DNA from: Zhihengliuella halotolerans
Lineage (GTDB): Bacteria > Actinomycetota > Actinomycetes > Actinomycetales > Micrococcaceae
Length of the DNA stretch: 64,000 nucleotides
Direction: 5' to 3'
Assembly: GCF_004217565.1 (NCBI RefSeq)
Contig: NZ_SHLA01000001.1
Coordinates: 124,001 to 188,000 of the forward strand
Shown here piece after piece: positions 1 to 64,000 of the stretch (position 1 is the stretch's first letter; each line of letters starts with the position of its first letter). Below the pieces are notes generated by a model that was given only the letters and a program-made list of their open reading frames with translations, was not told the DNA's origin and ran no database searches. The position numbers and the translations under genes were made by a program.

Positions 1-58
1 TCTCCCAATTAGGCGTTTGCGAACCGAGCCGGTAAAGTAGTTGAGGTCGCTGAGACGC

Positions 59-135
<77 letters not shown>

Positions 136-141
136 CGGTTG

Positions 142-171
142 AAAAGGCCGGCTCTAATGAGCCGGCCTTTT
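142..171 (+). terminator. Intrinsic terminator of tRNA-Pro
   Basis: A perfect 13-bp stem (AAAAGGCCGGCTC and its complement) with a 4-base loop ends in TTTT, ten bases after the tRNA. It is the expected end of the tRNA-Pro transcript. Confidence 0.9.
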
Positions 172-266
172 CTGCGTTTCGGTTCCCGCCGAGAGCCCCC
201 TGAAGAGGGCGGATTCGGATTCGTAGGGACGCCGTCGTATTTTGATTCCCTCCCAGTACGCGATAG

Positions 267-2030
<1,764 letters not shown>

Positions 2031-2047
2031 CACGGGCCGCTCGCGTC

Positions 2048-2077
2048 GGCGGCCCCGCTCAGGTGCGCGGGGCCGCC
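2048..2077. terminator. Bidirectional hairpin between thiC and the lacI-type gene
   Basis: A perfect 11-bp GC-rich stem (GGCGGCCCCGC and complement) with an 8-base loop lies between the convergent genes and overlaps the 3' end of the LacI-family gene. There is no T run, so it may act as a weak or Rho-assisted terminator in both directions. Confidence 0.6.
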
Positions 2078-3075
2078 GTCGACGTCCGGGCGACGAACTC
2101 GGTGGGGAAGAAGCTCCGGGTCGGGTCGGGATCCACGTCGCGTTCGCCCAGAAGCTGCAGCACCTTGCGTACCGCCGCGGCGCCTTGGCCGCGGGCGTCC
2201 TGCGCGATGGTGGTCAGCCCGAACAACTCGCCGAGCTCGTGTCCGTCGATGCCGATGACGGATAGATCCCCAGGTACGTCCAGACCGAGGTCGCGGGCGG
2301 CGAGGATCGCGCCGAACGCCATCTCGTCGGATGCGCAGACCACGGCCGTCGGTTGGCGACGCGGAGCGGACATCACGTTGCGTACCTTCTGGTAGCCGCC
2401 CTGGATCGTGAAGTCGGCGCTCAGCAGCCATTCGGGGTGCACGGGCAGATTCGCCTGGTCCAGCGCGTACTCGTAGCCGTCCTGGCGGGCGGAAGCGAGC
2501 TTGAAGTCGACTTCGAACTCCTCACTGCCGCCGAGGTAGGCGATCTTCGAATGTCCGAGGGCGATGAGGTGCTCCGTCGCCATCGACGCGATGTTGAAGT
2601 CGTCGACGCGGATCGTGTCGATGGCGGGGATCAGACCGCCGATCGCGACGACGGGCTTGCCGACCGAGGCGAGCTGGTCGACCTCGTGGGGCTGCAGCTT
2701 GAGGGTCAGGGTGATCACGGCGTCGAGCCGCTTGCGCAGCAGCAGGTCGCCGAAGACGGACCGGCGGTGCTGGTCCTGGCCGCCGGTGTTGTACAGGGTC
2801 AGGTCGTAGCCGGCCTCGATGAGCCCGTTCGTGATCCCCTCGAGCACAGTCGAGAAGTACCAGCGGCCCACGGTGGGAACGACGACGCCGATGTTCCGGC
2901 TTCGTCCCGAGGCGAGGGAAGACGCGTTGAACGAGACGACGTACCCGAGCTCCTCGGCGGCGCGCTGGACCTTCGCCCGCGTCGCGGCCGAGACCTTCCC
3001 GTTTCCGCTGAGCGCGCGCGAGACCGTCGCGACGGATACGCCCGCGCTCTGTGCTACATCCTTGATCCCTGCCAT
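2059..3075 (-). CDS. LacI-family transcriptional regulator of the alpha-glucan locus
   Basis: This 338-residue DNA-binding repressor has the LacI layout: an N-terminal helix-turn-helix (IKDVAQSAGVSVATVSRAL, residues 4-22), a hinge helix near residues 50-58 (FNASSLASGR), and a periplasmic-binding-like sugar-sensing core to the end. It begins 6 bases after the GH13 glucosidase on the same strand, so the two are probably co-transcribed. Two LacI-type operators with AAGCGCTT-like cores lie in the divergent promoter region at 4859-4937. The likely role is repression of both the glucosidase/regulator operon and the divergent maltose-type importer until a glucan-derived inducer binds. The inducer itself cannot be read from sequence. 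Confidence 0.9.
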   Translation of the reverse strand: MAGIKDVAQSAGVSVATVSRALSGNGKVSAATRAKVQRAAEELGYVVSFNASSLASGRSRNIGVVVPTVGRWYFSTVLEGITNGLIEAGYDLTLYNTGGQDQHRRSVFGDLLLRKRLDAVITLTLKLQPHEVDQLASVGKPVVAIGGLIPAIDTIRVDDFNIASMATEHLIALGHSKIAYLGGSEEFEVDFKLASARQDGYEYALDQANLPVHPEWLLSADFTIQGGYQKVRNVMSAPRRQPTAVVCASDEMAFGAILAARDLGLDVPGDLSVIGIDGHELGELFGLTTIAQDARGQGAAAVRKVLQLLGERDVDPDPTRSFFPTEFVARTSTAAPRT

Positions 3076-3081
3076 CGCGAT

Positions 3082-4827
3082 CTAGTGTTCCACGTCCAGC
3101 CAGGCGGCAGCGTCGGGTACGAGCCGCCCGTCCGCATTGATCGCCCCGGGGGTGCTCTCCAGCAGGACGGAACCGGCCGGCAGATCGGCCGGCTCGTCGC
3201 CGCTGTTGAGCACGACGACGGTGCGCCCGTTCCTGTAGGCGGCCACGTCGGTGGTTGCGCCCGGGCGCGATTCGAGCCAGGCGAGGTCTCCGAGGCCGAG
3301 GCCACGTTCGGCGCGGACCGCCAGGGCCCGCCGGTAGAGCTCGAGGGTCGAATCGGGGTCGCCGGCCTGAACGTCCCGCGCGTAGCGGTCCCAGTGGCGC
3401 GGCTGCGGCAGCCAGGCATTGGACGTGGGCGTCGCGTCGTCGTGCTCTGAACTACCGGGCCGAGTGCTGAACCCGAGCCCCGGAGCGCCAGCGACCCAGG
3501 GGAGCGGGACGCGGCAGCCGTCGCGGCCGACGCGCTCGCCCCTGGTGCGGAAGAAGGTGGGGTCCTGGCGGAACTCGTCGGGAAGGTCGAGGAAGTCGGG
3601 AAGGCCGAGTTCTTCGCCCTGATAGAGGTAGACGCCGCCGGGCAGCGCGAGCGTGAACAGGGACGCGGCGCGGGCCCGGCGCAGGCCGAGATCCTCGTCG
3701 ACCACGAGGTCGGAGATCTTTCCGCCTTCGTTGACGCGTCCGGTCATGCCGAGCCCGAAGCGTGTCGAGTGGCGGGTGATGTCGTGGTTCGAGAGTACCC
3801 ACGTGGTGGGCGCGCCGACGGCGTCGAATGCTGAGAGTGAGCGTTCGACGACGCCCCTGAACGATTCGGCGCCCCAGGCCGCGCCGAGGTAGTCGAAGTT
3901 GAACGTCTGGTGCATCTCGTCCGAGCGCACCCAGTCGGCCATGGTCTCGACGGGGTGCGCGTTGGCCTCGCCGCAGAGGATGCGGTCGCCGTCGTACTCC
4001 TCGACGAGCTGGCGCCAGCTGCGGAAGACGTCGTGCACGGCGGCGCGACCGAACATGGGTGCGTCGGAGAACGGGAATCCTTCGGTCGACCGGCCGTCGG
4101 GGCGGCCGCCCCAGTCTGGCAGCCCCGGTTCCTTGATCAGGGCGTGCGCGACGTCGACGCGGAAGCCGCCGGCGCCGCGATCGAGCCAGAAACGCAGGAT
4201 GCGCTCGAATTCGGCGCGCACCGCGTCGCTGTCCCAGTTGAAGTCCGGTTGCGAAGAATCGAAAAGGTGCAGGTACCACTGTCCAGGGGCGCCGTCGTCG
4301 TCCGTGGTGCGGGTCCAAGCCGGTCCACCGAAGTGTGACTGCCAGTTGTTCGGCGGCTCATTGCCGTCCGGGCCGCGCCCGTCGCGGAAGTGGAAGAGTT
4401 CGCGCTCAGGCGATCCCGGGGCGGCCGCGAGTGCGGCCTGAAAGAGCGGGTGGGCGTCCGAACAGTGGTTCGGGACCAGGTCGACGATGATCTTCAGCTC
4501 GTGTCGGCGGGCTTCGGCGACGAGGTCATCGAAGTCATCGAGCGTGCCGAACATCGGGTCGACGTCGCAGTAGTCGGAGACGTCGTAGCCGGCGTCCTTC
4601 TGCGGGGAACGGCAGAACGGGGAGAGCCAGACGGCGTCCACGCCGAGGGACGCGATGTGGTGCAGTTCGCGGGTGATGCCGGGCAGGTCGCCCATGCCGT
4701 CTCCGGTCGTATCGCGAAACGAGCGCGGGTACACCTGGTAGATCACGGAACGGCGCCACCATTCATCACCTGCGGACGGGGCGTGGACAAGGCGCTCGGC
4801 GCTCAGTTGCGTTGCTGGCTGCGACAT
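3082..4827 (-). CDS. GH13 alpha-glucosidase (AglA / oligo-1,6-glucosidase type)
   Basis: This 581-residue cytoplasmic glycoside hydrolase probably cleaves maltose, isomaltose or short maltodextrins brought in by the neighbouring importer. The sequence opens with the family signature SVIYQVYPRSF. It carries the GH13 catalytic residues: nucleophile Asp in GFRVDVAHA (about residue 223), acid/base Glu in CGEAN (about 286) and the third Asp in SNHDI (about 348). No signal peptide is visible. Three in-frame ATGs exist at 4845, 4836 and 4827. I chose 4827 because TAGGA lies 8 bases upstream of it. The gene is divergent from the importer operon and is followed closely by the LacI gene. The substrate linkage preference is inferred only from the family. 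Confidence 0.92.
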   Translation of the reverse strand: MSQPATQLSAERLVHAPSAGDEWWRRSVIYQVYPRSFRDTTGDGMGDLPGITRELHHIASLGVDAVWLSPFCRSPQKDAGYDVSDYCDVDPMFGTLDDFDDLVAEARRHELKIIVDLVPNHCSDAHPLFQAALAAAPGSPERELFHFRDGRGPDGNEPPNNWQSHFGGPAWTRTTDDDGAPGQWYLHLFDSSQPDFNWDSDAVRAEFERILRFWLDRGAGGFRVDVAHALIKEPGLPDWGGRPDGRSTEGFPFSDAPMFGRAAVHDVFRSWRQLVEEYDGDRILCGEANAHPVETMADWVRSDEMHQTFNFDYLGAAWGAESFRGVVERSLSAFDAVGAPTTWVLSNHDITRHSTRFGLGMTGRVNEGGKISDLVVDEDLGLRRARAASLFTLALPGGVYLYQGEELGLPDFLDLPDEFRQDPTFFRTRGERVGRDGCRVPLPWVAGAPGLGFSTRPGSSEHDDATPTSNAWLPQPRHWDRYARDVQAGDPDSTLELYRRALAVRAERGLGLGDLAWLESRPGATTDVAAYRNGRTVVVLNSGDEPADLPAGSVLLESTPGAINADGRLVPDAAAWLDVEH

Positions 4828-4858
4828 GTGGATCATCCTACCCATCGACTGACGAATC

Positions 4859-4872
4859 TGGAAGCGCTTACA
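4859..4872. promoter_or_regulatory. LacI-type operator O1 (TGGAAGCGCTTACA)
   Basis: A 14-bp near-palindrome centred on AGCGCT, the classic LacI/CcpA-type operator shape, lies 31 bases upstream of the glucosidase start in the divergent intergenic region. It is the likely binding site of the adjacent LacI regulator. Confidence 0.7.
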
Positions 4873-4923
4873 GGCTGAACCCAGCCTATTCGTGAGGAAT
4901 ACTCGCAGGGTGGACGGGCGTCA

Positions 4924-4937
4924 TGAAAGCGTTTACA
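4924..4937. promoter_or_regulatory. LacI-type operator O2 (TGAAAGCGTTTACA)
   Basis: A second copy of the operator motif with core AAGCGTTT lies 65 bases from O1, about six helical turns, on the side of the importer operon. The spacing would let one regulator dimer pair act on both divergent promoters. A weak CRP-like match (CGTGT-N6-TCACT) lies just downstream at 4940-4955. Confidence 0.65.
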
Positions 4938-5012
4938 CTCGTGTTGTACATCACTCGGGCGGCACGGGGCATTTGCGGTCGCCAGGGCACGTCCATCGAG
5001 AAAGGCACACCA

Positions 5013-6299
5013 ATGACGGTGCAGATCCGATCCGGCGCCACGCGCCGAGCTTTCACCCTCAGCGCTGTTGGCGCATCCGCCGCCATCGCGCTCGCCGCGT
5101 GTGGAGGCGGCTCGACCGAACCTGCCGCCTCCAGCGCTCCCGCAGATGGCGGGGCCTCGGCAACCATCACGATGTGGACCGACGCCGAGCGCTCGCCGGC
5201 GCTGAAGGAGATCGCCGACAAGTTCGAGGCGGACAAGGGCATCAAAGTCGATCTGGTCGTGAAGGACTTCGCCGCTGTGCGCGACGACTTCATCACGCAG
5301 GCGCCGTCGGGCAAGGGCCCGGACGTGCTCGTCGCCCCGCACGACTGGCTGGGCACGCTGGTGCAGAACGGCGTCGTCGCGCCGATCCAGCTCGGCGACA
5401 AGAGCGCGGAGTTCGCGGAGTCGTCCGTCCAGGCGATGACCTACGACGGCCAGGTCTACGGTGTCCCGTATGCCATTGAAAACGTCGCCCTCGTGCGCAA
5501 CGCGGAGCTGGTCGGCGAGACTCACGAGTCCTTCGACGACGTCGTCGCTGCCGGGCAGAGCGTCGTCGACGCCGGCGACGCGGAGTACGCGTTCCTGCTC
5601 GGTCTCGACCCGAAGCAGGCCGACCCGTACCACGCCTACCCGCTGCAGACCTCGTTCGGCGCCCCCGTGTTCGAACAGGGCGACGACGGTTCCTACGACG
5701 TCAGCCAGCTGGGCATGAACAACGACGGCGGCCAGGAGTTCGCGCAGTTCCTCGCCGACAACGGCGACAAGGGCACACGCGTGTTCAACTCCAACATCAC
5801 TGGCGATATCGCCAAGGAGAAGTTCCTGGCCGGCGAGTCGCCCTACTTCCTGACCGGCCCGTGGAACGTCCCGGCGATCGAGGAAGCCGGCATCGACTTC
5901 TCGGTCGACGCGCTGCCCTCGGCGGGCGGCGAGGCGGCACAGCCCTTCGTCGGCGTGAACGGCTTCCTGGTCTCCTCGTACACGAAGAACGAGCTGGCCG
6001 CGAACGAGTTCGTCGTCAACTACCTCAGCACCGAGGCGGCACAGGACGCGCTGTTCGACCAGGGCGGACGCCCGCCGGCACTCCTGGCCTCCTTCGAGAA
6101 GGCAGCCGACGACGAGGTCATCAAGGCCTTCGGCGAGATCGGCGCCGAGGGCGTTCCGATGCCGGCAGCCCCCGAGATGCAGGCCGTCTGGGCCGACTGG
6201 GGTGCCACCGAACTGAGCCTGATCAAGGGCAACGAGTCGGACCCGGCCGCGGCGTGGACCAAGATGTCCGAGAACATCGAAGCAAAGTTCAACGGCTAG
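5013..6299 (+). CDS. Maltose/maltodextrin ABC transporter substrate-binding lipoprotein
   Basis: This is the extracellular solute-binding protein (bacterial family 1, MalE-like) of a carbohydrate importer. The 428-residue product starts with a lipoprotein signal peptide: basic residues RR at 11-12, a hydrophobic stretch, and the lipobox LAAC with Cys30 as the lipid anchor. The mature part begins after a Ser/Ala-rich linker, with the typical ITMWTDAERSPALKEIADKF strand-helix start of the fold. I chose the ATG at 5013 because AAAGG precedes it and it places the signal peptide at the N-terminus. An in-frame ATG 90 bases upstream lies within the operator O2. It is the first gene of an operon with malF-like, malG-like and GH13 genes. 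Confidence 0.92.
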   Translation: MTVQIRSGATRRAFTLSAVGASAAIALAACGGGSTEPAASSAPADGGASATITMWTDAERSPALKEIADKFEADKGIKVDLVVKDFAAVRDDFITQAPSGKGPDVLVAPHDWLGTLVQNGVVAPIQLGDKSAEFAESSVQAMTYDGQVYGVPYAIENVALVRNAELVGETHESFDDVVAAGQSVVDAGDAEYAFLLGLDPKQADPYHAYPLQTSFGAPVFEQGDDGSYDVSQLGMNNDGGQEFAQFLADNGDKGTRVFNSNITGDIAKEKFLAGESPYFLTGPWNVPAIEEAGIDFSVDALPSAGGEAAQPFVGVNGFLVSSYTKNELAANEFVVNYLSTEAAQDALFDQGGRPPALLASFEKAADDEVIKAFGEIGAEGVPMPAAPEMQAVWADWGATELSLIKGNESDPAAAWTKMSENIEAKFNG

Positions 6300-6308
6300 G
6301 TATCAAGC

Positions 6309-7940
6309 GTGAGCGGTGAATCGACCTCGACCCGAGGCGCGGCCACACCCGCGCGGGGCGCCGATGGCGCCCCGCGCGGGGGCAAGCGGCGTCTGCCCTC
6401 CGGCCCGGACTCCCTCCTGGGGATCCTCGCCAAGATCATCCTGCTGGGCATCGTAGACGCCGTTGCGGCCTACGCGCTCTTCCAGCTCGCCGTGGGCGAG
6501 GAGTGGCTGGTCTTTGCCATCAGCCTCGTCGTGACGGTGGGCATCAACTGGATCTACCTGCGCAAGGACGGGCTTCCGGCCAAATATCTGGCGCCCGGCG
6601 TCCTCTTCCTCCTGGTGTTCCAGGTGTTCGTGATGTTCTTCTCGACCTACATCGCGTTCACGAACTACGGCGACGGCCATAACTCCACCAAGGAAGACGC
6701 GATCAGCTCGATCCAGCTCTCGGCGCTGGAGCGGGTCCCCGATTCACCGCAATACGCAGCGACCGTCGTCGAGGACGGCGACGAGCTGCTCCTCCTGGTC
6801 ACGGACCCGTCCGGGGCGGTCGGCCTGGGCGGGGCAGAACAGCCGCTCGAGCCCGTGCAGTCGGCGCAGCTGGACGCAACCGGAAAGGCCATCGGACTGG
6901 ACGGGTACACCACCCTGCAGTTCGGCGACATCCTGGGCCGCCAGGGCGAGGTTTCGAGCCTTGTTGTTCCGCTGACGGACAACCTCGACGACGGCACCCT
7001 GCAGACGCAGGACGGTTCCACGGCCTACGTCTTCAAACCGCGGCTGACCTACGACGAGTCTGCCGACACCTTCACTCACGTCGGCACCGGCGTCGTCTAC
7101 TCCGACTCCGGCGAGGGCACGTTCCGCGCCGATGACGGCAGCGAACTCGGCACCGGCTGGAAGATCCACGTCGGCTTCGAAAACTTCGCGAAGGCCTTCG
7201 GCGACGACAACCTGCGCGGCCCCCTCCTCCAGGTGGTCGTCTGGACGTTCGCGTTCGCCTTCCTTTCCGTGATCACGACGTTCGGGCTCGGCCTCTTCCT
7301 GGCCATCGCGTTCAACCGCGCGGATCTGAAGGGCAAACGCTTCTACCGGATCTTGATGATCCTGCCCTACGCGTTCCCCGCCTTCCTCTCCGGCCTCGTC
7401 TGGTCCGGCCTCATGAACGCGGAGTTCGGTTTCATCAACAACGCGATCCTCGGCGGGGCCAACCTCCCGTGGTTGACCGACCCGATCCTCTCGAAGGTCT
7501 CGGTGCTGCTGGTCAACCTGTGGCTCGGCTATCCGTACATGTTCCTCGTCTGCACCGGCGCCCTGCAGTCGCTGCCCGCGGAGGCCGAAGAGGCCGCCCG
7601 CATGGATGGGGCGAGCGCTTGGATGATCTTCCGGGCGATCAAGCTCCCCTTGCTGCTCGTGTCTCTGGCTCCGCTGCTGATCTCTTCGTTCGCGTTCAAC
7701 TTCAACAACTTCAACGTGATCTACATGCTCACGGGCGGCGGGCCGAGATTCAGCGACACGACGTTCGACATCGGCCACACTGACATCCTGATCACGATGG
7801 TCTACAAGGTCGCGTTCGGGACGGGAGCCGGCCGCGACTACGGGCTGGCGAGCGCCCTGGCGATCATCATCTTCATCGTCGTCGGCGTGATCTCCGCCAT
7901 CAGCTTCCGCAAGACCAAGGCTCTGGAGGAGATCAACTGA
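6309..7940 (+). CDS. Maltose-type ABC transporter permease, MalF-like
   Basis: This 543-residue inner-membrane permease has MalF architecture. Three N-terminal membrane segments (about residues 35-115) are followed by a large hydrophilic extracytoplasmic loop of roughly 170 residues, equivalent to the MalF P2 loop, and then by the conserved permease core. The EAA loop, which contacts the ATPase, is visible as EEAARMDGASAWMIFRAI. It starts with GTG nine bases after the binding-protein gene and overlaps malG by one base (TGATG), so the three are translated as a unit. The P2-like loop points to maltose or maltodextrin rather than a generic sugar. No ATPase gene is in this operon. Confidence 0.93.
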   Translation: MSGESTSTRGAATPARGADGAPRGGKRRLPSGPDSLLGILAKIILLGIVDAVAAYALFQLAVGEEWLVFAISLVVTVGINWIYLRKDGLPAKYLAPGVLFLLVFQVFVMFFSTYIAFTNYGDGHNSTKEDAISSIQLSALERVPDSPQYAATVVEDGDELLLLVTDPSGAVGLGGAEQPLEPVQSAQLDATGKAIGLDGYTTLQFGDILGRQGEVSSLVVPLTDNLDDGTLQTQDGSTAYVFKPRLTYDESADTFTHVGTGVVYSDSGEGTFRADDGSELGTGWKIHVGFENFAKAFGDDNLRGPLLQVVVWTFAFAFLSVITTFGLGLFLAIAFNRADLKGKRFYRILMILPYAFPAFLSGLVWSGLMNAEFGFINNAILGGANLPWLTDPILSKVSVLLVNLWLGYPYMFLVCTGALQSLPAEAEEAARMDGASAWMIFRAIKLPLLLVSLAPLLISSFAFNFNNFNVIYMLTGGGPRFSDTTFDIGHTDILITMVYKVAFGTGAGRDYGLASALAIIIFIVVGVISAISFRKTKALEEIN

Positions 7941-8860
7941 TGCGCGCGCAGAACAACCCACAATCCGGCGCCACGACGCTCGCCGCGATTCCCCAGCCCC
8001 GGATGAGCTTCGGCCGGTGGTTCCGTGAGAAGGGCTGGCGGCATGCCGTCGCGATCGCGGCCACCCTGTTCTCGATTTTCCCGCTGCTCTACGTGCTCTC
8101 GGCGGCGTTGAACCCGACCGGGACCATGGCGGGTTCCACGACCTTGTTCACGAACATCGGCCTGCAGAACTTCGTCGACCTCTTCTCCAATGAACAGCGC
8201 CCGTTCGGCAAGTGGTTCGTCAACACGCTCGTCATTGGCGTCGTCACCAGCGCGGCGACTGTCTTCCTCGGGGCGCTGGCTGCGTACGCGTTCTCGCGCA
8301 TGCGCTTCGCCGGCCGCCGCTTCAGCCTGCTCGCACTCCTGCTGCTGCAGATGTTCCCGCAGCTGCTGGCCGTCGTCGCGATCTTCCTGCTGCTGAACTA
8401 CATCGGCGACATCATCCCGGCGGTGGGGCTCGGCAGCTCGCTGGGGCTGATCATGGTCTACCTGGGCGGCGCGCTCGGCGTGAACACGTACCTCATGTAC
8501 GGATTCTTCAACACGGTCCCGAAGTCCCTGGACGAGTCGGCCCGCATCGACGGCGCCTCCCACGCGCAGGTGTTCTTCCGGATCATCATGCCGCTCGTGA
8601 CGCCGATCCTCGCGGTCGTCGGCCTGCTCGCGTTCATCGGGATCTCGAGCGAGTTCGTCATCGCGTCCGTCGTGCTCACCGACCCGGACTCGCAGACACT
8701 CGCCGTCGGCCTGTACTCCTACGTCGCCCAGCAGCGCAGTGAGAACTGGGGCGTCTTCGCCGCTGGCGCGGTGCTGGCGGCGGTGCCGGTGATGGCGCTC
8801 TTCTTATTCCTGCAGAAATACATCACATCCGGCCTCACTGCTGGCAGTGTGAAGGGGTAA
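7940..8860 (+). CDS. Maltose-type ABC transporter permease, MalG-like
   Basis: This 306-residue inner-membrane protein is the second permease half of the importer. It shows six predicted membrane segments and the EAA motif DESARIDGASHAQVFFRIIM that docks the ATPase. The start ATG overlaps the stop of the MalF-like gene (TGATG), which indicates translational coupling. The next gene, a GH13 enzyme, starts 27 bases later in the same direction. The expected partner ATPase is the MsiK-like protein at 10905-11924 on the other strand. Confidence 0.93.
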   Translation: MRAQNNPQSGATTLAAIPQPRMSFGRWFREKGWRHAVAIAATLFSIFPLLYVLSAALNPTGTMAGSTTLFTNIGLQNFVDLFSNEQRPFGKWFVNTLVIGVVTSAATVFLGALAAYAFSRMRFAGRRFSLLALLLLQMFPQLLAVVAIFLLLNYIGDIIPAVGLGSSLGLIMVYLGGALGVNTYLMYGFFNTVPKSLDESARIDGASHAQVFFRIIMPLVTPILAVVGLLAFIGISSEFVIASVVLTDPDSQTLAVGLYSYVAQQRSENWGVFAAGAVLAAVPVMALFLFLQKYITSGLTAGSVKG

Positions 8861-8887
8861 CGGCCCCAGAACGATCGGAGAGATCCC

Positions 8888-10822
8888 GTGGTTGAGCACC
8901 TGATCGAGGACGTGGCGCGCTGGCCGCACCATGACGGCTCCGCGCTGACCGTCTCCGACCCCTTCCCCCGCCTGGGGGACGTCGTCGGCGTACGGTTGCG
9001 GGTACCCCGCTCCCTCGGGACGGTGCAGGGCGTCTGGCTGCGCAGCGTGCGCGACGCCGAACCGCACTACGACGCCGCAGCACTCCTGCCGTGCCCCGAG
9101 TCCGGGGGGCGGCAGGGGGGCGCCGACGTCGTCTGGGACTGGTACGCGGCGGAGTTGAGAATCGTCAACCCCGTGCAGTCCTACCGGTGGCTCGTGCGCG
9201 TGGGTGGGCGCAACCACTGGCTCAACGCGGCCGGCTTCTTCGCCCTGGACGTGCGCGACGACCACGATTTCCGTGTGACCTCCGTCGACCCGGAGCGTTC
9301 CACCGCGACTCCGGACTGGGTGCACCGCTCGGTGATGTACCAGGTGTTCCCGGACCGGTTCGCGCGCTCCGCGCAGGCCGACCAGCACTCGACGCCCGAG
9401 TGGGCGATCGCGTGCGACTGGAACACCACGGAGGTCATCGGGCAGGGCCCCGAGACCCCGCGCCAGTTCTTCGGGGGAGACCTGCCAGGCGCGCTCGAGA
9501 AACTGGACCACATCCAGAGCTTGGGCGCGACGGTCGTGTACCTCACGCCGATGTTCCCGGCCCGCTCCAACCACCGGTACGACGCCTCCGACTTCTCCGG
9601 CGTCGACCCGCTGCTCGGCGGAGACGAGGCGCTGACCGAGTTGGTCCAGGCGGCGCACGCCCGGGGGCTGCGCGTCATCGGGGACCTCACGGCGAACCAC
9701 TCTGGCGACGCCCACGAATGGTTCCGCGCCGCGCGTGCCGACCCGGACGCCCCCGAGGCCGACTACTACTACTTCGACGACGCCCACGAGACCTACGTTG
9801 CGTGGCTCGGCGTCGACTCCCTGCCGAAGTTCAACTGGAAATCGGAGGGCTTGCGCTCCCGATTCGTCCTCGACGAAGACTCGATGGTGGCCCGCTGGCT
9901 CCGGCCGCCTTTCGACCTCGACGGTTGGCGCATCGACGTCGGCAACATGACGGGCCGGCAGGGTGCCGAGGACCTGAACCACGAGGTCGCCGCGCTGATC
10001 CGCGCCCGGATGCGCGAGATCAAGCCCGACGCGATGCTGCTCGCCGAGTCGACGTCGGACGCGGCCGCCGATTTCCAGGGCGACACGTGGCAGGGCGCGA
10101 TGACCTACACCAACTTCACGCGCCCTTTGTGGCACTGGCTCTCCGGCGATACGGCGCTCGAAGGCGAGGAGTGGTTCTTCGGCGTCCCGCCCGGGGTCGT
10201 GGACCGCATCGACGGTCGCGAGTTCCTCGCCACGCATCTCGATTTCGTCTCCGGCTACCCGTGGACGGTCCGGCGCTGCAACATGAACGCCCTCGACACG
10301 CACGACACCGCCCGCGCCGCCGGCCGCATGCAGCCCGGCGGCCAGGCCGTCGGCGTCGTGCTGCAGTACACGATGCCCGGCATCCCGATGGTCTTCATGG
10401 GCGACGAGTTCGGCCTGACGGGGTGGAACGGGGAGGCTTCCCGCACGCCCATGCCGTGGGACGACCCCGCGCGCGTGAGTGAGGACCTGCGCGGGATCTA
10501 CGGGCGCCTCGGCGCCCTGCGCCAGTCCAGTCCCGCGCTGCTCGATGGCGGCATCCGCTGGGTGCATGCCGCCGGCGACGTGTTGGCCTTCGTGCGTGAA
10601 CACGCCGAGCAGTCAGTGCTCGTCGTCGCCGCCCGCGACGACTTCGAGCTGGCCCTGCCCCGGTCCCTCGTCTCGGCGACTCCGGTCGAGCGCTGGCGAC
10701 GGGAAGCTCAGCTCAACGGCGGGATCAGCCTCGCGTCGGGCGACGACGGCGTCCTCACCCTCCGCGGTGCGGCCGGCGCTGACGCGGGTGTCTGGATTCT
10801 GCCCGGGGTCCCGCAGCCCTGA
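8888..10822 (+). CDS. GH13 cyclomaltodextrinase/neopullulanase-like enzyme
   Basis: This is a 644-residue cytoplasmic alpha-glucan hydrolase. An N-terminal beta-rich domain (about residues 1-125, CBM34-like in position) precedes the barrel, which begins at SVMYQVFPDRFARS. GH13 catalytic residues are present: Asp in GWRIDVGN (about 350), Glu in LLAEST (about 387) and Asp in THDTARA (about 474). The GTG start is preceded by GGAGAG. As the last gene of the maltose importer operon it probably opens or shortens imported cyclic or linear maltodextrins, before the glucosidase takes over. Maltogenic amylase is an alternative name for the same subfamily. A strong terminator follows. Confidence 0.9.
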   Translation: MVEHLIEDVARWPHHDGSALTVSDPFPRLGDVVGVRLRVPRSLGTVQGVWLRSVRDAEPHYDAAALLPCPESGGRQGGADVVWDWYAAELRIVNPVQSYRWLVRVGGRNHWLNAAGFFALDVRDDHDFRVTSVDPERSTATPDWVHRSVMYQVFPDRFARSAQADQHSTPEWAIACDWNTTEVIGQGPETPRQFFGGDLPGALEKLDHIQSLGATVVYLTPMFPARSNHRYDASDFSGVDPLLGGDEALTELVQAAHARGLRVIGDLTANHSGDAHEWFRAARADPDAPEADYYYFDDAHETYVAWLGVDSLPKFNWKSEGLRSRFVLDEDSMVARWLRPPFDLDGWRIDVGNMTGRQGAEDLNHEVAALIRARMREIKPDAMLLAESTSDAAADFQGDTWQGAMTYTNFTRPLWHWLSGDTALEGEEWFFGVPPGVVDRIDGREFLATHLDFVSGYPWTVRRCNMNALDTHDTARAAGRMQPGGQAVGVVLQYTMPGIPMVFMGDEFGLTGWNGEASRTPMPWDDPARVSEDLRGIYGRLGALRQSSPALLDGGIRWVHAAGDVLAFVREHAEQSVLVVAARDDFELALPRSLVSATPVERWRREAQLNGGISLASGDDGVLTLRGAAGADAGVWILPGVPQP

Positions 10823-10847
10823 CCGTGCCGGCTGGTTGGTCTCGCCA

Positions 10848-10896
10848 CACACGAAGGGCCGGCCGTTCCGCAGTGGAACGACCGGCCCTTCGTGTG
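10848..10896. terminator. Strong bidirectional terminator between the GH13 gene and msiK
   Basis: A 22-bp stem with a single mismatch and a 5-base loop (GCAGT) separates the convergent GH13 and ATPase genes. Its arms start with CACACGAAGGGCCGG. Confidence 0.88.
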
Positions 10897-10904
10897 CTCA
10901 GGTA

Positions 10905-11924
<1,020 letters not shown>

Positions 11925-11972
11925 GATTTTGTTGTGTTCCCTTCACGGGCAGGTACGTGCCCGACGATCCGT

Positions 11973-11988
11973 TGTGATAGGTGTCACA
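11973..11988. promoter_or_regulatory. CRP/GlxR-like site upstream of msiK
   Basis: TGTGA-TAGGTG-TCACA matches the TGTGA-N6-TCACA consensus at all ten fixed positions and extends to TTGTGA/TCACAA. It lies 49 bases upstream of the msiK start and touches the otsB stop codon. A cAMP-responsive CRP-family protein is the probable ligand. That protein is not encoded in this window. Confidence 0.7.
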
Positions 11989-12769
11989 AGGTTCTCACAG
12001 AAGCGAGCAGATTCAAAAACTCCGTCACATCCTCCAGTGAGCCGACCCGGAACGCGGCACTCGTTTCGCCGTCTCCGACCTTGACTCCCAGATCGCCCGG
12101 GCGAAGGGTCGAAAACGCGTGCTCATCAGTCACGTCGTCGCCGGCGAAGACCACGGTTCCGGCTCCGCTGACGCTCCGGAGCCAGTCGAGACCGACCCCC
12201 TTGTCGACCCGGACGACGGCCGCCTCGAGCACGGCCTTGCCTTCCGTCACATGAACGTCACGTTCGCCGGCCAGCGCCGTGCGCGCCCGTGCGAGTGCGG
12301 CCTCGCCGTCAGCGGGTGAACACTGCCGAACATGCAGGACGACGCCGGACGGCTTGTGTTCCAGCCGCGCCCCGGCGAACGCCTCGGAGACGCCGCGCAG
12401 GGCCGCGGTGACCTCGGCCAGCAGCGCCTCCTGGGCGCCCGACAGGGTGAGCGGTTCGTCGCCCGTCTCCGGGCTGTACCGTTCGGCGCCGTGGCTGCCG
12501 ACCAGGAGGACTTCTTCCGGCGGGGACGCGACCAGGCGCAGGCTCTCCAGATGGCGCCCGGAGAGCAGCGCCGTCGTCGTGCGCGGTCCGGAGCCGGGGG
12601 CGTCGCCCCCACCGAGCCGGGCGAGCGCCTCCGCCGAGCCCGGCAGCGCGCGGGCGTCTTCGGGGCGACCGACGAACGGGGCGAGCGTCCCGTCGAAGTC
12701 GAGGGCGACGAGCAGGTGGTCGACCTCGGCGAGGGCCTCGGTGGCGGTACGAAGTTCCGGGGGTAGCAT
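11984..12769 (-). CDS. otsB: Trehalose-6-phosphate phosphatase
   Basis: OtsB removes the phosphate of trehalose 6-phosphate to give trehalose, an osmolyte and stress protectant. The 261-residue protein is a HAD-superfamily phosphatase. The nucleophile motif DFDGTLAPF lies at about residues 24-32, and the C-terminal metal-binding motif GDDVTDEHAF is present. It follows otsA on the same strand after only 9 bases, so the pair forms an otsAB operon. The stop codon overlaps the CRP-like site that probably serves msiK. Confidence 0.93.
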   Translation of the reverse strand: MLPPELRTATEALAEVDHLLVALDFDGTLAPFVGRPEDARALPGSAEALARLGGGDAPGSGPRTTTALLSGRHLESLRLVASPPEEVLLVGSHGAERYSPETGDEPLTLSGAQEALLAEVTAALRGVSEAFAGARLEHKPSGVVLHVRQCSPADGEAALARARTALAGERDVHVTEGKAVLEAAVVRVDKGVGLDWLRSVSGAGTVVFAGDDVTDEHAFSTLRPGDLGVKVGDGETSAAFRVGSLEDVTEFLNLLASVRTL

Positions 12770-12778
12770 CGCGCTCCT

Positions 12779-14320
12779 CTACTCGTTGTCCGCGTCGTCG
12801 GGCTTGCGCGGGCGGATGAGGTCGGCGGCGGCATGCCCGGCCCTTTCCTCGTCGGCCCGATTGCGGGCGTCGAGGGAGAGCTCGTCGTCCGTCTTGGCGA
12901 GCGATTCCAGGAACTTGCGCGACCAGCGGGCGACGTCGTTCGTGGCGATCTGGCGGCGCATGATGCGCATGCGTCGGCTCGCCTCGGCTTCGGGGAGCGC
13001 GATCGCCGCGACGATCGTGTCCTTGAGGTCGTCGATGTCGTGGGGGTTGACCTGGAAGGCGTGCTTGAGCTGGTCGGCGGCACCGGCGAACTCCGAGAGG
13101 ACGAGGGCCCCCTTGTTGTCGACGTGCGCTGCGACGTATTCCTTGGCGACGAGGTTCATCCCGTCGCGCAGGGCCGTGACGAGCATGACGTCGGCCGCGA
13201 GGTAGAGCGCCACCATCTCCTCGAATGGATAGGAGTGGTGCAGGTAGCGGATGGCCGTGTGGGAGACCGTGTCGTGTTCACCGTTGATGCGGCCGACCGT
13301 CAGCTCGATCTCGTCGCGGAGCTTCATGTACTCGCCGACGCGCTCACGGCTGGGGCTGGCCACCTGGACCAGAGCCGCGCCGCCGACCTCGAGTCGGCCG
13401 TCGTCGATGAGTTCGCCGAAGGCCTTCAGGCGGTGGCGGATGCCTTTGGTGTAGTCGAGGCGGTCGACGCCGAGCACCACCACGTCGGGATTGCCCAGAC
13501 CGCGGCGGATCTCCTTCGCGCGCGCCTGGACTTTCGGGTCCTTCGCCATGCGCGAGATCGATGCTGAATCGATGGAAATCGGATGCGCTTCGGCGCGGGC
13601 GATCCGCAGGGGGTTGCCCTGGGCGTCCTGAACGTGGATCTGCTGGCCACGGACCGTGAACCCCAGGATCCGGCGCACCGCGCGCAGGAAGTTCGAGGCG
13701 TCGGAAGGCCGCTGGAATCCGATGAGGTCCGCACCGAGCAGGCCCTCAAGGACCCGCTTGCGCCACGGCAGCTGGGCGAAGAGGTCGACGGACGGGAAGG
13801 GAATGTGGTTGAAGAAGCCGATCTTCAGGTCGGGACGGACATCCTTGAGCAGCTTCGGGACGAGCTGAAGCTGGTAGTCCTGCACCCAGACGGTGGCACC
13901 CTCGGCGGCGACGGCCGCGGTCGCGTCGGCGAAGCGCTGGTTGATCTTCTTGTAGCGATCCCACCACGCCCGGTGGAACCTCGGAGCGACGATGACGTCG
14001 TGGTAGAGCGGCCACAGCGTCGAATTGGAGAAGCCCTCGTAGTAGAGGTTCACGTCGCTTTCCGAGAGGGGGACGGGAACGATCGAGATGCCGTTGTTCT
14101 CGAACGGTTCGACTTCCTCGTCCGGTGCGCCGTGCCAGCCGACCCAGGCTCCGTCTGCCGCTTCCATCACCGGTGCCAGCGCCGTGACGAGCCCGCCCGG
14201 GGCTCGCTTCCACGACGACTCGCCCGCGTCGTTGACCACGCGGTCTACGGGCAGCCGGTTTGCAACGACCACGAAGTCGTACGTCTCGTTGCGTGTTGTT
14301 CCGTCAACGGAATGGGACAT
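12779..14320 (-). CDS. otsA: Alpha,alpha-trehalose-phosphate synthase (UDP-forming), GT20
   Basis: OtsA joins a sugar nucleotide glucosyl unit to glucose 6-phosphate, giving trehalose 6-phosphate for OtsB. The 513-residue GT20 protein has the N-terminal VVVANRLPVDR motif, the active-site segments WVQDYQLQLVP and FFNHIPFPS, and the nucleotide-sugar region VTALRDGMNLVAKEYVA. The start ATG has GGAGAGAG about 7 bases upstream. It is divergent from the thioredoxin-fold gene. The short 110-base gap between them contains TATAGGCT-like and TAAAAT -10 candidates for each direction. Confidence 0.95.
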   Translation of the reverse strand: MSHSVDGTTRNETYDFVVVANRLPVDRVVNDAGESSWKRAPGGLVTALAPVMEAADGAWVGWHGAPDEEVEPFENNGISIVPVPLSESDVNLYYEGFSNSTLWPLYHDVIVAPRFHRAWWDRYKKINQRFADATAAVAAEGATVWVQDYQLQLVPKLLKDVRPDLKIGFFNHIPFPSVDLFAQLPWRKRVLEGLLGADLIGFQRPSDASNFLRAVRRILGFTVRGQQIHVQDAQGNPLRIARAEAHPISIDSASISRMAKDPKVQARAKEIRRGLGNPDVVVLGVDRLDYTKGIRHRLKAFGELIDDGRLEVGGAALVQVASPSRERVGEYMKLRDEIELTVGRINGEHDTVSHTAIRYLHHSYPFEEMVALYLAADVMLVTALRDGMNLVAKEYVAAHVDNKGALVLSEFAGAADQLKHAFQVNPHDIDDLKDTIVAAIALPEAEASRRMRIMRRQIATNDVARWSRKFLESLAKTDDELSLDARNRADEERAGHAAADLIRPRKPDDADNE

Positions 14321-14430
14321 GTCTCTCTCCTGCAGTGTGTTGGATCAAGCACTGTCCTTCCGAGCCTATAGCGTCCTCTAAAATGACGAAGACATCTTTC
14401 GTCGTCGTCGACAGAAAAGGACAACGCCGC

Positions 14431-15300
14431 ATGGCTGATTCCGCGAACCGTCCCACCAAGGCCGAGCGCACCTCCGCCGCGCGCGAGGCCGCCCGAAAAC
14501 TCCACGAAGAGCAGGCGGCCGCTGCGAAGCGGAAGTCGCTGTTCGTGAAGCTGGGCGTCATCGGCGCGATGGTCCTGGTCATCGCACTGGTGGTCATGAT
14601 CGTCGTCCAGCAGCGGTCCGCTGCGGTCCCGGAGTCCGGCGGCATCCCGAACGGCGGCAACGAGCACGGCGGCATCGTCCTCGTCGCCGACGGCGAGGGC
14701 GGCACGACCGTCGACCCGGAGCTGACCGGGGACCGCACGATCGATGTGAACGACGCCGGCGAGCAGGCGCCGCAGGGCACCGAGCCGGCACCGCGCGGTC
14801 TGGACGAGTCCGCCGATCCGGCTCAGCTCGTGGTCTACGCGGACGTGAACTGCCCGCACTGCTCCGTCTTCGACGGGCAGTACGCCGAGCAGATCGAGCA
14901 GTGGGTCGCCGACGGCGATGTCGTTCTCGAGCAGCGCAACGTCGCGTTCCTCGACCGCGGTTCTTCGACGAACTACTCCTCGCGCGGCGCCAACGCCCTC
15001 GCGTGCGTCGCCGACGCGGCCCCGGAGTCGTACATGGACTTCTCGAACGCGCTCTTCGCCCAGCAGCCCGAGGGCGAGCTGACGAACGCCGAGATGGCCG
15101 ATCTGGCTGCGGAGAACGGTGCCGAGGGCCTCGAGGACTGCATCGACTCCATGGAGTACCGCCCGTTCGCGCAGTTCGCGCACGACGCCGCGCTCGCCGA
15201 CGCCGTGCCGGGTACGCCGAGTGTCTGGCTCAACGGCGAGGTGTGGGACGGCCAGGCCGATCCCGACTTCGCTGTCTGGGCCGAGGAGAAGATCGGCTGA
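14431..15300 (+). CDS. Membrane-anchored DsbA-like thioredoxin-fold protein
   Basis: This 289-residue protein probably acts as an extracytoplasmic thiol oxidase or isomerase. A charged cytoplasmic N-terminus (residues 1-36) is followed by one transmembrane helix (about 37-59), a flexible acidic linker, and a thioredoxin-like domain from about residue 128. The redox motif is C141-P-H-C144, the CPHC type seen in DsbA. I chose the ATG at 14431 because AAAAGGA precedes it. The in-frame ATG at 14383 lies on the predicted -10 box TAAAAT (14379-14384). Closely related proteins are annotated as DsbA family or thioredoxin domain-containing; the substrates are unknown. Confidence 0.85.
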   Translation: MADSANRPTKAERTSAAREAARKLHEEQAAAAKRKSLFVKLGVIGAMVLVIALVVMIVVQQRSAAVPESGGIPNGGNEHGGIVLVADGEGGTTVDPELTGDRTIDVNDAGEQAPQGTEPAPRGLDESADPAQLVVYADVNCPHCSVFDGQYAEQIEQWVADGDVVLEQRNVAFLDRGSSTNYSSRGANALACVADAAPESYMDFSNALFAQQPEGELTNAEMADLAAENGAEGLEDCIDSMEYRPFAQFAHDAALADAVPGTPSVWLNGEVWDGQADPDFAVWAEEKIG

Positions 15301-15371
15301 TCCATTCGGCAATTCTCGATTGCCGGGGTTTCTCGGCTAATCTGGATTCGTCGCCCGCCAGGGCGGTGATG

Positions 15372-15445
15372 CCCCCTTAGCTCAGCTGGCCAGAGCATCT
15401 GTCTTGTAAACAGAGGGTCGCCGGTTCGAATCCGGCAGGGGGCTC
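15372..15445 (+). tRNA. tRNA-Thr (anticodon TGT)
   Basis: The acceptor arm pairs GCCCCCT with AGGGGGC. The anticodon stem CTGTC/ACAG region frames CTTGTAA, giving TGT for threonine codon ACA. The T arm reads GGTTCGAATCC. The discriminator base is T. The gene is followed after 6 bases by a hairpin terminator. Confidence 0.95.
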
Positions 15446-15451
15446 ACGGCA

Positions 15452-15493
15452 AGGCCCCTGTCAGAGCTGTTCGCAGCTCCGGCAGGGGCCTTC
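15452..15493 (+). terminator. Intrinsic terminator of tRNA-Thr
   Basis: A two-part stem: outer arms AAGGCCCCTG/CAGGGGCCTT and inner arms GAGCTG/CAGCTC closed by a TTCG tetraloop, followed by CTTCTTCG. It also faces the convergent trkA gene. Confidence 0.85.
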
Positions 15494-15522
15494 TTCGTGC
15501 TTGGACTGCGGCAGGGCTTGGA

Positions 15523-16218
15523 CTACGGCAGGCGCGAGAAGGCTTCGGTTGCGGAGGGGCTGCCCTCGATGAGGATCTCATCGTCCTCCCGCAGAACCGT
15601 GTGCGCCCGCGTCGGCTGCCAGCGTTCGCCGAGCGGTTTCGCGGCGACCACCGTGATGTTGTACTTCGCGTCGAGGTCCAGGATGTCCAGCGGCCGGTCC
15701 TGAGCTGCCTGGGGCGCCCGCGTGCGGACCAGGACGAAGTCCTCGTCGAGCTCGACGTAGTCGCGGATGCCGCCCTGGACGAGGTGCGCGACGCGGCGGC
15801 CCATGTCGTGTTCGGGGCGCACGACGTGGTGGACGCCGAGCTGGTCGAGGATCTCGCCGTGGGGTTCGCTGATGGCTTTGGCCCAGATGGTGGGCCGGGC
15901 GAATTTGAGTAGACGCGACGCCGTCAGGATGCTGGCTTCGAGATCGGACCCGATGGCCACGACGACGACGCCGAGTTCGTGCACCGCGAGCTGCCGAAGA
16001 GCCTCCTCCTGTGTCGAATCGGCGCGGACGACGTGGGTGAGCAGGCCGTTGAACGACTGGACGCGTTCGGCGTCCTCGTCGATGCCCAGGACCTCGGTGC
16101 CGGCGGCCTCCAGCTCGAGGGCGAGCGCGCCGCCGAACCGCCCCAGTCCGATGACGGCGACCGTGCTCGGCTTACCGGAGGCGTTGTCGCTGCGGGGGGA
16201 GAGGAATGACTTAGCCAA
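15523..16218 (-). CDS. TrkA/KtrA-type potassium channel regulatory subunit
   Basis: This 231-residue cytoplasmic RCK protein gates the adjacent TrkH-like K+ channel according to bound nucleotide. An N-terminal Rossmann fold carries the motif VIGLGRFGGALA and an acidic residue after the second strand (GIDEDAERV). A C-terminal RCK_C domain follows from about residue 140. Its start codon overlaps the end of the TrkH gene by 8 bases, so the two are coupled and probably act as one potassium uptake system. It is the downstream gene of the pair. Confidence 0.9.
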   Translation of the reverse strand: MAKSFLSPRSDNASGKPSTVAVIGLGRFGGALALELEAAGTEVLGIDEDAERVQSFNGLLTHVVRADSTQEEALRQLAVHELGVVVVAIGSDLEASILTASRLLKFARPTIWAKAISEPHGEILDQLGVHHVVRPEHDMGRRVAHLVQGGIRDYVELDEDFVLVRTRAPQAAQDRPLDILDLDAKYNITVVAAKPLGERWQPTRAHTVLREDDEILIEGSPSATEAFSRLP

Positions 16219-17641
16219 TGAGCGGCCTTTCTTTCGGATATTCGAACTGGGTTCTGCGGCTGCGGACCGCCAGCGACGACGCCAGGATGACGGGGCCGAG
16301 GCGGCCGATGAACATCAGCAGGATGATGACGACCTGCCCCGCGGCGGGAAGGTCGGCGGTGATGCCGGTCGAGAGCCCGACCGTTGCGTACGCGGACACC
16401 ACCTCGAACAGGATGCGCTCCTGCCCGAAGTCCGTGATGAGCATGAGGAAAACGGTGGAGCACATGATGGCCGCCAGCGACAGCAGGACGACGGCGATCG
16501 CCTGCCGGTGCACGGAGCGCGAGAGCCGCTTGTTGAAGATGTTGACCGCTCCGTCACCGCGGATCTCGGCCCACAGGATGAAGAACAAGACGGCGAAGGT
16601 CGTGATCTTCAGCCCGCCCGCAGTGCCGGCCGGCCCGCCGCCGATGAACATCAGGATGTCGGTGACCAGCCAGGAGACCGGGTGGAGTTCGGCGACGTCG
16701 ATGCTGTTGAATCCGGCGGTGCGCGTCATGACCGAATGGAAGAAGCCGGCCAGGAGGCGGTCGGCAGGATCGAGATCGCCGAAGACCGCGCGATTCGTCC
16801 ACTCGACCACGGTGAAAAATACCGTGCCGGCGGTGAGCAGGATCGCCGTTCCCCACAGGACGATCTTGGTGTGCATGCTCCAGTGGTGCGGCCGGCGGAA
16901 TCGCTTGCGCAGCTCGATCAGGACGGGGAATCCCAACCCGCCGATGATGACGGCGCCGGCGATCGTCAGCGAGACGACCCAGTCGTCCACGTAGCGCATG
17001 AGGCTGTCCGAATAAAGGGAGAACCCGGCGTTGTTGAACGCCGAGATCGAGTGGAAGATCCCGTTCCACGCGGCTTCCTGCACCGTCTCGCCGTAGCCGA
17101 GCCAGAACCGCAGGAACAGGACGACGGCGGCGGCCGCCTCCACGAGGACGCTGACTTTGACGATGCCCAGCAGCAGGGTGCGGATATCTCCGAAGTCGCT
17201 GTTCTTCGATTCGGCGGCCGCGGTGACCCGGGTGCGCAGGTTGAGCTTGCCCAGGATGAAGACCCCGAGCAGTGCGCTGAAGGACATGACCCCGAAGCCG
17301 CCCAGCTGTATCAGTGCCGTGATGACGCCTTCGCCGAAGCCCGACCAGTAGGTGGGTGTGTCCACGACGATCAGGCCCGTCACGCAGAGGGCGCTGGTCG
17401 CGGTGAACCAGGCCTCCAGAAAGGTGGCGCTCTCCTCTCCGGGCGTCGCCACTGGCAGCATGAGCAGCATGGTTCCGGCGAACATGGCGAAGAGGAATCC
17501 GGCTGCGATGGTCTGCGCGGGATTGCGGGGCCTGAGGGCGCGGCGGATGCGGCGCTGGGCGGCGGTGGCCGAGCGAACCGTCGGGTTCAGCCGCTGCCCG
17601 AGTTCTTCGAGAATCCGCGCGACGCGGAGACGGACGATCAT
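16211..17641 (-). CDS. TrkH/KtrB-family potassium uptake protein, membrane subunit
   Basis: This 476-residue integral membrane protein has four repeated membrane-pore-membrane units. The selectivity-filter regions can be seen around TSALCVTGLI, SAFNNAGFSL, TRTAGFNSID and YATVGLSTGI. It probably carries K+ uptake driven by the membrane potential, with the overlapping RCK subunit as gate. No Shine-Dalgarno sequence precedes the ATG. Instead a -10 box TAGGCT sits 6 bases upstream of it, so the mRNA is probably leaderless. A 14-bp inverted repeat (GCACTG/CAGTGC) lies at 17665-17678 in the -35 area. Confidence 0.92.
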   Translation of the reverse strand: MIVRLRVARILEELGQRLNPTVRSATAAQRRIRRALRPRNPAQTIAAGFLFAMFAGTMLLMLPVATPGEESATFLEAWFTATSALCVTGLIVVDTPTYWSGFGEGVITALIQLGGFGVMSFSALLGVFILGKLNLRTRVTAAAESKNSDFGDIRTLLLGIVKVSVLVEAAAAVVLFLRFWLGYGETVQEAAWNGIFHSISAFNNAGFSLYSDSLMRYVDDWVVSLTIAGAVIIGGLGFPVLIELRKRFRRPHHWSMHTKIVLWGTAILLTAGTVFFTVVEWTNRAVFGDLDPADRLLAGFFHSVMTRTAGFNSIDVAELHPVSWLVTDILMFIGGGPAGTAGGLKITTFAVLFFILWAEIRGDGAVNIFNKRLSRSVHRQAIAVVLLSLAAIMCSTVFLMLITDFGQERILFEVVSAYATVGLSTGITADLPAAGQVVIILLMFIGRLGPVILASSLAVRSRRTQFEYPKERPLIG

Positions 17642-17647
17642 GGCGGT

Positions 17648-17653
17648 AGCCTA
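17648..17653 (-). promoter_or_regulatory. Leaderless-type -10 box of trkH
   Basis: On the minus strand TAGGCT is followed by exactly 6 bases and then the trkH ATG. This is the standard spacing for transcription starting at the A of the start codon in actinobacteria. Confidence 0.65.
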
Positions 17654-17762
17654 CGCCTGTCGTCGCACTGTGCAGTGCAGATGGGAGCACCACAGTCCTC
17701 CGATGCTGCGTGTGCCGCATCACGCCATGCCGAGGTAGCAACGCGAAACCGCACGAATTGCC

Positions 17763-17791
17763 TTGAGGGTGATGCGCGTCACCCATAGGTT
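17763..17791 (+). promoter_or_regulatory. Pectate lyase promoter with CRP-like palindrome
   Basis: TTGAGG (17763-17768) and TAGGTT (17786-17791) are spaced by 17 bases. The spacer holds the palindrome GGTGA-TGCGCG-TCACC (17768-17783), which matches the CRP/GlxR half-sites at GTGA and TCAC. Its position inside the promoter would favour repression, if it is bound. Confidence 0.5.
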
Positions 17792-17846
17792 GAAATGGCG
17801 CCTCACGCGCTTCATCACTCACCACACCTTGCAACGGAGCGAACTC

Positions 17847-20195
17847 ATGGCCCACGCCAGACTCACGACGACGCGCGTCCTCGCCGCGGCCGGCACCCTC
17901 GCCCTGGCCGGGGCGGTCCTCGTCCCTGCGCCCGCGTCGGCGACGACGAACTCCACGGCGGATCCGGTCTTTGACCAGATCACGTTCGGTCAGTCGACGG
18001 ACCTGAACTTCTCGGCGAACGTGCTGCCTGAGAAGGTCGGCGTGAACCACGCGGAACCCAGCAGCCCGGGGACCATCGACGGCGAGATCTTCATGGAGAG
18101 CCGCGGCGGCAAGCTCGCCCCGGGGCACGACGGGCTGACCTTCTACTACGTCGATCTAGACCCTCGAGAGCAGAACTTCGTGCTGGAGGCGGACGTCGTC
18201 GTTCATCAACTGGGGCCTGAAACCGGGGCGAACCCGAGCGGCCAGGAGGGCGCCGGGCTGATGGTGCGCGACGTCAACGGCGGCGCGCGCCAGGACCCGA
18301 TGGTGGACGGCTTCGAGGAGGTGCCGGCCGCGTCGAACTACGCGGCGACGGCCGTCCTGCGCGACGGCGCCAACGCCATGACGCGCACCGGGGAGACCGA
18401 ACCGTGGGGCACGGTCGAGGCCACGCGATCCGTGCAGAAGTTCGCCTCCGGCGGCGACTACGGGCTCACGATCGGCGAACCGGTCACGATGCGCCTCGAG
18501 CGCACGGACGACACGTTCGTCATGTCGACGACGTACGAGGGTACTGGGCAGCCCGAGACATTCACCCGCGAGCTCGTCGGGGCCGACTGGGTGCAGGACA
18601 TCGACCCGGACAACATGACCGTGGGCTTCTTCGCCTCCCGCAACGTGGCCGCGACGTTCTCCAACGCGTCGCTGACGCTCTCGGACGCGGACACGCAACC
18701 GCGGCCAGTCGAGCCGGAACCCGTCGCGCCCGTGTCGTTCGACTTGCGCGCGCCGGCCCACTCGGGCGCGGCCGCCTACCCGCTGGCGGCGACGGCGTCG
18801 CACGACGGGGAAGTGCTTGTGAGTGTCGACGGCGCGGTGGCCGAGGCCCTGCCCGCGACCGCCGGTGAAGAGATCACGACCGAGCTGACGCTTCCGGCGG
18901 GATCGTCCACGGTGGAGGCGGTCTTCACCCCCTCCGAGGGGCCGAGCGCCGATTCGATCACGCGGGCGGTCGACGTGAACGTTCGCCTCTTCGATGCCGG
19001 GGCGCCCCTGCTCGCGAGCCCCGACGGATCGCCGGCAGGCGACGGCACGGCGGGCAGCCCGCTCGACATCGCGACCGCCGTCGCCTATGTGCAGCCTGGC
19101 CAGAGTGTCGAACTGCTGGAAGGCGTCTACACGCCGTCGCACCGGATCGAGATCTCCGCGGCGTACTCCGGCACCGAGGGGGCGCGCAAGACGCTGACCG
19201 CGCACGACGGCGGCGAGGTCACCATCGACGGTCGCGGCGCCCTGCCGCAGATCATCCGCCTCGATGCGGACCACTGGGAGGTCGCCGGGCTGCGCTTGAC
19301 CGATGCCGCGTCGAACGGGATGCGGGTCTCCGGGTCGAACAACCTCATCGATTCCATGGTGTTCAACGACAACGGGGACACGGGGTTCCAGCTCACCGGC
19401 AGCGGCCCGCGCGAAAACTGGCCGGCGGACAACCTCATCTCCAACAGCGAGTCCCATGACAACAGGGACGCGAGCGACATCAACGCGGACGGCTTCGCGG
19501 CCAAACTGGGCGTCGGCCCGGGCAACGTGTTCCGCGCCAACATCGCCCATCACAACATCGACGACGGCTGGGACCTGTACAACCGCACCAACGAGGGCGC
19601 CAATTTCCCGATCACGCTCGAGGGCAACGTCGCGTACTCCAACGGCAAGCTCTCGAACGGTTACCGCGAGGACGGCACGTCCGGCAGCGGGTTCAAGGTC
19701 GGCGGCGAGGGACTCCCGGTCGCACACGTCTTGTCCGGCAATCTCGCCTACGACAACAACATGGACGGCTTCACGGACAACTTCAATCCGGGGCGGCTCG
19801 AGGTGACCGGCAACACCGCGGTCGACAACAAGCGCTACAACTTCATCTTTCGGATCAACCCGTACTTCGCGCCCGAGGAGCAAGGGGTCTTCCGCAACAA
19901 CCTCTCGCTGCGCAGCGCCGCCGGAGATGCCGACGTCGTCAGCGGCGACGTGGATGCCACGAACGCGTTCTTCGACGGGCGCCGGTCGGTGACTACCGGT
20001 GGAAAGCGCGTCGTGCCCCAGCGCGATGTCATGTCCCTGGAGCAGCCTGCGGGGTTTGAACGGAACGACGACGGGGCGATCGACCACGGGGATTTCGCCC
20101 GGCCGTTCTTCAAATCCTTCCTCACGGACGCGGGCGTCGACGGCGGTCACATCGGCGCCGTGATCCCGGCGGAACGCCCGGGCCGGGGGCGCTGA
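17847..20195 (+). CDS. Secreted pectate lyase family 9 (PL9-like) protein
   Basis: This large 782-residue exoenzyme is predicted to cut polygalacturonate by beta-elimination outside the cell. A Sec signal peptide ends near APASA (about residue 33). An N-terminal beta-sandwich-like region (about 40-290) and a short linker domain (about 300-380) precede a right-handed parallel beta-helix. The helix carries the PL9 signature NADGFAAKLGVG (about 546) followed by IDDGWDLYNRT, which provide the calcium and catalytic surface in the family. The ATG at 17847 was chosen because GGAG precedes it and it starts the signal peptide. The gene stands alone. Its promoter holds a CRP-like palindrome. It fits with the arabinofuranosidase further downstream as a plant cell-wall degrading set. 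Confidence 0.85.
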   Translation: MAHARLTTTRVLAAAGTLALAGAVLVPAPASATTNSTADPVFDQITFGQSTDLNFSANVLPEKVGVNHAEPSSPGTIDGEIFMESRGGKLAPGHDGLTFYYVDLDPREQNFVLEADVVVHQLGPETGANPSGQEGAGLMVRDVNGGARQDPMVDGFEEVPAASNYAATAVLRDGANAMTRTGETEPWGTVEATRSVQKFASGGDYGLTIGEPVTMRLERTDDTFVMSTTYEGTGQPETFTRELVGADWVQDIDPDNMTVGFFASRNVAATFSNASLTLSDADTQPRPVEPEPVAPVSFDLRAPAHSGAAAYPLAATASHDGEVLVSVDGAVAEALPATAGEEITTELTLPAGSSTVEAVFTPSEGPSADSITRAVDVNVRLFDAGAPLLASPDGSPAGDGTAGSPLDIATAVAYVQPGQSVELLEGVYTPSHRIEISAAYSGTEGARKTLTAHDGGEVTIDGRGALPQIIRLDADHWEVAGLRLTDAASNGMRVSGSNNLIDSMVFNDNGDTGFQLTGSGPRENWPADNLISNSESHDNRDASDINADGFAAKLGVGPGNVFRANIAHHNIDDGWDLYNRTNEGANFPITLEGNVAYSNGKLSNGYREDGTSGSGFKVGGEGLPVAHVLSGNLAYDNNMDGFTDNFNPGRLEVTGNTAVDNKRYNFIFRINPYFAPEEQGVFRNNLSLRSAAGDADVVSGDVDATNAFFDGRRSVTTGGKRVVPQRDVMSLEQPAGFERNDDGAIDHGDFARPFFKSFLTDAGVDGGHIGAVIPAERPGRGR

Positions 20196-20284
20196 CCGAA
20201 CCGCCCAGCGGTGCCGGGCGCCGATTTGGCGGCCCGGCATCGGCGGGTTAAGATGTTCTGGTGCCCGTTGCGGCGCAGTTGCTT

Positions 20285-20358
20285 GGATCTTTAGCTCAGT
20301 TGGTTAGAGCGTTCGCCTCACACGCGAAAGGTCGCTGGTTCGAGTCCAGTAAGATCCA
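20285..20358 (+). tRNA. tRNA-Val (anticodon CAC)
   Basis: The acceptor arm pairs GGATCTT with AAGATCC. The anticodon loop is CTCACAC, giving CAC for valine codon GTG. The T arm reads GGTTCGAGTCC and the discriminator is A. A terminator hairpin follows 8 bases later. Confidence 0.95.
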
Positions 20359-20366
20359 CCAACGAA

Positions 20367-20398
20367 GAATGGCCCCGGTCTGCGGACCGGGGCCATTC
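20367..20398 (+). terminator. Intrinsic terminator of tRNA-Val
   Basis: A perfect 14-bp stem (GAATGGCCCCGGTC and complement) with the TGCG loop is followed by GTTTTC. Confidence 0.88.
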
Positions 20399-20490
20399 GT
20401 TTTCGGCGGTGCGGCGCTTGTCCGCAGTGACGAGTGGCGGCCTGGAACGCGCCGGAGACCGCCACTCGTCGCTGCGCCCCACGGGGCTGC

Positions 20491-21525
20491 TCAGTCGGCC
20501 ATCATGTCGTGTACAAGCGGGGCGACCCGGTCGCCGAGCAGCTCGATGCTGTGCACGATCCGGTCGTGAGCGAGCGTGCCGTTGCTCGTTTTCACGTCGA
20601 GTCGCTCGAGGCCCAGGTTCGTCGCGATGTGCGCGATCTTCCTCGCCACGGTTTCCGGCGCGCCGACGAGCAGGTTGCCTCCCGGCCCGATCGCCGCCTC
20701 GAACTGCCCGCGGCCGTAACCGCGCCATCCGCGCTCGCGGCCCATCTTCGTCATCTGCGCGAAGTAGTGCGGCCAGAGCTGCTCGGCGGCTTCCTCATCG
20801 GTGTCGGCGACGAAGCCGTGCAGGTGCGCGGCAACCGGCCGCGGGTCGTGCCCGAACGCCGTCAGCTCCCTGCGGTAGAGGTCGGCGAGCGGGGCGAAGG
20901 CCAGCGGGTCACCGCCGATGATCGCGAGCATCAACGGCAGGCCGTGCCGCGCGGCGCGGACGACTGACTCCGGGCTTCCCCCGACGCCGACCCAGGCACG
21001 CATTCCCTCCGCCGTCTTCGGGTAGACGTCCTGTGCGCTCAGCCGTGAGCGCGTGGTGCCGGCCCACGTCGTCGGCTCCTCCCTCAGGAGCTTCGCCATG
21101 AGCGCGAGCTTCTCCTCGAAGAGGATCTCGTAGTCACCCAGGTCGTGGCCGAACAGGGGGAACGACTCGACGAACGAGCCGCGCCCCAGAACCATCTCGG
21201 CGCGACCGCCCGAGATCCCGTCGAGCGTCGCGAACCGCTGGAACACGCGCACCGGATCGTCCGAACTGAGCACCGTGACGGCGGAGCCCAGACGGATCTG
21301 GTCGGTGCGCGCGGCGATCGCGGACAGCACGACCTCGGGCGCGGAGACCGCGTAGTCGGCGCGGTGGTGCTCACCCACGCCGAAGAAGTCGAGGCCCGAC
21401 TGGTCGGCGACCACGCCCTCCTCGACGACGTCGCGCAGCACTCGCGCGTGCGCCGCGCCCAAGGTCTCGTCCACTACGTTGACGTCGCCGAAGGTCTCGG
21501 CGCCCAGTTCCAGTTTCTTGTCCAT
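20491..21525 (-). CDS. LLM class flavin-dependent oxidoreductase
   Basis: This 344-residue protein is a luciferase-like monooxygenase family member. It probably uses reduced FMN or F420 to oxidise an unknown substrate in the cytoplasm. Family marks include the early GVGEHHR motif, the IRLGSAVTVLSSDDPVRVFQ strand-helix region, LGRGSF, and GVGGSPES in the C-terminal half. The start has a clear GGAGGG Shine-Dalgarno. The region upstream is unusually AT-rich (about 21536-21565) with an ATGTGTTTGCAT element, a probable promoter/operator. It ends facing the tRNA-Val terminator. The real substrate is not predictable. Confidence 0.88.
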   Translation of the reverse strand: MDKKLELGAETFGDVNVVDETLGAAHARVLRDVVEEGVVADQSGLDFFGVGEHHRADYAVSAPEVVLSAIAARTDQIRLGSAVTVLSSDDPVRVFQRFATLDGISGGRAEMVLGRGSFVESFPLFGHDLGDYEILFEEKLALMAKLLREEPTTWAGTTRSRLSAQDVYPKTAEGMRAWVGVGGSPESVVRAARHGLPLMLAIIGGDPLAFAPLADLYRRELTAFGHDPRPVAAHLHGFVADTDEEAAEQLWPHYFAQMTKMGRERGWRGYGRGQFEAAIGPGGNLLVGAPETVARKIAHIATNLGLERLDVKTSNGTLAHDRIVHSIELLGDRVAPLVHDMMAD

Positions 21526-21654
21526 GCAGCCCTCCAATAAATATGTGTTTGCATCTAATAACGGTGTGGTGAAGGTATCTATTCCCGCCGTGTCCGCGGG
21601 CCCGTCCGCGGTTGTACAGTGGGGAATCGAAGCGAGAAACGGGGAGGTGACCAG

Positions 21655-23535
21655 GTGAGTCGGACGCAGCCATTCGAGCCCGAACCGTCGGGCGACGAGG
21701 CGTCGAGCGGTGAGTCCGCGGCGGCGTACGACGTCCGCCCGGGCACGGACGCCTATCCGGTCGCCGAGGCCCTGCCCCGGGTCACGACCGCTCAGATCGA
21801 CAACCCGTTCGCGCCGCCAACCAACGCGACCCCCGTGCACACCGGCCCGGCCCGGCCCGGCGTCGACCCCTACACGCGGCCCATCGACGCGGTGCGCGAC
21901 GACGGCGCCGCCCCGTCGTCGTCCGCGGGAACCGGCCCGACGGCGGAGCGCCCCACCGGGACCAACGCGTCCGCGGCGCGGACGGCACCGCCGAACCGAC
22001 CCAAACGTCGCATCCGCCGCGGCCCGCCCACCGCCCCGACGACCCCCATCGGTTCCCCTCTGGGCCCGACGACGTCGACCGGGCCGGCTATCCGGCTGCC
22101 GTTCGGGCGTCCGGACCGGCGGGCGACGTGGGGCCCGAAGCCTGGGGCCAGGCGAGTCTTCTCGAAGATCCTGGAGTCGGAGCACCCGCCGACCCAGGCG
22201 TTCTCCATCGTCGACCGACTCGTCGGCAGCCCGTACGCGAATCCGATGGTCCAGATCGGCATGGCGGGCGCGGACACTAGGGAGACCCTCGAATTCACGC
22301 TGGACCTCGCCGAGACGATGTTCCGATTCGGCGCCGGCGCCCTCGAGGCCGAGACGAGCATCATCGCGGTCACGGCCTCGTTCGGACTGCGCAACGTCGA
22401 CGTGGACATCACCAACCAGTCGATCCACATCAACTACTCCGGCGACGACCAGCACCCGGTCAGCCTGCTCCGCGTTGTCCGCTCGTGGACGAGCAACTAC
22501 GCGGGGCTGGCGCTCGTGCACCAGCTCGTGGCCGACATCGTCGCCGGCGACGTCACACGGCGCGAGGCGATCGATCAGCTCGGCGTCATCACGTCGAAGC
22601 CGAAGCCGTTCCCGCGCTGGCTGGCGGACGTCGCCGGCGGCATCTTCAGCGGCTCGTTCGTGCTCTTCATCGGCGGCAGCTGGCTCGGCGCGCTGATCGC
22701 CCTGCTCTCGTTCACGGGAGTCTGGCAGGTCCTGAAGATTTCGGGGAAGTGGCGCATACCGGAGTTCTTCTCCGTCGGGCTGGCCTCGCTCTTCATCACC
22801 GCGTCGGCGCTGCTGCTGTGGCGGCTCAGCGTGCCTATTTCGCCGGCGGTCGTGGTCGCCGGCGGGATCATGCTGCTGCTGCCGAGCACCCGGCTGGTCT
22901 CGAGCGTCCAGGATGCCATCAACGGCTTCCCGGTGACCGCCGCCGGCCGGCTCTTCTCCGCGCTCCTGGTCTTCGGCGGGATCTTCGCCGGCATCATCAC
23001 CGGCCTGGTCGTCGGTGACCTGTTCGGCGTCGAGAGCATCGACATCACCGAGATCCCCACAGTCACCTACCCGACGTGGCTCATGGCCGTCTTCGTCGGC
23101 GTCGCGGTCTTCAGCGCCTCGATCTTCGAGCAGAGCGCCCCCCGGCTGCTGCTGCCGACGGCCGGCGTCGCCCTGCTCGGGTACGGCGCGCTGCTGGCGG
23201 TCCTCGGCATCGGGGTGGGGGAGCGGCTGGCACCGGCCGGCGCCGCCGTCGTCATCGGCGTCGCGGGCCGGTGGGTTGCCCTGCGCCTCGGCGCGCCGCA
23301 GCTGGTCGTGGCCGTCCCGGCGATGATGTTCCTGCTGCCCGGTCTGATGATCTTCCGTGCGATCTACGGCATCACCATGGAAACCGAAGACATCACCCTC
23401 GGCCTGAGCGAAATCTTCAACGCCTTCGGCATCATCCTGGCGATCGCCGGCGGCATCGTGCTCGGCGATACGATCGCCCGCCCTCTGACCAAGGGCTGGA
23501 ACACGCACGAGCGGCGCCGGATCCGCCGCCGCTGA
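21655..23535 (+). CDS. ThrE-family threonine/serine exporter-like membrane protein
   Basis: This 626-residue protein combines three parts. The first is a long Pro/Thr/Arg-rich, probably disordered N-terminus (about residues 1-170). The second is a soluble DUF1212-type domain (about 180-330, with FGLRNVDVDITNQSIHINYS). The third is about ten hydrophobic segments to the C-terminus. Known ThrE proteins export threonine and serine across the cytoplasmic membrane. The fused DUF1212 and DUF3815-like halves match that family, and the substrate is inferred. I chose the GTG at 21655 because GGGGAGGTGA is placed just upstream. An in-frame ATG at 21619 has no such site. It ends 5 bases before the convergent ung gene. 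The extended N-terminus is longer than I would expect for the family. Confidence 0.85.
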   Translation: MSRTQPFEPEPSGDEASSGESAAAYDVRPGTDAYPVAEALPRVTTAQIDNPFAPPTNATPVHTGPARPGVDPYTRPIDAVRDDGAAPSSSAGTGPTAERPTGTNASAARTAPPNRPKRRIRRGPPTAPTTPIGSPLGPTTSTGPAIRLPFGRPDRRATWGPKPGARRVFSKILESEHPPTQAFSIVDRLVGSPYANPMVQIGMAGADTRETLEFTLDLAETMFRFGAGALEAETSIIAVTASFGLRNVDVDITNQSIHINYSGDDQHPVSLLRVVRSWTSNYAGLALVHQLVADIVAGDVTRREAIDQLGVITSKPKPFPRWLADVAGGIFSGSFVLFIGGSWLGALIALLSFTGVWQVLKISGKWRIPEFFSVGLASLFITASALLLWRLSVPISPAVVVAGGIMLLLPSTRLVSSVQDAINGFPVTAAGRLFSALLVFGGIFAGIITGLVVGDLFGVESIDITEIPTVTYPTWLMAVFVGVAVFSASIFEQSAPRLLLPTAGVALLGYGALLAVLGIGVGERLAPAGAAVVIGVAGRWVALRLGAPQLVVAVPAMMFLLPGLMIFRAIYGITMETEDITLGLSEIFNAFGIILAIAGGIVLGDTIARPLTKGWNTHERRRIRRR

Positions 23536-23540
23536 CCCGG

Positions 23541-24257
23541 TCAGAAGAGCACGTCGCCTGCGGGGTCGGCCGGCGGCAGCGACCAGTCGACGGGGTCGGC
23601 GCCGTGGCTGCGCAGGAAGTCGTTGGCGCGGCTGAACGGCCGCGACCCGAAGAACCCGCGCCGCGCGGACAGGGGAGACGGGTGCGCGGAGGTGATCACC
23701 GCCGTCGTGCCGCGTTCTTCGCCGGCGGCGAGCAGTGGGCGCGCCTGCTGCGCGTCCTTGCCCCAGAGGATCGCGACGAGCGGGGTGCCGGCCTGTGCGC
23801 TGTGCCCGGCGACCGCGCGGATCGCCGCCTCGGTGATGCGCTCCCAGCCGAGCCCGCGGTGCGAGCCCGCCTCGCCGGCGGTGACGGTGAGCACGCGGTT
23901 GAGCAGCAGTACGCCCCGGCTCGACCACGCGGAGAGGTCGCCGTGGGACGGCGGGGCGAGTCCGACGTCGTCGCGCAGCTCGGTGTAGATGTTGCCCAAC
24001 GAGCGGGGCAGCGGACGCACGTGGGCCTCGACGGCGAAGGCGAGCCCGATCGCGTGGCCGGGGGTCGGGTACGGGTCCTGGCCCAGGACGACGACGCGGG
24101 TCGCGGCCAGCGGCTGCGCGAACGCGCGCAGGACGTCGTTCGCTGCCGGCAGGACGGCCTCGCCGCCGGCGCGGCGCGCCTCGACGCGTTCCTGCACGGC
24201 CGCCAGCTCGTCGGCGACGGGCGCGAGCGCCTGTTCCCAATCCTCTGCCATCCGCAT
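23541..24257 (-). CDS. ung: Uracil-DNA glycosylase, family 1
   Basis: Ung removes uracil from DNA to start base excision repair. The 238-residue product has the water-activating motif GQDPYP near residue 60 and the C-terminal HPSPLSARRGFFGSRPFS loop with the DNA-intercalating Leu and catalytic His. Three ATGs are possible at 24266, 24257 and 24251, and none has a Shine-Dalgarno. I chose 24257 because a -10 box CATAAT ends 7 bases before it, as in leaderless mRNAs. The ATG at 24266 overlaps that box. It is convergent with the ThrE-like gene. Confidence 0.94.
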   Translation of the reverse strand: MRMAEDWEQALAPVADELAAVQERVEARRAGGEAVLPAANDVLRAFAQPLAATRVVVLGQDPYPTPGHAIGLAFAVEAHVRPLPRSLGNIYTELRDDVGLAPPSHGDLSAWSSRGVLLLNRVLTVTAGEAGSHRGLGWERITEAAIRAVAGHSAQAGTPLVAILWGKDAQQARPLLAAGEERGTTAVITSAHPSPLSARRGFFGSRPFSRANDFLRSHGADPVDWSLPPADPAGDVLF

Positions 24258-24264
24258 GACAACC

Positions 24265-24270
24265 ATTATG
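24265..24270 (-). promoter_or_regulatory. Leaderless-type -10 box of ung
   Basis: CATAAT on the minus strand is followed by 7 bases and then the ATG at 24257. It fixes the likely start of the gene. Confidence 0.55.
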
Positions 24271-24350
24271 ACTCGGCGGGCGGCGCGACCGGGCGTACCG
24301 TTCGCGGGCGACTAAACTGAGGGATTCCGTGTCGGTCCGCGAGGGGGAGC

Positions 24351-24626
24351 ATGTCCAGAGCTGAGCTCAGCGAGCTCGAGAAGCGCATGCTGGCGCTCGA
24401 GAAGCTGCACTTCAAGTACGCCGGGGCCAAGGAGCAGGAGATCCGAGCCCGCTTCGACGTCAGCCCCACGCACTACTACCAGCAACTCAATGTGCTCATC
24501 GACACCGACGGGGCGCTGGCCTACGACCCGATGCTGGTCACTCGGTTGCGTAGACTACGTTCGACGCGTCGACGCGTCGACGCGTCGCCGCCCGGCGGAC
24601 GACCGCCGCCGGTAGAGTCGACGTGA
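24351..24626 (+). CDS. DUF3263 family small protein
   Basis: This 91-residue protein belongs to an actinobacterial family of unknown function. The conserved part is residues 1-72 (ELEKRMLALEKLHFKYAGAK and DVSPTHYYQQLN), which looks like a small helical, possibly DNA-binding, fold. The start has GAGGGGGA upstream, and a -10 candidate TAAACT lies at 24312-24317. The C-terminal tail is basic and is encoded by a 27-bp tandem repeat of TCGACGCG. The repeat unit is 8 bases, so a copy-number change would alter the reading frame of the tail. Its stop overlaps a tiny ORF (GTGA) that leads into the LytR_C gene. Confidence 0.8.
   Translation: MSRAELSELEKRMLALEKLHFKYAGAKEQEIRARFDVSPTHYYQQLNVLIDTDGALAYDPMLVTRLRRLRSTRRRVDASPPGGRPPPVEST
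24561..24587 (+). repeat. Octamer tandem repeat TCGACGCG x3.4
   Basis: Three full copies and a partial fourth copy of TCGACGCG lie head to tail inside the 3' end of the DUF3263 gene. Each unit is nearly self-complementary (CGACGCGTCG). Slippage by one unit would shift the downstream frame. Confidence 0.9.
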
Positions 24627-24706
24627 CCAGCAACGACACCCGCACCACCGATTCCGACGCCGCCTCGCGTAGCGCAGACGCTTCATCGAAGGAAGGTCAT
24701 GAGTAA
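24623..24706 (+). CDS. Possible small coupled ORF (27 codons) between DUF3263 and LytR_C genes
   Basis: A GTG-started frame overlaps the DUF3263 stop codon (GTGA). It runs 27 sense codons, ends at TAA and overlaps the first eight bases of the next gene. The product would be hydrophilic and rich in Ser, Thr and Asp (for example SNDTRTTDSDAASRSADASS). No strong ribosome-binding site precedes it. It could be a translational coupling device rather than a functional peptide, or chance. Confidence 0.3.
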   Translation: MTSNDTRTTDSDAASRSADASSKEGHE

Positions 24707-25400
24707 GTATCCGAGCGACGAGTTCGATCGTGTCCCCGAGTACACCGACCGCCAGGGTGTCCACCGGCTCGCGGCCGGCATGGCCCCGGCGCGCCGCGGC
24801 GGACTGTGGCCGGTCCTGATCTTCGGCGTCGCCGCGATCCTCATCGGCCTCGTCGCCTTCTTCCTCCTGCGTCCCACCTTCGGCGGCGACCAGCAGGCGG
24901 CGCCGAGCCCGCCGCCGTCGGCCTCTGTGAGTGCCCCCGCTTCCGACTCGGCCTCCGAGGATCCGGACGACGAATCCGACGAGGCCTCCAGCAGTCCCGA
25001 AGAAACCGCGGCGCCCGGCTCCGGCGAGCCGGACACCGCCGACGAGTCGGAGGCCGCCGACCTCGTGGAGGAGACACCCGAGGCGGATGCGAGCGAGGAC
25101 GCCGCCGCCGACGAGTCCGACGGGGTGCTCGACCGGAACCTGCCCGTTGGCGTGTACAACGGCTCCGGCATCGGCGGCTTGGCGGGCACGAACACGGCGC
25201 AGCTGCGTTCGGCCGGGTATTCCCAGGTCGTCTCGGGCAACTGGACCCGCCAGGTGGAGCCGAGCGTGGTGTACTACAAGAACGACTGGGCAGCGACGAC
25301 GGCCCGCGATGTCGCCGATCAGCTGGGCATCGGGACGATCTACCAGACGGAGAACGTCCCCGTCGAGATCTCGGTGGTGCTCGGCAGCGCCGGGCGCTAA
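24699..25400 (+). CDS. LytR C-terminal (LytR_C) domain membrane protein
   Basis: This 233-residue protein has a cytoplasmic N-terminus, one transmembrane helix (about residues 35-55), a long acidic Ser/Pro/Glu-rich linker (about 60-145) and a compact C-terminal LytR_C domain (LPVGVYNGSGIGGLAGTNTA onward). LytR_C domains occur in cell-envelope proteins, often with LytR-CpsA-Psr ligases, although no ligase domain is present here. The exact role is unknown. GAAGGAAGG precedes the ATG. The DUF3263 gene upstream is likely co-transcribed. Confidence 0.85.
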   Translation: MSKYPSDEFDRVPEYTDRQGVHRLAAGMAPARRGGLWPVLIFGVAAILIGLVAFFLLRPTFGGDQQAAPSPPPSASVSAPASDSASEDPDDESDEASSSPEETAAPGSGEPDTADESEAADLVEETPEADASEDAAADESDGVLDRNLPVGVYNGSGIGGLAGTNTAQLRSAGYSQVVSGNWTRQVEPSVVYYKNDWAATTARDVADQLGIGTIYQTENVPVEISVVLGSAGR

Positions 25401-25454
25401 CGGCGCACTGCCAGGCCAAGGAGCGGCCCGACGGGCCGCCCCGCGGTGGCGCTG

Positions 25455-25466
25455 TACAACGTTGTA
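25455..25466. promoter_or_regulatory. LacI-type operator at the second LacI gene (TACAACGTTGTA)
   Basis: A perfect 12-bp palindrome overlaps the candidate -10 box TATAGT (25465-25470) upstream of the regulator gene at 25500. It shares its core with the operators of the downstream importer, so the regulator probably represses itself. Confidence 0.75.
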
Positions 25467-25499
25467 TAGTGCTAGCACCTGCAACTGATCGGAGGGGCC

Positions 25500-26513
25500 A
25501 TGGCTGCCACCCTGCACGACGTCGCCCGGATGGCCCAGGTGTCGATCAAGACCGTGTCGAACGTCATCAACGAGCGGCCGAACGTCGGCAGCGCCACGCG
25601 CGCCAAGGTCGAGGCCGCCATCGCTGAACTCGGCTACACACCCAACCTCACGGCCCGCGGCCTGCGCTCTGGCCGCAAGGGGGCGATCACGCTGGCCGTG
25701 CCCGATCTCGCGCTGAGCTACTTCGCCGAGCTCGCGGCCGAGGTGATCGCCGCTGCGGAAGCGGCCGGCGTCGTCGTACTGGTCGAGCAGACCGGCGGCG
25801 ACCGCGAGCGCGAGCTGGCCCTGCTGAAGAGTCCGCGGCTGAACATGACCGACGGGCTGATCTTCTCGCCGCTCGGCATGGGGCAGGAGGACGTCGGCGC
25901 GCTCGAGGTCTCCTACCCACTCGTCATCCTGGGTGAGCGCATCTTCGAGGGGCCCGCAGATCACGTGACGATGCAGAACGTCGCCGCGGCGCGGGCGGCC
26001 ACCGAGTACCTCCTCGATTCCGGGCGGCGCCGGATCGCCGTCGTCGGAGCGCACGAGGGTGAGGTCGTCGGCTCCGCCGGGCTCCGGCTGAGTGGCTACC
26101 GTGAGGCGCTCGCGGCCGCCGGCATCGAGTACGAACCGAACCTGATCGCCCATTCGGGGCTGTGGCACCGCGCCAACGGCGCCACCTGCATGCGCGAGCT
26201 GCTCGCGCGGGGTGTCGATTTCGACGCGGTCTTCGGGCTGAACGACACGCTCGCCCTGGGCGCGATGCGCGTGCTCCAGGAGGCGGGGATCTCCGTGCCC
26301 GCCGACGTCGCCGTTATGGGATTCGACGACCTCGAGGAGACGCCGTACTCGATCCCCTCGCTGACCACGGTTGATCCCGGCCGTGGCTGGATCGCCCGGA
26401 CTGCGGTCAAGACGCTGTTGCAGCGCATCAACGATGCGGGCAGCGGCGGACCCGCCGAGACGCGGCTGGCCGAGTTCGAGATCCGGCGCCGAGAGTCTAC
26501 TGCCGCCGCGTGA
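25500..26513 (+). CDS. LacI-family regulator of the arabinoside uptake locus
   Basis: This 337-residue repressor begins with the helix-turn-helix LHDVARMAQVSIKTVSNVI (residues 5-23), has a hinge helix near LTARGLRSGR, and a sugar-binding core ending near residue 330. The start has CGGAGGGG. Its recognition helix (SIKTVSNV) is identical to that of the LacI protein at 60643, and whole-length similarity between the two is obvious by eye. Palindromes with core ACAACGTTGT occur at its own promoter and at the promoter of the next operon. It is therefore the likely repressor of the importer and arabinofuranosidase genes. The inducer, perhaps arabinose or an arabino-oligosaccharide, is inferred only from the neighbours. 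Confidence 0.9.
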   Translation: MAATLHDVARMAQVSIKTVSNVINERPNVGSATRAKVEAAIAELGYTPNLTARGLRSGRKGAITLAVPDLALSYFAELAAEVIAAAEAAGVVVLVEQTGGDRERELALLKSPRLNMTDGLIFSPLGMGQEDVGALEVSYPLVILGERIFEGPADHVTMQNVAAARAATEYLLDSGRRRIAVVGAHEGEVVGSAGLRLSGYREALAAAGIEYEPNLIAHSGLWHRANGATCMRELLARGVDFDAVFGLNDTLALGAMRVLQEAGISVPADVAVMGFDDLEETPYSIPSLTTVDPGRGWIARTAVKTLLQRINDAGSGGPAETRLAEFEIRRRESTAAA

Positions 26514-26531
26514 AGCGGGTCACGAAGACTA

Positions 26532-26561
26532 CTTGACATAGATCACACCCGCCCTCATGAT
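26532..26561 (+). promoter_or_regulatory. Promoter with CRP-like site, arabinoside importer operon
   Basis: TTGACA (26533-26538) and CATGAT (26556-26561) are spaced 17 bases. A CRP/GlxR-like 16-mer, CTTGA-CATAGA-TCACA, covers the -35 box (26532-26547). The right half is perfect and the left half matches 3 of 5 positions. The same arrangement recurs at 61696-61725. Confidence 0.6.
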
Positions 26562-26566
26562 TGGTG

Positions 26567-26594
26567 GTACAACGTTTACAGTACAACGTTGTAC
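26567..26594. promoter_or_regulatory. Tandem LacI operators of the arabinoside importer operon
   Basis: GTACAACGTTTAC (26567-26579) and the perfect 14-bp palindrome GTACAACGTTGTAC (26581-26594) lie side by side immediately downstream of the -10 box. They match the operator at 25455 and would block transcription start when bound by the LacI protein encoded next door. Confidence 0.8.
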
Positions 26595-26684
26595 TTGATG
26601 GCAGGCAGTACGGATCCGCGGGAGGCCGCGAGGGATGCGGCCGTCGGGAACAACGCTGATTCCACCTTGAGAGGAAGTAGAACC

Positions 26685-28019
26685 ATGAAGTCCAAGACTT
26701 CGAGGGTTTTCGCCGCGACGCCGATCGCTGCTCTGTCGATCGCCGGCCTGGCGGCCTGCGGCGGCGAGACGGCGGCGAACTGCACCAACGAGATCCTGAA
26801 GGACGACGCGACTCAGGTCTCCGTCTGGGCCTGGTATCCCGCGTTTGAGCAGGTCGTCGACCACTTCAACGAAACGCACGACGACGTGCAGGTCTGCTGG
26901 ACCAACGCCGGACAGGGCAACGATCAGTACACCAAGTTCTCGACGGCCATCGAGGCCGGCTCCGGCGCCCCGGACGTCATCATGCTCGAGGCCGAGGTGC
27001 TCTCCAGCTTCTCGATCCGCGACGCGCTGACGGATCTCTCCGAATACGGCGTCGCCGACATCGCCGGCAACTACACCGAGGGTGCCTGGAGCGACGTGTC
27101 CAGCGGCAACGCGGTCTACGCGGTCCCCGTCGACGGAGGCCCGATGGGCATGCTCTACCGCCAGGACATCCTGGACGAGTACGACATCGCCCCGCCGAAG
27201 ACGTGGGACGAATTCCAGGCGGCGGCCGAGAAGCTTCAGAGTGAGGACGCCCCGGGCGTGCTGGCCAACTTCCCGACCAACGGGCGCGCCTTCAATCAGG
27301 CCCTCTTCGCCCAGGCGGGCTCGACGCCGTGGGAGTACGACTCCGCGAACCCGCAGGAGATCGGCATCGAGGTGAACGACCAGGCCTCCAAGGACGTCCT
27401 GAGCTACTGGCAAGGTCTCGTCGAGGACGATCTCGTCTCCACGGACGACGCGTTCACCGCGGACTACAACACCAAGCTCGTCGACGGCACCTACGCCATC
27501 TACCTGGCCGCCGCGTGGGGCCCGGGCTACCTGCAGGGCCTCTCCGATACCGATCCCGAGGCCGAATGGCGCGCGGCGCCCCTGCCGCAGTGGGACGAAG
27601 CGAACCCGGTCCAGGTCAACTGGGGCGGTTCGACCTTCGCCGTGACGGAGCAGGCCGACGACAAGGAGGCGGCCGCCATGGTCGCCAAGGAGATCTTCGG
27701 CACCGAGGAGGCCTGGAAGATCGGCATCGAGGAGGCGGCGCTCTTCCCGCTGTGGACGCCGATGCTCGAGTCGGACTACTTCCGCGACCTCGAGTACGAG
27801 TTCTTCGGCGGCCAGAAAATCAACGACGAGGTCTTCCTCGACTCCGCCCAGGGCTATGAGGGCTTCACCTTCAGCCCGTTCCAGAACTACGCCTACGACC
27901 AGCTCACCGAGCAGCTCTTCGCGATGACGGAAGGCGAGAAGGACGCGGACGCGGCCCTGGACGACCTCCAGACGAGCCTCGAGAAGTACGCCGCTGAACA
28001 GGGATTCACCCAGAAGTAG
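26685..28019 (+). CDS. Sugar ABC transporter substrate-binding lipoprotein (arabinoside locus)
   Basis: This 444-residue extracellular solute-binding protein (family 1) is anchored as a lipoprotein: signal peptide with lipobox LAAC, Cys25 as the modified residue. The mature fold shows the typical VSVWAWYPAFEQVVDHFNET start and many aromatic residues for carbohydrate stacking. The ATG at 26685 follows GAGGAAG. In-frame ATGs upstream lie in or near the operators. It opens an operon with two permeases and a GH51 arabinofuranosidase, so arabinose-containing oligosaccharides are the probable cargo. A GC-rich hairpin separates it from the permease genes and may set higher expression of this protein. 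Confidence 0.9.
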   Translation: MKSKTSRVFAATPIAALSIAGLAACGGETAANCTNEILKDDATQVSVWAWYPAFEQVVDHFNETHDDVQVCWTNAGQGNDQYTKFSTAIEAGSGAPDVIMLEAEVLSSFSIRDALTDLSEYGVADIAGNYTEGAWSDVSSGNAVYAVPVDGGPMGMLYRQDILDEYDIAPPKTWDEFQAAAEKLQSEDAPGVLANFPTNGRAFNQALFAQAGSTPWEYDSANPQEIGIEVNDQASKDVLSYWQGLVEDDLVSTDDAFTADYNTKLVDGTYAIYLAAAWGPGYLQGLSDTDPEAEWRAAPLPQWDEANPVQVNWGGSTFAVTEQADDKEAAAMVAKEIFGTEEAWKIGIEEAALFPLWTPMLESDYFRDLEYEFFGGQKINDEVFLDSAQGYEGFTFSPFQNYAYDQLTEQLFAMTEGEKDADAALDDLQTSLEKYAAEQGFTQK

Positions 28020-28027
28020 CAGGCTGC

Positions 28028-28053
28028 GGCGGGGGCCGGCTCCGGTCCCCGCC
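28028..28053 (+). other. Intercistronic hairpin after the binding-protein gene
   Basis: GGCGGGG pairs with CCCCGCC around an inner CC/GG extension in the 78-base gap between the binding-protein gene and the first permease. It lacks a T run. Such hairpins often protect the upstream mRNA or partly terminate transcription, which would favour the binding protein over the permeases. Confidence 0.5.
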
Positions 28054-28097
28054 CGCCCGGCCGCCACTGCTGTTCCCGTTCGACTAGGAGAATCACT

Positions 28098-29039
28098 ATG
28101 ACCACCCAGGCCACGGAGCTGGACCAGGCGACGAGCCGTAAACTCGCCGCCTCGGGTTCGCTTCTCGTCCGGCGCCGCCAGCGTTGGGGATGGCTGTTTG
28201 TCTCGCCCTTCCTGCTGATCTTCGCGCTCTTCCTGATCATCCCGCTCGGCTACGCGTTCTGGATGAGCCTGTTCACCTCGACGCTGGCCACCGGCACCGA
28301 ATTCACGGGCCTCGCCAACTACGTTCGCGCCTTCAACGACCCCCTCTTCATCGAAGGCATCCTGCGCGTGCTCGCCTACGGCGCCGTCATGATCCCGACC
28401 CAGCTCATCGTCGCGATCGTCGCCGCACTCGTGCTGGACACCCTCTCCACGTGGGTCTCGAAGCTCAGCCGCTTGCTGATCTTCGTTCCCTACGCGGTCC
28501 CCGTCGTCATCGGCGCCCTGATGTGGAGCTTCCTCTACAGCCCGCGTTTCGGCCCCGGCGCGACGATCTTCGATGCCTTCGGACTCCAGGCCCCGAACTT
28601 CCTCGGCCCGGACACGATCTTCTTCTCGCTGGTCAACATCGTCACCTGGCAGTGGGCCGGCTACTACATGGTGGTCGTCTACGCGGCCCTGCGCTCCATC
28701 GACCCCGCGATCTACGAAGCGGCCCGGATCGATGGCGCGAACGGGCTGCAGACCGCACTGCAGATCAAACTCCCGATGATCTCCTCCTCGATGGTCATGG
28801 TGGTCACGTTCGCCCTCATCGGCACCCTGCAGTTCTTCACCGAACCGGTCGTGATGCAGAGCATCGCCCAGGGCTCCATCGACGCCGCCTACACCCCGAA
28901 CATGTACGCGTTCTCGCTCGCGTTCAGCTACAGCCAGTTCAACTACGCCTCGGCCATCGCGTTCTCGCTGGGCATCCTGGTGTTCATCGGGTCCTTCCTG
29001 TTCCTGTTCCTCACGCGCAAGCAGAGCGGTCTGAAGTGA
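28098..29039 (+). CDS. Sugar ABC transporter permease, first subunit (arabinoside locus)
   Basis: This 313-residue inner-membrane protein of the CUT1 permease type has about six transmembrane helices and the cytoplasmic EAA motif, visible as YEAARIDGANGLQTALQIKL, that contacts the ATPase. It pairs with the permease that starts within its stop codon (TGATG). The Shine-Dalgarno AGGAGAAT lies about 6 bases before the start. No ATPase gene lies in this operon, so MsiK is the likely energy subunit. Confidence 0.92.
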   Translation: MTTQATELDQATSRKLAASGSLLVRRRQRWGWLFVSPFLLIFALFLIIPLGYAFWMSLFTSTLATGTEFTGLANYVRAFNDPLFIEGILRVLAYGAVMIPTQLIVAIVAALVLDTLSTWVSKLSRLLIFVPYAVPVVIGALMWSFLYSPRFGPGATIFDAFGLQAPNFLGPDTIFFSLVNIVTWQWAGYYMVVVYAALRSIDPAIYEAARIDGANGLQTALQIKLPMISSSMVMVVTFALIGTLQFFTEPVVMQSIAQGSIDAAYTPNMYAFSLAFSYSQFNYASAIAFSLGILVFIGSFLFLFLTRKQSGLK

Positions 29040-29917
29040 TGTCCACTCCCGTCCAAACATACAAACGCCGGCCCCGCGGCAAGCGCCGCATCGGAGCGCA
29101 CGCGTTCCTGATCATCCTGGCGTTCTACTTCGTCATCCCGCTGTGGTGGCTCCTCGTGGCCGCCACGAAGGACACCGCCGGCCTCTTCGGCAGCCCCGCC
29201 TTCTGGTTCTCCGGGAACTTCGCGTTCTTCGAGAACATCGCCGGGCTCTTCCAGCACGACGGCGGCATCTACTGGCGCTGGCTCGGCAACTCGTTCCTGT
29301 ACGCCTTCACGGCCGGCACCGGGGCGACGATCGTCGCCGTGCTGGCGGGGTATGGCTTCGCCAAGTTCCGCTTTCGCGGTTCCGGACCGGTCTTCACTCT
29401 CATCCTCGGCTCCGTCATGGTGCCGCTGACGGCCCTCGTGATCCCGACGTTCGTGCTGCTGAGCGACTACGGCATCATCAACACGCCGTGGGCGGTCATC
29501 CTGCCCTCGCTGCTGAATCCCTTCGGCGTCTACCTGATGCGCGTCTACACCCAGGACGCCGTCCCGGACGAGATTATGGAGGCCGCCAGGATCGACGGCG
29601 CCGGCGAAGTCCGCACGTTCTTCACCGTGGTGCTGCCCATGCTCCGCCCCGCGGTCGTGACGGTGCTGCTGCTCTCCGTCGTGGTCACGTGGAACAACTT
29701 CTTCCTGCCGCTTGCCGTCCTGACCGATCCCGAACTCCTGCCCGTCACCGTCGGCCTCAACCGGTGGACGGCGCTCTCCAACGCGGGTGCCGGTGGCGAG
29801 CAGGTCTGGAATCTCATCACCTCGGGTGCGTTCATCTCGATCGTCCCGCTCATCCTGTCCTTCCTCTTCCTGCAGCGGTACTGGCAGGGCGGCCTCGCCA
29901 CCGGCGCCGTCAAGTAG
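29039..29917 (+). CDS. Sugar ABC transporter permease, second subunit (arabinoside locus)
   Basis: This 292-residue inner-membrane permease has six predicted helices and the EAA motif MEAARIDGAGEVRTFFTVVL. Its ATG overlaps the stop of the previous permease by one base, so the two are translationally coupled. Together with the binding protein at 26685 it forms a CUT1 importer. The family resembles AraQ/LacG-type subunits. Substrate assignment to arabino-oligosaccharides rests on the GH51 gene that follows 91 bases later. Confidence 0.92.
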   Translation: MSTPVQTYKRRPRGKRRIGAHAFLIILAFYFVIPLWWLLVAATKDTAGLFGSPAFWFSGNFAFFENIAGLFQHDGGIYWRWLGNSFLYAFTAGTGATIVAVLAGYGFAKFRFRGSGPVFTLILGSVMVPLTALVIPTFVLLSDYGIINTPWAVILPSLLNPFGVYLMRVYTQDAVPDEIMEAARIDGAGEVRTFFTVVLPMLRPAVVTVLLLSVVVTWNNFFLPLAVLTDPELLPVTVGLNRWTALSNAGAGGEQVWNLITSGAFISIVPLILSFLFLQRYWQGGLATGAVK

Positions 29918-30008
29918 CCGCGGCACCCGAAGCACTCCGTCAACGCCCCGGCCCAGGCCGGAGCGTGAGCCAACCATGACCACACCACACGTCACGAAAG
30001 CGATAACC

Positions 30009-31520
30009 ATGACTGACGCATCCTTGACCGTCGACCCGCACTACGCCGTCGGGGAGGTCAAACGGCAGCTGTTCGGCGGCTTCGTCGAGCACCTCGGCCG
30101 CCACGTCTACGACGGGATCTACGAACCCGGCCACCCCTCCGCGGACGCCGACGGCTTCCGCCAGGACGTCATCGAGCTCGTCCGCGAGCTCGGAGTCTCC
30201 ACGATCCGCTACCCCGGCGGGAACTTCGTCTCCGGCTTCGCCTGGGAGGACAGCGTCGGGCCGCGCGAGCAGCGCCCGCGCCGCCTCGACCTGGCGTGGC
30301 ACTCGACCGAGACCAACGAGGTCGGCCTGCACGAGTTCTCCACGTGGCTCGAGAAGGTGGGCAGCGAGCTCATGCTCGCGGTCAACCTCGGCACGCGCGG
30401 CACCAAGGAAGCCCTCGAGCTGCTCGAGTACTCCAACCTGCCCTCCGGCACTGACCGCGCCGAGCAGCGCATCGCGAACGGACGTACCGAGCCCTTCGGC
30501 GTGAAGATGTGGTGCCTCGGCAACGAAATGGACGGCCCCTGGCAGGTCGGCCACCGCTCGGCGGAGGACTACGCCAAGATCGCCACGCAGACCGCCAAGG
30601 CCATGCGCATGTTGGATCCCGGCATCGAGCTCGTCGCCTGCGGCTCCTCGAGCGCGCACATGCCGACCTTCGGCGAGTGGGAGCGCACCGTCCTGACCCA
30701 CGCGTACGACGACGTCGACTACATCTCCTGCCATGCGTACTACGAGGAGAAAGACGGCGACATCGGCTCCTTCCTGGCCTCCGCCGTCGACATGGACCGC
30801 TTCATCGAGACGGTGGTCGCCACAGCCGACCACGTGGGCGCCGTCCGCGGTTCGCAGAAGAAGATCAACATCTCCTTCGACGAGTGGAACGTCTGGTACC
30901 AGTCACGCTTCGAGAACGTCGACAAGATCGAAGGGGTCGACAACTGGCCGGTCGCCCCGCGCCTGCTCGAAGACATCTACTCGGTCGCGGACGCCGTCGT
31001 GTTCGGCAACCTGATGATCTCACTGATCAACCACGCCGACCGCGTCACGAGCGCGTCACTGGCGCAGCTCGTGAACGTGATCGGCCCGATCATGACCGAG
31101 CCCGGCGGGCCGGCCTGGCGCCAGACCACGTTCTTCCCCTTCGCGCTGACGTCCCGCCTGGCCACGGGCCGCGCGCTTCAGCTCAAGCTGGACGCGCCGA
31201 CCTACGTCTCGGAGCAGTACGGCGAGGTTTCGCTCGTGGACGCGGCGGCCACGTACGACGACGAGGCGAACCGCGCGGCCGTCTTCCTCGTCAACCGCAG
31301 CACCGAGGAGGCGGTCACCGTGACCGTCGACGTCGCTTTGCTCGGCGAGATCAGCCTTCTGGAGAGCCACACGCTCGCCGACGAGGACCGCAACGCGAAG
31401 AACACGCTCGAGAACCAGGAGCGCGTGTCCACCGCGGAGAACACGAGCGCGCGTATCCAGGACGGTCAGCTGACCATCACGCTGCCGCCCGTCTCCTGGA
31501 CGGCGCTCGGCCTCGGCTGA
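30009..31520 (+). CDS. abfA: GH51 alpha-L-arabinofuranosidase (intracellular)
   Basis: This 503-residue cytoplasmic enzyme releases arabinofuranose from imported arabinan or arabinoxylan fragments. Family marks: LFGGFVEHLGRHVYDGIYEP at the N-terminus, IRYPGGNFVSGFAWED, the acid/base Glu in GNEMDGPWQ (about residue 173) and the nucleophile Glu in DEWNVWY (about 292). There is no signal peptide. I chose the ATG at 30009, which has GAAAG 8 bases upstream and gives the family's usual N-terminus. The in-frame ATG at 29976 would add 11 residues and cannot be excluded. It is the last gene of the importer operon, so uptake and hydrolysis are co-expressed. Confidence 0.93.
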   Translation: MTDASLTVDPHYAVGEVKRQLFGGFVEHLGRHVYDGIYEPGHPSADADGFRQDVIELVRELGVSTIRYPGGNFVSGFAWEDSVGPREQRPRRLDLAWHSTETNEVGLHEFSTWLEKVGSELMLAVNLGTRGTKEALELLEYSNLPSGTDRAEQRIANGRTEPFGVKMWCLGNEMDGPWQVGHRSAEDYAKIATQTAKAMRMLDPGIELVACGSSSAHMPTFGEWERTVLTHAYDDVDYISCHAYYEEKDGDIGSFLASAVDMDRFIETVVATADHVGAVRGSQKKINISFDEWNVWYQSRFENVDKIEGVDNWPVAPRLLEDIYSVADAVVFGNLMISLINHADRVTSASLAQLVNVIGPIMTEPGGPAWRQTTFFPFALTSRLATGRALQLKLDAPTYVSEQYGEVSLVDAAATYDDEANRAAVFLVNRSTEEAVTVTVDVALLGEISLLESHTLADEDRNAKNTLENQERVSTAENTSARIQDGQLTITLPPVSWTALGLG

Positions 31521-31565
31521 TCTGTCCCGGCGTCTCGCCACGGTGAGTGCGCCCAGGGCTTACGT

Positions 31566-31612
31566 AACCGCCGGCTAGTTGGTAATATTTAATTACGAAC
31601 TAGTCGGCGGTT
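31566..31612. promoter_or_regulatory. 47-bp near-perfect palindrome at the alditol oxidase promoter
   Basis: Two 21-base arms (left arm starts AACCGCCGGCTAGTT) match at 19 of 21 positions around a 5-base centre ATTTA. One mismatch would be a G-U pair in RNA. The centre is strongly AT-rich and contains TAATAT (31583-31588), placed 17 bases after TTACGT (31560-31565), so the palindrome covers a likely -10 box. It is a candidate operator for the gene at 31670. A terminator for the abfA operon is the alternative. Confidence 0.6.
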
Positions 31613-31669
31613 TCGGCATCTGCAACCACCGGCCGCGCGAGCTGCCGGACGCGAGAGGAAGAATGACTC

Positions 31670-32920
31670 ATGGAAGCCAACTGGGCCGGAAACCTGACGT
31701 ACGGCGCGCAGCGCATCGTTCATCCAGCCGACCGGGCGCAGCTGGTCGAGGCGCTCGCCGGTGCCGGGGAGGTGCGGGTGGTCGGGAGCCGGCATTCGTT
31801 CAACGACATCACCGACACGACCGGGACTCTGATCGCCACCGACCGGCTCCCGGCCGGCGTCGAGGTAGACGCTGCGGCGGGGGTGGTGCGCGTGGGCGGC
31901 GGCGTGCGCTACGGCGACCTCGCCGCGCTGCTCGACGGCCACGGCCTCGCCCTGCCGAACCTGGCCTCCCTGCCGCACATCTCCGTGGCGGGCGCGATCG
32001 CCACCGGGACGCACGGCTCCGGCGACCGGCTCGGGTCCCTGGCGACCTCGGTCCGCGCGCTGACCTTGCTGACACCGGGCGGCGACGAGGTTCGCTACGC
32101 CCGCGGAGACGAGGACTTCCCCGGGGCCGTGGTGCACCTTGGCGCGCTCGGCGTGGTCGTCGAGGTCGAGCTCGAGGTCGAGCCGGCGTACGACGTCGCC
32201 CAGACGGTCCACGAACGCCTCGGGTGGGATACTGCCGTCGAGCACTTGGACGCGCTGACCGCGAGCGCCACGAGTGTCAGCCTCTTCACCGATTGGAGTG
32301 CAGCCGGCCAGGTCGCACAGATCTGGACCAAACACCGCGCCGACGCCGGTGCGCCAGCGGCCGCCGACCTGCTGCCGGCGCTGGGAGCGACGCTCGCCGA
32401 CGGCCCGCGCCACCCGGTGCCGGGCGGGGATGCCCGGGCGAGCACTGAACAGGGCGGAGTCGCGGGCAACTGGGCGCAGCGGCTGCCGCACTTCCGGCTC
32501 GAGTTCACCCCGTCCAGCGGCCGCGAGCTCCAGTCCGAGTACTTCGTCCCGCGCGCAGACGCGCCTGCGGCAATCGAGGCGTTCCGTTCGTTGGGGGATC
32601 GGATCAGCCCGCTGCTGCAGATCAGCGAGGTGCGGACGGTCCGGGCGGACGACCTGTGGCTCAGTCCGGCCAGGGGCCAGGACACCGTGGCGTTCCACTT
32701 CACGTGGCTGCCCGACCAACCGGCGGTCGGGGCCCTGCTGCCGCAGATCGAGGGGGCTCTGCCGCCGAGCGTGCGTCCGCACTGGGGCAAGCTCTGGCGG
32801 ATGGATCCGGCGTTCGTCACGTCGCGCTTCCCGGACTGGGACCGCTTCGCCCGCCTCCGGGCGCAGCTGGACCCCGAGCGGCGCTTCGTCAACGGCTTCC
32901 TGCGCCGGCTCGGACTCTAA
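31670..32920 (+). CDS. FAD-dependent alditol (xylitol/sorbitol) oxidase
   Basis: This 416-residue flavoprotein belongs to the FAD-binding type 4 (VAO) superfamily and resembles alditol oxidases, which oxidise the terminal hydroxyl of polyols with O2 to give aldoses and hydrogen peroxide. The FAD domain holds VRVVGSRHSFNDI (His in the SHSF-like motif, the usual site of covalent flavin) and ATGTHGSG. The C-terminal half has the D-arabinono-lactone oxidase-type substrate domain. I chose the ATG at 31670, since AGGAAG lies about 9 bases upstream; an out-of-frame ATG at 31663 is not used. It stands alone downstream of a long palindrome. Polyol specificity is inferred from the family. Confidence 0.85.
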   Translation: MEANWAGNLTYGAQRIVHPADRAQLVEALAGAGEVRVVGSRHSFNDITDTTGTLIATDRLPAGVEVDAAAGVVRVGGGVRYGDLAALLDGHGLALPNLASLPHISVAGAIATGTHGSGDRLGSLATSVRALTLLTPGGDEVRYARGDEDFPGAVVHLGALGVVVEVELEVEPAYDVAQTVHERLGWDTAVEHLDALTASATSVSLFTDWSAAGQVAQIWTKHRADAGAPAAADLLPALGATLADGPRHPVPGGDARASTEQGGVAGNWAQRLPHFRLEFTPSSGRELQSEYFVPRADAPAAIEAFRSLGDRISPLLQISEVRTVRADDLWLSPARGQDTVAFHFTWLPDQPAVGALLPQIEGALPPSVRPHWGKLWRMDPAFVTSRFPDWDRFARLRAQLDPERRFVNGFLRRLGL

Positions 32921-32937
32921 GCTCAGAGGCAAATGCA

Positions 32938-32964
32938 CTTGCACTCTCGATGGGAGAGTGCCAA
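32938..32964 (+). promoter_or_regulatory. CIRCE element 1 (HrcA operator) of groEL
   Basis: CTTGCACTC, nine bases, then GAGTGCCAA. This fits the CIRCE consensus TTAGCACTC-N9-GAGTGCTAA with three substitutions. HrcA repressor binding here is expected. Confidence 0.88.
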
Positions 32965-32972
32965 TAATTGGT

Positions 32973-32999
32973 TTAGCACTCTGAAGCCTCGACTGCTAG
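32973..32999 (+). promoter_or_regulatory. CIRCE element 2 (HrcA operator) of groEL
   Basis: TTAGCACTC, nine bases, then GACTGCTAG. The left arm is perfect and the right arm has two substitutions. It lies 8 bases after the first copy. Confidence 0.85.
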
Positions 33000-33035
33000 A
33001 CCGGGTGGTGTTGACCGCCGGGACTGCTCGGGTGA

Positions 33036-34820
<1,785 letters not shown>

Positions 34821-34853
34821 GCTCCAGCCGCTCGGACGCACCGAGTAAGAGAA

Positions 34854-34891
34854 CGCGAGGCCGCGGCACCATCAGGTGCCGCGGCCTCGCG
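34854..34891. terminator. Bidirectional terminator groEL / DUF4031-HD gene
   Basis: A perfect 17-bp stem (left arm starts CGCGAGGCCGCGGCACC) with an ATCA loop lies between the convergent genes. Confidence 0.9.
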
Positions 34892-34893
34892 GC

Positions 34894-35808
34894 TTAACGA
34901 CTGGAAGGCACCGGGGTCCCGTCCTGCAGGGACTCCAGCTCGCGCGCCAGGTTGGCGCGCGCGGCTGTCTCCCACAGGCGCCGACCGGTTCCCGTCCCGT
35001 ACAGCGGGTCGAGCTCCAGCAGGGAGCGCACCACCCGCGCGCGGCCGCGTGCGAAGTCCGCGTCGGAGACCTGCGCGTAGTCCCGGCGAACCTCTTCGAC
35101 GTAGCGGAGGTACTGCGGCCACGGGCGGGCGAGCACTTCGAGGTCGGCGTCGCACAGCAATCGGCCCGAGGCATCGTCCGGGGAAGGGGAGTGGTGCTCG
35201 GTCACGAGGACGAGGCGCCTGATCTCCTCCAGTTCCGCATCGCCCACGGCGCCGGGAAGCAGGAGCCGCACGAGCTCGGCGGAGGCACGCTCGTCCTGAC
35301 CAGCAATGCCCTGATAGACGGCATCGTGGAACCACGCAGCCAGGTGGACCGCGCGCGGCGGTGCGCCGGCCGGTTCGCCCTCGGCGACCAGCAGGTCGAC
35401 GGCGGCCAGTACCGCGAGGAGGTGCCCGCGGCCGTGGTAATTCCGATGCGGTTCGGACCACCGGGCCAGCAGGTCGGCGCCTACGTGCGGGTGATCCGGC
35501 AGCTGCTGGCTCCAGCGCGTCAAGAGGATCCGGTCGAGCTTCTCGGGCCGCTGCCGTGCGGGCACCCGCAGGCCGGAGGCGACCAGCCGGCGGACCAGCT
35601 CGGTCCCGGAGACGGGGGTCGCGCCGCGGGCGACGAGGTCCTCGTAGCGACGCTGCGGGACGTCGTAGTGGTCCCGGTCGAAGGCACGCGCGGGCAGCCC
35701 CGCAACAGAAGCGAACTCGTGCAGTTCATCGAGCGAGGCGTCGGAGACCACGTGGGAGAAGAGGGTCCCGTGCGCCGGCCAGAGTGGCGGATCGATCAGG
35801 ATGGACAT
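34894..35808 (-). CDS. DUF4031-HD domain fusion protein
   Basis: This 304-residue protein joins two domains. Residues 1-75 form a DUF4031 module (ILIDPPLWPAHGTLFSHVVS and FDRDHYDVP). Residues 115-300 form an HD-type metal-dependent phosphohydrolase with NYHGRGHLLA, the paired AAWFHDAVY and downstream TEHHS and CDADLEVL metal ligands. It may hydrolyse a nucleotide or other phosphate ester, but neither substrate nor pathway is known. The start codon has no Shine-Dalgarno. A TAGGCT box lies exactly 6 bases upstream, indicating a leaderless mRNA. It is convergent with groEL. Confidence 0.8.
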   Translation of the reverse strand: MSILIDPPLWPAHGTLFSHVVSDASLDELHEFASVAGLPARAFDRDHYDVPQRRYEDLVARGATPVSGTELVRRLVASGLRVPARQRPEKLDRILLTRWSQQLPDHPHVGADLLARWSEPHRNYHGRGHLLAVLAAVDLLVAEGEPAGAPPRAVHLAAWFHDAVYQGIAGQDERASAELVRLLLPGAVGDAELEEIRRLVLVTEHHSPSPDDASGRLLCDADLEVLARPWPQYLRYVEEVRRDYAQVSDADFARGRARVVRSLLELDPLYGTGTGRRLWETAARANLARELESLQDGTPVPSSR

Positions 35809-35814
35809 CTGCCC

Positions 35815-35820
35815 AGCCTA
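35815..35820 (-). promoter_or_regulatory. Leaderless-type -10 box of the DUF4031-HD gene
   Basis: TAGGCT on the minus strand, then 6 bases (GGGCAG), then ATG. It is identical in form to the trkH promoter. Confidence 0.65.
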
Positions 35821-35856
35821 GCGCCCGCGCCGGGATTGGCCGCGGGCTGCCGAGGT

Positions 35857-36147
35857 TCAGTAGGTGAACATCGAGGCGTTCGCCGCCTCCGCGTCGTCGT
35901 ACTGGTGCGAAGCGCGGCCGAGGGCCGTGTTGATGTTCGTCAGCGACTCCTCGACGCGCAGCTGCGTGTTCCGCCAGTCGGCGACGACCGACTGGAAGTT
36001 GGCCGCGGCGGCCCCGCGCCACGTGCCTTCGAGCTCCTGCAGGCTGGACTGCATCGTGTTGACCTCCGCACGGAGGCGCTCGATGGTGCCCTGCACGGAC
36101 TGTGCCTTGGCGCGCATCTCGACGGTGTTGGCGGTGAACATGCTCAT
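35857..36147 (-). CDS. WXG100-family (EsxA-like) small protein
   Basis: This 96-residue helical hairpin protein has the turn motif GTWRGAA, the W-x-G signature at residues 43-45, flanked by two amphipathic helices. WXG100 proteins are typically exported as dimers by type VII (ESX) secretion systems. No EccC, EccB or other ESX gene is present in this window, so the secretion machine must lie elsewhere, if it exists. I chose the ATG at 36147 with GAGGGGCAG upstream; the frame extends upstream to 36399 but without support. It ends with SMFTY, and no clear YxxxD/E secretion tag is seen apart from YDDAE near residue 85. Confidence 0.85.
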   Translation of the reverse strand: MSMFTANTVEMRAKAQSVQGTIERLRAEVNTMQSSLQELEGTWRGAAAANFQSVVADWRNTQLRVEESLTNINTALGRASHQYDDAEAANASMFTY

Positions 36148-36265
36148 GATCTGCCCCTCGATTCGGTGTGCGGGCGGAGGTCCCGCCCGGCGGAGCCTGC
36201 CGACCCCGCACCTCGAGCCTAGGCGGGCCCCCGCTTCCGGAGACGGGATCGAGAGCGGCTGTGGA

Positions 36266-37786
36266 CTACTCGAGGGGAGCGTCGGGCTGTGGACGAGCCG
36301 TGGCGGCTTCGTCGTCGTCCGGCATCGCCTCGAGCGGCAGGCGGATCGACATGGTCGTGCCGCCACCGGGCGTCTCGGTGAGGACGATCGAGCCGTCATG
36401 CTGGGCCGCGATGGCCGCGACGATCGCGAGGCCGAGGCCGGTGCCGCCCGTCTCGCGCTGCCGCGAGGAGTCGGCGCGGTAGAAGCGCTCGAAGACGCGG
36501 GCCGCGTCCTCCTCCGAAATGCCCGGCCCGTGGTCGCGGACCTCGAGCACCGCGTCCGAGCGTCCGTCGATCACGGGCAGCGTGCCGACGGCGACCTCGA
36601 TCGGGGTGCCGTCAGGGGTGTAGCGCAGTGCGTTGGTCATCAGGTTCACCACGACCTGTCGCAAGCGGGACTCGTCGCCGCTCGTCGGGGCCGCGACCGG
36701 GATGCCGCCGTCGAGCCCGACGAGACGGACGCGGCGGTCGGGCGCGTTGACCCGGGCGTCCTCGACCGCGTCACTGCCCAGATGCAGGAGGTCGACGGGC
36801 ACGCGTTCCAGGGGGCGCTGCTCGTCCAGGCGCGCGAGCGTCAGGAGGTCCTCGACGAGCTGACCCATGCGCTTGGCTTCGCCTTCGATGCGACCCATCG
36901 CCGAATCGAGGTGCTCGCGTTCGGCAAGCCCGCCGTGCCGGTACAGCTCCGAGTAGCCCTGGATCGTCACGAGCGGGGTGCGCAGTTCGTGGGAGGCGTC
37001 CTGGACGAACCGGCGCATCTTCCGCTCGGAGGCGGCCTGCGACCGGAAGGCGTGTTCGATATGGGCGAGCATCGCGTTCAGGGCGCGCGAGAGCCGGCCG
37101 ACCTCCGTGTCGTGCGGGTATTCCTCCACACGTCGAGAGAGATCGCCTGCTGCGATCGCGGCGGCCGTGCGCTCGACGCGGATCAGCGGCCGAAACGCGC
37201 GGGTGGTGATGCCGTAGGCGATCAGGGACATGATGAGCGTCGCGAGCATGCCCGAGGTGACCATGGAACCGGCTGCGTCGGCGACGGTGTCCTCGACCTC
37301 GCTCAGCGGCAGGGCGATCGTGATGTAGCCGTTCCCGTTCGACATCTCGATCATGCGGTAGCGCCAGCCGCCGGAGTCAGGGGCGGTGCCTTCGGTCGTG
37401 AAGGCGAGATCGTGCACCGCCTCGACCTCCGCGACGGTGTGCTTGTCGATGACCGGTTTGTCGGCGCCCTCGATGCCCGGCAATTCGGCGAGGATCTCGC
37501 CGTCCTGATTCCGCAGCGTGCTGTGGAAACGCGTCAGGCCCAGGTTCGCCCACCGGTACGCGTTGTTGGTGTCCGAGCCTTCCGTCCAGACTTCGTAGAG
37601 CAGGTTCGCCATGGGGCTCGAGTTGCTCGCCAGGTCCGTATCCATCTGGTCGATCATGGTCACGCGCAGCGAAAAAGACGCGGTGAACACGGTCGCAACC
37701 ACGCCCAGCGTCATCAACAGCGCCATGAGCGCCACGAGTTTCGAGCGCAGGGAGACCTGGCGGAAGAGGCGAGTCATCGAGCCCAT
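36266..37786 (-). CDS. Two-component sensor histidine kinase
   Basis: This 506-residue membrane kinase has a first transmembrane helix near residues 12-34, an extracytoplasmic sensor region of about 120 residues, a second helix near 170-195, a HAMP linker, a HisKA dimerisation domain with the phospho-acceptor His in SHELRTPLVT (about 266), and an ATPase domain with N-box NALRYTPDGT, DHGPGIS and GGTGLGLAI. It phosphorylates the response regulator encoded 15 bases upstream on the same strand. The layout resembles actinobacterial TcrY/TrcS/PrrB-like kinases. The signal is unknown. Confidence 0.93.
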   Translation of the reverse strand: MGSMTRLFRQVSLRSKLVALMALLMTLGVVATVFTASFSLRVTMIDQMDTDLASNSSPMANLLYEVWTEGSDTNNAYRWANLGLTRFHSTLRNQDGEILAELPGIEGADKPVIDKHTVAEVEAVHDLAFTTEGTAPDSGGWRYRMIEMSNGNGYITIALPLSEVEDTVADAAGSMVTSGMLATLIMSLIAYGITTRAFRPLIRVERTAAAIAAGDLSRRVEEYPHDTEVGRLSRALNAMLAHIEHAFRSQAASERKMRRFVQDASHELRTPLVTIQGYSELYRHGGLAEREHLDSAMGRIEGEAKRMGQLVEDLLTLARLDEQRPLERVPVDLLHLGSDAVEDARVNAPDRRVRLVGLDGGIPVAAPTSGDESRLRQVVVNLMTNALRYTPDGTPIEVAVGTLPVIDGRSDAVLEVRDHGPGISEEDAARVFERFYRADSSRQRETGGTGLGLAIVAAIAAQHDGSIVLTETPGGGTTMSIRLPLEAMPDDDEAATARPQPDAPLE

Positions 37787-37801
37787 CCTACGACGGGCGG
37801 G

Positions 37802-38512
37802 TCAGCGGCGGTCGGCGGAACGCAGTACGTAGCCCACGCCGCGCTTGGTCTGGATCATCGGGGTCCAGTCCTCGTGCGCGTCGATCTTGCGGCGGAGGTA
37901 GGAGATGTAGGATTCGACGATCGAGGCGTCGCCGTTGAAGTCGTACTCCCACACGTGGTCGAGGATCTGCGCCTTGGACAGTACCCGGTTCGGGTTCATC
38001 ATCAGGTAGCGGAGGAGTTTGAATTCGGTAGGGGACAAATCCACCACGACGCCGGCGCGGCGCACCTCGTGCGCGTCGTCGTCCAGCTCGAGGTCATCGA
38101 CGCGGATGATCGCGGCCTCGTCCTCGAAGGGCTGCGTGCGGCGCAACACGGCGCGAATGCGCGCCACGACCTCGTCGAGGCTGAACGGCTTGGTCACGTA
38201 GTCGTCGCCGCCGACGGTGAGGCCGGTGACCTTGTCGTCGGTGCCGTCGCGGGCCGTGAGAAACAGGACCGGGAAGTGGCGGCCGGCCGCGCGGAGTTTG
38301 CGCGTCACGGCGAAGCCGTCCAGGTCGGGCAGCATGACGTCCAGCACGGCGAGGTCGGGCTGTTCGCGCTCGGCGATCTCGAGGGCTTCGCGCCCGCTGC
38401 CGGCGGCGAAGACCTCGAACCCGGCGAAACGCAGGGACGTCGAGAGCAGCTCGCGAATGTTCGGTTCGTCGTCGACGACGAGCAGTCGGGCCTCAGGAGT
38501 TTTCTCAGTCAT
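37802..38512 (-). CDS. OmpR-family response regulator
   Basis: This 236-residue DNA-binding regulator has an N-terminal receiver domain with phospho-acceptor Asp58 in VLDVMLPDLDG, acidic pair DD near residue 14, and conserved Lys in TKPFSLDE. The C-terminal winged helix (about residues 135-232) ends with WTPMIQTKRGVGYVLR. GGGAG lies just before the ATG. The histidine kinase gene follows at once, so the two form an operon and a cognate pair. Target genes cannot be read from the sequence. Confidence 0.95.
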   Translation of the reverse strand: MTEKTPEARLLVVDDEPNIRELLSTSLRFAGFEVFAAGSGREALEIAEREQPDLAVLDVMLPDLDGFAVTRKLRAAGRHFPVLFLTARDGTDDKVTGLTVGGDDYVTKPFSLDEVVARIRAVLRRTQPFEDEAAIIRVDDLELDDDAHEVRRAGVVVDLSPTEFKLLRYLMMNPNRVLSKAQILDHVWEYDFNGDASIVESYISYLRRKIDAHEDWTPMIQTKRGVGYVLRSADRR

Positions 38513-38611
38513 GCTCCCAGTGTGTGCTTCGAAACTGGGAGCCGCCTGAATGTTTCTTGATCGGTGGCGCGGTCCGCCCCGAGTGTCGGCGGAGTGCGCG
38601 TCCTCGCGCGC

Positions 38612-38839
38612 TCAGCGCCGGCGGCGGTCCCGAAGGTTCAGGATCAGGCCGAGCACCATCAGGGCGAATGCGAGCGGCAGCCCGTAGAGGCCGATCCAGT
38701 AGAGGGCCGGCCAGGCCGGTCCGCCGGCGGCGTAGGAGACCAGGATGGCGGCCAGACAGGCCAGGGAGGCGATGGCCGTGGCGGCCGCCATGATCAGGAC
38801 CCAGCGGGAGGTGGGGCGTGCTTCGTCGCGCTTCTTCAC
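38612..38839 (-). CDS. Small two-helix membrane protein, unknown function
   Basis: This 75-residue protein has a charged N-terminus (MKKRDEARPTSRW), two hydrophobic segments at about 14-36 and 44-66, and an Arg-rich C-terminus (RDRRRR). I do not recognise a family. I chose the GTG at 38839 since it gives a sensible membrane topology and because a TACGTT box lies 7 bases upstream, fitting a leaderless mRNA. The frame continues upstream to 39052, but that part is not convincing as protein. It lies between the response regulator gene and the divergent cold-shock gene. Confidence 0.6.
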   Translation of the reverse strand: MKKRDEARPTSRWVLIMAAATAIASLACLAAILVSYAAGGPAWPALYWIGLYGLPLAFALMVLGLILNLRDRRRR

Positions 38840-38846
38840 GGCGTTA

Positions 38847-38852
38847 AACGTA
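38847..38852 (-). promoter_or_regulatory. Leaderless-type -10 box of the small membrane protein
   Basis: TACGTT on the minus strand is followed by 7 bases and then GTG. It has the TANNNT pattern only, so support is moderate. Confidence 0.4.
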
Positions 38853-39032
38853 CACAGCCGTCTATCAGGCGCAAAGTCCTGAAACGGTCGTTCGTGCCGT
38901 ACTCTAGAGAGACAGACTTCCCCAGCTCGGGACGCCCTGAGCGCGATCGACCGCGCCGGCGCCGCTGGGAACCCGGAGCGGGGCACCAGAGAAATAGGTG
39001 CACCGCCGAATGCGAGAACGAGGTAAGTAGAA

Positions 39033-39416
39033 GTGCCTGTAGGCAAGGTCAAGTGGTATGAACCGGCGAAGGGATTCGGATTCCTCGTCGCAGAGGACGG
39101 CCAGGAAGTCTACCTTCCGGCGTCAGCGCTGCCCTCCGGGATCAGCGAGGTGCGGGCCGGAACGCGTATGGAGTTCGGCATCGCGGAGGGCCGCAAAGGT
39201 GCTCAGGCGCTGTCGGTGAGGATTCTCGACAAGGCTCCGTCGGTGGCGCGCGCCAAGCGCAAGCCCGCCGAGGCGCAGGCCGTCATCGTCGAGGATCTCA
39301 TCCGTCTTCTGGACGGCATCTCCGACGGGCTGCGCAAGGGCCGCTATCCGGAGAAGCGCCAGAGTGCCAAGATCGCGACCGTGCTCCGCGCCGTCGCAGA
39401 CGACCTGGACGCTTAG
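39033..39416 (+). CDS. Cold-shock domain protein with C-terminal helical extension
   Basis: Residues 1-65 form a cold-shock RNA/DNA-binding domain (VGKVKWYEPAKGFGFLVAED carries RNP1-like KGFGFL), although RNP2 is altered (QEVYLPASAL instead of VFVHFSAI). Residues 70-127 are an added basic and helical tail, making the protein nearly twice the length of classical CspA (about 67 residues). It starts with GTG after GAGG. The DUF3027 gene follows after 3 bases, so the two are one operon. It may be a nucleic-acid chaperone; the tail could mediate a partner contact. Confidence 0.88.
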   Translation: MPVGKVKWYEPAKGFGFLVAEDGQEVYLPASALPSGISEVRAGTRMEFGIAEGRKGAQALSVRILDKAPSVARAKRKPAEAQAVIVEDLIRLLDGISDGLRKGRYPEKRQSAKIATVLRAVADDLDA

Positions 39417-39419
39417 GCC

Positions 39420-40004
39420 ATGGCCCGGACCCCGAAACTGGACGATGTGCTGGCCGCGGACGTGGCGAGCGCACGCGAGGCACTCGCGCGCCAGATTCCC
39501 GACGGGCAGATCGGTGAGCACCTGGGCGTCAGCGCCGAGGGCGACCGGCTCGTCCTGCACCGGTTCGCGGCCAAGATGCGCGGATACGCCGGCTGGCACT
39601 GGTACGTCACGCTGGCGAGGGGCCCACGGGTCAAGGTCGCGACGGTGTGCGATTCCGGTCTCCTGCCCGGTCAGGACGCGCTGTTGGCCCCGGCGTGGGT
39701 GCCGTGGGCTGAACGCGTCGCGCCGGAGGAGCTCGCCGAACAGAAGGCACGCGACGAGTCCGAGGCGGCCGAAGCGGCGGCCGCTGCCGAGCCCGCGGCG
39801 TCCGCGGGGGAGGAGCACGACGACGCGACGAGCGTCCCGGAGGCTCCGGCCGAGGCGGCCGAAGAGCCCGAGGCCGCACCCGCGGACGCAGAAACCGACG
39901 CCCCGGACGATGGCGCTTCCGAGCCCGAGGACGACGAGGAGGACGGCCCCACCCGCCCGCGCCGTCGTCGTCGTCCGCGCCGCAGGCAGCGCTCGACCTC
40001 CTGA
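39420..40004 (+). CDS. DUF3027 domain protein
   Basis: This 194-residue protein belongs to an actinobacterial family of unknown function. The conserved part is about residues 1-100 (LDDVLAADVASAREAL, HRFAAKMRGYAGWHWYVTLA, LPGQDALLAPAWVPWAERV). The rest is an acidic Ala/Glu-rich tail ending in the very basic [16 protein letters not shown]. It starts 3 bases after the cold-shock gene stop, indicating co-translation. The family's frequent link to cold-shock genes suggests a nucleic-acid related role, but this is only inference. A strong terminator follows. Confidence 0.85.
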   Translation: MARTPKLDDVLAADVASAREALARQIPDGQIGEHLGVSAEGDRLVLHRFAAKMRGYAGWHWYVTLARGPRVKVATVCDSGLLPGQDALLAPAWVPWAERVAPEELAEQKARDESEAAEAAAAAEPAASAGEEHDDATSVPEAPAEAAEEPEAAPADAETDAPDDGASEPEDDEEDGPTRPRRRRRPRRRQRSTS

Positions 40005-40040
40005 ACACGGTCCGCCGAACGGTGGCGACCACCACGCAGA

Positions 40041-40078
40041 AACGCCCGGGCCGCACCGAATGGTGCGGCCCGGGCGTT
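40041..40078. terminator. Bidirectional terminator DUF3027 gene / serC
   Basis: A perfect 17-bp stem (left arm starts AACGCCCGGGCCGCACC) with the loop GAAT separates the convergent genes. Confidence 0.9.
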
Positions 40079-40095
40079 CGCGCGTCCGGCGGTGT

Positions 40096-41217
40096 CTAGA
40101 GGTTCTCGAGCACGTAGTCGATGCAGCGCGTCAGCGCGGTGACGTCGTCTGGTTCGATAGCGACGAACGTCGCGATGCGCAGCTGGTTGCGGCCCAGCTT
40201 GCGGTACGGCTCCGTGTCCACGACGCCGTTGGCGCGCAGGGCCTTCGAGATCGCTGCCGCGTCGACCGAGTCGTCGAAGTCGATGGTGGCGATGACGTTC
40301 GAGCGGTCCTCGGCCGCGACGACGTAGGGCGTCGCGACCGAGGAGGCCTCGGCCCAGCCGTAGATGCGCGAGGCGGAATCCGCGGTGCGGGCCGTGGCCC
40401 AGTCGAGGCCGCCATGGGAGCGGATCCAGGAAATCTGGTCGTCGAGGGTGACGAGCGTCGACAGGCTCGGGGTGTTGTAGGTCTGGTTCTTCGAGGAGTT
40501 GTCGATTGCGGTCTTCAGATCCAGGAAGTCCGGGACCCAGCGGTCGGAGGCCGCGATGCGCTCGGCGCGCTCGAGCGCGGCCGGGGAGAACAGTGCCAGC
40601 CACAGGCCGCCGTCGGACGCGAAGTTCTTCTGCGGGGCGAAGTAGTAGACGTCCGTCTCGGAGACGTCGACGTCGAGGCCGCCTGCCGCGCTGGTCGCAT
40701 CCACCACGACCAGCGAGCCCGCGTCGGCTCCCGCAACGCGCTTGACCGGGGCTGCGACGCCGGTCGAGGTCTCGTTCTGGGGCCAGGCGTAGAGGTCGAC
40801 ACCGGGCTCGGCGACCGGATCCGGGCGCGTGCCCGGAGCGGACGTGATGATCGAGGAGCTCGCGAGGAACGGCGCGTTGTTGGTGGCCTTGGCGAACTTC
40901 GAGCCGAACTCGCCGAAGGAGAGATGCTGGGCCTTGTTCTCCACGAGACCGAAGGAGGCGATGTCCCAGAAGGCGGTGGAACCGCCGACGCCGAGGACGA
41001 CCTCGTAACCCTCGGGGGCTTTGAAAAGGTCGAGCAGGCCCTCCTGGACGGACTTCACGAGGTTCTTCACCGGAGCCTGGCGGTGGGAGGTGCCGAGGAC
41101 GGAGGTGCCGGCCGCGAGCAGAGCGTCGAGCTGGCCGCGGCGCACCTTCGATGGCCCGGCACCGAACCGCCCGTCGGCTGGCAGCAGGTTGTCGGGAATG
41201 GTCAGTTGTTCGCTCAC
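40096..41217 (-). CDS. serC: Phosphoserine aminotransferase
   Basis: SerC converts 3-phosphohydroxypyruvate and glutamate to phosphoserine and 2-oxoglutarate in serine synthesis, and can also serve pyridoxine synthesis. The 373-residue PLP enzyme belongs to the actinobacterial-type SerC group. It has the substrate region RFGAGPSKVR at the N-terminus, VVVDATSAAGG for the cofactor Asp, and the PLP lysine in YYFAPQKNFASDGG (about residue 198). I chose the GTG at 41217 because GGAG lies 6 bases upstream; the open frame reaches 41259. It is divergent from the dtxR-like gene. Confidence 0.93.
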   Translation of the reverse strand: MSEQLTIPDNLLPADGRFGAGPSKVRRGQLDALLAAGTSVLGTSHRQAPVKNLVKSVQEGLLDLFKAPEGYEVVLGVGGSTAFWDIASFGLVENKAQHLSFGEFGSKFAKATNNAPFLASSSIITSAPGTRPDPVAEPGVDLYAWPQNETSTGVAAPVKRVAGADAGSLVVVDATSAAGGLDVDVSETDVYYFAPQKNFASDGGLWLALFSPAALERAERIAASDRWVPDFLDLKTAIDNSSKNQTYNTPSLSTLVTLDDQISWIRSHGGLDWATARTADSASRIYGWAEASSVATPYVVAAEDRSNVIATIDFDDSVDAAAISKALRANGVVDTEPYRKLGRNQLRIATFVAIEPDDVTALTRCIDYVLENL

Positions 41218-41423
41218 GCTGGCTCCTGCGGTAGGTGATCGCCGTTCGAGGCCGGTCACGGCCGATTGATATGCGCGCGCGACCTCAGAAGGAGGCGGAA
41301 CGCGCTGCTTCTATGTTCACCCAGCGCGAGGTCCAAACCGGAACCCGGGAAGGATTGTTAACGCGGGGTAGAGTTGGGCCCAGCTGTAAGACACCCTTCG
41401 AATGCCGTCCGGGAGCCACCTAC

Positions 41424-42119
41424 GTGACCGACCTGATTGATACAACAGAGATGTACTTGAGGACCATTCTGGAACTCGAGGAGGAGCGGATCACCGCTCT
41501 GCGCGCACGCATCGCGGAGCGGTTGGGGCACTCCGGCCCGACCGTGTCTCAGACCGTCGCGCGCATGGAGCGCGACGGCCTCCTCGTCGTCTCCAAAGAC
41601 CGCCACCTCGAGCTGACGGGCGCCGGGCGCCAGCTGGCGACCGAGGTCATGCGCAAGCACCGGTTGGCGGAACGGCTGCTCTCCGACGTCATCGGGCTCG
41701 AGTGGGAGTACGTGCACGACGAGGCCTGCCGCTGGGAGCACGTCATGAGCGAGCGGGTCGAGCGTCGGCTCTACGAACTGCTGGGCCAGCCCTCCGAATC
41801 GCCCTACGGGAACCCGATCCCCGGTCTGGACGCGTTGGGCGGGCCGGTCGGCGCTGACTTCGGCCGCGGCGTGCAGAACCTCGAGGATGCCTTGACGGGC
41901 GGGGAAGCCGGGCCCGTCAAGGTCCTGCGACTGGCGGAGACCATCCAGGTCGACCCGGTGCTGCTGGGTCAGCTGAACGAGGGCGGAATCCGGCCGGGCG
42001 CCACGGTCACGCTCGAGCGCGCGGGGGACTACGTCGTCGTGCGCGTGGAGGGCGTCGAAGGGGCCCTCGAGCTGCCCGCCGAGGTCAGCACCCACGTTTT
42101 CGTGGAGCACAGCGAATAA
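41424..42119 (+). CDS. DtxR/IdeR-type iron-dependent repressor
   Basis: This 231-residue metalloregulator represses iron uptake genes when Fe2+ is bound. The N-terminal helix-turn-helix (GHSGPTVSQTVARMERDGL), the dimerisation domain and a C-terminal SH3-like domain are all present. Metal ligands fall at the same numbers as in DtxR: His79, Glu83 and His98 for the ancillary site, and Cys102, Glu105 and His106 for the primary site (DEACRWEHVMS). This numbering supports the GTG at 41424 as the true start, with GGGAG upstream. The longer frame from 41235 is not needed. The c-di-AMP riboswitch of the next gene starts soon after. Confidence 0.94.
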   Translation: MTDLIDTTEMYLRTILELEEERITALRARIAERLGHSGPTVSQTVARMERDGLLVVSKDRHLELTGAGRQLATEVMRKHRLAERLLSDVIGLEWEYVHDEACRWEHVMSERVERRLYELLGQPSESPYGNPIPGLDALGGPVGADFGRGVQNLEDALTGGEAGPVKVLRLAETIQVDPVLLGQLNEGGIRPGATVTLERAGDYVVVRVEGVEGALELPAEVSTHVFVEHSE

Positions 42120-42141
42120 CGAAACCAGCCGTGACGCAGAA

Positions 42142-42184
42142 AACGATAACGGAATTGTAACTTTGTAGCGTCTCCGTTATCGTT
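42142..42184. other. 12-bp inverted repeat around the first riboswitch promoter
   Basis: AACGATAACGGA (42142-42153) and its exact complement TCCGTTATCGTT (42173-42184) flank 19 bases containing the likely -35 box and overlap the -10 box. It may be an operator for the M23 gene, or a weak terminator for dtxR. Confidence 0.55.
42155..42182 (+). promoter_or_regulatory. Candidate promoter of the first c-di-AMP riboswitch
   Basis: TTGTAA (42155-42160) and TTATCG (42177-42182) with 16-base spacing. The -10 region is followed by TTGATAAC. The second riboswitch has an aligned promoter sharing ATCGTTGA, which supports this assignment. Confidence 0.5.
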
Positions 42185-42229
42185 GATAACAGCTGGGACT
42201 AGTCCCTGCCACCGGATCCCGAGTTCGCC

Positions 42230-42432
42230 GAGCTCTGCCGTCGGGATCCGTCGAACCGAACACTTTCGGCAGAGGCGGGGGAACCATACTTTCGCGGGAG
42301 CGAAGCGCACGGGTCAGACCTGTGCCGCGCGCCCTTGGGGTGAAGCCAGTCAATCTCCACGTTGGGGGAATGGCGGCCGGATGCATCTCACATCCGAATC
42401 CGACAGCTAACTTCGCAGGCTCTCTGAGAGGT
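42230..42432 (+). promoter_or_regulatory. c-di-AMP (ydaO/yuaA-type) riboswitch, M23 peptidase gene
   Basis: The leader shows the landmarks of this class: GGCAGAGGCGGGGGAACC, then CCTTGGGGTGAAGCCAGTC, then CCGAATCCGACAGCTAAC and CTTCGCAGGC. A P1-like pairing CTCTGCCG/CGGCAGAG closes the 5' part, preceded by a 10-bp hairpin at 42213-42250. It ends at the GAGAGG ribosome-binding site of the M23 gene. Cyclic di-AMP binding would be expected to turn the gene down. Confidence 0.93.
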
Positions 42433-42438
42433 AAACGA

Positions 42439-43398
42439 TTGACTGAGAACATGTCCAACGGACGCGAGCCGGCGTCCGGCGGCAGCGCCGCGCACGACGC
42501 GCCGCTCCGTCGTCCCCGCGGCGCCGAGCGCCGCAGCCTGCAGGTCGGTGCGGCCCCGCACGAGCGCGCCACGACCGCAGGCCCCGCCCAGATCGGCCGC
42601 CGCTTCAAGGCCGGCCTGCGCTACACCGGCGTCGAAACCGCCCAGCTCGACGAGTTGGCCGCCCAGGCCGAGGCCTCCGCGCCCGCCGCCGCTGCACCCG
42701 TCGTCGACCTGCACGAGCGCCGTCTTGCGCGTCCGCAGCGCCGGACCAGAATCGCCGCCAGCCACAAGTTCGCCGCCGCGGCGGCCGTCTCCGGCCTCGC
42801 GTTGACCGCGGCTTGGCCCCAGCTGAACGATCCCGGCACGGAAGCGCGCGCCAAGGCGGAGGCCCAGGCCACGGTTGAGGACGTCGTCGTGCCCGCCGCA
42901 GACGACTTCGACATCGAGCTGGCCTCCGTGCAGGGGGCTGTCAGCGAAGAGAACGCACTGGACCAGGTGATGACGGCTGCGGCCGGAGACATCACCAAGG
43001 TGGAGACCGCCGGCGTGCTCGCGCAGCCGCTCGACACGGTTCGCATCACGTCCCGCTTCGGCTACCGGGCGAACCCGTGGGGCGGCGCCGGCATGGTCAA
43101 CCACATCGGACAGGACTACGGCATCGCCTGCGGCACCCCGGTGAAGGCCGCTGCCGCCGGAACGGTCGTCCAGGCCGAGTACGCCGGGCACTCGGGCAAC
43201 CGCGTGCGCGTCGACCACGGCAACGGCCTCGAGACGACCTACAACCACAACACGTCGTTGAAGGTCGCCGTTGGCGACAAGATCGAGCGCGGCGATGTCG
43301 TCTCCCTGAGTGGGACGACCGGCAACTCGACTGGATGCCACCTGCACTTCGAGGTCCTCGTCGACGGCACGGCCGTCGATCCGGCCGGTTGGTTGTAG
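42439..43398 (+). CDS. M23-family peptidoglycan endopeptidase
   Basis: This 319-residue predicted exported zinc peptidase cuts peptide cross-links in the cell wall. The N-terminal half is basic and Ala-rich, with a hydrophobic export/anchor segment near FAAAAAVSGLALTAAWP (about residues 111-127). The C-terminal LytM domain has the zinc ligands H-x3-D in HIGQDYG (His222, Asp226) and HLH in CHLHFEV (about 301-303). I chose TTG at 42439: GAGAGG sits 7 bases upstream, exactly as at the TTG of the next gene. The frame is open from 42322, inside the riboswitch, so upstream starts are unlikely. c-di-AMP control links wall cleavage to turgor. Confidence 0.9.
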   Translation: MTENMSNGREPASGGSAAHDAPLRRPRGAERRSLQVGAAPHERATTAGPAQIGRRFKAGLRYTGVETAQLDELAAQAEASAPAAAAPVVDLHERRLARPQRRTRIAASHKFAAAAAVSGLALTAAWPQLNDPGTEARAKAEAQATVEDVVVPAADDFDIELASVQGAVSEENALDQVMTAAAGDITKVETAGVLAQPLDTVRITSRFGYRANPWGGAGMVNHIGQDYGIACGTPVKAAAAGTVVQAEYAGHSGNRVRVDHGNGLETTYNHNTSLKVAVGDKIERGDVVSLSGTTGNSTGCHLHFEVLVDGTAVDPAGWL

Positions 43399-43443
43399 TT
43401 TCAAACTGGCGAGACCAGAAAAATATCTTTCCGTGACCTTAAC

Positions 43444-43470
43444 GTGACATTCGGTTCGGATTCGTATATC
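43444..43470 (+). promoter_or_regulatory. Candidate promoter of the second c-di-AMP riboswitch
   Basis: GTGACA (43444-43449) and TATATC (43465-43470), 15-base spacing, followed by GTTGA. It aligns with the promoter at 42155, including the shared ATCGTTGA, although the spacing differs by one base. Confidence 0.5.
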
Positions 43471-43525
43471 GTTGACGACGTGCTGGACCCCGTATGGGTC
43501 CAACACCCTCGGACGGAGTGTTCAA

Positions 43526-43714
43526 CACTGCCGCCGACCGAGGCCCGTTCGTTACAAACACGCTTGGCAGTGGCGGGGGAACCAAATACAGGATCCAAGA
43601 GGTCTTGAGGGCAACCAGCCCTTGGGGTTAAGCGATCGAAGCAGAATCTGCTCCGGCCGCCGGGTGACTCCCACTCGAACCCGACAGCTCACCTCGTAGA
43701 CATAGGGAGAGGTA
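43526..43714 (+). promoter_or_regulatory. c-di-AMP (ydaO/yuaA-type) riboswitch, NlpC/P60 gene
   Basis: The same class landmarks occur in the same order: GGCAGTGGCGGGGGAACC, CCCTTGGGGTTAAGC, GGGTGACTCCCACTCGAACC and CGACAGCTCACCTCGTAG. P1-like arms CACTGCC/GGCAGTG are present, with an upstream hairpin GGACCC/GGGTCC at 43484-43500. The aptamer again ends at GGGAGAGG just before a TTG start. Confidence 0.93.
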
Positions 43715-43720
43715 AAACTT

Positions 43721-44581
43721 TTGTCCAAGCGCCATGCACTCGGTCGCCACCGCGCGACTCCTGTCCGTAGCAACCCGCTCGAGGGCGTCTCGAAGGCCGT
43801 TGCCTCGAACGCCGGCTCCGTCGGCCGCCAGGCCGCCGTCATCGCCGCAGCCTCCGGCCTCGTCCTGACGATGGGCGTCCCGGCACAGGCCAACCCGGTG
43901 GCCCGTGAAGCCGCCAGCGCCCCGGTTGAGGCCCTGCCGGTCGAGCGCACCGCCGTCGCCGCGGTGACCGTTTCGGCCAAGGCCGTCGAGGACTACGAGG
44001 TCGAGCGAGTCGTCCTCGAAGCAACCCCGGCTCCCGAGCCCGAGCCCGTCGTCGTGGCTGTTGCCGAACAGGTCGAGACCCAGACCGATGAGGTCGAGGA
44101 CGAGGCGCAGTACGCCGCCATGACCCGCGAGAACGTCAACAACGGCGGCGGCGCCGCAGCGGCCCAGGCCGCTCCTGCTGCCGAGGCTGCTCCGGAGCCC
44201 GAGCCCGTCGTCGAGGCTGCAGCCTCCGGTACCGGCGCTTCGATCGCCTCCATGGCCGCCGGATACAAGGGCACCCCCTACGTCTGGGGCGGCAGCTCGC
44301 CGTCCGGTTGGGACTGCTCCGGCTTCGTGCAGTGGATCTACGCGCAGCACGGAATCAACGTCGCCCGCGGCACGTCCAACATCCTCGCTTCGGGCCAGTT
44401 CGTTCGCACCTCCTCCCCGAAGCTGGGCGACCTCGTCTTCCAGAACGGCGGCGGCCACGTCGGCATCTACATCGGCAACGGCCAGATCATCGGCGCCCAG
44501 AACCCCTCGGTCGGCACCGTGATCCGCCCTGCCAACAGCCCGTACGGCCCTCTCTACGGGTACTACACGCTGGCTGGCTAA
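43721..44581 (+). CDS. NlpC/P60 peptidoglycan endopeptidase
   Basis: This 286-residue exported cysteine peptidase cleaves D-Glu to diamino-acid bonds in stem peptides. An N-terminal segment with a hydrophobic export signal (about residues 30-57) is followed by a long Ala/Glu/Pro-rich linker and a C-terminal NlpC/P60 domain. Catalytic Cys is at about residue 199 in SGWDCSGFVQW and catalytic His at about 246 in GGHVGIYIGNG. The start is TTG at 43721, with GGGAGAGG 8 bases upstream. A second, separate c-di-AMP riboswitch precedes it, so it shares control with the M23 gene but is transcribed on its own. A strong terminator follows. Confidence 0.93.
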   Translation: MSKRHALGRHRATPVRSNPLEGVSKAVASNAGSVGRQAAVIAAASGLVLTMGVPAQANPVAREAASAPVEALPVERTAVAAVTVSAKAVEDYEVERVVLEATPAPEPEPVVVAVAEQVETQTDEVEDEAQYAAMTRENVNNGGGAAAAQAAPAAEAAPEPEPVVEAAASGTGASIASMAAGYKGTPYVWGGSSPSGWDCSGFVQWIYAQHGINVARGTSNILASGQFVRTSSPKLGDLVFQNGGGHVGIYIGNGQIIGAQNPSVGTVIRPANSPYGPLYGYYTLAG

Positions 44582-44916
44582 CACCCTGCTCACCGGCCCT
44601 GTGCCGGTCCGCGGCAGCCACTCTGCCGCACACTCTCCCCATCGGTCCGTTCGCCTATGCGCGAACGGGCCGATGGCGTTTAACGGCACTGCCCCGGGGC
44701 GCCATGCGCGCTCCTTAACGGCGACGGGACAGCGCGCGACCTGACGGCGCACAGCCGGTAACGGCACGGCAAAACCGCCAGCGACACGCCCCGACGCGTG
44801 GCGGAGGCCACACGCGAGGCCGGGCGACACCGTTAGGCTGGATGCACGAAGAACCACGCCACACGCCGTGGGGGAGCGCAAGAGGCCCGCGGCGAGCAGG
44901 ACCGTGAGGAACGCGC
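44582..44916 (+). other. Intergenic region NlpC/P60 gene to HNH gene
   Basis: The 335 bases hold two hairpins near the left end: GCGGCAG/CTGCCGC at 44611-44629 and the terminator at 44639-44676. A possible -10 box TAGGCT (44834-44839) lies upstream of the HNH gene. I see no convincing gene in the rest, which is GC-rich and contains several CGGTAACGGC-like short motifs. Confidence 0.5.
44639..44676 (+). terminator. Intrinsic terminator of the NlpC/P60 gene
   Basis: A 16-bp stem with one G-U pair (left arm CCATCGGTCCGTTCGC) and a 6-base loop, followed by CGTTTAAC. Confidence 0.85.
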
Positions 44917-45414
44917 ATGCGAACCCTAGTACTGAATGCAGGATACGAACCGCTCGCGGTGGTCACATTCCGCCGCGCGCTGCTGCTCGTGCTGACCGGC
45001 AAGGCGAGCGTCCTCGCCGAGGACCCTGAACCGGTCATCGGGCCGAGCGACGTCGTCTCGCGCCCGTCTGTCATCCTGCTCCACCGCTACGTGCGGATCC
45101 CCTACCGCCGGCCCGTGCACGTCACCCGTCGCGGCATTCTGCGGCGTGACTCGCACGCCTGCGCCTACTGCGGCCGGCACGCCACGACCGTCGACCACAT
45201 CCACCCTCGCTCGCTCGGCGGGGCGGACACTTGGGAGAACCTCGTCGCCTGCTGCCTGACGTGCAACGGCAAGAAGGGCAACCGGACCCTCCGGCAGCTA
45301 GGCTGGAAGCTGAAGACCCAGCCGAAGGCCCCGCGCGGGCCCGCCTGCTACATCTCGGAACTGGAGCGACCGGCAGCAGCATGGAGCGAATTCTTGAGCA
45401 TCGAAGCGGCCTGA
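44917..45414 (+). CDS. HNH endonuclease domain protein
   Basis: This 165-residue protein carries an HNH nuclease fold of the common actinobacterial type: zinc Cys pairs in CAYCG and CLTCNGKKG, with the catalytic TTVDHIHPRSLGGADTWENL between them. The N-terminus MRTLVLNAGYEPLAVVTFRR is conserved in the family. Its cellular role is unknown; it does not look like a homing endonuclease or restriction enzyme in this context. GAGGAACG precedes the ATG. Its 3' end overlaps the next gene by 34 bases, so the two are translated from one mRNA. Confidence 0.88.
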   Translation: MRTLVLNAGYEPLAVVTFRRALLLVLTGKASVLAEDPEPVIGPSDVVSRPSVILLHRYVRIPYRRPVHVTRRGILRRDSHACAYCGRHATTVDHIHPRSLGGADTWENLVACCLTCNGKKGNRTLRQLGWKLKTQPKAPRGPACYISELERPAAAWSEFLSIEAA

Positions 45415-46457
45415 GGGCCGCGATCGTCCTCGCCGGCGGCCGCGGCTCCCGCCTCGGCGGCGCCGACAAGGCGACCCTCGAGCTCGACGGCGTCAGTCTC
45501 CTCGAGCGCGCCATCCTCACTCTCGCCTTCACGCCCGCGGGCGAGGAGGAGAACCCCGGTGCCGAGGTGATCGCCGTCGTCGGGCCCGAGAGCCTGCGCG
45601 GACGTGTGCAGGAGCTCGCCGCGGAGTGCGGCATCCCGATCGTGCTCACGCGTGAGGAGCCCGCTTTCGCCGGCCCTGCCGCCGCCGTGGCCGCGGGCCT
45701 CGCGGCACTCGACGGGGTGGCCCCGGACGCCGGCGGGAAGTGCTTCGTGCTAGCCGTGGACTACGCCCGGCCCGGCCGGATCGTTCCCATCCTGCGCCGC
45801 GCGGCGGGCGCCGCCGGTCCACGCTTCGCCGGCCGTGCGCGCCCGGCGGCAGGACTCGAGACGGCCGGCGCATGGGTGCCCCAGGACGGGTCCGGGAGGG
45901 ACCAGCCCCTTGCCTCGGTCTGGGACCTCGCCGGTCTGCGCCGCGCGGTTTCCGGACTACGTGACGAAGGTCGCGTCGCGAATGCGTCGATGAAACAACT
46001 GCTTGCTAGAGTTGTGGTATCCCGCACGACGATGGCGGACCTGCCGGGGCACGTGACCGCGGATCTCTTCGCCGACGTCGACACGTGGGACGACGCCGCG
46101 CACGCCGGAATCACGCTGCCGACGGTGTCCGAGCAGAAGCCACATCTGGAGGGCCACATGGCAGTCGAGAAGCCACTGGAGAGCGGCGGGAGCGAGCACC
46201 CCGAACTCGACGCGTGGGCGCGGGAGCTGATGGTCGCGTACGGGCTCGAGGACGCGCCCGTCGACGTCGAACGCATCCTCTCCCTCGCCGGCGAAGCCGC
46301 ACACTCGATCGTGCGCCCGGCCGCGCCCCTGACGACCTGGATCGCGGGTTACGCTGCCGGGCTTGCGGCCGCCCGCTCCGAGTCGGGCGGCGAGAACGCC
46401 GCAGCCGAGGCCGACGCGCTCGCGCGCCGGGTGATCGCCGACCGGACGGACGGGTAG
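45381..46457 (+). CDS. MobA-like molybdenum cofactor nucleotidyltransferase fused to DUF6457
   Basis: This 358-residue protein has an N-terminal MobA-type domain (about residues 12-245) with the nucleotide-binding signature VLAGGRGSRLGGADKATLEL, which attaches GMP to molybdopterin. A C-terminal DUF6457-like helical domain (about 265-350, with ELDAWARELMVAYGLED) follows. The residue after the glycines departs from the usual SxRMG form. The ATG at 45381 overlaps the HNH gene. It leads a run of moeA, fdhD and an fdhF-type gene, which supports a role in molybdenum cofactor delivery. The function of the extra domain is unknown. Confidence 0.85.
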   Translation: MERILEHRSGLRAAIVLAGGRGSRLGGADKATLELDGVSLLERAILTLAFTPAGEEENPGAEVIAVVGPESLRGRVQELAAECGIPIVLTREEPAFAGPAAAVAAGLAALDGVAPDAGGKCFVLAVDYARPGRIVPILRRAAGAAGPRFAGRARPAAGLETAGAWVPQDGSGRDQPLASVWDLAGLRRAVSGLRDEGRVANASMKQLLARVVVSRTTMADLPGHVTADLFADVDTWDDAAHAGITLPTVSEQKPHLEGHMAVEKPLESGGSEHPELDAWARELMVAYGLEDAPVDVERILSLAGEAAHSIVRPAAPLTTWIAGYAAGLAAARSESGGENAAAEADALARRVIADRTDG

Positions 46458-46464
46458 CGCGGGC

Positions 46465-47709
46465 TTGCCGAACGAGACTACGCCGGACGCATTCGACGGT
46501 CCGGCCGCCGGCGATGCCGCCTGGCCCGCCGCCCGCGAGGTGGCGCATCGCGCCGGGGCGCGGCTGCTCGAGACCGCCGGGGCGTCCGCCCACGAGAACA
46601 TCGAACTCGACGCGGCCATCTCACGGGTCCTGGGCCGGGACGTGCATGCCGCCTCCGAGATCCCGCACTTCGCCGCGTCGGCCATGGACGGCTGGGCCGT
46701 CGCCGGAGCCGGCCCCTGGCGCGTGCTCGCTGGCGACGCCAGGACGACGACGGCGCTCGCCCCGGGCCAGGGCGTCGTCATCGTCACCGGGTCGCCCTTG
46801 CCCGAAGGCGCCACCGCGGTGTTGCGCCGCGAGCGCGGCCGCCTCGCGCCCGGGGTCGGCGACGCCGGAGAACTCCTGCACGCGACGGAGCCTCTCGCGG
46901 ACTTCGCCGACGTCCGCCCGGCAGGCCGCGAGGCCCGCGCCGGGGAGCGGCTCTTCGCCGCCGGGACGAAGCTGACGGCCGGTCACGTCGCGGCCGCCGC
47001 GGTGGCCGGCCTCGACTCGCTGCCGGCGCTCCGCGCCCCGCGCGTCGCCCTCGTCCTCACAGGCGACGAGGTCGTCACCGCCGGCGTGCCCGGCCACGGA
47101 CTCGTGCGCGACGCCTTCGGGCCCGTGCTGCCGGACGCCGTGCGCGGGCTCGGGGGATTCGTCGCCGGCAGCGTGCGCATCGGCGACGACCACGATGCGA
47201 CCGTCGAGGCGCTGGGAGCCGCCGACGCCGACGTCGTCATCACGACCGGCGGTACCGGACACTCGGGCGCCGACCACATCCGGCCGGCCCTGACCGAGCT
47301 CGGAGCCCGGCTGCTCGTCGACGAGATCGCGATGCGCCCCGGGCACCCCGCACTGCTTGCGCGGCGGCCCGACGGCGCACTCGTCATCGCACTGCCCGGG
47401 AACCCGCTCGCTGCGATGGCCGCTCTCGTCACACTCGGCGCGCCCCTGCTCGCGGGCGCGACCGGGCGCCCGATGCCGGCGCTGCAGCGAGCGGCTTCGA
47501 CCGAACGCTTCGGCCCGCTGCCGGGCCGGCACCGGCTCGTGCCGGCCCGGCTCGACGCGGATGAGGCGGGCGTGCGCGCCAGCGCCGCCGCCCACCGCGG
47601 CCCGGCCATGCTGCGCGGCCTCGCCGATTCGACCTCCTTCATGGTCGTCCCGCCTGCGGGGCTGGAACCGGGCGCCGGCGTCGACTGCGTGCGGCTGCCC
47701 TGGTCATGA
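46465..47709 (+). CDS. moeA: Molybdopterin molybdenumtransferase MoeA
   Basis: MoeA inserts molybdate into molybdopterin. The 414-residue protein shows the family regions ASAMDGWAV, VVIVTGSPLPEGA, VALVLTGDEV, ITTGGTGHSGADHI, MRPGHPALLA and ALPGNPLAAMAALV. It starts at TTG 7 bases after the MobA-fusion stop. The nearby Shine-Dalgarno is weak, so coupling from upstream is likely. In the same run fdhD and the oxidoreductase follow, forming one molybdenum enzyme cluster. Confidence 0.93.
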   Translation: MPNETTPDAFDGPAAGDAAWPAAREVAHRAGARLLETAGASAHENIELDAAISRVLGRDVHAASEIPHFAASAMDGWAVAGAGPWRVLAGDARTTTALAPGQGVVIVTGSPLPEGATAVLRRERGRLAPGVGDAGELLHATEPLADFADVRPAGREARAGERLFAAGTKLTAGHVAAAAVAGLDSLPALRAPRVALVLTGDEVVTAGVPGHGLVRDAFGPVLPDAVRGLGGFVAGSVRIGDDHDATVEALGAADADVVITTGGTGHSGADHIRPALTELGARLLVDEIAMRPGHPALLARRPDGALVIALPGNPLAAMAALVTLGAPLLAGATGRPMPALQRAASTERFGPLPGRHRLVPARLDADEAGVRASAAAHRGPAMLRGLADSTSFMVVPPAGLEPGAGVDCVRLPWS

Positions 47710-47746
47710 ACACTCCGGAACCGCCACTGAACCCGAAGGGAGCCTG

Positions 47747-48634
47747 ATGGGACGTAAGACCACCCGCCGGCGCATCGTGCGCCTGAGCGCTGACGGCGCC
47801 GAGCGCCGGCGCGAGGAGACCCTCGCGGCCGAGGAGCCGCTCGAGATCCGACTCGGCATCCCGGGTGTGCCCGGCAGCGCGGAGACCGCCTTCACCGTTA
47901 CGATGCGCACGCCGGGAGACGACTTCGACCTCGTCGCCGGGTTCCTCACCGGCGAGGGCGTCATCGCCTCCGCCGACGACCTCGTGAGCATGCGCTTCTG
48001 CGCCGGCGAGGACGAAGAGGGACGCCAGACGTTCAACGTCGTCGAGGCGCAGCTGGGCCCCGGCGCCCATCCGCCGACGTCCGGCATGCGGCGCAACGTC
48101 ACGACCACGAGCGCGTGCGGGATCTGCGGTACGGCCTCGATCGACGCCGTCGGCAAGTCAGCGCGGCTGCCGCTGGCGTCCACCGCCTGTGCGGGGCACG
48201 ACGACGGCGCTCGAGTGCCGCTCGACGTCCTGCTCGCGCTGCCTGACACTCTCCGCGAGCACCAGGAGCTCTTCTCGAAGACCGGCGGCGTGCACGCTGC
48301 CGGGCTCTTCGACTCTGTCGGGAACCTGCTGTGCCTGCGCGAGGACGTCGGCCGGCACAACGCCGTCGACAAGGTCGTCGGCTGGGCCCTGCGCGAGGGG
48401 CGGCTGCCGGCGGCTGGGACCGTCATGCAGGTCTCCGGGCGCGCGTCGTTCGAACTCGTGCAGAAGACTCGCATGGCGGGCATCGGGGTCCTCTCCGCAG
48501 TGAGCGCGCCGTCGTCGCTGGCGGTCGAGCTCGCGGAGAAAGAGAACGTAACCCTTGCGGCGTTCAGCCGGGGGAGTAGCGTAAATGTATACACGCATCC
48601 GGAACGGATAGCCACTAGGAGGAACGATGCCTAA
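47747..48634 (+). CDS. fdhD: Formate dehydrogenase accessory sulfurtransferase FdhD
   Basis: FdhD transfers sulfur to the molybdenum cofactor of formate dehydrogenase, which is needed for activity. The 295-residue protein has the characteristic cysteine loop SACGICG (about residues 122-128), the FLTGEGVI region and the conserved FSKTGGVHAAGLF and REDVGRHNAVDKV motifs. The ATG at 47747 has AAGGGAG upstream. Its end overlaps the oxidoreductase gene by 8 bases, so FdhD and its client are translated together. Confidence 0.95.
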   Translation: MGRKTTRRRIVRLSADGAERRREETLAAEEPLEIRLGIPGVPGSAETAFTVTMRTPGDDFDLVAGFLTGEGVIASADDLVSMRFCAGEDEEGRQTFNVVEAQLGPGAHPPTSGMRRNVTTTSACGICGTASIDAVGKSARLPLASTACAGHDDGARVPLDVLLALPDTLREHQELFSKTGGVHAAGLFDSVGNLLCLREDVGRHNAVDKVVGWALREGRLPAAGTVMQVSGRASFELVQKTRMAGIGVLSAVSAPSSLAVELAEKENVTLAAFSRGSSVNVYTHPERIATRRNDA

Positions 48635-50954
48635 ACCAGCCCCCATCGAGGACATCATCGAAGATGATCTCGCTGTTACGGCCCCGAAAACGTCCGCGGC
48701 GGGGGTCAAGGCCGTCATGGTGGCCCTCGAGCGCGGAATCGCGCAGGGCGGCGTCAGCCGCACCGTTCGCTCGATGCTGCGCGTGAACCAGCCGCACGGT
48801 GTCGACTGCCCGGGCTGCGCCTGGCCGGAGTCCATCACCGGGCGGCGCAAGCCGGCCGAATTCTGCGAGAACGGAGCCAAGGCGCTCGCGGAGGAGAACA
48901 CGCTCCGGACCGCTGACCGCGAATGGTGGGCCGCGCACCCGATCAGCGACCTGCGGGGGAAGACCGAGTACTGGCTCGGCAACCAGGGTCGCATCACCGA
49001 ACCCATGATGATCGCCCCGGGAGAGGACCGCTACCGGCCGATCAGTTGGAATGAGGCTTTCGCGACGATCGCCGAGCACATCCGGGCGACGACGCCGGAC
49101 CGTTGCGCGTTCTACACGTCCGGGCGCACCGCGAACGAGACCGCATTCATGTACCAGCTCTTCGCGCGCAGCCTGGGCACCAACAACCTGCCCGACTGTT
49201 CGAACATGTGCCACGAGTCCTCCGGCAGCGCCATGAACCCGACGATCGGCATCGGCAAGGGCACGGTCTCGCTCGAGGACTTCGACCACGCCGATGTCAT
49301 CATGGTCGTCGGCCAGAACCCCGGCACCAACCACCCGCGCATGCTCTCCGCGCTCGCCGACGCCCGCCATCGTGGCGCGAAGGTCGTCGCCGTGAACCCG
49401 CTGCCCGAAGCCGGGCTCATGAATTTCAAGGACCCGCAGAAGGTCAACGGAGTCGTCGGCGCCGGCGACCGGATCTCCGACGAGTTCCTGCAGATCAAGG
49501 TCGGCGGGGACCTGGCGCTGTTCCAGGCCCTCGGGCACCTGCTGCTGCTGGAGGAGGAGCGCGCCCCGGGGACCGTCGTGGACCACGAGTTCCTGGCCGA
49601 GAACGCCGAGGGGCTCGAGGCATACCGTGACGCCCGCAGCGTCATCGACTGGGAGGCCACGGAGGAGGCCACCGGCCTCTCGCGGCTGGAAATCGCCACG
49701 GTCGCCAATCTGCTGGCCAAGTCCAAGGGCACGATCATCTGCTGGGCGCTGGGGCTCACGCAGCAACCGCACTCCGTCGACACGATTCGCGAGATCATCA
49801 ACGTTCTGCTGTTGCAGGGCAACTTCGGCAAGCCCGGCGCCGGCGCCTGCCCCGTGCGCGGCCACTCGAACGTGCAGGGCGACCGGACGATGGGCGTCTG
49901 GGAGAAGCCCTCCGAGCAGTGGCTCGCGCGGCTCGACGCCGAATTCGGCATCGAAAGCCCGCGCGAGCACGGCTTCGACTCGGTCGAGACCCAGGAGGCC
50001 TTCGAAAACGGCGACGTCGACGTCTTCGTCTCGATGGGCGGGAACTTCTCGCTCGCCTGCTCGGATACGGAGGCGATCGAGGACGGCATGATGCGCGCGG
50101 GACTGACCGTGCACATCTCGACGAAACCGAACCGCTCGCACGTCGTGCACGGGAAGACCTCAATCATCCTCCCGACCCTGGGGCGCACGGACCGCGACGA
50201 CAAGCACCCCTCGGGACCGCAGTTCCTCTCGGTCGAGGACTCGATGTCCGTCGTGAAGTCCACTCAGGGCCGACTGGCCCCGGTCTCGGACCACCTGCTC
50301 GCCGAGCCCGTCATCGTGGCGCGCATGGCAGCGGCGGTGCTCGGCGACGACCACCCCGTGGACTGGAAAGCCATGGCCGAGGACTACGACGTCATCCGGG
50401 ACCACATCTCTCGGGTGGTGCCGGGGTTCGAGGACTTCAACGCCCGGGTGCGCCAGCGCAACGGATTCGTCCTGCCGAACCCGCCGCGAGACACCCGAAG
50501 CTTCGCCACGGACAGCGGCCGAGCGCATTTCACGATCAGCCCGCTCGAGTACCTCATGGCGCCCGAAGGGCATCTGATCCTGCAGACGATGCGCAGCCAC
50601 GACCAGTACAACACGACGTTCTACGGCCAGGACGACCGCTACCGGGGCATCAAGGACGGCCGCCGGGTGATCCTCGTGAACCCCGAGGACCTGGAGGCTC
50701 TCGGGTTCGAGGACCGGCAGCTCGTGGACGTGATCTCCTCGTTCTCCGGAACCGAGCGGCGCGCAAACCGCTTCCGCCTCGTCGGCTATCCGACCGCCCG
50801 CGGTTGCGCAGCGGCCTACTACCCTGAGGCCAACGGACTCGTGCACCGCGAGCTCGTCGCCCGCGAGTCCAACACTCCTGGCTACAAGGCGATGATGGTC
50901 CGGTTCGTACCGCACACGGGGGAGCCCTCGAGCACTTTCGACGATCGCGCCTGA
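48627..50954 (+). CDS. FdhF/YdeP-family molybdopterin oxidoreductase (formate dehydrogenase alpha-like)
   Basis: This 775-residue molybdoenzyme binds a bis-MGD cofactor and probably one iron-sulfur cluster. The N-terminal Cys61-P-G-Cys64 and Cys80 resemble a shortened cluster site. Cofactor-binding segments include YTSGRTANETAF, VGQNPGTNHPRM, ARPVRGHSNVQGD-like CPVRGHSNVQGDRTMGVW and RSHDQYNTTFYG. The frame holds no in-frame TGA, so it is not a selenoprotein. The YdeP branch is linked to formate oxidation or acid tolerance in other bacteria, but activity is often unproven. Coupling to fdhD supports a formate dehydrogenase-like role. No separate NADH or quinone subunit is adjacent. Confidence 0.88.
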   Translation: MPKPAPIEDIIEDDLAVTAPKTSAAGVKAVMVALERGIAQGGVSRTVRSMLRVNQPHGVDCPGCAWPESITGRRKPAEFCENGAKALAEENTLRTADREWWAAHPISDLRGKTEYWLGNQGRITEPMMIAPGEDRYRPISWNEAFATIAEHIRATTPDRCAFYTSGRTANETAFMYQLFARSLGTNNLPDCSNMCHESSGSAMNPTIGIGKGTVSLEDFDHADVIMVVGQNPGTNHPRMLSALADARHRGAKVVAVNPLPEAGLMNFKDPQKVNGVVGAGDRISDEFLQIKVGGDLALFQALGHLLLLEEERAPGTVVDHEFLAENAEGLEAYRDARSVIDWEATEEATGLSRLEIATVANLLAKSKGTIICWALGLTQQPHSVDTIREIINVLLLQGNFGKPGAGACPVRGHSNVQGDRTMGVWEKPSEQWLARLDAEFGIESPREHGFDSVETQEAFENGDVDVFVSMGGNFSLACSDTEAIEDGMMRAGLTVHISTKPNRSHVVHGKTSIILPTLGRTDRDDKHPSGPQFLSVEDSMSVVKSTQGRLAPVSDHLLAEPVIVARMAAAVLGDDHPVDWKAMAEDYDVIRDHISRVVPGFEDFNARVRQRNGFVLPNPPRDTRSFATDSGRAHFTISPLEYLMAPEGHLILQTMRSHDQYNTTFYGQDDRYRGIKDGRRVILVNPEDLEALGFEDRQLVDVISSFSGTERRANRFRLVGYPTARGCAAAYYPEANGLVHRELVARESNTPGYKAMMVRFVPHTGEPSSTFDDRA

Positions 50955-50989
50955 CACGCGGCGGGTGCCCTGATGTGGGCGGCGGGCTG

Positions 50990-50995
50990 TATCGT
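50990..50995 (+). promoter_or_regulatory. Leaderless-type -10 box of the ABC exporter gene
   Basis: TATCGT is followed by 8 bases and the GTG at 51004. No Shine-Dalgarno is visible before that codon. Confidence 0.45.
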
Positions 50996-51003
50996 TCCGT
51001 GAT

Positions 51004-52854
51004 GTGAGCATGGAGTACGCCGCCTACGGGTCCCTGTACCGGCTGGCCAAGGACACTCGACAACCGATCACCCCCGGCACGCCGAAGCGGGTGCTGCGTT
51101 TCGCGCGCGTCTACCGCGGGCGACTGGTCGCGTTCATCGTCCTCTCCATCGTCGCCGCGGTCCTCGCTGTCGCGACGCCCGTGCTCGCCGGCCGCGTCGT
51201 CGACGCGATCGTCGCCGACGGCCCGATGTCGCTCATCGGGTGGCTGGCCGGGCTGATCGCGCTCGTCGCTCTCGCCGAAGCGGGTGTCTCCGTCTTCGCC
51301 CGGTGGCTTTCGTCGTCACTGGGGGAACAGGTCATCTACGATCTGCGCACCCAAGTCTTCGACCACGTGCAGCGGATGCCCGTCGCCTTCTTCACACGCA
51401 CCCGGACCGGGGCGCTGGTCTCGCGCCTGAACAACGACGTGATCGGCGCCCAGGCCGCCTTCGCCGGGACGCTGTCCTCGGTGGTGAGCAACGCCGTGGC
51501 GCTGGTCTTGACCGCGGCCGTGATGTTCACGACGAGCTGGCAGGTGACCCTGCTGGCGCTCGTCATGCTGCCCGTTTTCCTGTTGCCGGCCCGCCGGATG
51601 GGGCGCACGATCGCGGCGTTGCGCCGCGAGGCCGCCGAACACAACGCGAACATGGGCACCCAGATGACCGAGCGCTTCTCGGCCCCCGGGGCGACACTCG
51701 TGAAGCTGTTCGGCCGGCCCGAATCGGAGTCGGCCGAGTTCGCCGGCCGGGCCGCCCGCGTGCGCGACATCGGCGTGAAGACCTCGATGCGGCAGTTCTA
51801 TTTCGTGGCCGCGCTGACGCTCGTCGCGGCTCTCGCGCTTGCCCTCGTCTACGGTCTGGGCGGCTACTACGCGCTGCGCGGCGAACTGGCGGCGGGCGAC
51901 GTCGTCACCCTGGCGCTGCTGCTCACGCGCCTCTACGCGCCGCTGACCGGGCTCGCGAACGCCCGCGTGGAGATCATGAGCGCGCTTGTCAGTTTCGACC
52001 GGGTCTTCGAGATTCTCGACCTGAAGCCGATGATCGCCGAGCGCGAGGATCCGGTCACCGTCCCCGACGGCCCCGTGGGCCTCCGGTTCGACGACGTCCG
52101 GTTCGCGTACCCGAGTGCCGACGAGGTCTCGCTGGCGTCCCTTGAGGACGTGGCAGTGCTCGACCACCGCGGCGGCGAGGAGGTGCTGCACGGAATCGAC
52201 TTCGAGGTTCCCGCCGGGTCGACGTTCGCGATCGTCGGCTCCTCCGGGGCGGGCAAATCGACGATCGCCCAGCTGCTGACCCGGCTCTACGACGTCGGCT
52301 CCGGGGCGGTGCGCTTGGGTGGCACCGACGTGCGCGATATGTCCTTCGCCGAGATGCGATCCACGGTCGGCATGGTCACGCAGGACGGGCATCTCTTCCA
52401 CGACACGATCGGGGCGAATCTGCGGCTCGCGGCGCCCGGCGCGGACGACGAGGCACTCTGGGAGGCGTTGCGTCGGGCTCGGCTCGAGCACGTGATCGCG
52501 GCGTTGCCGGACGGGCTGGAGACGATGGTCGGGGAGCGCGGCTACCGGCTCTCGGGCGGGGAGCGCCAGCGCATGACGATCGCCCGGCTGCTGCTGGCGG
52601 CCCCGCGCGTCGTCGTGCTCGACGAGGCCACCGCCGCGCTTGACAGCACGAACGAGGCCGCGGTCCAGGCGGCGCTCACGGAGGCCCTCGAAGGGCGGAC
52701 GGCCATCGTGATCGCGCACCGGCTCTCGACCGTCCGCTCGGCCGATCAGATCCTGGTCGTCGACGCAGGGCGGATCGTCGAGCGCGGAACGCACACCGAG
52801 TTGTTGGAGGCGGACGGGCACTACGCCCAGTTCTATCGCACCCAGTTCGCCTGA
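51004..52854 (+). CDS. ABC exporter, fused permease and ATPase
   Basis: This 616-residue half-transporter probably works as a homodimer exporting a lipid, drug or peptide. Six transmembrane helices occupy about residues 40-310. The ATPase domain (about 350-612) has Walker A GSSGAGKS (about 412), signature LSGGERQRM and Walker B VVVLDEATAALDS, followed by the H-loop in IVIAHRLSTV. The GTG at 51004 has no Shine-Dalgarno, but a TATCGT box lies 8 bases before it, pointing to a leaderless mRNA. An in-frame ATG at 51010 is an alternative. Its 3' end overlaps the convergent NUDIX gene by 22 bases. The cargo is unknown. Confidence 0.9.
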   Translation: MSMEYAAYGSLYRLAKDTRQPITPGTPKRVLRFARVYRGRLVAFIVLSIVAAVLAVATPVLAGRVVDAIVADGPMSLIGWLAGLIALVALAEAGVSVFARWLSSSLGEQVIYDLRTQVFDHVQRMPVAFFTRTRTGALVSRLNNDVIGAQAAFAGTLSSVVSNAVALVLTAAVMFTTSWQVTLLALVMLPVFLLPARRMGRTIAALRREAAEHNANMGTQMTERFSAPGATLVKLFGRPESESAEFAGRAARVRDIGVKTSMRQFYFVAALTLVAALALALVYGLGGYYALRGELAAGDVVTLALLLTRLYAPLTGLANARVEIMSALVSFDRVFEILDLKPMIAEREDPVTVPDGPVGLRFDDVRFAYPSADEVSLASLEDVAVLDHRGGEEVLHGIDFEVPAGSTFAIVGSSGAGKSTIAQLLTRLYDVGSGAVRLGGTDVRDMSFAEMRSTVGMVTQDGHLFHDTIGANLRLAAPGADDEALWEALRRARLEHVIAALPDGLETMVGERGYRLSGGERQRMTIARLLLAAPRVVVLDEATAALDSTNEAAVQAALTEALEGRTAIVIAHRLSTVRSADQILVVDAGRIVERGTHTELLEADGHYAQFYRTQFA

Positions 52855-53318
52855 CGCGAGGGCCGGGCCAGGTGCTCGGGGGAGCGGATCAGGCGGGGCA
52901 GGACGGATTCCGTCAGCAGGGGTGCAAGGTCCTCGCGTTCGGCCGCCACGGTCGGGGCGACCCAGAGGGCATCCTCGAGCTCGGCGCGCACGGTGACCGA
53001 ACCGGCGTCGTGCACCGGGCCCCCGTCGGGCTGGACAGCGTCGGCGAGGGCCGCGTCGAAGACGTAGGCGAGAAGCTCCGTGCCGGGCTCGTTCGCCGCG
53101 GCGCCGCGCCACTGTCCGCGGTCGGTGAGGGAACCGGGAGTGAAGGTGAGGCCGAGTTCCTCGTGCAGTTCGCGAATCGCCGCTTGGACCGGGGCCTCAT
53201 CCTGTTCCAGTTTGCCGCCCGGTTGCATATACTTCGAGGTGCCACGTTTACGAACCAGTAGGATTCGTCCGGCCGAGTCGTAGACGACGACGGCGGCAAC
53301 GGTGAGTAGAGTGGGCAC
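52833..53318 (-). CDS. NUDIX hydrolase
   Basis: This 161-residue protein probably hydrolyses a nucleoside diphosphate derivative. The Nudix box is intact: GGKLEQDEAPVQAAIRELHE followed by ELGL gives the GX5EX7REUXEEXGU pattern. The start is GTG at 53318 with no Shine-Dalgarno. A TAAGCT box lies exactly 6 bases upstream, so the mRNA is probably leaderless. The 3' end overlaps the ABC exporter gene on the other strand, and no terminator separates them. The true substrate cannot be inferred. Confidence 0.9.
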   Translation of the reverse strand: MPTLLTVAAVVVYDSAGRILLVRKRGTSKYMQPGGKLEQDEAPVQAAIRELHEELGLTFTPGSLTDRGQWRGAAANEPGTELLAYVFDAALADAVQPDGGPVHDAGSVTVRAELEDALWVAPTVAAEREDLAPLLTESVLPRLIRSPEHLARPSRQANWVR

Positions 53319-53324
53319 GTTGGA

Positions 53325-53330
53325 AGCTTA
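53325..53330 (-). promoter_or_regulatory. Leaderless-type -10 box of the NUDIX gene
   Basis: TAAGCT on the minus strand, then 6 bases (TCCAAC), then GTG. Confidence 0.6.
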
Positions 53331-53525
53331 ACATCTCCGACGAAAAAGACGTTTCGCCAAGTGTCGGACTATCCTGATGCGGCTATTCGATGTACTATCT
53401 AGACATCAACGGCGTGGCGATGCCGTGGAATCGCCGATAGAACCGGCAGACTGTGGACGCGGGCATTCATGACGCTGTCGCAGCCGAAGAGAACACGTAC
53501 GCGGTAGATAACCCCTGGAGACTCA

Positions 53526-54755
53526 ATGCAGCGAGGCACAAACCTCGGAAGACTTGGTGATTTCAACCAAGCGGTTATTTTCGATTCGATCCGCCGTGCC
53601 GAAGATGGCATCAGCCGGGTGGAGCTGGCCACGTCGACGGGTCTGTCCCCGCAGACCATCTCCAACGTCGTGCGCCGCCTCTTGGACAACGGGTTCGTGC
53701 GCGAGGACCGGACGGTCATCTCCGGCCCCGGCAAGCCACGCACGGTGCTCGAGCTCGAGGCGGACCGCCTCTTCGCGATCGGCATCCACCTCGACCCGGG
53801 CCAGATCACGGTCGTCATGGTCAACCTGCGCGGCCGCGTTGTCGGCAGCCGCCGCTTCGTTGAGCGCGACATCGCGGTCCCCGAGGAGACCATCTCGATG
53901 ATGGCCACGGCTGTCGAGGAGCTCATCAAGGATTCGGGCCAGCCGAAGGACCACATCGTCGGCATCGGCGTTGCGGCGCCGGGCCCGATCAACCCGGAGT
54001 CCGGGACCATCGTCTCGCCGCCGCTCATGAACGGCTGGAACGAAGTCGAGGTCGTGGAGCCGCTCGTCGAGCGGCTGTCCCTGGACGTCCTCATCGAGAA
54101 GGACTCCGTCGCCTCCGCCATTGCCGAGCAGTGGAACGGCGACGAGGCGCGTGACCGGAACTTCATGTCCGTCTACATCGGCACCGGCGTCGGCGTCGGC
54201 ATGGTCATCGGCGGCGAGGTCATCCGCGGAGCGAGCAGCAACGCCGGCGAGATCGCCCGAGTCCGCGTCAACGTGGACGGCAGCGACGCCGACCGCGCCG
54301 AGTCCTCGACATTCGCCACGGCGGTCTCCTTCCCGTCGGTGCTGACCAAGGCGCGCGAGCTCGGCGTCGACGTCGGGGCAGTGACCGAGGAGGCGACGAT
54401 GCACGAGCGTTCGCAGTTCCTGAACACGATCGTCCGCCAGGCCAAGGGTGGCGACGAGGCATCCGTGGCCCTGATCAAGGTCCTCAACGGCTACTGGGCT
54501 TCCCTCGTCTCGCAGCTGACCAACACCTTCGACGTCGACAAGGTCTTCGTCGGCGGGCCCGTCTGGGCGGAGCTGCACGAGCTGCTGCACGAGGACATGG
54601 ACCGGATCCTCCAGGAGCGTTTCCTGATGAAGGACGTGCACGAACTCGACGTCCGCACGAGCGAGCTCGGGCACAACCTGGGCGCCATCGGCGGCGCCTG
54701 CGCCGTACTGGACGCGGCCCTGTCTCCGAAGGCCAGCGCGCTGCTGCTGCGCTAG
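53526..54755 (+). CDS. ROK-family transcriptional regulator
   Basis: This 409-residue NagC/XylR-type regulator has an N-terminal winged helix (about residues 12-70, with SRVELATSTGLSPQTISNVV) and a C-terminal ROK sugar-kinase-like domain (from about 85) showing IGVAAPGPINPESG and IGTGVGVGMVIGGEVIRG. The usual ROK zinc-binding cysteine cluster (CxCGxxGC) is not seen. That region reads SSNAGEIARVRVNVDGSDAD instead, so it is more likely a regulator than a kinase. The start ATG follows TGGAG at 53516-53520. No sugar operon is adjacent, so the targets are unknown. A 22-bp terminator follows. Confidence 0.88.
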   Translation: MQRGTNLGRLGDFNQAVIFDSIRRAEDGISRVELATSTGLSPQTISNVVRRLLDNGFVREDRTVISGPGKPRTVLELEADRLFAIGIHLDPGQITVVMVNLRGRVVGSRRFVERDIAVPEETISMMATAVEELIKDSGQPKDHIVGIGVAAPGPINPESGTIVSPPLMNGWNEVEVVEPLVERLSLDVLIEKDSVASAIAEQWNGDEARDRNFMSVYIGTGVGVGMVIGGEVIRGASSNAGEIARVRVNVDGSDADRAESSTFATAVSFPSVLTKARELGVDVGAVTEEATMHERSQFLNTIVRQAKGGDEASVALIKVLNGYWASLVSQLTNTFDVDKVFVGGPVWAELHELLHEDMDRILQERFLMKDVHELDVRTSELGHNLGAIGGACAVLDAALSPKASALLLR

Positions 54756-54765
54756 CAACCGGCGC

Positions 54766-54814
54766 CAGAACGACGGCGGGCCCCACCTTTGAGGTGGGGC
54801 CCGCCGTCGTTCTG
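54766..54814. terminator. Bidirectional terminator between the ROK gene and tRNA-Arg
   Basis: A perfect 22-bp stem with a 5-base loop (TTTGA). The base of the stem, CAGAACGACGGCGG, is shared with the terminator at 60540. Confidence 0.92.
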
Positions 54815-54821
54815 CGTTTCG

Positions 54822-54895
54822 TGCCCCTGGCCGGAATTGAACCGACGGCCTACCCTTTAGGAGAGGGTCGCTCTATCCAACTGAGCTACAGAGGC
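54822..54895 (-). tRNA. tRNA-Arg (anticodon CCT)
   Basis: On the minus strand the acceptor arm pairs GCCTCTG with CAGGGGC. The anticodon stem ACCCT/AGGGT encloses CTCCTAA, giving CCT, which reads the rare arginine codon AGG. The T arm reads GGTTCAATTCC and the discriminator is A. Confidence 0.94.
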
Positions 54896-54930
54896 ATGCC
54901 CCGCGCGGGAGGCGTAACCATACTAGCGGT

Positions 54931-55578
54931 TCAGCGGCCGTTCTGCGGCCTGCCCGCCTCGAGCGCGGCCCGTAGGCCCGTCCGGGCCGCGAGGATCGAA
55001 ATGCCGACCATGACGGCGACGGACGCGAAGAACAGCACCCACCTCGCGATGGTGAGCGCGCTGACGATACCGACCTCCGGTGGCTCATCGGCGCCGGCGA
55101 GTAGAGCGTCGATGGCGCCGTTCTCCAGCACGTCGACGACGGCGAACAGCAGCGGCACGGCCCAGAGGCCCCAGCGCTTCGGTCCGCGCGGGACGGCGAG
55201 ATTCACCGCGAGCATGGTCACGAGCGCGAAGAACAGCGGGAAGAGCAGACCTGCGGTCTTGTGCAGGTAGATCAGTTGGCCGCGGGCGTCGTCGTCCATG
55301 GCCGCGCGGAGCTGCTCGACGGCGGCGGCATCGTAGCCCAGCAGGCGCTGGTCGAGCATCTCGAGCCCGCCGGAGAGGTCCTCCATCTGGCCGAGCGCGA
55401 GCACGTGGTAGTACCAGAAGAGCAGCGCCGAGGCGATGAGTCCGGCCCAGAGGATGATCGAGCCGTTGCTGCGCGCCTGCGCCTCGGTGCGCTGCGTCGT
55501 CGGATTCGGCACGGCCGGACGGGCGGGCGCGTCGGGAGCGGGGCGGCGGGTGCGGCTGCGCTTCTTCTTGTTGGCCAT
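54931..55578 (-). CDS. Conserved membrane protein, unknown function
   Basis: This 215-residue protein has a basic N-terminus (MANKKKRSRTRR), a Pro/Ala-rich stretch, and four hydrophobic segments at about 40-60, 105-128, 135-155 and 170-195. I do not recognise a named family. Its ATG has no Shine-Dalgarno; a CATACT box lies exactly 6 bases upstream, as in leaderless mRNAs. It is divergent from pcrA, with only 64 bases between the two start codons. Confidence 0.7.
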   Translation of the reverse strand: MANKKKRSRTRRPAPDAPARPAVPNPTTQRTEAQARSNGSIILWAGLIASALLFWYYHVLALGQMEDLSGGLEMLDQRLLGYDAAAVEQLRAAMDDDARGQLIYLHKTAGLLFPLFFALVTMLAVNLAVPRGPKRWGLWAVPLLFAVVDVLENGAIDALLAGADEPPEVGIVSALTIARWVLFFASVAVMVGISILAARTGLRAALEAGRPQNGR

Positions 55579-55584
55579 GCACCC

Positions 55585-55590
55585 AGTATG
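55585..55590 (-). promoter_or_regulatory. Leaderless-type -10 box of the membrane protein gene
   Basis: CATACT on the minus strand, 6 bases (GGGTGC), then ATG. Confidence 0.55.
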
Positions 55591-55627
55591 GTCCAGGGGC
55601 CGCCGCCGATGTGCGGGTGCCGGCCCT

Positions 55628-55633
55628 TAGACT
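55628..55633 (+). promoter_or_regulatory. -10 box of pcrA, very short leader
   Basis: TAGACT is followed by 9 bases and the pcrA ATG at 55643, so transcription would start within about 3 bases of the start codon. Confidence 0.5.
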
Positions 55634-55642
55634 GGATGGACC

Positions 55643-58075
55643 ATGGATTTTCTTTTCGACGACTTCGCCGCGCCAGCACGAAAGCCGGAACCAGCGCAGA
55701 CGGGCCCTGGGGCGCAGGAGCTCCTGGCCGGGCTCAACCCCGAGCAGGCCGAGGCCGTGAAGCACGCCGGTACCCCGCTGCTCATCGTCGCCGGCGCCGG
55801 GTCCGGCAAGACGCGTGTGCTCACGCACCGCATCGCCTACCTCCTGGCGACGGGCCGCTCCCGTCCGCACGAGATCCTGGCCATCACCTTCACCAACAAG
55901 GCCGCCGCCGAGATGCGCGAGCGCATCGGCGAACTCGTCGGCGACGCCGCTGAGAAGATGTGGATCTCGACCTTCCACTCCTCGTGTGTGAAGATCCTGC
56001 GCCGGGAGGCGTCCGCTGTCGGGCTGAAATCCAACTTCTCGATCTACGACGCCGCCGACTCCCTGCGCCTGGTGACGATGATCGCGAAGTCGCTCGAGAT
56101 CGACCCGAAGAAGTTCACACCGAAGTCGATCCTGAACAAGATCTCGGCCCTGAAGAACGAGCTGATCGACGACGAGGAATACCTCTCGACGGCCGCGCAG
56201 GATCCGTTCAGCAAGGCGGTCGCGGAGGTCTACCGGATGTACACGCAGCGGCTGCGGCAGGCCAACGCGATGGACTTCGACGACCTCATCGGACAGGTCG
56301 TCAACATCTTCCGTGCGTTCCCGGCAGTCGCCGACAACTACCGGCGGCGGTTCCGCCACGTGCTCGTCGACGAGTACCAGGACACCAACCACGCGCAATA
56401 CGCGCTCGTGCGGGAGCTGACCGGCCCCGATGGGCAGACTCCGGGCGGCGAGCTGACCGTGGTCGGCGACTCTGACCAGTCGATCTACGCGTTCCGAGGC
56501 GCCGACATCCGCAACATCGTCGAGTTCGGCAAGGACTACCCGGACGCGGCGACGATCAAGCTCGAACAGAACTACCGGTCGACGCAGACCATCCTCTCGG
56601 CCGCGAACGCCGTGATCGCGAAGAACCCGGATCGCCCCGAGAAGAAGCTGTGGACGGCCGAGGGCGACGGCGAGCTGATCGTCGGGTACGTCGGCGAGTC
56701 GGAACAGGCCGAGGCGAAGTGGATCGCCGACGAGATCCTGCGCCTGAACGACGACGAGGGCGTCCGCCCGGGTGACGTCGCGATCTTCTACCGCACCAAC
56801 GCGCAGTCGCGTTCGCTCGAAGAGCAGCTCATGCGCGTGGATCTGAAATACCGGGTCGTGGGCGGCACGCGCTTCTACGACCGCAAAGAAGTCAAGGATG
56901 CGCTGGCCTACCTGCGCGCCCTGGTCAACCCGGACGACGACGTCAACCTGCGGCGCGTGCTCAACGAGCCCAAGCGCGGGATCGGCGACCGCGCCGAATA
57001 CGCCGTCGCGGCGCTCGCCGAGCGGGAACGGCTCACGTTCATGGACGCGCTGCGCCGCGCGGATCAGGCCCCGGGCATCGCGACGCGCAGCCTGAAGAAC
57101 GTCAACGCGTTCGTCGCGCTCGTCGACGACCTGACGACGGTCGCCGAGGGGTCCGGCGCGGCCGAGGCGCTGGAGGCCGTGCTCGAGCAGACCGGATACC
57201 TCGAGACGTTGCGCAAGTCGACCGACCCCCAGGACGAGTCGCGTGTCGAGAACCTGGCCGAACTCGTCGCCGTCGTCCGCGATTACGAGCGGGAGAACCC
57301 CGATGGCTCGCTCGAGGGGTTCCTGGAGCAGGTCTCCCTCGTCGCCGACGCCGACCAGATCCCCGACGGGCCCGTCGATGAGGAGGGTGCCGCCATGGCG
57401 GCGCAGGAGGGGGTCGTGACGCTCATGACCTTGCACACCGCCAAGGGGCTCGAGTTCCCCGTGGTCTTCCTCACCGGCATGGAGCACGGCATCTTCCCGC
57501 ACCAGCGGTCGATGACGGACGAGAAGGAGCTCGCGGAGGAGCGCCGGCTGGCCTACGTCGGCCTGACGCGCGCCCGGAAACGGCTCTACGTCTCACGCTC
57601 GGAATACCGCAGCCTCTGGGGTCAGACGCAGTACAACCCGGCGAGCCAGTTCCTGCAGGAGATCCCCGCGGACCTGCTCGACTGGAAGCGCGAGGGCTCG
57701 GCGTCTCCGGGCGGATTCGGTTCGCTCTCCGGCGGCGGCTTCGGCTCCCGCGGCTCGGGCTTCGGCTCCAGCCGGTACGACGGCGGATCCCACTGGGGTG
57801 CCGGCACCGCCTCGCGCGCCAACAGGCAGGCGGGCGACCCGGAGACGTCGACCCTGCGGACCGCCCCGCCGGTCCGGGCCGGCGGACGCGTCCAGCAGCA
57901 GAAGGAGGTCATCTCGCTCACAGTCGGCGACAAGGTGAAGCACTCGACGTTTGGCGACGGCACCGTCGTTGCGCTCGAGGGCAGCGGCGACAAGACTGTG
58001 GCCAAGGTGACCTTCGGTGCCGAGGAGAAGCGACTGCTGCTGCGCTACGCGCCCCTGACCAAGGCCGACGGATAG
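55643..58075 (+). CDS. pcrA: UvrD/PcrA-type ATP-dependent DNA helicase
   Basis: This 810-residue superfamily 1 helicase unwinds DNA 3' to 5' in repair and replication-conflict resolution. The motifs are in order: Walker A AGAGSGKT (residues 50-57), ITFTNKAAAEM, Walker B VLVDEYQDTN, GDSDQSIYAFRGAD, QNYRSTQTIL, TLHTAKGLEF and VGLTRARKRL. The C-terminus has a Gly/Ser/Phe-rich linker (about 690-720) and a small basic Tudor-like domain (VGDKVKHSTFGDG), as in PcrA proteins that bind RNA polymerase. The mRNA probably starts almost at the ATG. It is divergent from a small membrane protein. Confidence 0.95.
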   Translation: MDFLFDDFAAPARKPEPAQTGPGAQELLAGLNPEQAEAVKHAGTPLLIVAGAGSGKTRVLTHRIAYLLATGRSRPHEILAITFTNKAAAEMRERIGELVGDAAEKMWISTFHSSCVKILRREASAVGLKSNFSIYDAADSLRLVTMIAKSLEIDPKKFTPKSILNKISALKNELIDDEEYLSTAAQDPFSKAVAEVYRMYTQRLRQANAMDFDDLIGQVVNIFRAFPAVADNYRRRFRHVLVDEYQDTNHAQYALVRELTGPDGQTPGGELTVVGDSDQSIYAFRGADIRNIVEFGKDYPDAATIKLEQNYRSTQTILSAANAVIAKNPDRPEKKLWTAEGDGELIVGYVGESEQAEAKWIADEILRLNDDEGVRPGDVAIFYRTNAQSRSLEEQLMRVDLKYRVVGGTRFYDRKEVKDALAYLRALVNPDDDVNLRRVLNEPKRGIGDRAEYAVAALAERERLTFMDALRRADQAPGIATRSLKNVNAFVALVDDLTTVAEGSGAAEALEAVLEQTGYLETLRKSTDPQDESRVENLAELVAVVRDYERENPDGSLEGFLEQVSLVADADQIPDGPVDEEGAAMAAQEGVVTLMTLHTAKGLEFPVVFLTGMEHGIFPHQRSMTDEKELAEERRLAYVGLTRARKRLYVSRSEYRSLWGQTQYNPASQFLQEIPADLLDWKREGSASPGGFGSLSGGGFGSRGSGFGSSRYDGGSHWGAGTASRANRQAGDPETSTLRTAPPVRAGGRVQQQKEVISLTVGDKVKHSTFGDGTVVALEGSGDKTVAKVTFGAEEKRLLLRYAPLTKADG

Positions 58076-58379
58076 CTGCGAACCCGGGTCCGCCGGGGTT
58101 GTGCAGCCCGAGTCGCGTTCGAGGTGCGGAGCTTCGCTCGGAGGCGGCGTGAGAGGCGGATCACATGCGCCCCATTGTGCCGCCCCGCGCGCGGGCGGCG
58201 GGGCGGCGATGTTAAACGTCTACGCCCCGTAGAACTGGGTGATGCCGCCCGAACGCGTTAGTCTAGGCGAGGCGTCAAGCGCCGCGGAGGCCTCTTGGTC
58301 TTCGGTAGGAATCGGCGGGCTGGGTCAAAGCCCGTGCGTTCCGAGTCAGACACGACTTCGACGTAGAAGGACACACCCC
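58076..58379 (+). other. 304-bp leader region between pcrA and sucC
   Basis: No gene is seen here. A possible -10 box TAGTCT lies at 58259-58264, which would give a sucC leader of about 110 bases. A short AT-richer element GTTAAACGTCTACGCC lies near 58211, and a GTGA-N8-TCAC element at 58149-58164. I could not match the leader to a known riboswitch. Confidence 0.4.
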
Positions 58380-59546
58380 GTGGACCTGTATGAGTACCAG
58401 GCGCGCGATCTGTTCGAGAAGCACGGCGTCCCCGTGCTTGCCGGCATCGTTGCGTACACCCCAGAAGAAGCCAAGGCCGCTGCCGAGAAGATCGGCGGCG
58501 TGGTCGTAGTCAAGGCTCAGGTCAAGGTCGGCGGCCGTGGAAAGGCCGGCGGCGTGAAGGTTGCCAAGAACGCCGACGAGGCCTTCGGCTACGCGTCCGA
58601 CATCCTCGGCATGGATATCAAGGGCCACACGGTCAACAAGGTCATGATCGCGCAGGGCGCGGACATCGCTGAGGAGTTCTACTTCTCCGTGCTGCTGGAC
58701 CGCGCGAACCGCAACTACCTGGCGATGTGCTCGGTCGAGGGCGGCGTGGAGATCGAACAGCTCGCGGTCGAGCGCCCCGAGGCCCTGGCCAAGGTCGCCG
58801 TCGACCCGCTGGTCGGCATCGACGCGGCGAAGGCCGACGAGATCGTCGCCGAGGCCAACTTCCCCGAAGAGCTGCGCGCCGCGGTCTCCCAGACCATCCA
58901 GACGCTGTGGACGGTCTTCAAGGACGAGGACGCGACACTCGTCGAGGTCAACCCGCTCGTGAAGACCGGCGCGGGCGAGATCATCGCCCTCGACGGCAAG
59001 GTCTCCCTCGACGAGAACGCCTCCGAGGTCCGCCACCCGGACCACGAGGAGCTCGAGGACAAGGGTGCCGCAGATCCGCTCGAAGCCAAGGCCAAGGAAG
59101 CCGGCCTGAACTACGTGAAGCTCGACGGCGAAGTCGGCATCATCGGCAACGGCGCGGGTCTCGTCATGTCCACGCTGGACGTCGTCGCCTACGCGGGCGA
59201 GAACCACAACGGCGTGAAGCCGGCCAACTTCCTCGACATCGGCGGCGGAGCCTCCGCCGAGGTCATGGCCAACGGCCTGGACGTCATCCTGAACGACCCG
59301 CAGGTCAAGAGCGTCTTCGTGAACGTCTTCGGCGGCATCACCGCGTGCGACGCGGTCGCCGACGGCATCGTGAAGGCCCTCGATATCCTGGGCGAGAAGG
59401 CCACCAAGCCGCTCGTGGTCCGCCTGGACGGCAACAACGTGGACGAGGGCCGCCGCATCCTCTCGGATGCCAACCACCCGCTCGTCACGCTTGCCACCAC
59501 CATGGACGAGGGGGCCGACAAGGCCGCCGAGCTGGCGAACGCCTAA
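58380..59546 (+). CDS. sucC: Succinyl-CoA ligase (ADP-forming), beta subunit
   Basis: SucC and SucD convert succinyl-CoA and ADP to succinate, CoA and ATP in the TCA cycle. The 388-residue beta subunit starts [20 protein letters not shown], contains the ATP-grasp region [19 protein letters not shown], and near the C-terminus has [19 protein letters not shown] for contact with SucD. The GTG at 58380 follows AGAAGGA and gives the family's exact N-terminus; the longer frame from 58239 is spurious. SucD follows after 17 bases. Confidence 0.97.
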
Positions 59547-59563
59547 GGACGGGGAACACTAAA

Positions 59564-60499
59564 ATGTCTATCTTCATCAACAAGGACTCCAAGGTCATCG
59601 TCCAGGGCATCACCGGCGGCGAGGGCTCGAAGCACACCGCGCGCATGCTGCACGCCGGCACCAATGTCGTCGGCGGCGTGAACGCCCGCAAGGCCGGCAC
59701 CACGGTTTCGCACACGGCTCAGAACGGCTCCGCCGTCGAGCTGCCGGTCTTCGGCACCGTCGCCGAGGCCATCAAGGAGACCGGCGCCGACGTGTCGATC
59801 GTCTTCGTGCCGCCGAAGTTCACCAAGGACGCCGTCGTCGAGGCCATCGAGGCCGAGATCGGCCTCGTCGTGGTCATCACCGAGGGCGTGCCCGTGCAGG
59901 ACGCCGCCGAGTTCTGGGCCCTGGCCCAGTCCAAGGTCGACGCCGACGGCAACCAGATCACCCGCATCATCGGCCCGAACTGCCCCGGCATCATCACCCC
60001 GGGCGAGTCGCTGGTCGGCATCACCCCCGCGAACATCACGGGCAAGGGCGGCGTGGGCCTCGTGTCCAAGTCGGGCACCCTGACCTACCAGATGATGTAC
60101 GAGCTGCGCGACCTGGGCTTCTCCACCGCCATCGGCATCGGCGGCGACCCGGTCATCGGCACCACGCACATCGACGCCCTGGCCGCGTTCGAGGCCGACC
60201 CGGAGACCCGCGCGATCGTCATGATCGGCGAAATCGGCGGCGACGCCGAGGAGCGCGCGGCCGAGTACATCAAGGCCAACGTCACGAAGCCGGTCGTCGG
60301 CTACGTGGCCGGCTTCACTGCCCCGGAGGGCAAGACCATGGGCCACGCAGGCGCCATCGTCTCCGGCTCCTCTGGAACGGCCGAGGCCAAGAAGGAGGCC
60401 CTCGAGGCCGCCGGTGTGAAGGTCGGCAAGACGCCGTCCGAGACCGCGCACCTCCTGCGCGAGGTGTACCCGGTGCAGGAGCCGGCCTCCTCGCTCTAA
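59564..60499 (+). CDS. sucD: Succinyl-CoA ligase (ADP-forming), alpha subunit
   Basis: This 311-residue alpha subunit binds CoA and carries the phospho-histidine. The CoA-binding Rossmann start [19 protein letters not shown] and the active-site His261 in [12 protein letters not shown] are clear. GGGGAA precedes the ATG. It forms an operon with sucC and ends in two hairpins: a GC-rich one at about 60508-60532 and a strong terminator at 60540-60588. Confidence 0.97.
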
Positions 60500-60539
60500 G
60501 CCCCGCCCGCGGGGCCGCGCATACGGCCCCGCGTGTTGC

Positions 60540-60588
60540 AGAACGACGGCGGCCGCTCGCCTTGGAGGCGAGCGGCCGCCGTCGTTCT
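60540..60588 (+). terminator. Intrinsic terminator of sucCD
   Basis: A perfect 22-bp stem with the loop TTGGA followed by CTTTCATC. The stem base AGAACGACGGCGG is identical to that of the terminator at 54766. Confidence 0.92.
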
Positions 60589-60642
60589 CTTTCATCACCC
60601 GCCGTGACCTGCGCGTGTAGGGTGTCACTTGGGAGGAAGCAG

Positions 60643-61677
60643 ATGGCCGCCACATTGCGCGATGTAGCTCGGCGCGCGGGAGTATCGATCAAGACGGTCT
60701 CCAATGTCGTGCACGAACGCGAGTACGTCCGGGACACGACGCGTGCGGTGGTCCGCGCCGCCATCGACGAACTCGGCTACCAGCCGAACCTCTCGGCACG
60801 CAGCCTGCGCAGCGGCCGCACGGGCGTCATCGGGCTCGCCGTGCCCGAGGTGAAACTTCCCTACTTCGCCGAGTTGGCCGACTCCGTGATCGCCGCCGCC
60901 AAGGCGCGCGGCCTGACGGTCCTCATCGAGCAGACCGGCGCCGACCTCGACACCGAGCGGGAGTTGTTGCGCAGCCCGCGCCTGCAGCTGACCGACGGTC
61001 TCATCTTCAGCCCGCTGGCGATGTCCCAAACGGACGTGGGGCTGCTCGCAGTCGACTACCCGCTGGTGATCCTCGGCGAGCGGATCTTCGACACGCCGTG
61101 CGACCACGTGGCGATGGACAACCTCGCCGCCGCGCGGGCCGCGACCGAGCACCTCATCGCGGCCGGATGCCGCCGGATCGCCGCCGTTGGCGCGCACGCC
61201 GGGGAAGATCTCGGGTCGGCCGCCCTCCGTCTTCGCGGATACCGCGCTGCGCTCGAGGCCGCGGGAATCGCGTACGACGAGCGCCTCGTCGGCTATGTCG
61301 GACTCTGGCACCGCCACGACGGCGCGGCTGCGATGTCCGAGCTGCTCGAGCGCGACCTCGGCATCGACGGGGTCTTCGGGATGAACGACACGCTCGCCCT
61401 CGGGGCCCTGCGCGCGCTCGGCGAGGCTGGGCACCGGGTCCCGGAGGACGTCAAGCTTATCGGGTTCGACGGCCTCGACGAGACCCGCTACGCGTCGCCA
61501 TCGCTGTCGACGATCGATCCCGGACGGGTCGAGATCGCGCGGACCGCCGTGCGCGTGCTGCACGAGCGCATCGACGAGCGGGTCTCGGGCGCCAAGCGCG
61601 CGCCGTCCGTCCGCTACACGACCGACTATGAGCTCATCGAGCGGGAGTCCACTCGCGGCTCCGGCATTCGACTGTGA
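60643..61677 (+). CDS. LacI-family regulator of the third sugar importer
   Basis: This 344-residue repressor has an N-terminal helix-turn-helix (LRDVARRAGVSIKTVSNVV), hinge LSARSLRSGR and a periplasmic-binding-like core. It is clearly paralogous to the LacI protein at 25500, with an identical recognition-helix segment SIKTVSNV and shared LGERIF, GLWHR and NDTLALGA segments. GGGAGGAAG precedes the ATG at 60643; the frame from 60562 is not needed. The downstream importer promoter carries a double AACGTT operator, which this protein probably binds. The inducer is unknown. Confidence 0.9.
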   Translation: MAATLRDVARRAGVSIKTVSNVVHEREYVRDTTRAVVRAAIDELGYQPNLSARSLRSGRTGVIGLAVPEVKLPYFAELADSVIAAAKARGLTVLIEQTGADLDTERELLRSPRLQLTDGLIFSPLAMSQTDVGLLAVDYPLVILGERIFDTPCDHVAMDNLAAARAATEHLIAAGCRRIAAVGAHAGEDLGSAALRLRGYRAALEAAGIAYDERLVGYVGLWHRHDGAAAMSELLERDLGIDGVFGMNDTLALGALRALGEAGHRVPEDVKLIGFDGLDETRYASPSLSTIDPGRVEIARTAVRVLHERIDERVSGAKRAPSVRYTTDYELIERESTRGSGIRL

Positions 61678-61695
61678 GCTAAGCCACGGCATTTG

Positions 61696-61725
61696 CTTGA
61701 CGCGCGTCACATCCGGTGGCATCAT
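61696..61725 (+). promoter_or_regulatory. Promoter with CRP-like site, third importer operon
   Basis: TTGACG (61697-61702) and CATCAT (61720-61725) are spaced 17 bases. CTTGA-CGCGCG-TCACA (61696-61711) covers the -35 box, in the same register as at 26532-26547. Confidence 0.6.
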
Positions 61726-61758
61726 TTACAACGTTGGAAACAGGTTCCAACGTTGTAA
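61726..61758. promoter_or_regulatory. Double LacI operator of the third importer operon
   Basis: TTACAACGTTGGAA (61726-61739) and its exact inverted copy TTCCAACGTTGTAA (61745-61758) flank ACAGG, directly after the -10 box. Each half is itself centred on AACGTT, so two repressor dimers could bind side by side. Confidence 0.8.
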
Positions 61759-61832
61759 GTTTTGATTTTGTACACCTCCGCTGTGGTGCTGCCTTCGCAA
61801 CCCTGCCGTGGAAACAGGAAGGAGCAACGCGT

Positions 61833-63170
61833 ATGACGAGGAAGTCGACGCGAGCCGTGGGCCTAGTGGCCTCATTGGCGGTAGCCGCGGGCGCACTCGC
61901 CGGATGCGGCCAGAGTGGTGACCCGGATTCGCTGACCTTCATGTTCCGTGGCAGCCCCGACGAGGAGGCAGCCTACACGGAGGCGATTGAGGCATTCGAA
62001 GCCGAATCCGGCATCGAGGTCGACATGATCATGACGACGGCGGACGAGTACGCGACCAAGCTGCGCGCCGCCATCGTTGGCGGCCAGATTCCGGATGTGT
62101 TCTATTTCGACCCCGGGAGTGTGGAAAGCTACGCCAACGCCGGCGTCATCCAGGAGATCACCCACTACATCGAGGCCTCCGACGTCGTCGATCTCGACAA
62201 TATGTGGGACTACGGCGTCGACTCGTACCGGTACGACGGCGAGCAGCTCGGCCGCGGTCCGCTGTACGCGCTGCCGAAGGATGTCGGCCCTTTCTCCTTC
62301 GGCTACAACGCCACGATGCTCGAGGAAGCCGGCATCGAGCTCCCGGACCCCGACGAGCCGTACACGTGGGAGGAGTGGCTCGAGATCCTTGAAGAAGTCA
62401 CGCAGGACACCGACGGCGACGGCAAGACCGACCAGTGGGGGACCGGCCTGAACGTCACGTGGAATCTGCAGGCCTTCGCATGGTCGAACGGCGGCGAATG
62501 GCTCAACGAGGACGCCACGCAGGTCACCGTCGACACCCCCGAATTCGCCGAGGCTCTGCAGTACTTCTCCGATCTCGACACCGAGTACGGCGTCACCCCG
62601 TCGATCGCCGAGGCCCAGACCCTCGACACCTACCAGCGCTGGATGCAGGGACAGATCGCGTTCTTCCCGATCGCGCCGTGGGACATCCCCGTCTACCAGG
62701 ACCTGGACTTCGAATGGGACCTGATGCCCTACCCCGTAGGTCGCACGGGTGAGCCGGCGTCGTGGATCGGAACGCTCGGCATCGGCGTCTCCGCGGCCAC
62801 CGCGAACCCGCAGGCCGCCGCCGACCTCGTCGCGCACCTCTCGGCCGACCCGGACACCCAGCGCAGCCTGGCCGAGGCGGGTGTGCAGATCCCGAACCTG
62901 ATCGACATGGCGCACGAATTCGCCGCGGACGACTCCACGCCACCAGTGAACAAGCAGGAGTTCCTCGACGTGATCGAGGACTACGGCCGGGCGCTGCCGC
63001 CGACCTACACCTACAACCCGCAGTGGTACGACGAACTCTACACCAACATCCAGCCGGTCCTGGAAGGACGGAAAACGGCAGCCGACTACCTCGCGGAGGC
63101 GCAGCCGAGGATGCAGGCCTTCCTCGACATGGCCAACGACCAGTCCGAGATGAGCCGAGGCACCAAATGA
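61833..63170 (+). CDS. Sugar ABC transporter substrate-binding lipoprotein (third system)
   Basis: This 445-residue extracellular solute-binding protein (family 1) has a lipoprotein signal with lipobox LAGC (Cys25). The mature domain starts with LTFMFRGSPDEEAAYTEAIE and has the usual two-lobe pattern, with many Trp and Tyr residues suited to sugar binding. GGAAGGAG precedes the ATG at 61833; the frame from 61716 covers the operator. Its stop overlaps the start of the permease gene (ATGA). The substrate is unknown. The paralogous regulator suggests a sugar related to that of the arabinoside locus. Confidence 0.9.
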   Translation: MTRKSTRAVGLVASLAVAAGALAGCGQSGDPDSLTFMFRGSPDEEAAYTEAIEAFEAESGIEVDMIMTTADEYATKLRAAIVGGQIPDVFYFDPGSVESYANAGVIQEITHYIEASDVVDLDNMWDYGVDSYRYDGEQLGRGPLYALPKDVGPFSFGYNATMLEEAGIELPDPDEPYTWEEWLEILEEVTQDTDGDGKTDQWGTGLNVTWNLQAFAWSNGGEWLNEDATQVTVDTPEFAEALQYFSDLDTEYGVTPSIAEAQTLDTYQRWMQGQIAFFPIAPWDIPVYQDLDFEWDLMPYPVGRTGEPASWIGTLGIGVSAATANPQAAADLVAHLSADPDTQRSLAEAGVQIPNLIDMAHEFAADDSTPPVNKQEFLDVIEDYGRALPPTYTYNPQWYDELYTNIQPVLEGRKTAADYLAEAQPRMQAFLDMANDQSEMSRGTK

Positions 63171-64000
63171 CGATCCTGGAAAAGGCCGCGCCCCCGGCCC
63201 CCGACAGCTCCCGCCCGCCGCAGCGGGTGAGCACGCTGCACCGGCGCGAGCACCGCACCGCGGCGCTCTTCGTCGCCCTGCCGGTCCTCGGCTTCGTCGT
63301 CTTCGTGGCCTACCCGATCCTGTTCGCGATCGTCACATCGTTCACGAACTGGAACGGCATCACGGCCCCGGTGGCCAACGGCGTCGACAACTACGTGCGG
63401 ATGTTCACCGACCAGTACTTCTGGAAGTCGCTCGGCAACACCGTCTTCATGATGCTGGCCATCCCGGTCGGGCTGCTCCTGTCGCTGCTCCTGGCGCTGG
63501 CGATGAATCGCAAGATGGCCGGGACGACCTTCTTCAGGACCATCTACTACATCCCGGTGATCTCCTCGATCGCCGCCATCGCCATCCTGTGGCAGTGGGC
63601 CTACAACGGCGACTTCGGGCTGGTCAACCAGGCCCTGGGTTATGTCGGCATCGACGGCCCCAACTGGCTGCAGAACCCGGCGACGGCCAAGCCGGCCATC
63701 ATGATTATGGCGATTTGGAAGGGGCTCGGTTTCTCGATGCTGCTCTACCTGGCGGCCCTGCAGTCCGTGCCGCGCCAGCTCTACGAGGCGGCGGCACTCG
63801 ACGGTGCGTCCGCGATCCAGCAGTTCTGGGCCATCACCGTCCCGATGCTGCGGCCGGTGACCTTCTTCCTGGTGGTCACCAACATCATCGGCGGCGCCCA
63901 GATCTTCGTCGAGATCAACATCATGACCCCGGACGGCGGACCCGAATACTCGACCGCGACCCTCGTCTGGTACATCTGGCGCCAGGCCTTCGACTACCTC
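63167..64000 (+). CDS. Sugar ABC transporter permease (third system), cut by the window end
   Basis: The frame starts at an ATG overlapping the stop of the binding-protein gene (ATGA) and stays open for 278 codons to the last base, so its 3' end lies outside the window. After a Pro-rich cytoplasmic start (about 1-25), membrane segments begin at LFVALPVLGFVVFVAYPILF. The EAA motif is visible as YEAAALDGASAIQQFWAITV. It is a CUT1-type inner-membrane permease. The second permease is expected just beyond the window. Confidence 0.92.
   Translation, partial: MTILEKAAPPAPDSSRPPQRVSTLHRREHRTAALFVALPVLGFVVFVAYPILFAIVTSFTNWNGITAPVANGVDNYVRMFTDQYFWKSLGNTVFMMLAIPVGLLLSLLLALAMNRKMAGTTFFRTIYYIPVISSIAAIAILWQWAYNGDFGLVNQALGYVGIDGPNWLQNPATAKPAIMIMAIWKGLGFSMLLYLAALQSVPRQLYEAAALDGASAIQQFWAITVPMLRPVTFFLVVTNIIGGAQIFVEINIMTPDGGPEYSTATLVWYIWRQAFDYL

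Follow-up and report, generated by a model that had tools for sequence, protein, structure and literature searches.

The window, by which we mean the whole 64,000-nucleotide stretch of Zhihengliuella halotolerans DNA that was analysed, contains a place where two genes for cell-wall hydrolases follow one another on the + strand, each with its own predicted c-di-AMP riboswitch. A first, sequence-only reading had placed two ydaO-type aptamers 1.3 kb apart, one before an M23 and the other before an NlpC/P60 endopeptidase gene, had named a covariance-model search as the check, and had suggested that separate switches give the two enzymes different ligand set points. The locus raises the question of why neighbouring genes carry the same kind of switch twice, and whether the two switches are tuned separately or serve joint control.

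Adjacent M23 and NlpC/P60 genes each follow a c-di-AMP aptamer

An Rfam scan of the whole window, and likewise of a short stretch, returned RF00379 matches at both sites, full length (model positions 1–134 of 134) and above the gathering score of 38. Aptamer 1 occupies 42244..42435 (+ strand; 60.8 bits, E = 1.3e-11) in the M23 leader and aptamer 2 occupies 43545..43716 (+ strand; 52.2 bits, E = 3e-9) in the NlpC/P60 leader. Their starts lie 1301 nt apart, and the span first assigned to the pair (42230–43714) opens 14 nt 5' of aptamer 1 and stops 2 nt before the end of aptamer 2. Directly downstream are found an M23 (LytM-type) peptidase gene with a TTG start and an N-terminal hydrophobic segment (42439..43398, +), whose product matches Peptidase_M23 (PF01551) over residues 221–315 with 97.3 bits (cut-off 28.7), and an NlpC/P60 endopeptidase gene, also with a TTG start (43721..44581, +), whose product matches NLPC_P60 (PF00877) over residues 184–274 with 79.0 bits (cut-off 23). 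The covariance-model search thus bore out the proposed pair, its spacing and its assignment to the two genes. Residues H222, D226, H301 and H303 of the M23 protein, which we take to be the zinc ligands of the domain, are invariant in 26 of 26 alignment rows, and relatives by sequence in the PDB include 3slu for M23 and 8er5 for NlpC/P60. Belonging to two peptidase families, the enzymes would cut different wall bonds. The upstream neighbour, a gene for a DtxR-family metal-dependent regulator recognised by domain and synteny (41235..42119, +, ORF start approximate; Fe_dep_repr_C, 103.6 bits), is a member of the conserved neighbourhood and lies outside the switch.

The near-identity of the aptamer ends, also pointed out in the sequence-only reading together with the TTG starts, is exact for GAGAGGTAAA, the common tail found at 42426–42435 and 43707–43716, and the TTG codons follow the end of GAGAGG by 7 nt (M23) and 8 nt (NlpC/P60). 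The core motif of RF00379, CAGCUAAC, is present in aptamer 1; aptamer 2 carries CAGCUCAC instead, as other NlpC-class aptamers do, and the position is variable outside the family too. A tandem riboswitch within a single leader was ruled out, since the M23 gene (42439–43398) sits between the aptamers. The pair accounts for all RF00379 matches in the genome (count of two in 3,583,060 bases searched), a DAC (c-di-AMP cyclase) domain was detected in the same genome by profile search (91.6 bits), and both aptamers are predicted to bind c-di-AMP. Elsewhere in the window an msiK RNA motif (RF01747, 65.6 bits) is located at 11931–11989 on the − strand.

The pair is kept in many Micrococcaceae

RF00379 matches were found in 119 of 149 genomes of the family, representing 25 of 31 genera, and in 49 of 246 genomes of the phylum. 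Within the genus (five genomes, this one included), four have two matches on one strand with starts 1278–1324 nt apart, and the fifth (G004) has one; a stretch of the same-genus genome G003 is identical to Zhihengliuella salsuginis NZ_BMXK01000010.1. Among the phylum matches listed, same-strand pairs less than 2 kb apart occurred only in the genome under study (G000), in one of the same family (G013) and in one of the same order (G280), the last of these pairs preceding two Rpf-like genes (by motif) and no M23 and NlpC pair.

For the family, 39 loci were taken non-randomly, most of the first 20 having been picked for two neighbouring matches and the remainder so as to include further genera; together with the window they make 40 loci holding 66 aptamers, and 21 aptamers from outside the family bring the total to 87. 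At least two aptamers are present in 25 of the 40 loci of this selected set, from 13 genera, and in these 25 the M23 gene comes first in 24 and second in one (L044). Gene classes for the repeat, loop-permutation, duplex-energy, tree and outside-family counts given below were assigned by short motifs. Of the family proteins still lacking a label, profile matches then assigned 12 to NLPC_P60 and one to M23 and left five without a family, and these amended classes (27 M23, 34 NlpC, five without class) underlie the pseudoknot-run and core-base counts. Peptidase_M23 was matched by all 26 proteins of the M23 alignment, and NLPC_P60 by 34 of the 40 proteins of the other alignment (E ≤ 0.001), with two just under the Pfam cut-off of 23 (21.4 and 22.1). 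SerC, DtxR, M23, NlpC and HNH are all five present in 22 of 39 loci (tblastn), some of the other loci being cut by the 6-kb stretch. Furthermore, when 20 of 80 named M23 relatives were checked, 13 had at least two aptamers around the gene (Zhihengliuella, Arthrobacter, Paeniglutamicibacter, Paenarthrobacter and Psychromicrobium), one had one and six had none (four of them Brevibacterium); at least two of the 13 are genomes already in the family set.

One locus (L045, 3194–4527; G011, identical over 4 kb to Arthrobacter sp. CAU 1506, L116) carries three aptamers, with an M23 gene followed by two NlpC/P60 genes.

Aptamers have also been lost. In G004 (L043), no RF00379 match precedes the M23 gene even at E ≤ 10, and the region upstream of that gene retains GAGAGG and the MtrA-like repeat described below, as ATAACGAAATTGTAACT; in four further loci (L061, L068, L070 and L079), an M23 gene without its own aptamer precedes a switched NlpC gene. 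Promoter element and aptamer are thus separable in loss, and G004, with the promoter element retained and one aptamer lost, offers a natural comparison within the genus.

Two aptamer lineages and the question of set points

In a tree of 48 aptamers, grouping follows the gene and not the genome: 21 of 22 NlpC rows fall in one group (100/99), the M23 rows form no single clade, and 2 changes suffice for the gene label, compared with a mean of 16 after shuffling. The bootstrap of this tree is unsettled (rough), and the tree has long branches. As the aptamers group by gene across genera, the pair is old, and a recent local duplication of one aptamer was ruled out on the same ground.

Such old, separate lineages would suit a reading in which the affinities of the aptamers differ and the hydrolases switch at different c-di-AMP levels. 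In the same direction point the core base after CAGCU, which in the family is A in all 27 M23 aptamers and C or U in all 34 NlpC aptamers, and the pseudoknot strands described below, which differ between the classes and, in 11 of the 15 pairs compared, are predicted to form the stronger duplex in the NlpC aptamer. However, plain inheritance by gene gives the same pattern, and the core position can be A, C or G outside the family; it is A beside CAGCU in T. tengcongensis-type aptamers, judging from the sequence quoted in PMC5393176. The count of 11 in 15 is not significant and comes from a comparison that leaves out 10 further pairs whose second gene was unlabelled as NlpC by the motif rule, and in the window the duplexes differ by 0.6 kcal/mol (−9.6 for NlpC, −9.0 for M23); a class difference in pseudoknot strength was rejected as support for distinct set points. 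The core base leaves room for tuning, with which it is compatible, and equally for inheritance. We regard separate tuning as a tentative and rather doubtful explanation.

The ribosome-binding site as a strand of the predicted pseudoknot

In aptamer 1, the apical loop strand UCUCA (42386..42390, +) is complementary to the 3' strand UGAGA (42425..42429, +), which overlaps the ribosome-binding site GAGAGG (42426–42431). In aptamer 2, the loop strand CUCCC (43668..43672, +) is likewise complementary to GGGAG (43705..43709, +), overlapping GAGAGG at 43707–43712. At least four Watson-Crick loop-tail pairs overlapping the ribosome site were found in 64 of the 66 family aptamers, a few of the best runs being probably chance alternatives. 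The strands co-vary, reading CUCCC/GGGAG in the NlpC leaders of the family, CUCUC or UCUCA with GAGAG or UGAGA in its M23 leaders, and CCUUCC/GGAAGG or CCUGAC/GUCAGG outside it. Because the tails were left unaligned by MAFFT in an alignment of the 3' parts of 64 of the 66 aptamers (the two rows of L041 were omitted as near-copies of the window), duplex and run-length tests were used in place of pair counting. The mean duplex energy of the 87 aptamers was −10.59, compared with −8.80 when the loops were reshuffled (sd 0.21; lowest of 300, −9.42), and for the 21 aptamers outside the family it was −11.15, compared with −8.58 (sd 0.53; lowest of 500, −10.26). Permutation of the loops within each class had a small effect on run length (4.33 versus 4.16; sd 0.05, highest of 300, 4.32). 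A pseudoknot exists in the solved T. tengcongensis-type ydaO construct, as described in PMC5393176, and by our own reading of the sequence quoted there its strands would be loop CUCCUUCG and tail CGAAGGAG.

The presence of the ribosome site within the 3' strand of the pseudoknot, together with the compensatory changes, favours translational shut-off, as reported for the nlpC riboswitch of C. glutamicum, which PMC9960051 describes as an OFF switch, probably translational, that lowers protein and not transcript. Both switches of the window would probably work in the OFF direction and at the level of translation. Control by transcription elongation, through attenuation or Rho, would follow the example of S. 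coelicolor rpfA, for which a review reports premature termination (PMC10117811), and the level of control may for that reason differ here; another paper presents rpfA control as probably acting on translation initiation (PMC8079986). Against elongation control, a simple scan of the window, with Rho or pausing beyond its reach, found nothing terminator-like from the aptamer to the start codon in either leader, and a terminator was rejected as the expression platform on this basis. Moreover, the ribosome site doubles as a strand of the pseudoknot, the start codon lies at most 9 nt past the aptamer in 64 of 66 genes (by our own ORF rule), and the C. glutamicum nlpC transcript is reported as unchanged where protein is reduced (PMC9960051). 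We consider control by elongation unlikely.

A direct repeat occupies the −35 position of both predicted promoters

Upstream of aptamer 1, a direct repeat with an 11-bp period, ATAACG-n5-GTAACT (42146..42162, +), has its second half at −35, and a −10-like TATCGT (42178..42183, +) lies 15 nt past the second half-site hexamer, with a presumed transcription start near 42190; this TATCGT at 42178–42183 is absent from the list of the sigma-70 scan. Upstream of aptamer 2, GTGACC-n5-GTGACA (43433..43449, +), with the same period, provides in its second half the −35 hexamer of a promoter-like site, GTGACA-17-TATCGT (43444..43472, +; 1 found versus 0.2 expected), from which transcription would start near 43479. 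Each repeat fits the pattern of its own leader class with 0 mismatches. The earlier view of two separate switches gains support in spirit from these elements, one of which stands before each aptamer; both look like one type of stress-response promoter element.

Across the family, the direct repeat [AG]TNAC with an 11-bp period was found within 200 nt upstream of 53 of the 66 aptamers (0.54 expected from mononucleotide shuffles), the other 13 having none within that distance. Each other period from 7 to 19 occurred at 6 or fewer of the 66, and among 1083 background 200-nt stretches from the same loci the repeat appeared in 3 on the same strand and in 5 on the other. Its consensus is ATAACGRAATTGTAACT in M23 leaders and GTGACCNNNACGTGACA in NlpC leaders. 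A TAnnnT hexamer follows 15–17 nt past the second half-site in 49 of the 53 cases (8.0 expected), so the second half-site occupies the −35 place. Outside the family the repeat was present at 6 of 21 aptamers, four of them in the same order and two elsewhere and far upstream, and at 0 of 8 in G270 and G339. Searched against the genome, the M23 repeat pattern has a single match at up to 3 mismatches, and the NlpC pattern has one match with 0 mismatches and, at 2 or fewer, six more versus four for a reversed control.

Several OmpR-type regulators bind similar repeats, and GlnR/PhoP-type regulators use 11-bp-spaced repeats of similar sequence; the repeat could be the site of such a regulator (e.g. 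GlnR or PhoP) and not of MtrA. Besides an MtrA orthologue, the genome has 23 other, weaker hits to the MtrA model (E ≤ 0.001). Against another regulator, that orthologue is present (NF040689, 388 bits versus a cut-off of 300). Furthermore, both halves of the repeat read RTNAC, as in the published MtrA pattern: the repeat fits the site given for Streptomyces, GtnAcC-n5-GTnAcn (PMC13189361), and that given for C. glutamicum, a pair of 8-bp repeats separated by a 3-bp linker (PMC3353115). The target genes also match the C. glutamicum MtrA list, which includes mepA, mepB, nlpC and rpf2 (PMC3353115). As judged from these likenesses, MtrA is most likely the protein at both repeats, and another OmpR-type regulator is a rather improbable occupant. 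MtrA would activate rather than repress both genes; since MtrA of C. glutamicum is reported to repress nlpC (PMC9960051), the sign here may be the opposite of the activation proposed.

A single polycistronic transcript, in which aptamer 2 is just an internal translational switch, would suit the common strand, the 146 nt from the M23 stop to aptamer 2 and the fact that the M23 gene ends with no more than a weak terminator-like site (43370–43387; 3 found versus 2.2 expected in the region), but the promoter-like site and conserved repeat ahead of aptamer 2 make it quite improbable, with read-through from the M23 gene into aptamer 2 possible as a minor route.

A perfect 12-nt inverted repeat, AACGATAACGGA ... 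TCCGTTATCGTT (42142–42184), extends across the first half-site and the −10 of the M23 promoter and is possibly a further operator. Hairpin-forming repeats lie between promoter and aptamer in both leaders, GGATCCCGA/TCGGGATCC at 42214–42249, overlapping the 5' end of aptamer 1, and TGGACCC/GGGTCCA at 43484–43502, before aptamer 2.

A proposed two-gene module and its relation to known systems

We propose that the locus is a conserved two-gene wall-remodelling module of the Micrococcaceae, in which each gene has an MtrA promoter and a translational c-di-AMP OFF switch, a reading to which we assign a probability of about 0.72. Its direct basis is formed by the aptamers, the genes, the kept pair and its neighbours, the spacing of repeat and −10, and the loop-tail complementarity over the ribosome site. 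The M23 and NlpC/P60 genes would be separate transcription units, each with a ydaO-type aptamer that ends on the ribosome-binding site and, further upstream, a promoter that has an OmpR-type direct repeat as its −35 region; MtrA is the most likely protein to bind this repeat. At high c-di-AMP, the aptamer would fold and its apical loop would pair with the Shine-Dalgarno-containing tail, turning off translation of both hydrolases; at low c-di-AMP, the ribosome site would be free and both would be made, provided that MtrA permits transcription. The wall would then be opened only when the signals from the MtrAB system and from the c-di-AMP pool coincide. One transcriptional input and one ligand appear common to both genes, a point that favours joint control no less than separate tuning, and the architecture suggests co-regulation of the two genes. 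More speculatively, the arrangement could be a two-key autolysis lock written twice in a row, on M23 and NlpC/P60 genes otherwise unlinked, with an MtrA-dependent promoter and a riboswitch that has the ribosome site as a pseudoknot strand, whose distinct aptamer lineages could release the enzymes in a set order as c-di-AMP falls.

The closest counterpart is the nlpC leader of C. glutamicum, in which, according to PMC9960051, an aptamer likewise precedes an NlpC/P60 peptidase gene, an MtrA site lies in the promoter region, no canonical terminator is present, and the ribosome site is complementary to a loop segment, proposed there as CTCC/GGAG. In that organism, however, the one peptidase gene under a switch is the first of a seven-gene operon, and the genome's other aptamer precedes rpf1 (PMC9960051), whereas in the window the M23 and NlpC genes adjoin, a promoter-like repeat and an aptamer stand before each of them, and a comparison of 87 aptamers backs the loop-tail pairing. 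The C. glutamicum MtrA regulon similarly comprises M23-type and NlpC peptidase genes (mepA, mepB, nlpC) and an 11-bp-period repeat (PMC3353115); here the repeat lies at the −35 position, and the role of MtrA is deduced from the sequence. Streptomyces ydaO leaders, of rpfA and others, share the aptamer family and the cell-wall hydrolase targets (PMC10117811, PMC8079986), but the six leaders listed for S. lividans lie far apart on the chromosome (PMC8079986). Tandem c-di-AMP riboswitch doublets also bring two aptamers close together, but are described as standing in series in one leader, mostly with a terminator between them (PMC9481103), whereas those of the window are separated by an entire gene and precede one gene each. 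Searches of the open-access literature turned up nothing on an M23–NlpC gene pair with two aptamers or on ydaO leaders of Arthrobacter; either may be mentioned in subscription papers, the founding ydaO papers among them.

The riboswitch class, the kind of target (actinobacterial wall hydrolases) and the likely transcription factor are already known, and with such known parts the surprise is moderate. What is added is the conserved doubled architecture and, from sequence comparison, the covariation evidence for the ribosome site as a pseudoknot strand. MtrAB and c-di-AMP, inputs studied apart, would be linked on one pair of wall-cutting enzymes across many genera, and a covariation-backed mechanism would be provided for an OFF switch on which papers differ as to the level at which it acts in Actinobacteria.

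Two minor features concern the genes themselves. The start codons of the 66 aptamer-led genes (L040–L079 and the window) are TTG in 33, GTG in 26 (59 of 66 together) and ATG in 7, as counted by a first-start rule, and such weak starts may help tight shut-off. Residues 1–12 of both hydrolase classes follow a common pattern near MSxxxxxGR(H/R)RA, accompanied by an SGL-type hydrophobic stretch, which is perhaps a common export signal.
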